Source: Candidatus Thermoplasmatota archaeon
GTDB taxonomy: Archaea; Thermoplasmatota; E2; UBA202; DSCA01
DNA: 34,353 nucleotides
Assembly: GCA_034660695.1 (NCBI GenBank)
Contig: JAYEJS010000073.1
Coordinates: forward strand, 1-34,353
Reading direction: 5' to 3'
The translations under genes were made by a program, and so were the position numbers. The notes under the pieces are model-generated. The model did not search any database and was not told the origin of the DNA. It was given only the letters and a program-made list of their open reading frames with translations. The stretch's first letter is position 1, and each line of letters starts with the position of its first letter. This document shows, one piece after another, positions 1 through 34,353 of the stretch.

Positions 1-40
1 CTTCTGTTGAAACACGCGTATATATGGTAACTCTCTTCAT
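1..40 (-). CDS. Serine site-specific recombinase (resolvase/invertase), N-terminal 13 codons only
   Basis: Read on the minus strand from an ATG at 38-40, the sequence encodes MKRVTIYTRVSTE and then leaves the window. The YTRVSTE signature is the start of the catalytic domain of resolvase/invertase-type serine recombinases, and its serine would be the nucleophile. A G-rich stretch (ggggat) lies a few bases upstream and could be a ribosome binding site. Only 13 residues are visible, so length, subtype (small resolvase, large integrase or IS607-type) and intactness cannot be judged. It suggests that a mobile element borders the window on the left. Confidence 0.6.
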   Translation of the reverse strand, partial: MKRVTIYTRVSTE

Positions 41-52
41 TTTTTCATCCCC

Positions 53-82
53 AAGTGTCCATCGGTTTACCGTCGGACACTT
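53..82. repeat. Strong hairpin upstream of the recombinase start
   Basis: The arms AAGTGTCC (53-60) and GGACACTT (75-82) are perfect inverted repeats. An inner CGGT-TT-ACCG stem (63-72) is separated from them by 2-base internal loops. The hairpin lies 13 bases upstream of the recombinase start, so it could be an operator, a recombination-site half or an RNA hairpin. The sequence does not discriminate between these. Confidence 0.6.
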
Positions 83-371
83 TGATTGCCTGCATTTTAT
101 ATAAGTTTTATGAAATTTTAACGGAAATGCCTTTTTTTAGGCGAAAAGCCCATCGAGATCATTTCACAAAAATTGAATTGCCCGAACGGCTACTGCCGCA
201 AAGTCCGTGATATTCATTCTCAAGGGTCTGTAAAAATACGTGGATTTACTAAAAAGGTAATTTTAGTATAATCAGTATATATAATAGATATACTAAATCT
301 ACATTTTGATATAAAACAGCGGTTCAACGGCAATCGCGATATAATGTATCATGCATATAACGGCTGTATAA

Positions 372-380
372 TTTTTAAAA
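372..380 (+). promoter_or_regulatory. TATA box for the methyltransferase-like gene
   Basis: The sequence tttttaaaa lies 22-30 bases upstream of the ATG at 402. That is the archaeal TATA-to-start distance expected for a leaderless transcript. No Shine-Dalgarno sequence is visible. Confidence 0.5.
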
Positions 381-401
381 CGTTCCGGCATTAAGTCATG
401 G

Positions 402-977
402 ATGGCAAAGAAAAGCAAGGGCATTCATGACATTTTTCTTCGTACCCTCGAAAAGATTATTGCAACAAATTTTTTTGGCAGGATATATACAAAATTCTTT
501 GAAAAAATGACACTGGATGAATTTGGAATGGCTGGAATAGAAAAAAACTGCAAAGTTTTGCACATTGGATGCGGGGCAGTACCAAATACGCTCTTGGTAC
601 TTGCCATGAACACGGATGCATCCTTTGTAGGTATTGACAGGGACAAAAAAGCTGTTGAAAGAGCAAAAGATATGGTGGACAGATACGGGCTGGGCAACAA
701 GATACATATAATGGAAGGGGATGCCATGTCATATCCTACTGATGTTTTCGATGTAATTGTTATTTCTCTAGGTGTTGAACCAAGAGAAAAAGTGTTTGAA
801 AAGATAAGGAAAGAAGCAAAAAACAATACAAAAATTGTTGCAAGGAAACCGTGGGATTTCATGGATAAAATTTACGGCAGGGAAGAATTCGTTTCTCGCG
901 GATTTAAAATAATTAAAACATTCAACCGACCGGATTTCATAAAATCGATGCTTCTAGTAAAGGCAGACCTGGAATAA
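402..977 (+). CDS. SAM-dependent methyltransferase-like protein
   Basis: This 191-residue protein has a class I SAM-binding fold signature. Motif I is VLHIGCGAVPNT (about residues 52-63), followed by an acidic strand end (FVGIDRDKKAVERA) and a DAMSYPTDVFDVIVISLG segment typical of motifs II-III. The GCGAVPNT form resembles nicotianamine-synthase-like and other small archaeal methyltransferases, but the substrate cannot be named. It stands alone on the plus strand and ends 5 bases before the convergent NAD-kinase-like gene. The ATG at 402 is chosen because a TATA-like box sits at the leaderless distance; an ATG at 398 is out of frame. The general fold is fairly certain and the function is unknown. 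Confidence 0.75.
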   Translation: MAKKSKGIHDIFLRTLEKIIATNFFGRIYTKFFEKMTLDEFGMAGIEKNCKVLHIGCGAVPNTLLVLAMNTDASFVGIDRDKKAVERAKDMVDRYGLGNKIHIMEGDAMSYPTDVFDVIVISLGVEPREKVFEKIRKEAKNNTKIVARKPWDFMDKIYGREEFVSRGFKIIKTFNRPDFIKSMLLVKADLE

Positions 978-982
978 TAGTG

Positions 983-2065
983 CTATGCACTTAGTACCAT
1001 CTTTCTTTCTGCCATTGCAAATCCGACGATAACACTTTTCCATCCCTCCAATTTTTTGTCGAGTTTGGCATCGCCAGTATCTACAAAAAGATATGGAGTT
1101 TGGGATAGTTTATGAGGTGTTGCCACAATAATGATATTGTCTATTCCAACCTTCTTTATTACTTTAGGACTTATTTGCTGGTTTCCCCTTCCAAAAATAA
1201 ATCCCTGCCTGCCAATGGGACTTACAACTATTCTGGCATTATTGCCATCCAGATGGCCCAGTATGTCATTCTCACACGCATCTCGGACGATCAGTTTTCC
1301 ATCTTTTATAACATCTACTCCAAGTAAACTTTTTTTTATCCCGACGTTTTCGGCAATCTTTTCCGTTGTGCTTCCTCCACAGAGAATATATGTTCCCTTA
1401 CCAAGAAGAGGAGACAAAAATGAGGCTATTTCTTTTTTCTGGATGCTCTCACTCATCGAAATAAAGATTTCTTTTCCTTTTTGAACCAGAATTTTTTCGT
1501 AAGGTGTCATGGCATATCCATACAGCTTTATTTTCATCACCCCTTTCCTGAATGCTCCTTCATCCACATCCATTATTTCTGTCTCAATTATCGAAGAATT
1601 GTTCTGTAAAAATTTTAGAATTATTTTATTTGCTGCGGTAGGAGTGATAGCAAAGACCGATGAGTACATTTTAACGCCCGCTGGGACACCGATAACAGGC
1701 ACTTTTTTGCCAATAATGTTGTACACATCTCTTGCCGTTCCATCTCCGCCGCAAAAAACAATTAAGTCAATTTCTCTTCTCAGAAATTCTTTGCACGCAT
1801 TTTTTGTATCATATGCAGATGTATTTTCTGATGCTCTATACACAACTTCAAAATTTTGTTCCAGGCAGTTTTCCCCCATATCTGAAGAGCATGTGATAAT
1901 CTCAGCATGGACCTCAACTTCTTTCATCGCCGCCTTCGCTCTATCGACGGCCGTAGGCACACTTCCCTTCCTTATCGCTTCTTCCACCATTCCATCTGTT
2001 CCTTTTAGACCAACGCGTCCACCCATGCCCGCTATAGGATTTACGAGAAAGCCTATTTTTTTCAT
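983..2065 (-). CDS. ATP-NAD kinase-like protein (COG3199 type)
   Basis: This 360-residue protein begins MKKIGFLVNPIAGMGGRVGL, the N-terminus of the archaeal COG3199 branch of the NAD kinase / diacylglycerol kinase superfamily. The nucleotide-binding signature FCGGDGTARDVYN (about residues 103-115) is intact, followed by PVIGVPAGVKMYSSVFA. Such proteins are predicted to phosphorylate NAD or a related substrate, but the whole COG3199 group is not biochemically assigned. The start codon directly abuts the stop of trpB2 upstream, so the two are probably co-transcribed. It is convergent with the methyltransferase-like gene. Confidence 0.85.
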   Translation of the reverse strand: MKKIGFLVNPIAGMGGRVGLKGTDGMVEEAIRKGSVPTAVDRAKAAMKEVEVHAEIITCSSDMGENCLEQNFEVVYRASENTSAYDTKNACKEFLRREIDLIVFCGGDGTARDVYNIIGKKVPVIGVPAGVKMYSSVFAITPTAANKIILKFLQNNSSIIETEIMDVDEGAFRKGVMKIKLYGYAMTPYEKILVQKGKEIFISMSESIQKKEIASFLSPLLGKGTYILCGGSTTEKIAENVGIKKSLLGVDVIKDGKLIVRDACENDILGHLDGNNARIVVSPIGRQGFIFGRGNQQISPKVIKKVGIDNIIIVATPHKLSQTPYLFVDTGDAKLDKKLEGWKSVIVGFAMAERKMVLSA

Positions 2066-3430
2066 CTATATCTTTGGTAATCTGGCTATCGCTTGCTTTA
2101 CTAACTCTGCGGGATATTCGTAGTCAATAAGTTTCCCGTCAAGATACGCATCGTATGCAGTCAGGTCAAAGTTGCCGTGACCAGAATTGTTGAACAGTAT
2201 GGTTTCTTCCTCGCCAGTTTCTTTGCACCTCAACGCTTCATCGATTGTCGCTTTTATTGCGTGGGCAGCCTCGGGTGCAACAATGATCCCTTCCGTTTTT
2301 GCAAATATAATTGCTGCCTTGAATACTTCGTTTTGATGATAGGCTGCCGCATCCATAACTCCGTCGCTGGTGAGCTTGCATAGTATCGGAGAATCCCCGT
2401 GATAGCGAAGACCTCCTGCGTGAATTGGAGGTGGTACGAAGTCGTGTCCGAGTGTAAACATCTTTATCAGAGGAGTCAGACTGGCTGTATCGCCGAAATC
2501 GTATTCATATAGACCTTTTGTCAGTGTTGGGCAAGCAGTTGGCTCACATGATACTATTCGCAAATCAGGTTTTTCTCCTCTTAATTTGTCTCCCACGAAT
2601 GGAAAACATGCTCCCGAGAAGTTGGAACCACCGCCGACGCATCCGAATATTGCATCGGGATAACCATCGACCGATTCAAACTGTTTTTTTGCTTCCAAGC
2701 CAACTATTGTTTGATGCATACAAACATGGTTGAGCACGGAACCGAGTGCGTAATTCGTATCATTGTGGGTTGCCGCATCTTCCACAGCCTCTGATATTGA
2801 AATACCCAGGCTTCCTGTTGTATTCGGATCTTTCTCCAATACTGCTCTTCCGGATTTTGTCCTATCCGTTGGGCTCGGCAAACATTCTGCGCCCCACGCC
2901 CGCATTAGGCTCTTGCGATAGGGCTTCTGTTCATAGCTTGCTCTCACCATGTAAACCGTACATTTCATGTCAAATAATCTTGTAGCAAATGCAAGCGCAG
3001 AGCCCCACTGTCCAGCACCGGTTTCTGTTGCTATCCTTTCAATGCCTTCCTTGCAATTATAATATGCTTGGGCTACCGCAGTATTTGGTTTATGAGATCC
3101 TGGGGGTGATACACCCTCCCATTTATAGTATATTTTTGCAGGAGTTTTTAGATAGTTTTCCAATCGGTAAGCCCTGTACAACGGTGAAGGTCTCCATAAT
3201 CGATAAATATCCAGAATTTCCTCTGGAATATTTACATATTTTTTGGTGCTAACCTCCTGCCTTATCAGTTCCATTGGAAATATCGCCTTCAGGTCATCCG
3301 GGGTTATCGGCTCTTTCGTAGCCGGATTTATCACAGGATCCAATGGGGTAGACAAATCCGCCTGTATGTTGTACCATTTTTTTGGCAATTCGTCTTCATC
3401 AAGTAATATTTTTATTTTTTTTATGGGCAT
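2066..3430 (-). CDS. trpB2: Tryptophan synthase beta chain, TrpB2 type
   Basis: This is a PLP-dependent enzyme of the TrpB2 branch, which condenses indole with serine or a serine derivative. It is 454 residues from the ATG at 3428-3430. The reading frame stays open 35 codons further upstream, but that stretch is AT-rich, not TrpB-like and contains the promoter. The PLP lysine lies in [10 protein letters not shown] (Lys about 114), the phosphate-binding glycine loop is [11 protein letters not shown], and RPSPLYRA near residue 81 is typical of TrpB2. No trpA or other trp gene is nearby, so indole salvage or another beta-replacement is possible. It uses TAG as its stop codon, which bears on the in-frame TAG at 5805. 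Confidence 0.92.
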
Positions 3431-3444
3431 GTATTGAAAATGAG

Positions 3445-3459
3445 AATATAAATTTTTGT
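3445..3459 (-). promoter_or_regulatory. TATA box for trpB2
   Basis: Read on the minus strand, an AT-rich element (plus-strand gaatataaatttttg) is centred about 22-25 bases upstream of the trpB2 ATG at 3430. This supports the shorter start over the longer open frame. Confidence 0.45.
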
Positions 3460-3563
3460 ATAAAATTATACAACAATGTCTATAAAATAGCCTTAAAGTG
3501 TGATTTTGTATTGTATGCGGTACTTTGTTTAACACTTAAGGAGAAAGCATCCTTTCGCTCTTA

Positions 3564-3589
3564 AATTTGTGATTCACTTCTCACAAATT
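3564..3589. repeat. 9-base inverted repeat between divergent genes
   Basis: AATTTGTGA (3564-3572) and TCACAAATT (3581-3589) are perfect inverted repeats with an 8-base spacer. They lie about 80 bases upstream of the Hint/M28 gene and 135 bases upstream of trpB2. A regulator operator is the simplest reading. No T-run follows, so an intrinsic terminator is less likely. Confidence 0.5.
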
Positions 3590-3633
3590 GGCAAGAGTAT
3601 TGTTCCCCCAGAACAATTTTACCCACCGAAAAT

Positions 3634-3667
3634 GATATAAAAAAACGGTATTACTGTATTGGTGAGG
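3634..3667 (+). promoter_or_regulatory. TATA box and ribosome binding site of the Hint/M28 gene
   Basis: gatataaaaaaa (3634-3645) is a TATA-like element and ggtgagg (3661-3667) a Shine-Dalgarno-like sequence just before an ATG at 3670. Together they mark 3670, not 3708, as the original start of the long downstream gene. Confidence 0.5.
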
Positions 3668-3669
3668 CA

Positions 3670-3708
3670 ATGAACAAGAAAATAGAAAGTTTTTTGTTAT
3701 CTGTGTAA
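3670..3708 (+). pseudogene. Frameshifted signal-peptide start of the Hint/M28 protein
   Basis: From the ATG at 3670 the frame reads MNKKIESFLLSV and meets a TAA at 3706-3708. If the six-T run at 3690-3695 had seven T, the frame would read MNKKIESFFVICVMAAGVIL and continue into the long frame at 3708. That would be a textbook signal peptide: lysines, a hydrophobic core, then a small-residue region ending near AEGASA. The gene therefore looks disrupted by a one-base loss in a homopolymer, which may be real, phase-variable or a sequencing error. Confidence 0.6.
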
Positions 3709-5807
3709 TGGCAGCAGGTGTAATCCTGCCATCAATACCGTTTGATGCCGAGGGCGCATCGGCACCAAGCGAGCCGTTGGATCCCTGTTTCCTTGCGGGG
3801 ACACAAATCACAATGGCAGACGGTTCCCACAAAAACATCAAGCAGGTGGAAGTGGGCGATATGGTGAAGTCCTTTGACAATGGCTCAATTGTTATCGGCG
3901 AGGTAACGGAAGTATATTCTCATAACCCTAGCGAAATGCCGGAATACTACATGGTAATCAATGATAAACTTCGGGTAACCCCAAACCACATCATTTATGT
4001 CAACAATGAGTGGATACCTGCCAGAAATATCACTGAAGGAGATGAACTGCTTGGCGAGCACGATGAGACTGTAATTGTCACCTCTGTAGAACGAGTGCAG
4101 GAGCAGGCTCCCACATACAATCTTGAAATTCAGAGCTATCATACCTTTTTCGCGGATGGCATATTAGTGCATAATGCAAAGGCTCCGGCAGAGCCGATAG
4201 AGCCGATTAATAATCCTCCGTACACACCAAGCAAGCCTTCAGGACCTACCTCTGTTAAAACTCCTCCTGCGCGTTTCCTTAGCGGAACGGCGATACGGAT
4301 GGCGGATGGCTCACACAAGAACATTAAACACATCGAGCAGGGCGATGTGGTTGTTTCATACAACAAAGGTCAAGTGGTGAACGGAGAGGTTATCGATGTG
4401 TATGAGCATACTCCGGAGGAAATGGGAGATTATTATGTGGTTATCAATGATAAAATTCGGGTGACACCAAACCATTTCCTTTATGTGAGTGGGAGATGGA
4501 TACCCGCCAAGCAGGTAAAAATCGGCGATGAGCTAATTGGTGAAAACAAGGAGGTTGTTATAGTCACCTCTGTGGAAAAAGTGTGGGAACAGGTACCCAC
4601 ATACAATCTTGAAGTCGACATATATCACACCTTTTTTGCAGATGGAATATTGGTACACAATGCGAAAGCAGGCTATACGTATTCGACATCAACCACCGAC
4701 CCAGATGGTGATAACATCTATTATTTGTTTGACTGGGGCGATGGCACTGACTCTGGATGGCGTGGGCCATATAGCTCAGGCTCCACAGGATATGCGTATC
4801 ATCTATGGAACACTCCTGGCACCTATCAGGTGAAGGCAAAGGCAAAGGATGAACATGGTGCGGTAAGCAGCTGGTCATCATCTTTAACAGTGGTGGTTAA
4901 CGCTGCTCCTGTTGCAGACTTTACTTATTCGCCATCATCTCCAACCACCCAAGATACAATCCAATTCACTGATCAATCAACAGATGAGGATGGATATATT
5001 GTCTCTTGGTCATGGAACTTTGGAGATGGAGCGACATCCAGCATACAAAATCCTACACACCAGTACCCAGATGATGAAACATATACTGTTACATTAACTG
5101 TTGAAGATAATGATGGTGCTACGAGCTCTGCATCGAAAGATGTAGCGGTTCAAAACGTTGCTCCAACTGCAAATTTCGACTATTCCCCATTGGATCCAAC
5201 AACTGAGAGCATAATACAGTTTACAGATAAATCATCAGACTCAGATGGAGATATAACAGCATGGCAATGGAACTTTGGAGACGGGTCTACTACTTCTACA
5301 CAACAAAATCCAAGCCATGTTTATACATCTGCTGGCAGTTACAGTGTAACTCTAACAGTTACAGATAATGATGGCGCAACCGCCAGCAAAACAAAAACAA
5401 TAACCGTTATTACTGAGAAAGAAATAGATATAGGTTTCATAAGGAGTGTAACAGCTCAACTCGCCTACTATATATTTTCATATTCTCGGGGGAGGTACTT
5501 TGGAACAGAGGGAGAACAAGCCACATCAATATATATTCAAAGTAACATGACTTGGATAGGTCTCGAAAGCGCCTATCGTGATCCCATTGATAAAGATTCA
5601 TTAAATGTAAGGCCAGAGGTTACAAATTATTACCTAAACGTAACAGCCACAAATAAAACTGATCCTGATGATATCCATTGGGTAAATAGAACTTTGGGAT
5701 CAAGTTTTCCATTCCCACCTCTTGTACCAGGAACACATGATTCAGGATGGGTTGGTATGTCAGACGAATATCAAGAAGGAATGATTTGGTTGCTAGAGGA
5801 AAACTAG
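3708..5807 (+). CDS. Secreted protein with two tandem Hint domains and three PKD domains; N-terminal part of an M28 peptidase
   Basis: The 699-residue open frame contains two 130-residue Hint (hedgehog/intein) domains at residues 27-156 (3786-4175) and 189-318 (4272-4661). Each has an N-terminal FL.GT..MADGSHKNIK block, a VTPNH block with the TxxH motif, and a C-terminal FFADGILVHN ending in the His-Asn of intein block G. The first starts with Cys27. The second has Arg189 (cgt) there, so N-terminal acyl shift should be impossible. Both are followed by Ala rather than Cys/Ser/Thr, as in intein-like (BIL type B) domains that cleave rather than splice. Three PKD-like domains follow (about 320-570, with WDGD/NFGDG cores). 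The frame ends at a TAG (5805-5807), but the same frame continues as an M28 peptidase. The mature product would act outside the cell. Confidence 0.8.
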   Translation: MAAGVILPSIPFDAEGASAPSEPLDPCFLAGTQITMADGSHKNIKQVEVGDMVKSFDNGSIVIGEVTEVYSHNPSEMPEYYMVINDKLRVTPNHIIYVNNEWIPARNITEGDELLGEHDETVIVTSVERVQEQAPTYNLEIQSYHTFFADGILVHNAKAPAEPIEPINNPPYTPSKPSGPTSVKTPPARFLSGTAIRMADGSHKNIKHIEQGDVVVSYNKGQVVNGEVIDVYEHTPEEMGDYYVVINDKIRVTPNHFLYVSGRWIPAKQVKIGDELIGENKEVVIVTSVEKVWEQVPTYNLEVDIYHTFFADGILVHNAKAGYTYSTSTTDPDGDNIYYLFDWGDGTDSGWRGPYSSGSTGYAYHLWNTPGTYQVKAKAKDEHGAVSSWSSSLTVVVNAAPVADFTYSPSSPTTQDTIQFTDQSTDEDGYIVSWSWNFGDGATSSIQNPTHQYPDDETYTVTLTVEDNDGATSSASKDVAVQNVAPTANFDYSPLDPTTESIIQFTDKSSDSDGDITAWQWNFGDGSTTSTQQNPSHVYTSAGSYSVTLTVTDNDGATASKTKTITVITEKEIDIGFIRSVTAQLAYYIFSYSRGRYFGTEGEQATSIYIQSNMTWIGLESAYRDPIDKDSLNVRPEVTNYYLNVTATNKTDPDDIHWVNRTLGSSFPFPPLVPGTHDSGWVGMSDEYQEGMIWLLEEN

Positions 5808-7340
5808 GAGAAACCCTATGATTGGGTTAAGGAGATAGATTTACACACGGGAATGGCTGGAGTTATTTTAATGGATTGTTGGAACGATACATTCTTTATG
5901 GCTGGAACACGGGTTCAAAAAGGTGGAGTCTCTGTAACTGGAGCAGATGGAAAATGGATAAAGCAGTACCTAAATAACCCAAATTACAAGGTGAAGGCAA
6001 GGATATATATGGAAGATACTTCCTCATCAGTAGAAAGCTATAACGTCATGGGGGAAATTCCTGGGATAGATAACTCAAAAGTAATAATCGTCGGAGCACA
6101 TTATGATGGATTATGGAATCAAGCAGCAATAGACGATGCTATCGGAACTGGCATCATGTTAGGAATAGCGAAATATTTCAAGGAAAACAACATAGTTCCT
6201 AAATATAAATTAAAGTTTGTCGCTTTTGCTGGAGAAGAGTGGCAAAGAAGAGGATCTAAGGATTATAAAAAAGAATATCTAGAAACATCTGAAGGAACAA
6301 CAACTTCAACAGAAAATGTAGAATATATGATTAACATTGATATGGTAGCCCACAATACTCTATCACCGCTAAATATGACATCTAATGACGCATCTGTAGT
6401 GAGCAAGGTAAACGAAATAGCACAGCAAATAAATTATGAAGGAAAGTCAGGCTATGAATTCGATTCCATTTACGGCACTCCAGAAGCAACTGATGCTGAG
6501 ACATTTGTAGATTATACAACAGTTATTGATTTTGGGAAAGAGCTATATAAAGGATATCATAGAGATGGGAATAACCACAACAAAGGCGATGTAATGGGCA
6601 ATATAGATGATGACGACTTAAGTGCTACTGCAGAACTAACATTGGAAGTTGTTAAATGTTATGCAGTGGAAAACCCGCCAAATGTGCCATCAAATCCATC
6701 TCCAGCCAATGGTGCTACTGGTATTGGTATCAACACAGATATAAGCTGGACTGGAGGTGATCCAGATCCAGGCGATACAGTAACATATGATGTATACTTT
6801 GGTACTGATTCAACTCCTGATTCCACTGAACTGGTATCTTCTGGACAAACAACCACAGTATATGATCCAGGAACTTTAAGCTATTCAACTACCTACTACT
6901 GGCAGATAGTGGCAAAAGATAACTGGGGTGAAGTTAGTGGAGGAGAGATATGGCATTTCACTACAGAAGGAACACCAAATAGCCCACCATATACTCCTTC
7001 TAATCCATCTCCAGCAGATGGCGCAACTGTACCCATAAATGATGGATCTTCTCAGCAACAAGCATCAACAACAGCATCGGAGCTAGCTGCATTAAGCCCT
7101 GTAAATACATTGAAGTTGAGCTGGACTGGTGGAGATCCAGATGGAGATGTTGTTTACTACGATGTCTACTTCGAAGCAAATGACAATACGCCTGATGTAA
7201 AAATTGCATCTGATATAACATCAACAAGTTGTTATATAAGCAATTTACAAGCTGGCACAACTTATTACTGGAAAGTGGTTGCGACAGATGAGCATGGTGC
7301 AACTACATATGGACAAGTATGGCATTTTTACACTGTTTAG
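5808..7340 (+). CDS. M28-family zinc metallopeptidase with C-terminal fibronectin-like domains; continues the preceding frame past a TAG
   Basis: The frame is continuous with the Hint-PKD part: after the TAG it reads EKPYDWVKEIDLHTGMAGV and onwards. A separate start at the ATG 5853 is possible but has no clear ribosome binding site. Peptidase M28 features are visible: GAHYDG (metal His), DDAIGTG (bridging Asp), AGEEWQRRGS (catalytic and metal Glu), INIDMVAHN (metal Asp) and a C-terminal His-rich segment (YHRDGNNHNKGD). Two beta-sandwich repeats of fibronectin type III character follow, each with TTYYW.IVAKD / WHFT motifs, separated by a PSNPSPA-type linker. A restored protein from 3670 to 7340 would be about 1,220 residues, an aminopeptidase that matures outside the cell. 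It converges on the PQQ-repeat gene 45 bases away. Confidence 0.8.
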   Translation, partial: EKPYDWVKEIDLHTGMAGVILMDCWNDTFFMAGTRVQKGGVSVTGADGKWIKQYLNNPNYKVKARIYMEDTSSSVESYNVMGEIPGIDNSKVIIVGAHYDGLWNQAAIDDAIGTGIMLGIAKYFKENNIVPKYKLKFVAFAGEEWQRRGSKDYKKEYLETSEGTTTSTENVEYMINIDMVAHNTLSPLNMTSNDASVVSKVNEIAQQINYEGKSGYEFDSIYGTPEATDAETFVDYTTVIDFGKELYKGYHRDGNNHNKGDVMGNIDDDDLSATAELTLEVVKCYAVENPPNVPSNPSPANGATGIGINTDISWTGGDPDPGDTVTYDVYFGTDSTPDSTELVSSGQTTTVYDPGTLSYSTTYYWQIVAKDNWGEVSGGEIWHFTTEGTPNSPPYTPSNPSPADGATVPINDGSSQQQASTTASELAALSPVNTLKLSWTGGDPDGDVVYYDVYFEANDNTPDVKIASDITSTSCYISNLQAGTTYYWKVVATDEHGATTYGQVWHFYTV

Positions 7341-7385
7341 CTGAGGTACACCTGAAGCATAGCTTTTCCCCTTTATTTTTTATTT

Positions 7386-8939
7386 CTATATCTGGGAAAG
7401 ACCAAGGTTAAATATGAATAAATCCATTTCTTGTACAGGAGTAGATCCATCAATGTAATATGCTTTTGCTTTTAGAGTATGTTTCCAAAACGCTTTTTCG
7501 TTTAATACAATTTCAAATGGTGCAGCTGTATCTACTCCTACCAGGCCATCATCCAGATAGAACTCAACTTTGCTCACATTTTCTTCATTAAATGCATAGA
7601 TGTTAACGCTTATCTTTCCAATTATTATTGTGTTTCCATATTTTGTTGGCATGATTTCTCTGTCGTTGAAATAAAGAAAACCTTGCTTCGGCCTTTCTAT
7701 TTTTATTCCACCGATAGCATATAATCCACCGACTAATTCACCATCAGATGTAGTGTTGTGTCCCCCAACATATATCGTTCCGTCTTTTCCTATTGCAGTA
7801 GAGGAGGAAATGCCACTGGTTGCTACCAGTATTCTCCATTTTTCTGTTCCATCCGGATTTATAGCATATAATATTCCTCTTTGGAAAAGAGGATAAGAAT
7901 AGTTTTCTGCACCAACATATATCGTTCCATCTCCTACTATAGATGGAGACTCATGTATTACTCCAGTTTTAAATTTCCATTTTAACGTGCCATTAGGATT
8001 TATAGCATATAAAAAACCATTAGATAGTCCAAAGACTGTTCCCATATATATTGTTCCATCTTCTGCTATCGCTGGAGCTTCTTCCGCATCTTCTGGCAGT
8101 AGAACTTTCCACTTCAATGTTCCATTCGGATTTATTGCATACAGATATCCATCCCATGATCCTATGTATATTGTTCCGTCATCTGCTATTGCAGGAGATG
8201 TTCTTACTTCTGCTCCTGTTTCAAACTTCCATTTCAATGTACCATTTGGATTTATTGCATATAAATGATAGTCATGCGATCCAATATATATTGTTCCATC
8301 GTCACCAATAGCTGGAGAAGAATAAATCCAAAAGCCAGTATCAAAATGCCACTTTTCTGTTCCATCAGGGGATATTGCATAAATTCTGCCTTTGTCACAT
8401 CCTGGTCCAACTATGCTAAAATAAATTGTCCCATCTTTTCCTATAGCAGGAGATGAATGTATTCTACATATTATATCGTGACCATCGTGACAATAAAATT
8501 TCCATTTTAATGTACCATCTGGATTTATTGCATATAAATAGCCATCATCACAACCCACATATATTGTTCCATCTTTTCCTATAGCTGGAGAAGATATTAT
8601 CCAATCTGCTTCAAATTTCCATTTTAATGTACCATCTGGATTTATTGCATATAAGTGCCCTTTAAAAATAGGTGCTCCCCATGCTCCAACATATATTGTT
8701 CCATCTTCTGCTATAGCTGGGGAGGAATCTACCCATTCCCCTGTTTCAAATTTCCACTTTAGTGTGCCGGGATTGCCGCTTGTATCATACTCACTCCTTC
8801 CTGTATGCTTTACATCATGGCAAAACATTGGCCAAGGTGAATCTTGTAAGCCATCATTATTATCAAAAGATAAAGGGAAAGCTATCGAAGCATTTACTAT
8901 GACAAATATAAGAGCAACTGCAATGCATATTCTTTTCAT
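7386..8939 (-). CDS. Secreted PQQ-like beta-propeller repeat protein
   Basis: This 517-residue protein begins with a signal peptide (MKRICIAVALIFVIVNASIA). It carries about nine repeats of the form SSPAI.KDGTIYVG..DGYLYAINPDGTLKWKF, the PQQ/YncE-like beta-propeller pattern (about residues 50-430). The C-terminal 85 residues form an immunoglobulin-like beta-sandwich (VSKVEFYLDDGLVGVDTAAP), a type common as a cell-surface or carbohydrate-binding module. No catalytic quinoprotein residues are recognised, so a binding or scaffold role is likely. Repeats are also very similar at the DNA level. It is divergent from the beta-helix gene, and the shared 118-base gap holds both promoters. Confidence 0.85.
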   Translation of the reverse strand: MKRICIAVALIFVIVNASIAFPLSFDNNDGLQDSPWPMFCHDVKHTGRSEYDTSGNPGTLKWKFETGEWVDSSPAIAEDGTIYVGAWGAPIFKGHLYAINPDGTLKWKFEADWIISSPAIGKDGTIYVGCDDGYLYAINPDGTLKWKFYCHDGHDIICRIHSSPAIGKDGTIYFSIVGPGCDKGRIYAISPDGTEKWHFDTGFWIYSSPAIGDDGTIYIGSHDYHLYAINPNGTLKWKFETGAEVRTSPAIADDGTIYIGSWDGYLYAINPNGTLKWKVLLPEDAEEAPAIAEDGTIYMGTVFGLSNGFLYAINPNGTLKWKFKTGVIHESPSIVGDGTIYVGAENYSYPLFQRGILYAINPDGTEKWRILVATSGISSSTAIGKDGTIYVGGHNTTSDGELVGGLYAIGGIKIERPKQGFLYFNDREIMPTKYGNTIIIGKISVNIYAFNEENVSKVEFYLDDGLVGVDTAAPFEIVLNEKAFWKHTLKAKAYYIDGSTPVQEMDLFIFNLGLSQI

Positions 8940-9057
8940 ATCAATTTCTTCATTATTAATAGATTCTTGGCATAAATAACTAACGACGTCAATAAAAATT
9001 TCAGGGGAATATATCCTTTTTCCTAAACAAATTTAAGGACAATGAGGATATAAAACC

Positions 9058-10251
9058 ATGAAAAAGGTTGCAGCGTTGTTGATTTCATTCCTTTTATTCA
9101 TTCCATTTGCATCTATCGATGGAGGCAACGTTGCTTCAAACATGAATACAAACAATACTCTTTATGTTGGGGGCTCTGGTCCAAACAACTATACAAAGAT
9201 ACAGGATGCAATAAATGATGCAAGTAATGGTGATACAATTTTTGTTTATTCAGGCATTTACCCCGAGCATGTAAGAATATACAAACCAATAAATTTGATT
9301 GGAGAAAATGAAAATACCACGATAATAGATGGAATGAATGAAACAGATGTAACGGTCTTCAGCATAACAGCAAATCATGTCAATTTCAGTCACTTTACAA
9401 TAAGAAATATCTCTGGTGGGAAATGGACATTCGGTATAAAAATAGAAGATGGAAATCATATTGAAATCTCAAATTGCATAATAAAAGAGTGCGATGGAAT
9501 CGGGATTTTTTCAACGGATAACATTTCCATAGAAAACTGCAATATATCTCAGAACTATTGGGGGCTAGATATCAGAGGAGGTAATAACATTGAAATAGGA
9601 AATTGCACAATATCGTACAACATTGGTAAAAAAGATGATAATGGATGGCTAATAGGGGGAGATGGAATATTTGCAGAAGGAGTTAGCGAAGGTCCTATAT
9701 CAAATATTCGCATAACCAATTGTTCCATTTACCACAACGGAGACGGAGTAGAAGTATTCGGTGCATCCAATGTATTTATTTCAAACTGTGACATAAACAC
9801 TTACAATTTCAGCGGGATTAACATTGGCCCATCGATTTTCAACTGCACTATTCTAGACTGCAATATCTCTCATGGATATGTAGGAATTGATATGGGATCG
9901 GTGGATGCAAAAATTGGGAACTGCAGTATAACTGGAAATTTTTGGGGAATAAGGATGGGATCTACATCTAAGGATGCAAAAGTTTTTATACGATATAACA
10001 ATATTGAAAATAATAGTTATGGAATTTATGTATGCACAGGTATTTCTAATAGTTATATCGATTACAATAATATCTATAATAATGGCATAGGAATGAAAGC
10101 AGAATTTTCTGTATGCAATGCCCGCAATAATTATTGGGGCAGTCCATTAGGGCCGAGCCATTTGTTCGGGCTGAGGGGAGATAGAATACAAACAACACTG
10201 GCGAAGGTATTTTATTTCCCATGGCTCAAGGAAGAATGTAAAATAGGCTAA
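9058..10251 (+). CDS. Secreted right-handed parallel beta-helix protein (NosD-like)
   Basis: This 397-residue protein has a signal peptide (MKKVAALLISFLLFIPFASI). It is followed by LYVGGSGPNNYTKIQDAINDA and GDTIFVYSGIYPEHVRI, the usual start of archaeal surface beta-helix proteins. Then come repeated turns of the form I.I.NC.I..N..GI, with Asn-Cys steps that stack in parallel beta-helices. It ends in RNNYWGSPLGPS, a hallmark of the NosD / periplasmic copper-binding family. Many Asn-X-Ser/Thr sites suggest N-glycosylation. A role in polysaccharide binding or as an adhesin is possible; none is proven. A gagga sequence at 9047-9051 supports the ATG at 9058. Confidence 0.85.
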   Translation: MKKVAALLISFLLFIPFASIDGGNVASNMNTNNTLYVGGSGPNNYTKIQDAINDASNGDTIFVYSGIYPEHVRIYKPINLIGENENTTIIDGMNETDVTVFSITANHVNFSHFTIRNISGGKWTFGIKIEDGNHIEISNCIIKECDGIGIFSTDNISIENCNISQNYWGLDIRGGNNIEIGNCTISYNIGKKDDNGWLIGGDGIFAEGVSEGPISNIRITNCSIYHNGDGVEVFGASNVFISNCDINTYNFSGINIGPSIFNCTILDCNISHGYVGIDMGSVDAKIGNCSITGNFWGIRMGSTSKDAKVFIRYNNIENNSYGIYVCTGISNSYIDYNNIYNNGIGMKAEFSVCNARNNYWGSPLGPSHLFGLRGDRIQTTLAKVFYFPWLKEECKIG

Positions 10252-10261
10252 GGTGAGGACA

Positions 10262-10417
10262 TTGTTAAAGAAAGAAAACCGCAAACTCTTTTTTCTTTTA
10301 TTAGCAGCTGCAATACTTCTCTTGCCCTTTTTCCCTTTTCTTACTCTTGCCTTTCCGTTGTGGATTACTGCTGAAATCCTAATTTTTATAGGGTTGATTA
10401 AGCTCATAAAAAAATAG
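10262..10417 (+). CDS. Small hydrophobic membrane protein, TTG start
   Basis: A 51-residue frame begins with TTG at 10262, preceded at the right spacing by aggtgagg (10251-10258). It encodes LLKKENRKLFFLLLAAAILL, then a Pro/Phe turn, a second hydrophobic stretch and a terminal KLIKK. This gives two short membrane segments flanked by lysines. It starts 10 bases after the beta-helix gene and may share its transcript. No family is recognised. The ribosome binding site, hydrophobic pattern and basic ends favour a real gene. Confidence 0.5.
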   Translation: MLKKENRKLFFLLLAAAILLLPFFPFLTLAFPLWITAEILIFIGLIKLIKK

Positions 10418-10474
10418 GGAGCATTAATTCTTGCATTGTGATGTTTGGATTTTTTCTACAATCTTAAAGCGAAG

Positions 10475-10509
10475 ACCATCTCAAACCGAACCCGGAAGTT
10501 AAACCCGCA
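10475..10509 (+). rRNA. 5S rRNA-like fragment (loop B/C region)
   Basis: The segment ccgaacccggaagttaaacc is nearly identical to the most conserved part of 5S rRNA (helix III 3' side, loop B and start of helix II). The preceding ccatctc also matches, with a 3-base insertion. The 5' strand of helix III and convincing helices I, II and IV/V are not found around it. It therefore looks like a decayed copy or a borrowed fragment rather than a working 5S gene. Confidence 0.4.
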
Positions 10510-10520
10510 CTTTTAGGTAT

Positions 10521-10558
10521 GGAAGATGAGCATTTTATTTCATCTTTCCAATTTTTCC
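10521..10558 (+). terminator. Hairpin followed by T-run
   Basis: GGAAGATGA (10521-10529) pairs with TCATCTTTCC (10540-10549) with one bulged T, and aatttttcc follows. It resembles an intrinsic-type terminator behind the small membrane gene and the 5S-like fragment. Confidence 0.4.
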
Positions 10559-10640
10559 TCCCATTTCATAACCTCTTTTTGAGAGAATGGTAGCACAATA
10601 AAAGTAATGTAGTTAAACAGAGCAAACTAGAATAAAGCAG

Positions 10641-10650
10641 TTTTTTATAC
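10641..10650 (+). promoter_or_regulatory. TATA box of the ACT-domain gene
   Basis: ttttttatac lies 22-31 bases upstream of the ATG at 10672, with no Shine-Dalgarno sequence. This is the leaderless arrangement. Confidence 0.5.
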
Positions 10651-10671
10651 CTCGCTTTAATATACAATATC

Positions 10672-11172
10672 ATGTGGAGAAAGATATATGCCTTATTCAA
10701 AAAATTTCCAGCACAGCAAAAAGTGGTAGAACTTCTCCTTACTTATGGTTTGCGGGTAGAAAATAATACTCTTTTTTGTGGAAAAATCGAATTATCGTAT
10801 TCCAAGGTTGCAAGGGCAGTAGGAGTTGATAGGAGAGCAGTGGTAAGCACAGTCGAGGCGGTATGGAAAAACAAGGATTTGAGAAAAATTTTTTTGATGC
10901 TTCAGCCAACGTGCCATTTAAAAGAAGTGGCACCACAAATGAACTGGGGAGTTGTGGAAATAATACCCGTGGACGCCAGTATGCCGGGGATACTTGCTTC
11001 CGTTTCTTCAATTATTGCAAAGGCAAAAATAAGCATACGCCAGGCGATAGTGGATGATTACAAACTTTCAAAAGAGCCCAGGCTTTTTATTGTCACAGAA
11101 AAACCGTTGTCCGGAAACATACTTTCAAAAATAAGGACAAGCAAGGGAGTAAAAGGGGTTGTTGCATACTGA
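10672..11172 (+). CDS. Predicted regulator of amino acid metabolism with ACT domain (COG2150 type)
   Basis: This 166-residue protein has an N-terminal helix-turn-helix-like part (residues 1-80, with LSYSKVARAVGVDRRAVVST as recognition region). Its C-terminal ACT domain (residues 90-166) includes NWGVVEIIPVDASMPGILA and ends SKGVKGVVAY. This matches the archaeal family annotated as amino acid metabolism regulators containing ACT. An amino acid probably binds the ACT domain and alters DNA binding, but neither ligand nor targets are shown here. The nearest amino acid genes are trpB2 and the SerA-like gene, neither adjacent. Confidence 0.85.
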   Translation: MWRKIYALFKKFPAQQKVVELLLTYGLRVENNTLFCGKIELSYSKVARAVGVDRRAVVSTVEAVWKNKDLRKIFLMLQPTCHLKEVAPQMNWGVVEIIPVDASMPGILASVSSIIAKAKISIRQAIVDDYKLSKEPRLFIVTEKPLSGNILSKIRTSKGVKGVVAY

Positions 11173-11222
11173 CCGAGAATCTTTAAAAAGGGATAGCACT
11201 TTTGGATTTGGAGGCGACATAA

Positions 11223-13193
11223 ATGGATAGAAAAAAAGCGATTTTAGGAACCCTGGCAATCGTGATAGTGTTATTGGGCAGCACCCAGTTGGCAGGCATG
11301 CAATTGGGCGAAACAAGCAGCAAAAACACATGTGATGAATCTTCAATAGAGGATTTGACATATAGCATGAATTTTTCCCCACCAACCATTACCGAGGGAA
11401 AGAGATATGCATCCGTCATGGTAAAAGAATCTGATTCTTATACAATAAATCCAGGGGCGCCATCAATGCCTATTGCTGTAAAAACTTTCACATTTCCTTT
11501 CGAGACAAAAATATTGGATATTGACTGCAAAATTTTAAACACTTCAGTATATGAACTGCCACAAAAGATTGCACCGGCCACCGGACATGTTATAGCAGAT
11601 AGTGCTTCACGTCCTATCACAATGGAAGAAAATAAAGAAGTTTACATGTCAAGCGATCCATATCCAGAAAAGTGGTTTAATTATGGGACTACTGTTGGAC
11701 TCAAGGATGGAAAGCATGTTATATTTTTGACGGTTGAACTACATCCAGTGAGATATTTTCCTTTGTCTGATACCATAGAATCTGTAAATAATGCCGAAAT
11801 AAAGGTTACGTTTGAAAAAAGGCAGCAGCAGTCTACTTTTAATAATGCGCGTGACTTGCTCATCATTGCACCCGACAAATTTTCGGATGCTTTACAGCCG
11901 TTGATAGAGCATAAAGAAAACCATGGTGTAAAAATAATATTTGCTTCAACCGAGAGCATATATCAGACATCCAGTGGAAGAGATGATGCTGAAAAAATCA
12001 AATATTTCATTAAAGATGCTATAGAGGGTTTGGGAATAAAATATGTAATGCTCGTTGGCGGAATGAAAGGGCAGCGTCTTAATTCATGGTATGTGCCGGT
12101 AAGATATTCTCATCTGGATGACAACTCGAGCTGGGAGGCAAGTTACATCAGCGACCTTTATTATGCTGATATTTACAAATATGAGGACGGAATGCCTGTT
12201 TTTGATGACTGGGATTCAAACAGCAACGACATTTTTGCGGAATGGAATATCAACAACAAAGATGTTCTTGACTTGTCTCCTGACGTTTATGTTGGCCGTC
12301 TTCCGTGTAGAAATACGTTTGAAGTGAATCTGGTGGTTGACAGGATAATAAAATACGAGACTTCAACATATGGACAGGACTGGTTCAAGAGGATGGTCGT
12401 TATTGGGGGAGACTCATTCCCTGACCAAGAAGTGGGAACTGATTACATCGAAGGGCAGGTAGAAACAGACCATGCCTTAAGTTTCATGGATGGATTTGAG
12501 CATGTCAGGATATATGTGAAAGGGGGCGACATCGAATTCACGCCAGAAAATACAGGGAGTGCTCTTTCCGAGGGAGAAGGATTTGTTTATTTCAGTGGTC
12601 ATGGAAACCCGGCATCCTGGGCGACCCATCCACACAATGATTTTGATACGTGGATAGATTTTGGTTTGAAAAACATTAGAAAACTCGATAATGGCGAAAA
12701 GTTGCCCGTACTGATTGTTGGCGGTTGTCACAACTCTCAGTTCAACGTGAGTGTTTTTCGGTTGCTGACAGAGGGAATTTGGGCATACTACCTGGGCGAG
12801 ATGACACCGGAATGCTGGGGATGGTTGTTTACGAGGGGCATGAATGGCGGCTCTATTGCCACTATTGGTAACACGGGTCTCGGATACGGGTCAGTGGGGG
12901 ACGGCCCGGTTGATGAAATCCCGGACAGCGTACCGGACGGCATCCCAGACTGCATACAGTATCTGGGTGGATGGATAGAAACGCACTTCTTCAAAGTCTA
13001 TAACCATTGTGGCAAGGACATTCTGGGCGAAACATGGGGCACCACAGTAACTGACTATGTGAATACATTCCCGATAGACTGGTCAATGGATTGGTCAGAA
13101 AGCCCATATACCTCTGAACTGGTGGATTGCAAAACGGCACAGGAATGGGTTCTCTTCGGCGATCCAAGCCTGAAAATTGGGGGATACGCATAG
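11223..13193 (+). CDS. Secreted C25 (gingipain-like) cysteine protease
   Basis: This 656-residue protein has a signal or anchor segment (residues 5-26). An N-terminal propeptide-like region (to about 200) precedes a C25 catalytic domain starting at DLLIIAPDKFSDALQPLIEH. The caspase-like dyad is visible: His460 in FVYFSGHGNPASW and Cys502 in LIVGGCHNSQFN. It ends ..EWVLFGDPSLKIGG, the usual C-terminus of C25 catalytic domains, with no trailing sorting domain. C25 enzymes cut extracellular proteins, mostly after Arg or Lys. GGAGGCGAC upstream of the ATG at 11223 may serve as ribosome binding site. It is one of three secreted proteases in the window. Confidence 0.88.
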   Translation: MDRKKAILGTLAIVIVLLGSTQLAGMQLGETSSKNTCDESSIEDLTYSMNFSPPTITEGKRYASVMVKESDSYTINPGAPSMPIAVKTFTFPFETKILDIDCKILNTSVYELPQKIAPATGHVIADSASRPITMEENKEVYMSSDPYPEKWFNYGTTVGLKDGKHVIFLTVELHPVRYFPLSDTIESVNNAEIKVTFEKRQQQSTFNNARDLLIIAPDKFSDALQPLIEHKENHGVKIIFASTESIYQTSSGRDDAEKIKYFIKDAIEGLGIKYVMLVGGMKGQRLNSWYVPVRYSHLDDNSSWEASYISDLYYADIYKYEDGMPVFDDWDSNSNDIFAEWNINNKDVLDLSPDVYVGRLPCRNTFEVNLVVDRIIKYETSTYGQDWFKRMVVIGGDSFPDQEVGTDYIEGQVETDHALSFMDGFEHVRIYVKGGDIEFTPENTGSALSEGEGFVYFSGHGNPASWATHPHNDFDTWIDFGLKNIRKLDNGEKLPVLIVGGCHNSQFNVSVFRLLTEGIWAYYLGEMTPECWGWLFTRGMNGGSIATIGNTGLGYGSVGDGPVDEIPDSVPDGIPDCIQYLGGWIETHFFKVYNHCGKDILGETWGTTVTDYVNTFPIDWSMDWSESPYTSELVDCKTAQEWVLFGDPSLKIGGYA

Positions 13194-13265
13194 TCTTTCT
13201 CTTCCCCTTTTACAGGCCAATCTGGTATCGCAACCTTAATAAATCACAAGGGCCTACTCAATTGA

Positions 13266-13778
13266 ATGTCGTTGAGGAAAAGGGCAGTCATTCCACTTAT
13301 GATAGCTGTTACGCTAATCCTTGTTTCTTTATCAGGATGTATAGGGCCGAAGAAAGTATTCCAGAAATTGTTGGAAAAAACTGGAGAAAAACAGAAATAT
13401 GAATGGAATGAGAAACTCGAGGACGAGAAGAGCTTTAAATTTATTGATGCATTGAATAAAAATCTTGTAAAGATTGAGGAGTACCCCCCTATAATGGTAA
13501 AAGGAAATACAAGGTATATGCATGTATATGTTAATGTAACTTTTTCAGATTTTGTAGATCCGGTATGGAAGTACATTGTTCCAGGTTATGCAAATATAAC
13601 AATAACAGATCCGTCCGGCGTAAATGTATCTAGGGAATACAGTGCCTTCGGTAAAGAAAATGAATACAAGGATTTTTTTTATTTCGCAGAACCGCAAATA
13701 GGAAATTGGAGAATAACGCTAAAGATTAGGGGTTCAGGAAACTATAAAATTTTTGCAGAGATATATGAGCCAGTATAA
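13266..13778 (+). CDS. Putative lipoprotein of unknown function
   Basis: This 170-residue protein starts with a basic N-terminus and a hydrophobic segment, followed by the lipobox LVSLSGC (Cys about 25). It is probably lipid-anchored. The C-terminal 100 residues look like a beta-sandwich (YMHVYVNVTFSDF, NITITDPSGVNVS, IGNWRITLKIRGSGNYKIFA), a form seen in emp24/PPC-like domains. No family can be assigned with confidence. The tRNA-Thr gene begins 2 bases after its stop, and the tRNA TATA box lies inside its 3' end. Confidence 0.6.
   Translation: MSLRKRAVIPLMIAVTLILVSLSGCIGPKKVFQKLLEKTGEKQKYEWNEKLEDEKSFKFIDALNKNLVKIEEYPPIMVKGNTRYMHVYVNVTFSDFVDPVWKYIVPGYANITITDPSGVNVSREYSAFGKENEYKDFFYFAEPQIGNWRITLKIRGSGNYKIFAEIYEPV
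13743..13750 (+). promoter_or_regulatory. TATA box of tRNA-Thr inside the lipoprotein gene
   Basis: tataaaat lies 30-37 bases upstream of the first base of the mature tRNA. It falls within the last codons of the lipoprotein gene, so this stretch does double duty as code and promoter. Confidence 0.4.
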
Positions 13779-13779
13779 A

Positions 13780-13851
13780 GCCGCCGTAGCTTAGTGGTAG
13801 AGTGTCTGATTCGTAATCAGAAGGTCGAGGGTTCAATCCCCTCCGGCGGCT
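13780..13851 (+). tRNA. tRNA-Thr (anticodon CGT)
   Basis: The 72-base cloverleaf folds completely. The acceptor is GCCGCCG/CGGCGGC, the D-arm GCTT..GAGT, and the anticodon stem TCTGA/TCAGA carries loop TTCGTAA (anticodon CGT, reads ACG). The T-arm is GAGGG-TTCAATC-CCCTC. The discriminator is T, as usual for archaeal tRNA-Thr. CCA is not encoded and no intron is present. Confidence 0.93.
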
Positions 13852-13973
13852 TCAGATTTACATTTCATAATAGAAGCAGATATATGTAGTATAAGCCGAT
13901 AATTTTGAAATAATTACATATATTGGGGAGGGGCAAATTATGTATACAAACATCTATTTCCATAGTCAGGTAT

Positions 13974-14126
13974 ATGAATATGGCAATTAAACGTAAAGTC
14001 AGGATGGCCGGAGAAAGCCTGGCGATCACGATTCCCTCTCAAATTGCTCAACTCCACGATATAAACGAAGGGGATTATTTAGTTTTACGATTCCCTCGCC
14101 CGCCTTATCATCCTTTTCCACCCTGA
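13974..14126 (+). CDS. AbrB/SpoVT-type DNA-binding domain protein, C-terminally disrupted
   Basis: The frame encodes MNMAIKRKVRMAGESLAITI and then PSQIAQLHDINEGDYLVL, the swapped-hairpin AbrB domain found in antitoxins and archaeal regulators. After residue 37 the sequence (RFPRPPYHPFPP) no longer resembles AbrB and lies antisense to the 3' end of the lipoprotein gene 14026-14469. The 3' part was therefore probably replaced by recombination. A homologous remnant at 16833-16943 keeps a different C-terminus. The frame remains open upstream to 13923, but the AbrB domain begins here. DNA binding is plausible; function is uncertain. Confidence 0.55.
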   Translation: MNMAIKRKVRMAGESLAITIPSQIAQLHDINEGDYLVLRFPRPPYHPFPP

Positions 14127-14469
14127 GCATTTCTTTTCCGTCTACGGTTACCCATGCATAGTCATCAACGTCGTAGAGTCTTAATTCGTATTCTCCCCCC
14201 TCAGAATGTATGAGAGCAGTAGCTTCAAAACCTATATTGTCTGTATAGTTTTCATATACTTTGTACCCATCCCAGTTGTAATAAAAACTTTTTTTATCCC
14301 AGCTTTCGGAGCCCACAAAAACACGGAATGTGCTGTTGTTTACTGTATTGTAAATTTTATACCATTTCACCTCCCAATGGCTGGTATCGTCAGCATCTGA
14401 GAGATGACTCAACTGAGTGGAGCAGGAAATAAGTACGATGATCGCTATCAAGACGACAAATTTTCCCAT
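14026..14469 (-). CDS. Putative lipoprotein of unknown function
   Basis: This 147-residue protein starts MGKFVVLIAIIVLISCSTQL, a signal segment with a lipobox-like LISC. A beta-rich domain follows with EYELRLYDVDDYAWVTVDGK, reminiscent of the end of PA14-like carbohydrate-binding folds. The last 15 residues are encoded antisense to the AbrB domain on the other strand (overlap 14026-14126), so the native C-terminus may be lost. A TTG three codons upstream is an alternative start. No specific family is recognised. Confidence 0.5.
   Translation of the reverse strand: MGKFVVLIAIIVLISCSTQLSHLSDADDTSHWEVKWYKIYNTVNNSTFRVFVGSESWDKKSFYYNWDGYKVYENYTDNIGFEATALIHSEGGEYELRLYDVDDYAWVTVDGKEMLRVEKDDKAGEGIVKLNNPLRLYRGVEQFERES
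14031..14053. repeat. 23-base perfect repeat, copy 1
   Basis: These 23 bases (attccctctcaaattgctca plus act) recur unchanged at 30167-30189, 16 kb away, in the same orientation. Here they encode IPSQIAQL of the AbrB domain. A chance exact match of this length in a window of this size is very unlikely. Confidence 0.85.
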
Positions 14470-14537
14470 TATGTCCAAAAATTGAGCGTGGTATAAAATA
14501 CTTGTGAAATGTCGCCAAAAATGAATAAGTTTTATTA

Positions 14538-14960
14538 ATGGATGCGCATTTTCCCTTTATGCAATTAAATAAAGGAGTGCTGTCATTTCTTTCAGGACTG
14601 GGATTTACGGGCCTTGCATTTTACATATGGTTCTTCACTTTGTACCCTAATCCCAACTGGAGACCGGACTTGACATTCTTTTTTTCAGTGGCTACGACTG
14701 TTCTCGGAGGGGCGGTGATATGGTGCATTTTTGTTGCCTTCTCGTTCGCCGAAACAAAAGTAAAAATAAATCCGACCATGGGCGGTTTCATCGGTGGGAT
14801 ATTGAGCATGGTCGCGGTCATATTCATGATTCTGTCTTTCAGGATAGACGGTTTGAGCCTTTACGAAAAGATACACCCCATCGTGTCATTTTTCATGGCT
14901 GCCGGATGTACAACGTTACTCATATATCCATTAGAGGAAAAAGAGCTAAATAAATGGTAG
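14538..14960 (+). CDS. Four-helix integral membrane protein, unknown
   Basis: This 140-residue protein has four predicted membrane segments: about residues 14-34, 48-70, 84-102 and 115-132. The loops are short, and Pro/Trp in the first loop reads YPNPNWRPDL. No family is recognised. Its stop overlaps the start of the Trm56-HD gene by 7 bases, so the two are probably translationally coupled within one operon with pdxT. The ATG at 14538 follows a TATA-like aataagttttatt about 20 bases upstream. Confidence 0.6.
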   Translation: MDAHFPFMQLNKGVLSFLSGLGFTGLAFYIWFFTLYPNPNWRPDLTFFFSVATTVLGGAVIWCIFVAFSFAETKVKINPTMGGFIGGILSMVAVIFMILSFRIDGLSLYEKIHPIVSFFMAAGCTTLLIYPLEEKELNKW

Positions 14961-15976
14961 ATGTCACAGTTTTTAGATACGGACATAGAATTGCAAGAGA
15001 TAAGCGTATAACAACCCATATCGCACTTGTTGCAAGGGCATTCGGTGCCAGGAAGATAGTCATAGATAGAAAAGATGAAGGAATAGAAAAAGTTGTCAAG
15101 AGCGTTAATGAGAGATTTGGCGACGATTTTGAGATAGAAACGGGCGTTAATTGGAAAGGTGTTATAAAAAACTGGGACGGATTGATTGTGCATCTTACCA
15201 TGTATGGGAAAAAAATAACCGACGTTGTGGATGAAATAAAAAAACACGATAAAGTGCTTGCTGTTGTAGGCTCAAAAAAAGTTCCAGGAGATTTTTACTC
15301 GCTGGCAGATTTCAATGTTGCTGTGGGAAACCAGCCACATTCTGAAGTGGCAGCCCTGGCGATATTCATGCATTATGTCACCGACGGACAATGGATGGAC
15401 AATGACTTTTACGGAAAATTTCAGATAATACCCCAAAAAAGCGGAAAGAAAGTTATTGAGAGAGATTACATAAAAATTTTACGGGATGAAGGATGTTCAC
15501 AGGAAGTAATAAACCATTCATTTAAAGTTCAGAAGCTGGCCATGAAAATAGCGGAGAAAATGCGGAAAAGAGGTATAGATATCGACATGAACACCGTTTT
15601 CCTCGGCTCTTTGTTTCACGACATCGGGAGGGTGAAAACACACGGAATTCAGCATATCGCCGAGGGGGCAAAAATCGCCAAACGCCTTGGCCTTCCAGAG
15701 AAAGTAGTGCTGGCAATAGAAAGGCATGGCGGGGCAGGCATAGATAAAGATGATGCGATAAAACTGGGTTTGCCACCGAGTGACTACACGCCCCGCACCT
15801 TAGAAGAGGAAATAATCGCTCATGCTGATAACCTTACGGGCAATGGTTACAGAACCATCGATGACGTTGTAAAAAAATTTGAGGAAAAAGCGGGCAGAAA
15901 AGCCACCGAGAAAGTGATAAAACTTCACGAAAAACTTAGCGAATTGTGCGGTATCGATGTAGGTGATTTGGTATGA
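14954..15976 (+). CDS. tRNA (cytidine-56-2'-O)-methyltransferase Trm56 fused to an HD-domain phosphohydrolase
   Basis: This 340-residue protein has two parts. Residues 1-170 match archaeal Trm56, a SPOUT enzyme that 2'-O-methylates C56 in the tRNA T-loop: YGHRIARDKRITTHIALVAR at the start, LIVHLTMYG in the middle, then the SAM-knot segment VVGSKKVPGDFY followed by FNVAVGNQPHSEVAALAIF. Residues 175-340 form an HD domain: NHSFKVQKLA, LGSLFHDIGRVKTHG, a helix with IERHGGAG, and IIAHADNLTG, giving the H...HD...D ligand set. HD domains of this type hydrolyse phosphate esters or nucleotides. The fused HD may act on tRNA ends or nucleotides, but its substrate is unknown. It overlaps both neighbours (7 bases upstream, ATGA with pdxT). 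Confidence 0.88.
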   Translation: MVDVTVFRYGHRIARDKRITTHIALVARAFGARKIVIDRKDEGIEKVVKSVNERFGDDFEIETGVNWKGVIKNWDGLIVHLTMYGKKITDVVDEIKKHDKVLAVVGSKKVPGDFYSLADFNVAVGNQPHSEVAALAIFMHYVTDGQWMDNDFYGKFQIIPQKSGKKVIERDYIKILRDEGCSQEVINHSFKVQKLAMKIAEKMRKRGIDIDMNTVFLGSLFHDIGRVKTHGIQHIAEGAKIAKRLGLPEKVVLAIERHGGAGIDKDDAIKLGLPPSDYTPRTLEEEIIAHADNLTGNGYRTIDDVVKKFEEKAGRKATEKVIKLHEKLSELCGIDVGDLV

Positions 15977-16517
15977 TAAAAGTGGGCGTAACAGCATTTC
16001 AGGGAGATGTCAAAGAACATGTTGTTGCCGTTGAAAAAGTAATGAAAGGCATGGAAGTTAAGGGAAAAGTACTGCCGATAAGAGAAAAAATGGAGGATGT
16101 AGATGCTCTTATAATTCCTGGGGGAGAGAGCACCACAATTTCTAACCTGATGATAAAAACAGGCATTTTTGATGAGATAAAAAAATTGCAGATGACATAC
16201 CAATAGTGGGGACATGCGCCGGCTGCATTTTACTGGCAAAGAAACTTGATGGCAACGAAATAAATACTCTCGGACTGATGGATATTGAAGTCAAAAGAAA
16301 TGCGTTTGGAAGGCAAAGAGAATCATTTCAATGCCTGCTTGACATTGAAGGCTTTCGAGAACCTTTCCCAGCGGTGTTCATAAGGGCTCCGCTAATCAAA
16401 AAGGTGTGGGAGGACTGCACCATCATGGCGAGGGAAAAAAACAAACTGGCCCTGGCATTTCATCCCGAGCTAACCGATGATCTGAGAATCCATCAATATT
16501 TTCTGGAGATGTTGTAA
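15973..16517 (+). pseudogene. pdxT: PdxT, glutaminase subunit of PLP synthase, split by a frameshift
   Basis: Two frames together make one PdxT. The first (15973-16206) encodes MIKVGVTAFQGDVKEHV... and PGGESTTISNL. The second carries VGTCAGCILLAKK with the catalytic Cys and ends with AFHPELTDDLRIHQYF, the catalytic His-Glu. With eight instead of seven A at 16179-16185 the frames join as FDEIKKIADDIPIVGTCAG, exactly the family sequence. Functionally PdxT releases ammonia from glutamine for PdxS, which is not in the window. All catalytic residues survive, which favours a sequencing error or recent mutation. The start overlaps the Trm56-HD stop (ATGA). Confidence 0.85.
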
Positions 16518-16675
16518 ACTTTTCCATCTTAAAGCTTTTGCTTTGACTTTTTAACTTACATTGAAAACGGGATAAGGACAGGGCAGAGGTATGAAAAGGA
16601 AAAAGGAGGCGGGAACAGGAAAGAGAAAGGCAAAAAACCTGTTTAACAGCCCTGTTCCCAAATAGGAATCCAGAA

Positions 16676-16750
16676 ATGGTTTTTAAAATTTTCATTAACC
16701 CAATATTGTTTTTGTTGTTGCTAGCTGGCTTAATGCTTGGGTGGATTTAA
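16676..16750 (+). CDS. Possible 24-residue single-membrane-helix peptide
   Basis: The frame starts ATG at 16676 and reads MVFKIFINPILFLLLLAGLM, then LGWI and TAA. It would be one membrane helix. No clear ribosome binding site is present and no family is recognised, so it may be chance in AT-rich DNA. Confidence 0.2.
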   Translation: MVFKIFINPILFLLLLAGLMLGWI

Positions 16751-16832
16751 AAAAAGACTGCATAACTGCATTATTCCATTTCTGGCTTAGGAAGAGCAAG
16801 GAGAAAGGCATTTTGAGGGATGGTATAACAGA

Positions 16833-16943
16833 TTATGGCTTTTTGATTTTAAACTCCCCATATCCAATAGGAGTAAACTCCAAATAATTGCCTTCCTTAA
16901 TATCATGCAGCTCTGCGATCTGACTTAAAAGTATTATTGGGCT
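16833..16943 (-). pseudogene. AbrB-domain gene remnant, second copy
   Basis: Read on the minus strand, the frame from 16943 to the TAA at 16833 encodes SPIILLSQIAELHDIKEGNY followed by LEFTPIGYGEFKIKKP. SQIAELHDIKEGNYL aligns with SQIAQLHDINEGDYL of the frame at 13974. There is no start codon, and a TGA precedes the fragment, so the N-terminal half is missing. It lies just downstream of aIF5A on the same strand. Confidence 0.6.
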
Positions 16944-16955
16944 TCATAGCCTCAG

Positions 16956-17339
16956 TTACACTTTCGTTATCTTTTTCTTTCCCAGGGCCTGCAGATACTG
17001 TACCTCTTTTCCGTTCTCCAATTTGCCCTTGAATTCATCGGGTATATCCATATTAAAAGTTTCGTACGTTTCCATATCCATCAATTGGACTTTATCTCCC
17101 ATAATCGCTATAACTTGAGCAGTCCTTTTATCTATAATGGGTATGTTGACCTTATGGCGTACAGGACTTACTATACTCCTCTTCTGATTGTCGAAGACAC
17201 CTATCGCATCTATACGTGCCTTTGCTTCACCGTGCTTGCCCGGCTTGGATGTTGTTATGCTGACTATCTTGCAGGGCTCGTCGTCTATTATCACGTATCT
17301 GTTTGCCTTTAATTCTCGTATTTCAGCAACTTCCTTCAT
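16956..17339 (-). CDS. eif5A: Translation factor aIF5A (hypusine-containing)
   Basis: This 127-residue protein is the archaeal homologue of eIF5A/EF-P, which relieves ribosome stalling. The N-terminal SH3-like domain holds the modification loop [13 protein letters not shown], in which Lys35 (GKHG) would become hypusine or deoxyhypusine. The C-terminal OB domain runs from about residue 70 ([20 protein letters not shown]). Length and both domains are normal. No deoxyhypusine synthase is in the window. A TATA-like element (17371-17380, minus strand) lies about 35 bases upstream. It is divergent from the histone-deacetylase-like gene. Confidence 0.95.
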
Positions 17340-17407
17340 TTAAGCACCATGAAACGAAATGCGGGAACCCATAAATAAGGTTTTGGAAACGTAAGCAGAA
17401 TGAAAAA

Positions 17408-17417
17408 GTTATAAAGA
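17408..17417 (+). promoter_or_regulatory. TATA box of the deacetylase-family gene
   Basis: agttataaag lies 20-29 bases upstream of the ATG at 17437, consistent with a leaderless transcript. Confidence 0.45.
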
Positions 17418-17436
17418 ATTACTGTATCCAAAAAAG

Positions 17437-18429
17437 ATGACGGCGATAATCTATTCCAGCGATTTTCTTCTTCACAACAGCCCGGGTCATCCAGAAACGA
17501 CGGAAAGACTTGTCGCAATAATGGATTTTTTGAAGGAAATGCCGTTTTTTGATGAATTGAGCATCGTTGAACCAGCCATGATAGGGGAGGAAGAATTGAT
17601 TGAGGTTCATTCTAGGGAGATGGTTGAACGGGTAAAAGACACGACGGGGTGGCTCGATCCGGATACGTATGTGGTCAAAGATTCGTACAGAGTAACAAGG
17701 CTGGCGGCAGGCGGGGTGGTAAAAGCGTGCGATGAAGTGATGAACGGAAGGGAGGAAAATGCCTTTGCCCTAATTAGACCTCCCGGTCATCATGCAACAA
17801 AAAATCGTTCAATGGGATTCTGCCTTTTCAATAATGCCGCCCTCGCTGCAAATTTTGTTACAAAACATAAAAAGAAGGTTCTTATTTTTGATCACGATGT
17901 CCATCATGGCAATGGGACATGCGATATTTTTTACGACAGGAATGATGTACTCTATCAGTCGATTCATCTTTCTCCCCACTATCCGGGTACAGGAATGACC
18001 GATGAGATAGGAAAAGGAGTGGGTGAAGCTTTCACGATCAATGCCCCCCTTCCGAGAGGTGTGGGAACCAAAGGAATTGGAAAAGTACTGGACGAGGTGA
18101 TGATACCGGTAGCCGAGCAATTCTCACCCGATTTCATCATAATATCCGCAGGATTTGATTCCCATCATTCCGATGCACTCGGAGGACTTGCCCTCACCAT
18201 AGACTTCTACGGAGAAATAATAAAAAAATTCAGTCTCATTCAGAATCGCATTGTCTGCACGCTTGAAGGGGGCTACAAACTCGATGTACTGAGAAAAGGG
18301 GTTGCAAGCGAGATAGGCATGCTGAATCATACGCCTGTACATTTCGAAGATTCTTTCGAGAACGAAAGAGATGCCGACGAGGTTGTTAACAGACTTAAAA
18401 ATGTGCTTGGAAGCTATTGGACATTATAA
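17437..18429 (+). CDS. Histone deacetylase / acetoin utilization family hydrolase
   Basis: This 330-residue protein has all class I/II zinc-deacetylase motifs: RPPGHHAT (His118-His119), [11 protein letters not shown] (zinc ligands Asp154 and His156), [14 protein letters not shown] (Asp241) and LEGGYKLD near the C-terminus. The family removes acetyl or acyl groups from lysines, polyamines or small amides. In archaea it may act on Alba or other chromatin proteins or on acetylpolyamines, and the substrate here is unknown. The length is that of a lone catalytic domain. Its 3' end overlaps the convergent QueF-fold gene by 16 bases. Confidence 0.9.
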
Positions 18430-18803
18430 GTTTCATCGGATGACATTCTTACTGTCGTTTTTATCCCTCCCCGTATATTAAATTCTCCTATAACCTCAAT
18501 AAACTTTGGAATAATTATAGACTTCAAATCGTTGTATATCCTGTTTGTCGCCTCTTCATGGGTGATATGCCTGTTCCTGTAAGAATTTAAATAGAGCTTC
18601 AGAGATTTGAGCTCCACTATGTACCTGTCAGGCACATATCTTATTTTTATTACGGCAAAATCAGGGTACCCTGAACGGGGGCACAGACATGTAAACTCGG
18701 CAAATTCTATGTTGATGGCATATTCGTTCTCCCGGCAGGGATTGACCCATATTTCTAATTCGGCATTTTCAATCGCTTTTTCGCCATATTTTTTTTCACT
18801 CAT
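18414..18803 (-). CDS. QueF-fold enzyme (preQ0 reductase or archaeal QueF-like amidinotransferase)
   Basis: This 129-residue T-fold protein has [14 protein letters not shown] with the thioimide-forming Cys41 and Asp48, and [20 protein letters not shown] with substrate Glu64. These match unimodular QueF. In bacteria QueF reduces preQ0 to preQ1. Archaea make archaeosine instead, and the QueF-like branch adds ammonia to preQ0 in tRNA. Because ArcS is encoded at 26368-28152 in the same window, either a second archaeosine route or a separate deazaguanine reaction is possible; the sequence alone does not decide. Length is typical. Confidence 0.82.
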
Positions 18804-18896
18804 TTGTCGTGCCTCTAATTTTCTTTGCTAATATGCCAGCAATATTTAATAATATTTTCTCCTCATGAGATTGAAAAAGAATAGGAAATAAAATCT

Positions 18897-18913
18897 AAAA
18901 AAAATTTATATAC
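18897..18913 (+). promoter_or_regulatory. TATA box upstream of a structured leader
   Basis: aaaaaaaatttatatac is a strong TATA-like element. Transcription would begin near 18930-18938, just at the inverted-repeat region. Confidence 0.4.
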
Positions 18914-18931
18914 GATTTTTTATTTCATTTT

Positions 18932-19000
18932 CGTGGTGATTCTTTGGAGGGGCGGTTACCACGGAAGTTTTTTACCACCTCCATCTCCCAGCCCCTCCAA
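18932..19000 (+). ncRNA. Candidate structured RNA / leader upstream of the acyl-CoA synthetase
   Basis: Two inverted repeats interlock: CGTGGT (18932-18937) with ACCACG (18958-18963), and TTGGAGGGGC (18944-18953) with GCCCCTCCAA (18991-19000, 10 perfect pairs). They can form a pseudoknot or exclude one another. TTACCAC occurs twice (18957-18963 and 18973-18979), so the first arm has two possible partners. The shape suggests a switch or small RNA; no known riboswitch class is recognised. Confidence 0.4.
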
Positions 19001-19048
19001 CTTTCATTTTCACAATAAATTTTATGAAAGGATGTGGTATTACCCTTC

Positions 19049-20662
19049 ATGATAAAAAAAACCATTGGCCAGATACTTGACGAGACAGCAGATAAATATC
19101 CCGATAATGATGCTCTTGTTTACCTGAACGGCCCGAGGTGTAAATATAGGGAATTCAGGGAAATATGCAATGATTTGGCAAAGGGGCTCATGCGTCTGGG
19201 AGTGAAGAAAGGCGATCATGTTGCCGTATGGGCTTATAATGTGCCCGAGTGGGTAATACTGCAGTTTGCAACGGCAAAGATAGGCGCCATTCTTGTAACA
19301 GTCAATATAAATTACAGGGCCCATGAGCTTGAATATCTGCTCAAACAATCCGATTCAACCGCTCTTTTTCTCGTGGATGGATTCAGAGACGTAAGTTATG
19401 TGGATACGGTATACAAAATACTTCCAGAGATAAAGGAGGGAAAAACATCGGAAAAGTTTCCATTTTTGAAGCACATTGTTTTTATTGGAAGAGAGAAACA
19501 TCCCGGCTTGTCCAATTTTGGTGAAGTAATCAATATGGGCAAAGATGTATCCGATGATGAACTGGCAGAAGTTCAGAAATCACTGGATACACATGACGTC
19601 GTAAACATGCAGTATACTTCCGGCACAACAGGCAAGCCAAAAGGAGTGATGCTCGCCCATTACAATATCATAAACAATGCCTACTGGGTCGGGAAATACC
19701 TTGGCTTAACGGAAAAAGATAGGATGTGCATTCCCGTGCCCTTTTTCCACTGCTTTGGATGCGTCATGTCAACACTCAATTGTGTACTTTACGGTGCAAC
19801 GATGGTCCCGATAGAAATTTTTGATGCGGGTAAAGTGCTGAAAGCCGTTGACCAAGAAAAATGTACCGTAATCCAAGGAGTCCCGACGATGTTTATAAGA
19901 GAGTTGAATCATCCGGATTTCAGCAAATGCAACACAACGACCTTGAGGACCGGTATAATGGCGGGTGCCACCTGCCCGATGGAGGTGATGAAAAGAGTAA
20001 TGGATGAAATGCATGTAAAGGAAATAACCATCTGTTATGGGCTAACAGAGGCATCACCTGTTATTACACAGACAAAGAGGGATGACCCCATAGACAAAAG
20101 GGTGGAAACAGTGGGGAAAGCACATTCCCCAGTGGAAGTGAAAATTGTTGATCCGGAGACTGGCAAAGAGTTGCCGCCAAACGAGCCAGGAGAGCTTATA
20201 GCACGGGGGTACAATACCATGAAAGGATATTACAAAATGCCCGAGGAAACAAAAAAAGCAATAGAAAATGGGTGGCTCCATACAAAGGATCTGGCGGAGA
20301 TGGATGAAAACGGTTACATAAAAATACTGGGAAGAGTGGATGACATGATTATAAGGGGAGGAGAAAATGTTTATCCAAGGGAAATAGAAGAATTTTTGTA
20401 CAAACATCCAAAGATAAGGGATGTGGCAGTTGTTGGCATCCCCTCAAAGGAATATGGTGAGAATGTGGCAGCTTTCATTCAACTCAAGAAAGGCATGGAG
20501 TCAAGCGAGGAAGAAATAAGACAGTTCTGCAAGGAAAATATTGCCCGATATAAAGTTCCAAAATATATATTCTTTAGTGATGAGTTCCCGATGACGGCAA
20601 GCGGTAAAATCCAGAAGTATAAGTTGAGAGAAATGGCAAAAGAAAAATTGGTGATAAAATGA
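19049..20662 (+). CDS. Acyl-CoA synthetase (AMP-forming; fatty or short/medium-chain acid-CoA ligase)
   Basis: This 537-residue ANL-superfamily enzyme activates a carboxylic acid via an acyl-adenylate and then forms the CoA thioester. The P-loop-like motif YTSGTTGKPKGVMLAH, the YGLTEASPV motif, GWLHTKDLAEMDENGYIKI and the hinge GRVDDMIIRGGENVYPREIE are all intact. The catalytic lysine is in TASGKIQKYKLRE. Overall similarity is to long/medium-chain FadD-like ligases; the acid used is not predictable. A GTG at 19034 is an alternative start, but a TATA-like aaattttat (about 19018-19025) sits at the leaderless distance from the ATG at 19049. The stop overlaps the next start (ATGA). Confidence 0.9.
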   Translation: MIKKTIGQILDETADKYPDNDALVYLNGPRCKYREFREICNDLAKGLMRLGVKKGDHVAVWAYNVPEWVILQFATAKIGAILVTVNINYRAHELEYLLKQSDSTALFLVDGFRDVSYVDTVYKILPEIKEGKTSEKFPFLKHIVFIGREKHPGLSNFGEVINMGKDVSDDELAEVQKSLDTHDVVNMQYTSGTTGKPKGVMLAHYNIINNAYWVGKYLGLTEKDRMCIPVPFFHCFGCVMSTLNCVLYGATMVPIEIFDAGKVLKAVDQEKCTVIQGVPTMFIRELNHPDFSKCNTTTLRTGIMAGATCPMEVMKRVMDEMHVKEITICYGLTEASPVITQTKRDDPIDKRVETVGKAHSPVEVKIVDPETGKELPPNEPGELIARGYNTMKGYYKMPEETKKAIENGWLHTKDLAEMDENGYIKILGRVDDMIIRGGENVYPREIEEFLYKHPKIRDVAVVGIPSKEYGENVAAFIQLKKGMESSEEEIRQFCKENIARYKVPKYIFFSDEFPMTASGKIQKYKLREMAKEKLVIK

Positions 20663-21375
20663 GAATAGCCCATATATCTGATATCCATTACAGCAAAAGC
20701 TGGATGTTTTTGCATGATATGCTGGATGAATGTATTGAGATGTTGAATGAGGAAAGCCCGGACATTGTTATTATAACAGGTGATATCACGGATTACGGGT
20801 TGCAGGCAGAATTTGAGGGCGTAAAAGAAGAATTTAGAAAGATAAAAACCCCTTACTTTATAGTTCCGGGAAACCATGATTCAAGGCATGAGGGTTACAA
20901 GAAATTTGAGGAGTTTTTTGGAAAGAGATTTTTTGTTGAGGAAGTGGACGAATACACTTTTATAGGGCTAGATAGCAGTGAACCGGACATAGACGAGGGG
21001 CATGTTGGGAGAGAACAACTACAATGGCTCCAGGAAAAGTTATTGCCAAATGCAGTTGTTTTTTTGCATCATCACCTGGTTCCAATACCTCATACGGGCA
21101 GAGAGAGAAATGTTCTCGTCGATGCGGGCGAAGTGATGAAAATACTTGATATGTATAAAGTTCCTCTTGTATTAAGCGGTCATAAACACGTTCCGTGGGT
21201 ATGGAAAATAAACAACACGGTCGTATCTACTGCAGGTACTGTTTCATGTGAAAGAACAGGTTCAGGCCAATCTTTCGATATTATTGAATTAGGCGACAAG
21301 GCGATAATGGTCAATAAAGTAAATATAAGGACTAAAAAAAGAGAAAAGTATGAAGTATTAAGAAAATATTTATAG
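20659..21375 (+). CDS. Calcineurin-like metallophosphoesterase (Icc/CpdA-like)
   Basis: This 238-residue protein has the five phosphoesterase blocks: AHISDIHYS, ITGDITDYG, VPGNHDSRH, FLHHHLVPIP and LSGHKHVPW. These residues bind two metals. The arrangement matches the Icc/cyclic-nucleotide phosphodiesterase-like group, although related enzymes act on many phosphoesters. It overlaps the acyl-CoA synthetase by 4 bases (ATGA), so it is expected to be translated from the same message. A role connected with CoA or acyl-phosphate metabolism is possible but only inferred. Confidence 0.88.
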   Translation: MRIAHISDIHYSKSWMFLHDMLDECIEMLNEESPDIVIITGDITDYGLQAEFEGVKEEFRKIKTPYFIVPGNHDSRHEGYKKFEEFFGKRFFVEEVDEYTFIGLDSSEPDIDEGHVGREQLQWLQEKLLPNAVVFLHHHLVPIPHTGRERNVLVDAGEVMKILDMYKVPLVLSGHKHVPWVWKINNTVVSTAGTVSCERTGSGQSFDIIELGDKAIMVNKVNIRTKKREKYEVLRKYL

Positions 21376-21396
21376 CAATGGGGAATAAACATAAAG

Positions 21397-22773
21397 ATGG
21401 AAGGTAATGGTGATGAAAACAATAATAAAAAAGCATTTTCAGGAAACGGTGTTTTTATTATTGCAGTTGTCATGGCCCTTATCATTTTTTCAGCCGTCGT
21501 TTCTGCATACCCCCGCGGCATGAATATCTCAAAAATGCATTCTGTTATTTACTCCGGCAATGATGATGTAATCCTGTCAGGAAAAATAGGAATTGGTGGA
21601 ACTATAAATGGCATTGCAATCTCAAAGAACATTTCAAAAGAACAATTTTTGGGCGTAGATGAAATAATTATTAATGGGAAGGGCACTGGCGAAAAAAGAT
21701 TTTTTAACACAAATCTCATCATAACTGGCGGGAATGGAGAAATAAATTTAAGTGCAAATATAAATGAAAGTCTGGATTCTGCCATTGTTTTTTTCGATAG
21801 CTCAAATGAAACCTCTATTGGCATAATAACTAAAGATACAATTTACATCCAGTGTTATGAGAATGCCGTTTTAAATATAGAAGGCGGTAATGTTTCTGTA
21901 GGCAACGGAACATGGGAAGAAGGCGGAGACTTCAATATCATTCTCAAAGGCGACTTCGATGCCTGTATAGAGACAAAAATTTTTGGAATATCTACAGATG
22001 GAGAGATGAATGTATCCATGAAAAAAGGTAATGTTTTTGACGACAAATTACTTGATGCCCTTGACATAGAGCTGCCTCCTTTGCCATTTGACATGAACGG
22101 GGCATGTGTCATTTCTGGTGGGACTGTATTTGTAGATGGGACAGCAATGAGCATCAAAAATCTTTCATTTTTTAGAGGCGATGGAACTGCGGTAATAAAC
22201 AAAAGTGTCTATCTTAATGCAAAGGCGATCCTTTTAACAATAGATGGTAATTTTTACAACGATGAAAAAGGAACTATGGTGTGGTTTATACCGGATAAAA
22301 TAATAGGATTGTGGCCAATAGCGATAGCTACATGGATTATTATTTATTTTGTTAGAAAGAAATTCAGCACAAAAATAGGGGCATACGATAAAGGCATGGG
22401 CGGCGTTGCTGCAATCATTCATCTATTATGCCTGGCCATCTCGTTTTATCTGTGGGACTGGGAGATACGCCATAAGTTCGGAAAAAGCATACTATCTGTA
22501 GCAACAACTGCTATACAGGATGGCATGGGCATACAGGAATGGATAGTTGCCCCGTTTGAGTTAATTCCGTGGTTTGCCGCCATGGTGCTGATCGCAATTC
22601 CTGTTAGGATAATATTTTCGTCTGTATTCAGCCTGATAGGTCTGGAGAAAGTGGGCAAAGGTGCGGGGAAAGCTACGGGTTTATTACTGCTGTTTTTCGT
22701 CGGTGTTATATACATTCCCTTCTTTCTGAATGTAACCATTGCCCCCCTGATAAAAAGTTTTGTAGGGTGGTAG
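21397..22773 (+). CDS. Membrane protein of unknown function with large external domain
   Basis: This 458-residue protein has an N-terminal membrane helix (about residues 18-40, GVFIIAVVMALIIFSAVVSA). A roughly 250-residue beta-rich domain with many Asn-X-Ser/Thr sites follows, probably outside the cell. Four C-terminal hydrophobic segments (about 300-320, 335-355, 385-415, 428-452) complete it. No family is recognised. It lies 21 bases after the phosphoesterase and its stop abuts the next start, so it belongs to a tight run with two phosphoesterases. Confidence 0.6.
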   Translation: MEGNGDENNNKKAFSGNGVFIIAVVMALIIFSAVVSAYPRGMNISKMHSVIYSGNDDVILSGKIGIGGTINGIAISKNISKEQFLGVDEIIINGKGTGEKRFFNTNLIITGGNGEINLSANINESLDSAIVFFDSSNETSIGIITKDTIYIQCYENAVLNIEGGNVSVGNGTWEEGGDFNIILKGDFDACIETKIFGISTDGEMNVSMKKGNVFDDKLLDALDIELPPLPFDMNGACVISGGTVFVDGTAMSIKNLSFFRGDGTAVINKSVYLNAKAILLTIDGNFYNDEKGTMVWFIPDKIIGLWPIAIATWIIIYFVRKKFSTKIGAYDKGMGGVAAIIHLLCLAISFYLWDWEIRHKFGKSILSVATTAIQDGMGIQEWIVAPFELIPWFAAMVLIAIPVRIIFSSVFSLIGLEKVGKGAGKATGLLLLFFVGVIYIPFFLNVTIAPLIKSFVGW

Positions 22774-23535
22774 ATGCTGGCCTTGCCGCTATACAAAAAA
22801 AGGGCTCTCTACGTTTCATCCATGAAGGCAATCGTGATAGCAGATTTGCACATTGGCATAGAATATGAATTTTCCATCAGAGGTGCGAACATTCCTTCGC
22901 AAACAGAAGTTTTATTGAAAAGGTGTGAGGAAATATGCAAAGAAAAGAGTGCAGAGAAGTTGATTATTCTCGGGGATGTAAAACATATGATTGTTCAAGT
23001 AAAAAATACGCGGGAATACGAAATTGCCATAAAAAAAGAAAAGAAAGAAGTGAAATTTTTCTTGGATAAATTGAAGGAGGTTATAGAATTACTGCTTATC
23101 AGGGGAAATCACGACGGGGGGCTGAATCCACACAAAAATTTAAAAGTATATGGCTCTCGCGGGTTACTGCTCGATGAAATAGGATTCGTTCACGGCCATG
23201 CTTGGCCCTCGAAGGAAGTAATGAAAGGAAGACTGCTGGTCATGGGCCATGTCCATCCCGTTGTCAGATTGAGAGATAAACTTGGATACAGCATATCAAA
23301 ATCGTGCTGGATTAGGGCATCTCTCAAAAAAGATGTGTTTCTGGAGAGGTACAGGGATGCAAATGCTGGCATGGAAGTTATCATTATGCCTGCATTCAAT
23401 CCATTATGTGGGGGAATGGCGGTCAATACGGAAGGCATTATGGGTCCAATGAAAAAGTTGATTGACCTGGAAAATGCAAATGCGTATCTGCTGGATGGAA
23501 CAAACCTGGGGAAAATAAGTTATCTGCAATTCTAA
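22774..23535 (+). CDS. Metallophosphoesterase of the COG1407 (ICC-like) type
   Basis: This 253-residue protein begins MLALPLYKKRALYVSSMKAI, as in archaeal COG1407 proteins, followed by IADLHIGIEYE, ILGDVKH, RGNHDGG, HGHAWPS and MGHVHPVVR. These are the metal-binding blocks of a calcineurin-like phosphoesterase. In other archaea this group sits near Lhr-type helicases; no helicase is seen here. The substrate is unknown, nucleic acid or nucleotide being plausible. The start directly follows the preceding stop; an internal ATG at 22822 is a less likely start. Confidence 0.85.
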   Translation: MLALPLYKKRALYVSSMKAIVIADLHIGIEYEFSIRGANIPSQTEVLLKRCEEICKEKSAEKLIILGDVKHMIVQVKNTREYEIAIKKEKKEVKFFLDKLKEVIELLLIRGNHDGGLNPHKNLKVYGSRGLLLDEIGFVHGHAWPSKEVMKGRLLVMGHVHPVVRLRDKLGYSISKSCWIRASLKKDVFLERYRDANAGMEVIIMPAFNPLCGGMAVNTEGIMGPMKKLIDLENANAYLLDGTNLGKISYLQF

Positions 23536-23584
23536 AAAACTGGCAAAAACTTTTATCTCACTTTGTATTTACTGCTCGATTAAA

Positions 23585-24520
23585 ATGAAAATATTGGTAA
23601 CTGACCCAATTGCGGATGAAGCGATGGATATGTTAAAAAAAAATCATGAGGTCGTTTTTAAAAACATAACTGGAGAAGAGTTGGCAAATGAAATAGCACC
23701 CTACCACGCTTTAATGGTGCGAAGCGGAACAAAGGTTATAAGGAAGGCAATAGAAAATGCAGAAAACATGATTGTTATAGGCAGGGCTGGCATAGGAGTA
23801 GACAACATAGATGTGGAGGCTGCGACAAAAAAAGGGATAAAAGTTGTGAATTCCCCAACGGGAGCGACATGTTCCGTTGCAGAACTTACCATTGCCCATA
23901 TGTTATCTCTAGCCCGTCACATTCCAAAGGCTGACAGAACAATGAGGGCAGGAGAGTGGGCTAAAAAGAGGTTGAAGGGCATAGAATTGAACGGAAAAAC
24001 ACTCGGGCTTATAGGTTCCGGGAATATTGCTAGAGAAATAGCAAAAATTGCCAAGTGTTTTGGAATGAATTTACTGGTGTACAGTCCTCACTGTACAAAA
24101 GAAAAGGCAGAAAGTATGGGTGCAAAACTAGCGGGCACAAAGGAACTTCTATCAAATTCAGACTTCATCTCCCTGCACCTTCCGAGAACGAAAGAAAGTT
24201 ACCACATGATAAACAAAGATGCCTTTTCCTTAATGAAGCCATCGGCATATCTTATAAACTGTGCCAGGGGGGGTATTGTTGACGAAAACGCCCTTTACCT
24301 TGCTTTGAAAGAAAAAAAGATTGCAGGTGCGGCCCTTGATGTATATGAAAAGGAGCCTGCCCAAAACCTTCCGCTTTTTGAATTGGACAACATTGCATTC
24401 ACCCCTCACCTGGGGGCTTCCACAAAAGAGGGACAGGTGCGTGCAGGAACGATATGTGCGGAACAGATACTGAAGGTGCTTGACGGCAAGGAGCCGGATT
24501 TCTGGGTAAACCGTTTCTAA
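23585..24520 (+). CDS. serA: D-3-phosphoglycerate dehydrogenase-like D-2-hydroxyacid dehydrogenase
   Basis: This 311-residue NAD-dependent enzyme begins MKILVTDPIADEAMDMLKKN. It has a Rossmann motif GLIGSGNIAREIAKIAKCFG, the NCARGGIVDE active-site Arg region, DVYEKEPA and the catalytic His in FTPHLGASTKEGQVRAG. GRAGIGVDNIDV is typical of 3-phosphoglycerate dehydrogenases, the first step of serine synthesis. The C-terminal ACT regulatory domain of long SerA is absent, so it is a short form without that serine feedback module. A TATA-like cttttatc occurs about 30 bases upstream of the ATG. Confidence 0.85.
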   Translation: MKILVTDPIADEAMDMLKKNHEVVFKNITGEELANEIAPYHALMVRSGTKVIRKAIENAENMIVIGRAGIGVDNIDVEAATKKGIKVVNSPTGATCSVAELTIAHMLSLARHIPKADRTMRAGEWAKKRLKGIELNGKTLGLIGSGNIAREIAKIAKCFGMNLLVYSPHCTKEKAESMGAKLAGTKELLSNSDFISLHLPRTKESYHMINKDAFSLMKPSAYLINCARGGIVDENALYLALKEKKIAGAALDVYEKEPAQNLPLFELDNIAFTPHLGASTKEGQVRAGTICAEQILKVLDGKEPDFWVNRF

Positions 24521-24538
24521 TCTAAGGAAAAAATTAAG

Positions 24539-26221
24539 TTATCTTATTATCACAAACGGCCCAAGTATCAAGAAATCTGCAGTTTTAGTTGCATCTTTTA
24601 TTGTTGCTGTGATAGTCCCTGGCCCAAGTCCGAAAACAGGTATCTTTAGTATTTCCTCGCTTCCTGGGGCCAAGTCGGCTATTGTCCCACTAGGATTTCC
24701 ACCAACAAACAAGAGGCCGCTTAACTCAATTGACCATTCCAGATTGGATAGGTTATCCTTCCCGTTGTTTCTAACAACAACTGTAACCCCTAGGCCACCA
24801 GATAACTCCAGCTCTACTTGCATCACGAGCGGCACCGTTAAGCCCTTCATGCAAAAATTGGCTGTTCCAGGCCATGGAATACCCTCACGCTCATAAAGGT
24901 CTAACCATTGGTTGTCTTTACGATAATAGCTCTCACCAGGATGAGCAGATGAGCCGACAATGACGCCCGGAGATTGAGAACCTAGCAAGACAGAAACCTC
25001 AGAAGTTCTATCATATGGAAGCCCGCCTCCGAGAAGTTGCGTGTAAATATAGAAATCATCATTTGCCGTAAGTCTAACAGGAGTATCCAAGTCTATAGTA
25101 TGAAATCCCGTATGATTTATTATTCCATGTTTCGTTGATAGTTCTTCTTGTAGTTCTCCATTCTCGAAACTATCATATATTATGATATGATAAAACACAT
25201 TGTCTTCAGCAGTGTAGAAGCTTACTGCAGTGAGTAGCTCATTATCTCTAGCTGTAAAAGCATTGAATGCTTCAGCGCAATCAGTCAATGTGTCACGCCA
25301 GCCGTGATAATCATGATAATAGATTCGATTGTATTTTAACGGTTCAACATTTTGAAAAGAAATTGCGCCCATTTCAGGGTTATGGCAGCAATGTTTATCG
25401 TAGTATGATATCCAGAAGTAGCCGTCTTCACCCCAACCGCTTCCCCAGCTGTTCTTGCAGAGCCATGCTCCAGGAAGGGGTGCAGGTGTCACCTTGTTAT
25501 CATCCCAGCCGACAATAGCAACTGCATGGTTTGGATCATATGAATTATCGGGGGGTTGATAATGAGCATAGTTAGATATAAAGGAACCGCTAAAACACAG
25601 GGAAGTACCCATTACACCATGTTCCATAATTGCATGTTTAATCGTGTTGATGTTGCTGAGATCATCTCCAATAGTATACCATTCAATATCCGTGACATAA
25701 TAATAGTGATAGTTAGAGTTGTATCGTGCAGGAGAATCATCATACCAGTTATCATCCAACTCGGTATCATCGTTTGCATCAGAGCTATAGACTGCTCCCT
25801 CTCCTCTGGAGAGATATGCAGAAGTTACCCTGTAATCACCCCCCATGTGTACAGTCAATCCGCCTCCTGTGGGTGGATTGGTATCGTCATTATTATGTTG
25901 GTTGAATCCATTCCACCAGTCGAGATGGTATTCCGCCAAATTAGGTTCCTCAGTCTCTCCAGCTGCTTCCCAATTGCCGGTCACGAGTAAATTTCCTTCA
26001 ATAGCAGCCATCGCACCGTGCGTCCAGCAGGTGCCCCCTGTTTGGCTTTTGATCGAGGTTACATAATTAATGCCATCAATATCTCTTAAATCAAAAGAAA
26101 TTGGCGGATCTTCCATTGATAATTCGAAGGAATCATTCGGAAAGTCAGATAGTGCTGCAGGCATAAAAAAGATAACAGCAATTAACAAAAATAATCCGGT
26201 TTTGTGCCAAACTAATTTCAT
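24539..26221 (-). CDS. Secreted papain-like (C1) cysteine protease
   Basis: This 560-residue protein has a signal peptide (residues 6-25, [17 protein letters not shown]) and a short propeptide. Its C1 domain has [17 protein letters not shown] (oxyanion Gln60, nucleophile Cys65), [11 protein letters not shown] (His232) and [20 protein letters not shown] (Asn257). Residues 300-450 are a lectin-like beta domain found after C1 domains in archaeal and bacterial secreted proteases. The last 100 residues form a beta-sandwich ([20 protein letters not shown]) of the NEW3/CARDB kind. It belongs with the C25 and M28 enzymes in extracellular protein degradation and is convergent with serA. Confidence 0.88.
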
Positions 26222-26337
26222 TTTTATCTTCCTCCAATTTGTAAAAACTCTTTCCTTATATATTTTTCCTTAAGTCAATTCCCATTACGAAAATATATCA
26301 CATATCGTATCAAGCAAATTGGCAAAAGAATTAACAA

Positions 26338-26347
26338 ACTCTTTAAA
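26338..26347 (+). promoter_or_regulatory. TATA box of arcS overlapping the upstream ATG
   Basis: ctctttaaat lies about 22-30 bases upstream of the GTG at 26368. The in-frame ATG at 26347 overlaps this box, which argues against it as the true start. Confidence 0.45.
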
Positions 26348-26367
26348 TGCATCTCCAATCATTCATC

Positions 26368-28152
26368 GTGAAGTTTGAGGTATTGAAAAGAGACTGTACC
26401 GCCCGCATCGGCACGCTTGAGATAAACGGAAACAAAATTACAACACCGCATATCCTCTGGTATTCATCCGAGAGAGTCAAAGCCCCGCCATTCGCCTCTG
26501 TTTTTTTGTCACGGGCAAGAGATGGATTGTCGATATCTCATTCAGGAAGTTTTTTCTATCCCCTTTCTAATGGCGATTCCATCCCTCCGTCCTTTGTATA
26601 TCCATATGCGCTTCCTTCAGAACTGCATGAGATAGCTGCTGAATGGAATGAAAGGCATGCCAGCACCATCCAGATAATCTCAGGTAAAGCACTTGACAAT
26701 ATTTCCGAAGATGCAATGATATACGTCCTGTCAAACGCTCGCGAACTTTTCTCCAATCCAAGAAATTTTGTCAAGGCAATAACAGATGTGAGGGAAGCAA
26801 TAGACTACCAGAAAATTTTGTATGCCCCGGGATTGGGCGAGCCTTCCCATATTGCCATCCTCTCTTATTGCACCGTTGATTTATTCGATTCCATCTCGCT
26901 TGTAGAAAAGGCAAGAAAAAAAATTTTTCTCTTTCCTGAGGATGAATACAATGCAGATGAACTTGGAGAGATACCATGTTCCTGCCCGGCATGCCTGAAT
27001 GAAAATCTTTTGTTTTCTGGCATTCTTATGCACAACTACTATGCGGCATTTTCAGAACTAAAAAACGTTCGTAATGCAATCAAAAATAACAGATTGAGAA
27101 ATCTGGTGGAAATCAGGGCATCATCACAGCCAAAAATTGCATCGATACTTCGCATTCTTGACAGAGAATACTACGAGTTTCAGGAGAAAAGATACCCCGT
27201 CATCGGGGGAAAAATAGTAGCATCCCCTCTTTCTATGGATAGACCCGATGTGGAAAGGTTTAGAAGAAGAGTGCTGGAACAATACATAAAGCCAGGTTCG
27301 GCAAAAATTCTCGTTCTTCTGCCATGCTCTGCCAGGAAGCCATATTCATTCTCAAAATCACACAGAATATTCAGGAATGCCATAGAGTCCTGCGGAAATC
27401 CAGGAGTTGTACATGAAGTCGTGGTTACCTCGCCCCTGGGTATAGTTCCCATAGAACTTGAGATGGTTTACCCTGCTGCACATTACGATATATCGGTCAC
27501 AGGGCACTGGAGTCTTGATGAACAGGAAATGGTGAAAAAACAACTCAGCTCATACCTCAAAAGAAACGATTATGACATCGTAATAAATCACCTTCCCGAA
27601 GAAATCTCAGAATTTTTGGAGGTAGAGGGAGCCATTAAAACATGCATTGGACATCCTATTTCGAATTCATCTATAAACAGCCTATCCATATTGCTTAAAA
27701 AAGAAGCAACAAAATACGGCAAAATTCCCAAAAATTTAAGAAAATCGGAAAACGTGAAATCATTTCTATCATACCAATTCGGAAATGTAGAGGGCATGCT
27801 TGAAGGATGCAAAGCAAGGGGGAAATATCCTGGATATAAGATTTTTTGTGATGATGTGCAAATAGGCATGTTCGTCGAAAGCAAGGGATTGTTTTCCCTC
27901 ACGCTAGAAGGGGGCAGAAGGCTGGCAGATGCCGGCATTTACCGTGTAGAGATAGAAGATTTCGTTCCACGTGGGTCCATATTTGCTGTTGGGGTAACAA
28001 ATTCAGATAAAAACATAAGATGCGGAGATGAAGTTGTGGCTTTGCATGGCGGAGATATCAGGGCTGTCGGCATGGCTTTGATGAGCGGCGAAGAAATGGT
28101 GATGAGCAATACAGGAGAGGCTGTAAAAGTAAGGCATCACAAGAAAGATTAG
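26368..28152 (+). CDS. arcS: Archaeosine synthase ArcS (TgtA2)
   Basis: This protein of about 594 residues converts preQ0 at position 15 of tRNA to archaeosine or its lysine adduct. From the GTG at 26368 it begins VKFEVLKRDCTARIGTLEIN, the usual family N-terminus. A frame-extending ATG at 26347 lies inside the TATA box. A TGT-like domain with the zinc-type cluster CSCPACL is followed by the ArcS core with LLPCSARKPYSFSKSHRIF, the motif that distinguishes ArcS from TgtA. A C-terminal PUA domain (about the last 80 residues, ADAGIYRVEIEDFVPRGSIF) binds tRNA. TgtA, the partner that inserts preQ0, is not in the window. The 3' end overlaps the convergent phosphoesterase by 4 bases. Confidence 0.9.
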   Translation: MKFEVLKRDCTARIGTLEINGNKITTPHILWYSSERVKAPPFASVFLSRARDGLSISHSGSFFYPLSNGDSIPPSFVYPYALPSELHEIAAEWNERHASTIQIISGKALDNISEDAMIYVLSNARELFSNPRNFVKAITDVREAIDYQKILYAPGLGEPSHIAILSYCTVDLFDSISLVEKARKKIFLFPEDEYNADELGEIPCSCPACLNENLLFSGILMHNYYAAFSELKNVRNAIKNNRLRNLVEIRASSQPKIASILRILDREYYEFQEKRYPVIGGKIVASPLSMDRPDVERFRRRVLEQYIKPGSAKILVLLPCSARKPYSFSKSHRIFRNAIESCGNPGVVHEVVVTSPLGIVPIELEMVYPAAHYDISVTGHWSLDEQEMVKKQLSSYLKRNDYDIVINHLPEEISEFLEVEGAIKTCIGHPISNSSINSLSILLKKEATKYGKIPKNLRKSENVKSFLSYQFGNVEGMLEGCKARGKYPGYKIFCDDVQIGMFVESKGLFSLTLEGGRRLADAGIYRVEIEDFVPRGSIFAVGVTNSDKNIRCGDEVVALHGGDIRAVGMALMSGEEMVMSNTGEAVKVRHHKKD

Positions 28153-28760
28153 TCGGCTATGTCTATTTTTATTTTATCATTCATTTCAATAAGTGAATAC
28201 CTCCCCCTTCTACCTATGGTGCAGTTTACCACCGTTGTTTCCCCGAAATGAGTGTACCCTGGATTTTCGTGCACATGGCCGCATATAATGAGCCGGGGTC
28301 TCTTCTCTTCCGTTATGTTTCTCACCCATCTGTTTCCTATATGCAGTCCTAGGCCCATCTTATCCATTACACCTTTTGGGGGAACATGGGTTACTAAAAC
28401 ATCCATTTTTACATCCTTCAGAGAAATCCATTCTTTTTTATTTATTGAATAAATATCATTAAGCATGGGGTTGATTCCTCCGGCTCCGATAAAATTTATA
28501 CCATCTGTGCTGTACATTTTCTCATGGATAAAAAATGCATTATATTTTTCAACTTTTTTTCCGATATCAATGCCGTCCACGTTGCCATGAATAACAAGTG
28601 TTGGAACATCTATATCACCTAAAAATTTAAAAAATAAAGGATTTGCATCAATATCGCCGGCCAAAACTGCAATATCCGGGCTGTTATCCCTTAAACCAAG
28701 AAGAAACGCTCCATACCTGCTTTCTTTCCCGTGGAAATCCGCTGCAGCCTGAATGAGCAT
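28149..28760 (-). CDS. Metallophosphoesterase
   Basis: This 203-residue protein has ADFHGKE, LAGDIDANP, IHGNVDG, VTHVPPKG and ICGHVHENPG. It is a compact calcineurin-like phosphoesterase, third of its kind in the window but different in type from the two at 20659 and 22774. HGNVD in place of GNHD is a variation seen in small archaeal members. It is the last gene of an apparent operon after dodecin and the ribbon-helix-helix gene, with gaps of 44 and 9 bases. Substrate unknown. Confidence 0.85.
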   Translation of the reverse strand: MLIQAAADFHGKESRYGAFLLGLRDNSPDIAVLAGDIDANPLFFKFLGDIDVPTLVIHGNVDGIDIGKKVEKYNAFFIHEKMYSTDGINFIGAGGINPMLNDIYSINKKEWISLKDVKMDVLVTHVPPKGVMDKMGLGLHIGNRWVRNITEEKRPRLIICGHVHENPGYTHFGETTVVNCTIGRRGRYSLIEMNDKIKIDIAD

Positions 28761-28769
28761 TTCCGACTC

Positions 28770-28997
28770 TTATTTCTTTTTGATGCTATTTTCGAGCGCT
28801 TCCAGCAGATCTTCTATATCGATTTCGTTCAATAATCCCTCCTTCTGTTCCATCCTTACTTCGGAGAGACGCAGGCGTATCGCTTCCTTGCACAGTTCGG
28901 CCACACTGGAGTATCCAAGGCCGGGATTGTTTCTTATTAAATTTTCTATCTCTTCATGCAGTTCTTTCGGTATTGATATGGTGCTGTATTTCGGCAT
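28770..28997 (-). CDS. Ribbon-helix-helix (CopG-type) DNA-binding protein
   Basis: This 75-residue protein starts MPKYSTISIPKELHEEIENL. The beta strand KYSTISIP and two helices ending in SSVAELCKEAIRLRLSE give the RHH fold that binds DNA as a dimer. A short acidic-basic tail (LLEALENSIKKK) follows. The ATG at 28997 is preceded by a clear Shine-Dalgarno aaggagga, which decides against longer frames. It may regulate its own operon with dodecin and the phosphoesterase. Confidence 0.85.
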   Translation of the reverse strand: MPKYSTISIPKELHEEIENLIRNNPGLGYSSVAELCKEAIRLRLSEVRMEQKEGLLNEIDIEDLLEALENSIKKK

Positions 28998-29041
28998 TTT
29001 ATTCCTCCTTTCCATACATACTATCACATATTTTATCTTTT

Positions 29042-29245
29042 CTATCTCTCTACAGTGAAATAGAGTTTTACCTTTGACTGATACGATACAATCTCATCGT
29101 TTTCTACGAGAATCTCCATATCGCTCACCATAACCCTCCTTATATTCCTTATGGTTTTCTTTGCCTCGTTTATCGCATTCCTCACCGCACCTTCCCAGTT
29201 ATCCGGAGAACTCCCTATAAGCTCTATACTTTTTATAACGGACAT
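29042..29245 (-). CDS. Dodecin (flavin-binding storage protein)
   Basis: This 67-residue protein MSVIKSIELIGSSPDNWEGA continues with AINEAKKTIRNIRRV and ends VSYQSKVKLYFTVER, the full dodecin pattern (beta-helix-beta-beta). Dodecins form 12-mers that store or buffer riboflavin, lumichrome or FMN. A TATA-like element on the minus strand (about 29261-29272) lies 16-27 bases upstream of the ATG. It begins the operon with the RHH regulator and phosphoesterase. Confidence 0.9.
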   Translation of the reverse strand: MSVIKSIELIGSSPDNWEGAVRNAINEAKKTIRNIRRVMVSDMEILVENDEIVSYQSKVKLYFTVER

Positions 29246-29299
29246 ATAATTATTAACAGATATTTTAATATAAAGTTTTTGTCCATTAGGATAGGGTAA

Positions 29300-29312
29300 C
29301 CTTTTAAATAAT
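29300..29312 (+). promoter_or_regulatory. TATA box of tRNA-Leu
   Basis: ccttttaaataat lies about 28-40 bases upstream of the first base of the tRNA, the usual archaeal tRNA promoter spacing. Confidence 0.45.
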
Positions 29313-29339
29313 AATTCGATTTTCTGTATTGGCCATTAT

Positions 29340-29424
29340 GCAGGGGTAGCCAAGCCTGGTCAACGGCGCAAGGTTCAGGGCCTTGTCCTGTAGAGGTTCA
29401 AGGGTTCAAATCCCCTCCCCTGCA
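29340..29424 (+). tRNA. tRNA-Leu (anticodon CAG)
   Basis: This is an 85-base class II tRNA. The acceptor is GCAGGGG/CCCCTGC with discriminator A, and the D-arm is GCC..GGC. The anticodon stem CAAGG/CCTTG carries loop TTCAGGG (anticodon CAG), followed by a long variable arm (TCCTGTAGAGGTTC) and a T-loop TTCAAAT. One A-C mismatch sits in the T-stem. CCA is not encoded and there is no intron. It ends 5 bases from the 3' end of tbp. Confidence 0.92.
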
Positions 29425-29429
29425 TCGAT

Positions 29430-29990
29430 TTATCTTATAAGGAGTCCTTTAATTTCCAGTTCTTTTGCTATTTCCTTTACGGCTTTTGATACCTGCTCTG
29501 GTTTTTTAGCCCCTGTACAAACAATTTTTCCCGAGTTAAAAAGCAGCAAGACAACTCCCAGCTCTTCCATCCGGTAAACCATGCCTGGAAATACCTCTGG
29601 CTCATATTCCGTATTTTCAAGACCGAGGGCAAGAGCGGTATTTATTAAATTGAGTTCACCATGCAAGTCGCCAGAGGCAACAATATTCTGAACATCTACT
29701 ATGGGATTATCTATAACCTTAAAACCCATATTTTTTAGCATATTGCATACTTTCCCCATACTTTTTTCAATATCTTCAACGTTTTTTGCGCCCGTACATA
29801 CAACTTTTCCACTCTTAAACAGCAGAAATGCAGTTTTTGGCTTTTCTATGCGCAGCACGAGCCCGGGAAATAAATTCGGTCTGTAACTCGTATTGGGCAA
29901 AGTTTTTGAAATCCTGTTCAAATCCAATTTTTCTGCAATGCTCGTCGTTGCAACAATATTTTGTATTTTAATACTCAGCATGTTATTCAT
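29430..29990 (-). CDS. tbp: TATA-box-binding protein
   Basis: This 186-residue protein has two direct saddle repeats. The first contains IQNIVATTSIAEKLDLNRIS, FPGLVLRIEKPKTAFLLF and SGKVVCTGAK. The second contains VQNIVASGDLHGELNL, FPGMVYRMEELGVVLLLFN and SGKIVCTGAK. The paired VCTGAK motifs are diagnostic. It recognises promoter TATA boxes with TFB to recruit RNA polymerase. Length and repeats are normal, and no acidic tail is present. A TATA-like acatttatcg (minus strand, about 30011-30020) stands 21-30 bases upstream of the ATG. Confidence 0.96.
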   Translation of the reverse strand: MNNMLSIKIQNIVATTSIAEKLDLNRISKTLPNTSYRPNLFPGLVLRIEKPKTAFLLFKSGKVVCTGAKNVEDIEKSMGKVCNMLKNMGFKVIDNPIVDVQNIVASGDLHGELNLINTALALGLENTEYEPEVFPGMVYRMEELGVVLLLFNSGKIVCTGAKKPEQVSKAVKEIAKELEIKGLLIR

Positions 29991-30166
29991 ACAACGTATC
30001 CAATAACTAACGATAAATGTTTACATGGAATTTAAGCTTGTCATCCACATGCCACCACGCAAAATGCTCTCCTTACACTGTTATAAATAAACAATGCCCG
30101 AATCGGGATTTGAATGATAATTTACCAGTAAAATATGGATTCTGCCAGATTATCCAGTTCATCGTA

Positions 30167-30189
30167 ATTCCCTCTCAAATTGCTCAACT
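30167..30189. repeat. 23-base perfect repeat, copy 2
   Basis: Identical to 14031-14053. In the plus-strand frame it again encodes IPSQIAQL, but the AbrB context on either side is not preserved. The right-hand side runs into the end of an IS remnant. Confidence 0.85.
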
Positions 30190-30202
30190 TTTCATTTTTT
30201 TA

Positions 30203-30481
30203 CTACTTTTTCAAAGCATTCCAATGACGGCCGTAACGTAAATGACTGATATGAACCATTAGATCATATGAATACGGTGAACGACTTGGAGCAGCGTTCC
30301 TTAAAGAATCAGACACAAACCTTGAACCATCATCTGGATAATACTTAATAACCTCAGTAACCTGCTCATCCATAGTGGAAGTTACCAAACGGCGAACATG
30401 AGATTTTTCAACCTTCAACAACAGATGACAACGAGGACAAAACTCCACTTGGGGTTCAAACCTCTTCCGAGGTTTTCCCAT
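30203..30481 (-). pseudogene. Transposase-like orfB remnant of an IS element
   Basis: The frame begins MGKPRKRFEPQVEF at 30481, overlapping orfA by 26 bases. It contains a CPRC-type zinc half-site, then EVIKYYPDDGSRFVSDSL and SPYSYDLMVHISHLRYGRHW before two stops (30203). The same frame continues beyond them as KNEKLSNLRGNYDELDNLAE, so the coding sequence was longer. No DDE or HUH active site is present in what remains. I recognise the style of an archaeal IS protein but cannot place the family. Confidence 0.5.
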
Positions 30482-30791
30482 GCAAAAGGAGAATGAATTT
30501 TTTTCCCCCAATTTTATGAGACAAATTTATCTCCACGATGTCTCTATCCGGGAAAGGTATCCCTAATTGATCAAGACTGGTTTTTAGTTCATCCGATGTC
30601 TTAATATCAGCAAGAAAAACCTCCTCTGCCAAAGCCTTTGTTTGATTTTTATCAAGTTCAACCTTGACAATTTGAGGCTTTTTACCAAGATACCTCAATA
30701 CCTTCTGCTTAACTTTCCCATCTTCACGTCTTCCTTCTACCAGATAATAATAGGTTTTATTTCCTCGTTTCTTAGCTCGTATATACGCCAT
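30456..30791 (-). CDS. Transposase-associated orfA of the same IS remnant
   Basis: This 111-residue protein begins MAYIRAKKRGNKTYYYLVEG and continues REDGKVKQKVLRYLGKKP, the N-terminal domain seen in many archaeal and bacterial transposases. The start codon touches a 9-base palindrome. It ends in a frame overlapping the next one, the usual orfA/orfB arrangement. A TATA-like tttatattt on the minus strand lies about 30 bases upstream. It may still be expressed. Confidence 0.55.
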   Translation of the reverse strand: MAYIRAKKRGNKTYYYLVEGRREDGKVKQKVLRYLGKKPQIVKVELDKNQTKALAEEVFLADIKTSDELKTSLDQLGIPFPDRDIVEINLSHKIGGKKFILLLHGKTSEEV

Positions 30792-30815
30792 GTTGTGCCT
30801 ATAATGGGCACAACA
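30791..30815. repeat. Palindromic operator or IS end at the orfA start
   Basis: TGTTGTGCC (30791-30799) and GGCACAACA (30807-30815) are perfect inverted repeats around a 7-base spacer. The right arm with its flank, TGGGCACAACA (30805-30815), recurs exactly at 30857-30867. A TATA-like box for orfA lies between the two copies. An autoregulatory operator with the outer copy as IS terminal repeat fits well. Confidence 0.55.
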
Positions 30816-30856
30816 AATATAAACTTTTTGCCATATCTAATATTAGACTGAAAAAG

Positions 30857-30867
30857 TGGGCACAACA
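30857..30867. repeat. Second copy of the TGGGCACAACA motif, possible IS left end
   Basis: This is an exact 11-base repeat of 30805-30815. If it is the terminal repeat, the element runs leftwards from 30867. No matching inverted end is found before 30,000, so the right end has been lost. Confidence 0.4.
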
Positions 30868-30947
30868 TTGCTAAATGGAACTCTCAATGGGCGCTATAGC
30901 TACGGGGTATCTCAAAAATGCTTAGCCTTTTATACGATGAAGGCTAA

Positions 30948-31256
30948 TCTGTATCCACCAGCATAGCAGAGATAATACTTGTCTACAAGCGGCCAAATAA
31001 AATCAAATCTGTGCAGTTATCTAGAGCACTCCATGGATACACTGATTATTCCAATCACGGAAAGTATAGATATAAGCGGGAAGGGCTATTGAATAAGATT
31101 CCATATTACAAAGTCTTTAGCGGAGTGTTCATCCTGAAAGAGAATGACTCCGATAAATTCATCGAATTATTGAAAAGATATGATGTCGAGTACTATGCAG
31201 GACCGATAGAATCAACATCGACAACAACTGAGGTTCTTGCAGAAACAAAAGATTGA
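30948..31256 (+). CDS. Conserved-looking small protein lacking a proper start
   Basis: The frame is open from 30948 (after a TAA) and reads SVSTSIAEIILVYKRPNKIK, SVQLSRALHGYTDYSNHGKY and RYKREGLLNKIPYYKVFSGV, ending at TGA 31256. The protein looks coding over its full length, including upstream of the only available start, a GTG at 31011 (81 residues). No ATG, GTG or TTG precedes that. The 5' end was probably lost next to the IS remnant. The YTDYSNHGKYRY.R.GLL core looks like a conserved archaeal family of unknown function. Confidence 0.45.
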   Translation, partial: SVSTSIAEIILVYKRPNKIKSVQLSRALHGYTDYSNHGKYRYKREGLLNKIPYYKVFSGVFILKENDSDKFIELLKRYDVEYYAGPIESTSTTTEVLAETKD

Positions 31257-31318
31257 CCATTTTTGTCCCAAAACCCCTGGCTGTGCAAAATTTAAATAAC
31301 ATTTTTCGATAGGCAAGC

Positions 31319-32371
31319 ATGAGTGGAACAAAAGATTTTCTGAGAAAGTTATCCAATGCACATGGAGTGTCAGGGCATGAAGATAGCATAAGGGAGATAG
31401 TGAGGAAAGAAATTGAGGATTATACCGACGAAATCAGGATTGATGGCATGGGCAATTTAATTGCTGTCAAAAATGGAAAGAAGCCGTCTATAATGATGGC
31501 TGCCCATATGGACGAGATAGGGCTTGTCATCAAATATATAGATAAAAATGGATTCATAAACTTCGTGAAATTCGGGGGGTGGTTTGACCAGACTTTGCTC
31601 AATAATAGGGTGGTAATTCACTCCCCTCACGGCAATTTTTATGGGGTTATAGGCTCAAAACCGCCGCATCTCATGGAAGAAGAGGAAAGAAAAAAAATCA
31701 TTAAGGCAGAGAACATGTTCATAGACATCGGGGCAAAGGACGAAAAAGAAGTGGAGGAACTGGGCATCCGTCCCGGGACACCGGTAACCCTTGACAGGGA
31801 TTTTAGAGAACTTCAGGGAAGCAGAGTTACGGGCAAGGCGATGGATAACAGGGCAGGAATTGTCATGATGGTAGAAGCATTGAAAAGGACAAAGACAAAT
31901 GCTGCAGTTTATGCTGTCGGGACTGTACAGGAAGAAGTCGGATTAAAGGGGGCAAAGACGTCTGCCTTTGGGCTGAATCCCGACGTTGCGTTGGTCAGCG
32001 AGACGGCAATAGCCGGGGACTGCCCCGGACTCAAAGAAAAGGATTCTTCACTGAAATTGGGTGAAGGGCCTGTCATAACGGTCACAGATGCATCTGGAAG
32101 GGGATTGATAACAGTGCCCCCTGTCATGAAATGGCTTGAGGACACGGCAAAGGAGAATAACATTCCATGTCAGCTAGATGTTTCATCTGGTGGCACAACA
32201 GATGCAGCAACCATTCATCTGACCAGGGCGGGCATTCTCTGTGGTGTGATAAGCGTGCCAACCCGGTACATGCATTCTGGAGTGGAAGTTATTGATGTAA
32301 CGGACTTAGAAAAGAGTGCAGAGTTGATGGCACATGCCTTAGAGACTGCTGGCAGGTACTTCAGCATATGA
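31319..32371 (+). CDS. M42-family metal-dependent aminopeptidase (TET/endoglucanase-like)
   Basis: This 350-residue protein has the dinuclear-metal ligands of M42: AAHMDEIGL (His63), MDNRAG (bridging Asp176), VQEEVGLKGA (Glu205-Glu206, catalytic and metal), SETAIAGD (about residue 228) and YMHSGVEVID (His319). The family forms large tetrahedral 12-mers in the cytoplasm that trim peptides from the N-terminus. It fits as the intracellular partner of the secreted proteases encoded in the window. The 3' end overlaps trm5 by 11 bases, convergent. Confidence 0.93.
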   Translation: MSGTKDFLRKLSNAHGVSGHEDSIREIVRKEIEDYTDEIRIDGMGNLIAVKNGKKPSIMMAAHMDEIGLVIKYIDKNGFINFVKFGGWFDQTLLNNRVVIHSPHGNFYGVIGSKPPHLMEEEERKKIIKAENMFIDIGAKDEKEVEELGIRPGTPVTLDRDFRELQGSRVTGKAMDNRAGIVMMVEALKRTKTNAAVYAVGTVQEEVGLKGAKTSAFGLNPDVALVSETAIAGDCPGLKEKDSSLKLGEGPVITVTDASGRGLITVPPVMKWLEDTAKENNIPCQLDVSSGGTTDAATIHLTRAGILCGVISVPTRYMHSGVEVIDVTDLEKSAELMAHALETAGRYFSI

Positions 32372-33356
32372 GTAAATCTACTCCGATTTTAACTTCCCTT
32401 GGCGAGTAACTGCCCACCACTCTCCAGTTCTTTATCTCTGCCTTTTTTTCCTTTTTCTTAGCCTCATTTCTAAGCCAGTCCAATCTTTCTTCTATTTTGT
32501 TTTTTTCTATTATCTCGTAATAATGGATGGATTTGCCGGCGTTTACCGCCGTCGGGAAAAATTCATAAGAACGGTGCGGAAGATTCATTATTATATGGTC
32601 GGCCGTACCCAATGATGGGATGATATCCATTGCATCGCCTTCCATTACCTCAACAATATCATCAACTCCATTTCTTTTCACATTTATGTTCGCATATTTT
32701 ACAGCATAAGGATTTACATCTATTGCATACACCTTTGATGGCTTCGCCATCTTTGCGATAATCACGGAGAAGGGAGCAACTCCAGCGAACATGTCTATGA
32801 CGACATCTCCCGGTTTAACACATCCTGCAGTTCTTTTTCGTTCGGTAGCCAGCCGGGGAGAATAATAGACCTTTGCCACATCTACCATTATTTTTGCCCC
32901 ATACTCACTATGGATGGTTTCTGTCCTCTCTTCACCTGCTATTACCTTCAAATCCCTGATTCTATAATCGTCTCTCACTCCATTGTCCATACAAACCACT
33001 TTTATGTTTTTGTTTGTCGAGAGTATTGCATCGCCTATTTCTTCTTTATATTTCAGCAGTTCTGACGGAATTCGTATTATGGCGATATCGCCTATTACGT
33101 CAAACGATGAAATTGTCCTGTCTACCGATATTTTTGATGCAAGGATATCCCTAAAATTTTGCTTTTTTTCCATCAATTTAAAATCCATTTTTTTCAAGAC
33201 ACCTTCATTCACATGAACTTCCCTGGCCACTGGAAGATAAACGCAATTTTCATCGCATCTTATTTTTAAATCCGTTCTCAGCAGCTGTCCTTCCATCAAC
33301 TCATGTCTTACCAACTCGGCTTTTTCTCGTGGAACCGCAATGCAGAAGGATTTCAT
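32361..33356 (-). CDS. trm5: tRNA (guanine-37-N1)-methyltransferase Trm5
   Basis: This 331-residue enzyme methylates N1 of G37 next to the anticodon and prevents frameshifting. The D1-D2 N-terminal region (1-110) is followed by IHSEYGAKIMVDVAKVYYSP, the SAM motif DMFAGVAPFSVIIAK and AIDVNPYAVKYANIN. The MNLPHRSYEF catalytic motif marks Trm5. The C-terminal SYSPREVKIGVDLLI matches the family. The ATG at 33356 is preferred over a TTG one codon upstream. It is divergent from dphB with only 47 bases between start codons. Confidence 0.93.
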   Translation of the reverse strand: MKSFCIAVPREKAELVRHELMEGQLLRTDLKIRCDENCVYLPVAREVHVNEGVLKKMDFKLMEKKQNFRDILASKISVDRTISSFDVIGDIAIIRIPSELLKYKEEIGDAILSTNKNIKVVCMDNGVRDDYRIRDLKVIAGEERTETIHSEYGAKIMVDVAKVYYSPRLATERKRTAGCVKPGDVVIDMFAGVAPFSVIIAKMAKPSKVYAIDVNPYAVKYANINVKRNGVDDIVEVMEGDAMDIIPSLGTADHIIMNLPHRSYEFFPTAVNAGKSIHYYEIIEKNKIEERLDWLRNEAKKKEKKAEIKNWRVVGSYSPREVKIGVDLLIC

Positions 33357-33373
33357 CAAAACTCTATGATATG

Positions 33374-33384
33374 TTTATATATAT
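33374..33384. promoter_or_regulatory. Shared, near-symmetric TATA element between trm5 and dphB
   Basis: tttatatatat is centred about 25 bases upstream of both ATGs (33356 minus, 33404 plus). In each direction it has the spacing of a leaderless promoter, and the 47-base gap offers no second box. Confidence 0.5.
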
Positions 33385-33403
33385 CATTAATGGTTAAAAG
33401 GCG

Positions 33404-34183
33404 ATGGGCGAACTGGTATTCATAGGATTGGGATTGTGGGGCAATAAGGACATGACGCTGGCTGGCCTAAAGGAAGCAAGGTCATGCGAAAAAATATTTG
33501 CAGAGTTTTATACCAGCATGCTAGAGGCTCCAATAAAAAAAATTGAAAAAATGATAGGCAAACCAATAGTTCTACTGGAAAGGGAGAATGTAGAAAATGG
33601 GAAAATAATTCTTGATGAAGCAAGCAAAAAAAAGGTGTGCTTGTTAACGGGAGGAGATCCCATGACTGCCACAACCCATATCGATCTTCGTTTGAGGGCA
33701 ATGGAAAGAGGGATATCTACAAAGGTGGTGCACGGAATAAGTATAATGACCGCTGCCGCAGGACTGCTCGGCCTCCAGACATACAAGTTTGGCAGAACCA
33801 CCACTCTTGCATTCCCAGAACAAAATTACTTTCCCTGCTCGCCCTATGAAGTTATTGGAGAAAATATGAAGAGAGGGCTGCACACCCTTGTTTTATTGGA
33901 TATAACTAAAGAGGGATACATGACCGCAAATGAGGGCATAAGACTGCTTATCGAGATGGAAAGAAGAATGAAAGGGGGGGTTATAGGCGAAAAAACGCTG
34001 ATGACAGTAGTTGCAAGAGCTTCTTCACCGTCGCCCACCATAATGGCAGGCTATCCAGACAGATTGATAAAAATGGATTTCGGGCCGCCGCTTCACTGCA
34101 TAGTCATACCGGGGAAGTTACATTTCATGGAAGCAAAAGCACTGGTTATGCTTGCAAAGGCGCCAGAAGAAATATTGGAATGA
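33404..34183 (+). CDS. dphB: Diphthine synthase DphB
   Basis: This 259-residue SAM-dependent methylase of the diphthamide pathway modifies a histidine on elongation factor aEF2. The N-terminus LVFIGLGLWGNKDMTLAGL, the TGGDPMTATTHIDLRLRAME motif and HGISIMTAAAGLLGLQTYKF are intact. YPDRLIKMDFGPPLHCIVIP closes the SAM site. Length is normal. The other pathway genes (dph2, dph6) are not in the window. A structured RNA candidate follows 40 bases after the stop. Confidence 0.94.
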   Translation: MGELVFIGLGLWGNKDMTLAGLKEARSCEKIFAEFYTSMLEAPIKKIEKMIGKPIVLLERENVENGKIILDEASKKKVCLLTGGDPMTATTHIDLRLRAMERGISTKVVHGISIMTAAAGLLGLQTYKFGRTTTLAFPEQNYFPCSPYEVIGENMKRGLHTLVLLDITKEGYMTANEGIRLLIEMERRMKGGVIGEKTLMTVVARASSPSPTIMAGYPDRLIKMDFGPPLHCIVIPGKLHFMEAKALVMLAKAPEEILE

Positions 34184-34223
34184 AAGAGCTATAATCATAA
34201 ATAAATGCTGGATGAGATGAATA

Positions 34224-34322
34224 TATTTGTTTAGTCAACGGGATGAGAACGCTCTGGGCTAAAGTCCGGAGTAGCCAGCAATTTCAAGGACAAGGAATAA
34301 ACGATAATCAGCTAAACAAATA
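34224..34322 (+). ncRNA. Candidate structured non-coding RNA, family unknown
   Basis: A perfect 11-base-pair terminal stem joins TATTTGTTTAG (34224-34234) to CTAAACAAATA (34312-34322). Inside, CTGGGCTA (34254-34261) pairs with TAGCCAG (34272-34278) with one bulged G and a 10-base loop. AT-rich ataatcataaataaa sequence (about 34192-34206) provides a TATA-like box, and a T-rich tail (34331-34353) resembles an archaeal terminator. No long frame covers it. It is too short for RNase P or 7S RNA, lacks C/D boxes and tRNA arms, and matches no riboswitch I recognise. Confidence 0.5.
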
Positions 34323-34353
34323 CGAAATTATTTTAATTTCATTAAAATTTTTT
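34323..34353 (+). terminator. T-rich terminator-like tail
   Basis: A weak gaaat/atttc inverted repeat (34324-34340) is followed by attaaaatttttt at the window edge, as expected behind an archaeal RNA gene. The window ends here. Confidence 0.35.

What the first reader, a model, noticed from the sequence alone, without database searches (positions are those of the whole stretch)
3786..4661. Tandem Hint (intein-like) domains in a secreted M28 peptidase, the second without Cys1
Two 130-residue Hint domains with the same block layout precede PKD and M28 domains. The first keeps the nucleophile Cys27; the second has Arg at that place (cgt against tgt). Both end in His-Asn followed by Ala, so splicing looks blocked but C-terminal cleavage by Asn cyclisation remains possible. 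This suggests self-processing that releases or matures an extracellular peptidase, with one domain degenerated or specialised. I know of no described system with this architecture.
Basis: partly seen in the sequence, partly recalled or inferred. Interest (0 to 1): 0.75.

Follow-up and report, generated by a model that had tools for sequence, protein, structure and literature searches.

The report
Two self-cutting domains, broken archaeal gene
An uncultured archaeon carries a gene for a secreted protein-cutting enzyme with two intein-like self-cutting domains, the second lodged inside another domain and missing its key cysteine; such domains in rows are not new, and here the gene is broken by a frameshift and a stop codon.

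Summary
The two Hint domains are real: Pfam, PDB profiles and an AlphaFold model place them in the Hint superfamily, closest to bacterial intein-like (BIL) domains. Cys27, Arg189, both His-Asn ends and both +1 Ala are as stated. (1) M28 is not in the same open frame: an in-frame TAG (5805-5807) splits the peptidase fold itself, and TAG is an ordinary stop here. (2) The signal-peptide frame is shifted (T6 against T7 in the genome's only paralogue, which has its own TAG inside its Hint). (3) Hint2 is nested inside an Ig/PKD-like repeat of which the same genome has at least 12 uninterrupted copies, i.e. it sits like an intein. (4) Tandem Hint domains are common: 38 of 193 Hint ORFs collected, up to nine in a row in a relative. 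Arg at position 1 recurs in none of 208 domains. Best reading: a type-A-BIL-like Hint pair at the N terminus of a secreted archaeal peptidase, an old duplication long under purifying selection, now in a decaying gene; Arg189 is probably one lesion of that decay. Hint2 could at most cut after Asn318. New variant of a known kind.

The parts
3670..3707 (+). Original start region (MNKKIESF...) of the signal peptide, now out of frame with the rest: T-run 3690-3695 has 6 T, 7 in the paralogue
3708..5807 (+). ORF with Hint1, Hint2 and PKD repeats, ends in TAG
3786..4175 (+). Hint1: Cys27 ... TPNH ... His-Asn156, +1 Ala; type A BIL-like
4176..4271 (+). 32-residue Pro-rich linker AKAPAEPIEPINNPPYTPSKPSGPTSVKTPPA, whose second part (4209-4271) is the first part of an Ig/PKD-like repeat
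4272..4661 (+). Hint2: Arg189 (cgt) in place of Cys1, TPNH kept, His-Asn318, +1 Ala; nested inside the Ig/PKD-like repeat
4662..4901 (+). Rest of the split Ig/PKD-like repeat (AKAGYTYSTSTTDPDGD...); at least 12 uninterrupted paralogues in the same genome; PDB relative 4xed
4905..5408 (+). Two further PKD domains
5436..5804 (+). N-terminal part of the M28 peptidase fold
5805..5807 (+). In-frame TAG that splits the peptidase; aligned with Trp in the closest homologue
5808..6660 (+). Catalytic part of the M28 peptidase; metal-ligand motifs (HYD, IDDA, GEE, NID, HRDGNNH) present
   Evidence: ligand roles from knowledge of family M28
6669..7340 (+). C-terminal Ig/fn3-like domains of the same frame

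Best explanation
This was a secreted, self-processing M28 peptidase of a Thermoplasmatota archaeon with the order signal peptide - Hint1 - linker - Hint2 nested in an Ig/PKD-like repeat - PKD repeats - M28 - Ig repeats. Both Hint domains are BIL-like (type A: His-Asn end, no +1 nucleophile). Hint1, directly behind the signal peptide, would act as an N-terminal pro-domain: Asn156 cyclises and cuts the Asn-Ala bond, with possible low-level ligation through the Cys27 thioester. Hint2 arose by an old duplication and came to lie in the loop between the first two strands of the repeat; without Cys1 it can neither make the thioester nor splice, and could only cut after Asn318. In this genome the gene is now decaying (signal-peptide frameshift, TAG in the peptidase), and the Cys-to-Arg change, one transition away, is most likely part of that decay. 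Shown: domain identity, residues, nesting, lesions, old duplication under purifying selection. Inferred: any cleavage activity, secretion, order of events.
For: Hint identity. H1, H2 and the paralogue form one clade (100/95). H1 against H2: dN/dS about 0.1 with dS near saturation; H1 against the paralogue 0.14, so both domains were long constrained. Nesting: the flanks NNPPYTPSKPSGPTSVKTPPA and AKAGYTYSTSTTDPDGD are two parts of a repeat that is uninterrupted elsewhere in the same genome (PNKPDRPSGPTSGRVGTSYTYSSSTIDPDGD and others); the model (pLDDT 91) puts a strand on either side of the Hint. Decay: T6 against T7; TAG inside the peptidase with homologues open across it; the sister gene also carries a TAG in its Hint; TAG ends 53 of 257 long ORFs and there is no PylS over cut-off, and no CUA tRNA among the tRNAs found. 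Arg1 is unique among 208 domains. BIL chemistry: PMC4031507, PMC7765530.
Against: No orthologue with the same Hint-Hint-PKD-M28 order exists in 79 other genomes of the class or in the phylum sample, so the age of the Arg change cannot be dated. Apart from position 1 Hint2 is well preserved, so it was not decaying for long. The assembly is a MAG; read support for the lesions could not be checked.
Confidence: 0.64

Rival explanations
1. The gene is functional and Hint2 is a specialised Cys1-less domain that only performs C-terminal cleavage (or only serves as a folded spacer).
For: All other block residues of Hint2 are kept, dN/dS about 0.1; C-terminal cleavage by Asn cyclisation can occur without the N-terminal steps (PMC4031507).
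Against: Arg1 recurs nowhere; two further lesions in the same gene and one in its paralogue; cutting after Asn318 would break the Ig/PKD-like repeat in which Hint2 sits.
Confidence: 0.13
2. Hint2 was a splicing-competent, intein-like insertion in the Ig/PKD-like repeat; type A BIL splicing removed it and restored the repeat, until Cys1 was lost.
For: Insertion inside a domain, with the uninterrupted form in many paralogues, is what inteins do; the BIL2 domain of Tetrahymena is described as interposed between independently folded domains instead (PMC9200820). Type A BILs can ligate flanks without a +1 nucleophile (PMC4031507).
Against: No homologue with Cys1 at this site was found; joining would leave about four extra residues in the loop; no homing endonuclease.
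Confidence: 0.15
3. The frameshift, the TAG codons and Arg189 are assembly or base-calling artefacts or minority variants of a MAG, and the gene is intact in most cells.
For: A homopolymer length and single-base changes are the kinds of error seen in MAGs; long identical stretches with the paralogue could confuse assembly.
Against: Several independent single changes at separate places in two contigs would all have to be errors; the Arg codon and the window's TAG lie in sequence that the paralogue does not have, so a chimera with it does not explain them.
Confidence: 0.1
4. TAG is read through or recoded, so the peptidase is made whole.
For: Both TAGs lie where relatives have Trp (Trp in the closest M28 homologue; Trp in Hint1 for the paralogue).
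Against: TAG is a common stop here and in-frame ORF pairs across TAG are not in clear excess; no PylS; no CUA anticodon among the tRNAs found. TGG to TAG is a single-step nonsense change. The signal-peptide frameshift would remain.
Confidence: 0.04

Closest known systems
Type A bacterial intein-like (BIL) domains (Amitai 2003, Dassa 2004; structure 2lwy, C. thermocellum)
   Same: Size, blocks, His-Asn end, non-nucleophilic +1 residue; 2lwy is among the best PDB matches
   Different: Archaeal; Hint2 lacks Cys1 and lies inside a domain
BUBL loci of Tetrahymena (two BIL domains in one polyubiquitin-like precursor; 6y75, 6tmm)
   Same: More than one BIL in one precursor; best fold match of Hint2
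   Different: There ubiquitin-like domains flank active BILs that keep Cys1; here a 32-residue linker and a Cys1-less second domain
HINT domains of polymorphic toxins (PT-HINT, PF07591)
   Same: Best Pfam match; a constant N-terminal part that ends at the Hint is joined to different C-terminal bodies in the two paralogues
   Different: Hint stands right behind the signal peptide, and no toxin domain follows
Class 2 inteins (KlbA type, no Cys1)
   Same: No N-terminal nucleophile
   Different: They have Ala1, Cys+1 and Ser at the penultimate place; Hint2 has Arg1, Ala+1 and His

Membership tests
Hint superfamily | Profile match over blocks A, B, F, G and Hint fold | tested here: met
   for both domains; fold for Hint2
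Type A BIL | His-Asn at the C-terminal end | tested here: met
   both domains
Type A BIL | No Cys/Ser/Thr at +1 | tested here: met
   Ala in both
Type A BIL | Cys (or Ser) at position 1 for the N-terminal thioester: Hint1 | tested here: met
   Cys27
Type A BIL | Cys (or Ser) at position 1 for the N-terminal thioester: Hint2 | tested here: not met
   Arg189; so Hint2 is called BIL-like, not a BIL
Type A BIL | Autocleavage / low-level splicing in vitro | not testable with these tools
   needs expressed protein
Inteins, class 1 | Cys/Ser1 and Cys/Ser/Thr+1 | tested here: not met
   +1 Ala in both
Inteins, class 2 | Ala1, Cys+1, Ser at penultimate place | tested here: not met
   Hint2 has Arg1, Ala+1, His, definition
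Inteins, class 3 | Cys at block F:4 | tested here: not met
   Hint2 has no cysteine at all
Polymorphic toxin | Hint directly before a C-terminal toxin domain | tested here: not met
   PKD and M28 follow
Peptidase M28 | Pfam M28 match and metal-ligand motifs in one open frame | tested here: inconclusive
   match 5.9e-24 and motifs present in the downstream frame, but the fold is split by TAG

The most novel reading that the evidence does not exclude
Hint2 is the remnant of a BIL-type element that invaded a loop of an extracellular Ig/PKD-like domain and once spliced itself out there without a +1 nucleophile, i.e. an intein-like insertion in a secreted archaeal protein, in a lineage whose relatives line up as many as nine Hint domains behind a subtilase.
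Probability: 0.15. Interest if true: 0.6.

Novelty: new variant of a known kind. Interest (0 to 1): 0.38.

Why it matters
BIL domains are described between the domains of bacterial and ciliate proteins; a BIL-like domain nested inside an extracellular repeat, with uninterrupted copies of that repeat in the same genome, would link BILs and true inteins. The class survey shows that tandem Hint domains are frequent in secreted-type proteins of Thermoplasmatota, which no paper found in the searched library describes. The window's own gene, however, is broken, so it is evidence of history rather than of a working system.

Tried and rejected
Pyrrolysine or other recoding of TAG: PylS search gave only sub-threshold matches, TAG is a common stop, no CUA tRNA among those found (four intron-containing tRNA candidates were not read by ARAGORN). 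Polymorphic toxin: no toxin domain. Defence system: PADLOC gives only weak homing-endonuclease/Hint similarity. Recurrence of Arg1: none in 208 domains; the apparent Cys1-less domains of actinobacteria and phages mostly have Ser or Thr there. A mixed alignment of Hint and PKD rows misaligned the repeats and was replaced. Literature searches for tandem inteins and for Hint domains in Thermoplasmata found nothing.

Full report
What is there. The ORF 3708-5807 encodes two Hint domains of 130 residues each, at 3786-4175 and 4272-4661, joined by 32 residues. Each alone matches Pfam PT-HINT, Hint and Intein_splicing, and NCBIfam intein_Cterm above its cut-off. A profile of the domain and its relatives finds BIL domains (2lwy; 6y75/6tmm from Tetrahymena BUBL) and inteins among the best PDB sequences. 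Position 1 is Cys27 in Hint1 and Arg189 in Hint2; block B (TPNH) and the terminal His-Asn are kept in both; +1 is Ala in both. Hint2 has no cysteine.

What was missed. First, the peptidase. The frame after the PKD repeats continues into an M28 peptidase and Ig-like domains, but a TAG at 5805-5807 interrupts it. Homologues in the class are open across the equivalent place, the stretch before the TAG belongs to the same peptidase proteins, and in the closest of them Trp stands at the TAG position. TAG ends 53 of 257 long ORFs in 366 kb of the genome and PylS is absent above cut-off, so it is taken as a stop. Second, the signal peptide. The genome has one paralogue (contig C137), 90% identical in DNA through the Hint. 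It starts MNKKIESFFVICVMAAGV...; in the window a run of T has 6 instead of 7 letters, so the same start soon runs into a stop. The paralogue in turn has a TAG in its Hint at a Trp codon. Both genes are thus broken as assembled.

Nesting. Hint2 is not between domains. Its flanks, NNPPYTPSKPSGPTSVKTPPA and AKAGYTYSTSTTDPDGDNIYYLFDWGDG, are two parts of one Ig/PKD-like repeat. A search of the own genome with the second part gave 19 further places, of which at least 12 show the first part running on without interruption, e.g. ...PPNKPDRPSGPTSGRVGTSYTYSSSTIDPDGDQIYYWFDWGDG. An AlphaFold model of the segment (mean pLDDT 91) has a strand just before and just after the Hint and matches both BIL/intein structures and 4xed, the PKD domain of a Thermoplasmatales M14 peptidase. 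Hint1 by contrast follows the signal peptide after about ten residues.

History. Hint1, Hint2 and the C137 domain form a supported clade. Hint1 and Hint2 differ at near-saturated synonymous sites but have dN/dS about 0.1, so the pair is old and both were constrained. The paralogues share a stretch of about 170 identical bases, which suggests gene conversion (inference), and their similarity fades right after His-Asn-Ala-Lys-Ala-Pro: the 5' region, signal peptide and Hint are common, the bodies differ.

Comparison set. A search of the class found relatives in 18 of 80 genomes, none with this architecture; in a phylum sample 17 of 390. Named relatives are Thermoplasmata / Candidatus Thermoplasmatota MAGs. 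Of 193 Hint ORFs collected, 38 have two or more domains. A Thermoplasmata relative (L044, G028) has the same order signal-type N terminus - Hint - Pro-rich linker - Hint with HNAKAP after the first, both with Cys1. Of 208 complete domains 194 have Cys1; those without it mostly have Ser or Thr; Arg is found only in the window.

Mechanism. Type A BILs make an N-terminal thioester, cut at the C terminus by Asn cyclisation, and can ligate the flanks by attack of the freed amino group (PMC4031507; PMC7765530). Hint1 has every residue for this. Hint2 lacks the thioester step, so only C-terminal cleavage is open to it, which would cut its host repeat. None of this could be tested here.

Verdict. The most likely account is a BIL-like Hint pair in a once secreted peptidase gene now in decay, with Arg189 part of it. 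The nesting and the tandem arrays of the class are the parts worth following.

Noticed in passing
L041:4611-8618 (G025:C62; JAGGZU010000116.1, Thermoplasmata archaeon AUK212): Nine Hint domains back to back, all with Cys1 and His-Asn, separated by 1-5 residues, after a subtilase (S8) domain in an ORF of at least 2927 aa; pairwise identity 29-69%, several subfamilies mixed, so not an assembly duplication.
   Followed up: partly
L042:233-8521 (G025:C15) and L045:2-1990 (G052:C6): Further multi-Hint proteins: three intact plus two degenerate domains, and three in a row.
   Followed up: partly
L003:2654-3817, minus strand (G000:C137): Only paralogue in the own genome: shared upstream region, signal peptide and Hint, then a different PKD-containing body; TAG in the Hint at 3473-3475; about 170 bp identical to the window copy.
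   Followed up: yes
L053, L055, L056 (G046, G047, G035): Hint domains with Cys1 but without His-Asn (ending FADGFLVRSD and similar), the reverse of the window's Hint2.
   Followed up: no
L202-L206, L227 (IMG/VR contigs): Phage-type contigs with tandem Hint domains; in L202, L203, L205 and L206 the first has Thr at position 1, in L227 three intact domains follow a degenerate one.
   Followed up: no
window 7386-13193 and 24539-26221: Other genes of surface or secreted type: PQQ-type beta-propeller, NosD-like beta-helix, C25 (gingipain-like) peptidase with propeptide, and a C1 papain-type peptidase with lectin-like domain.
   Followed up: no
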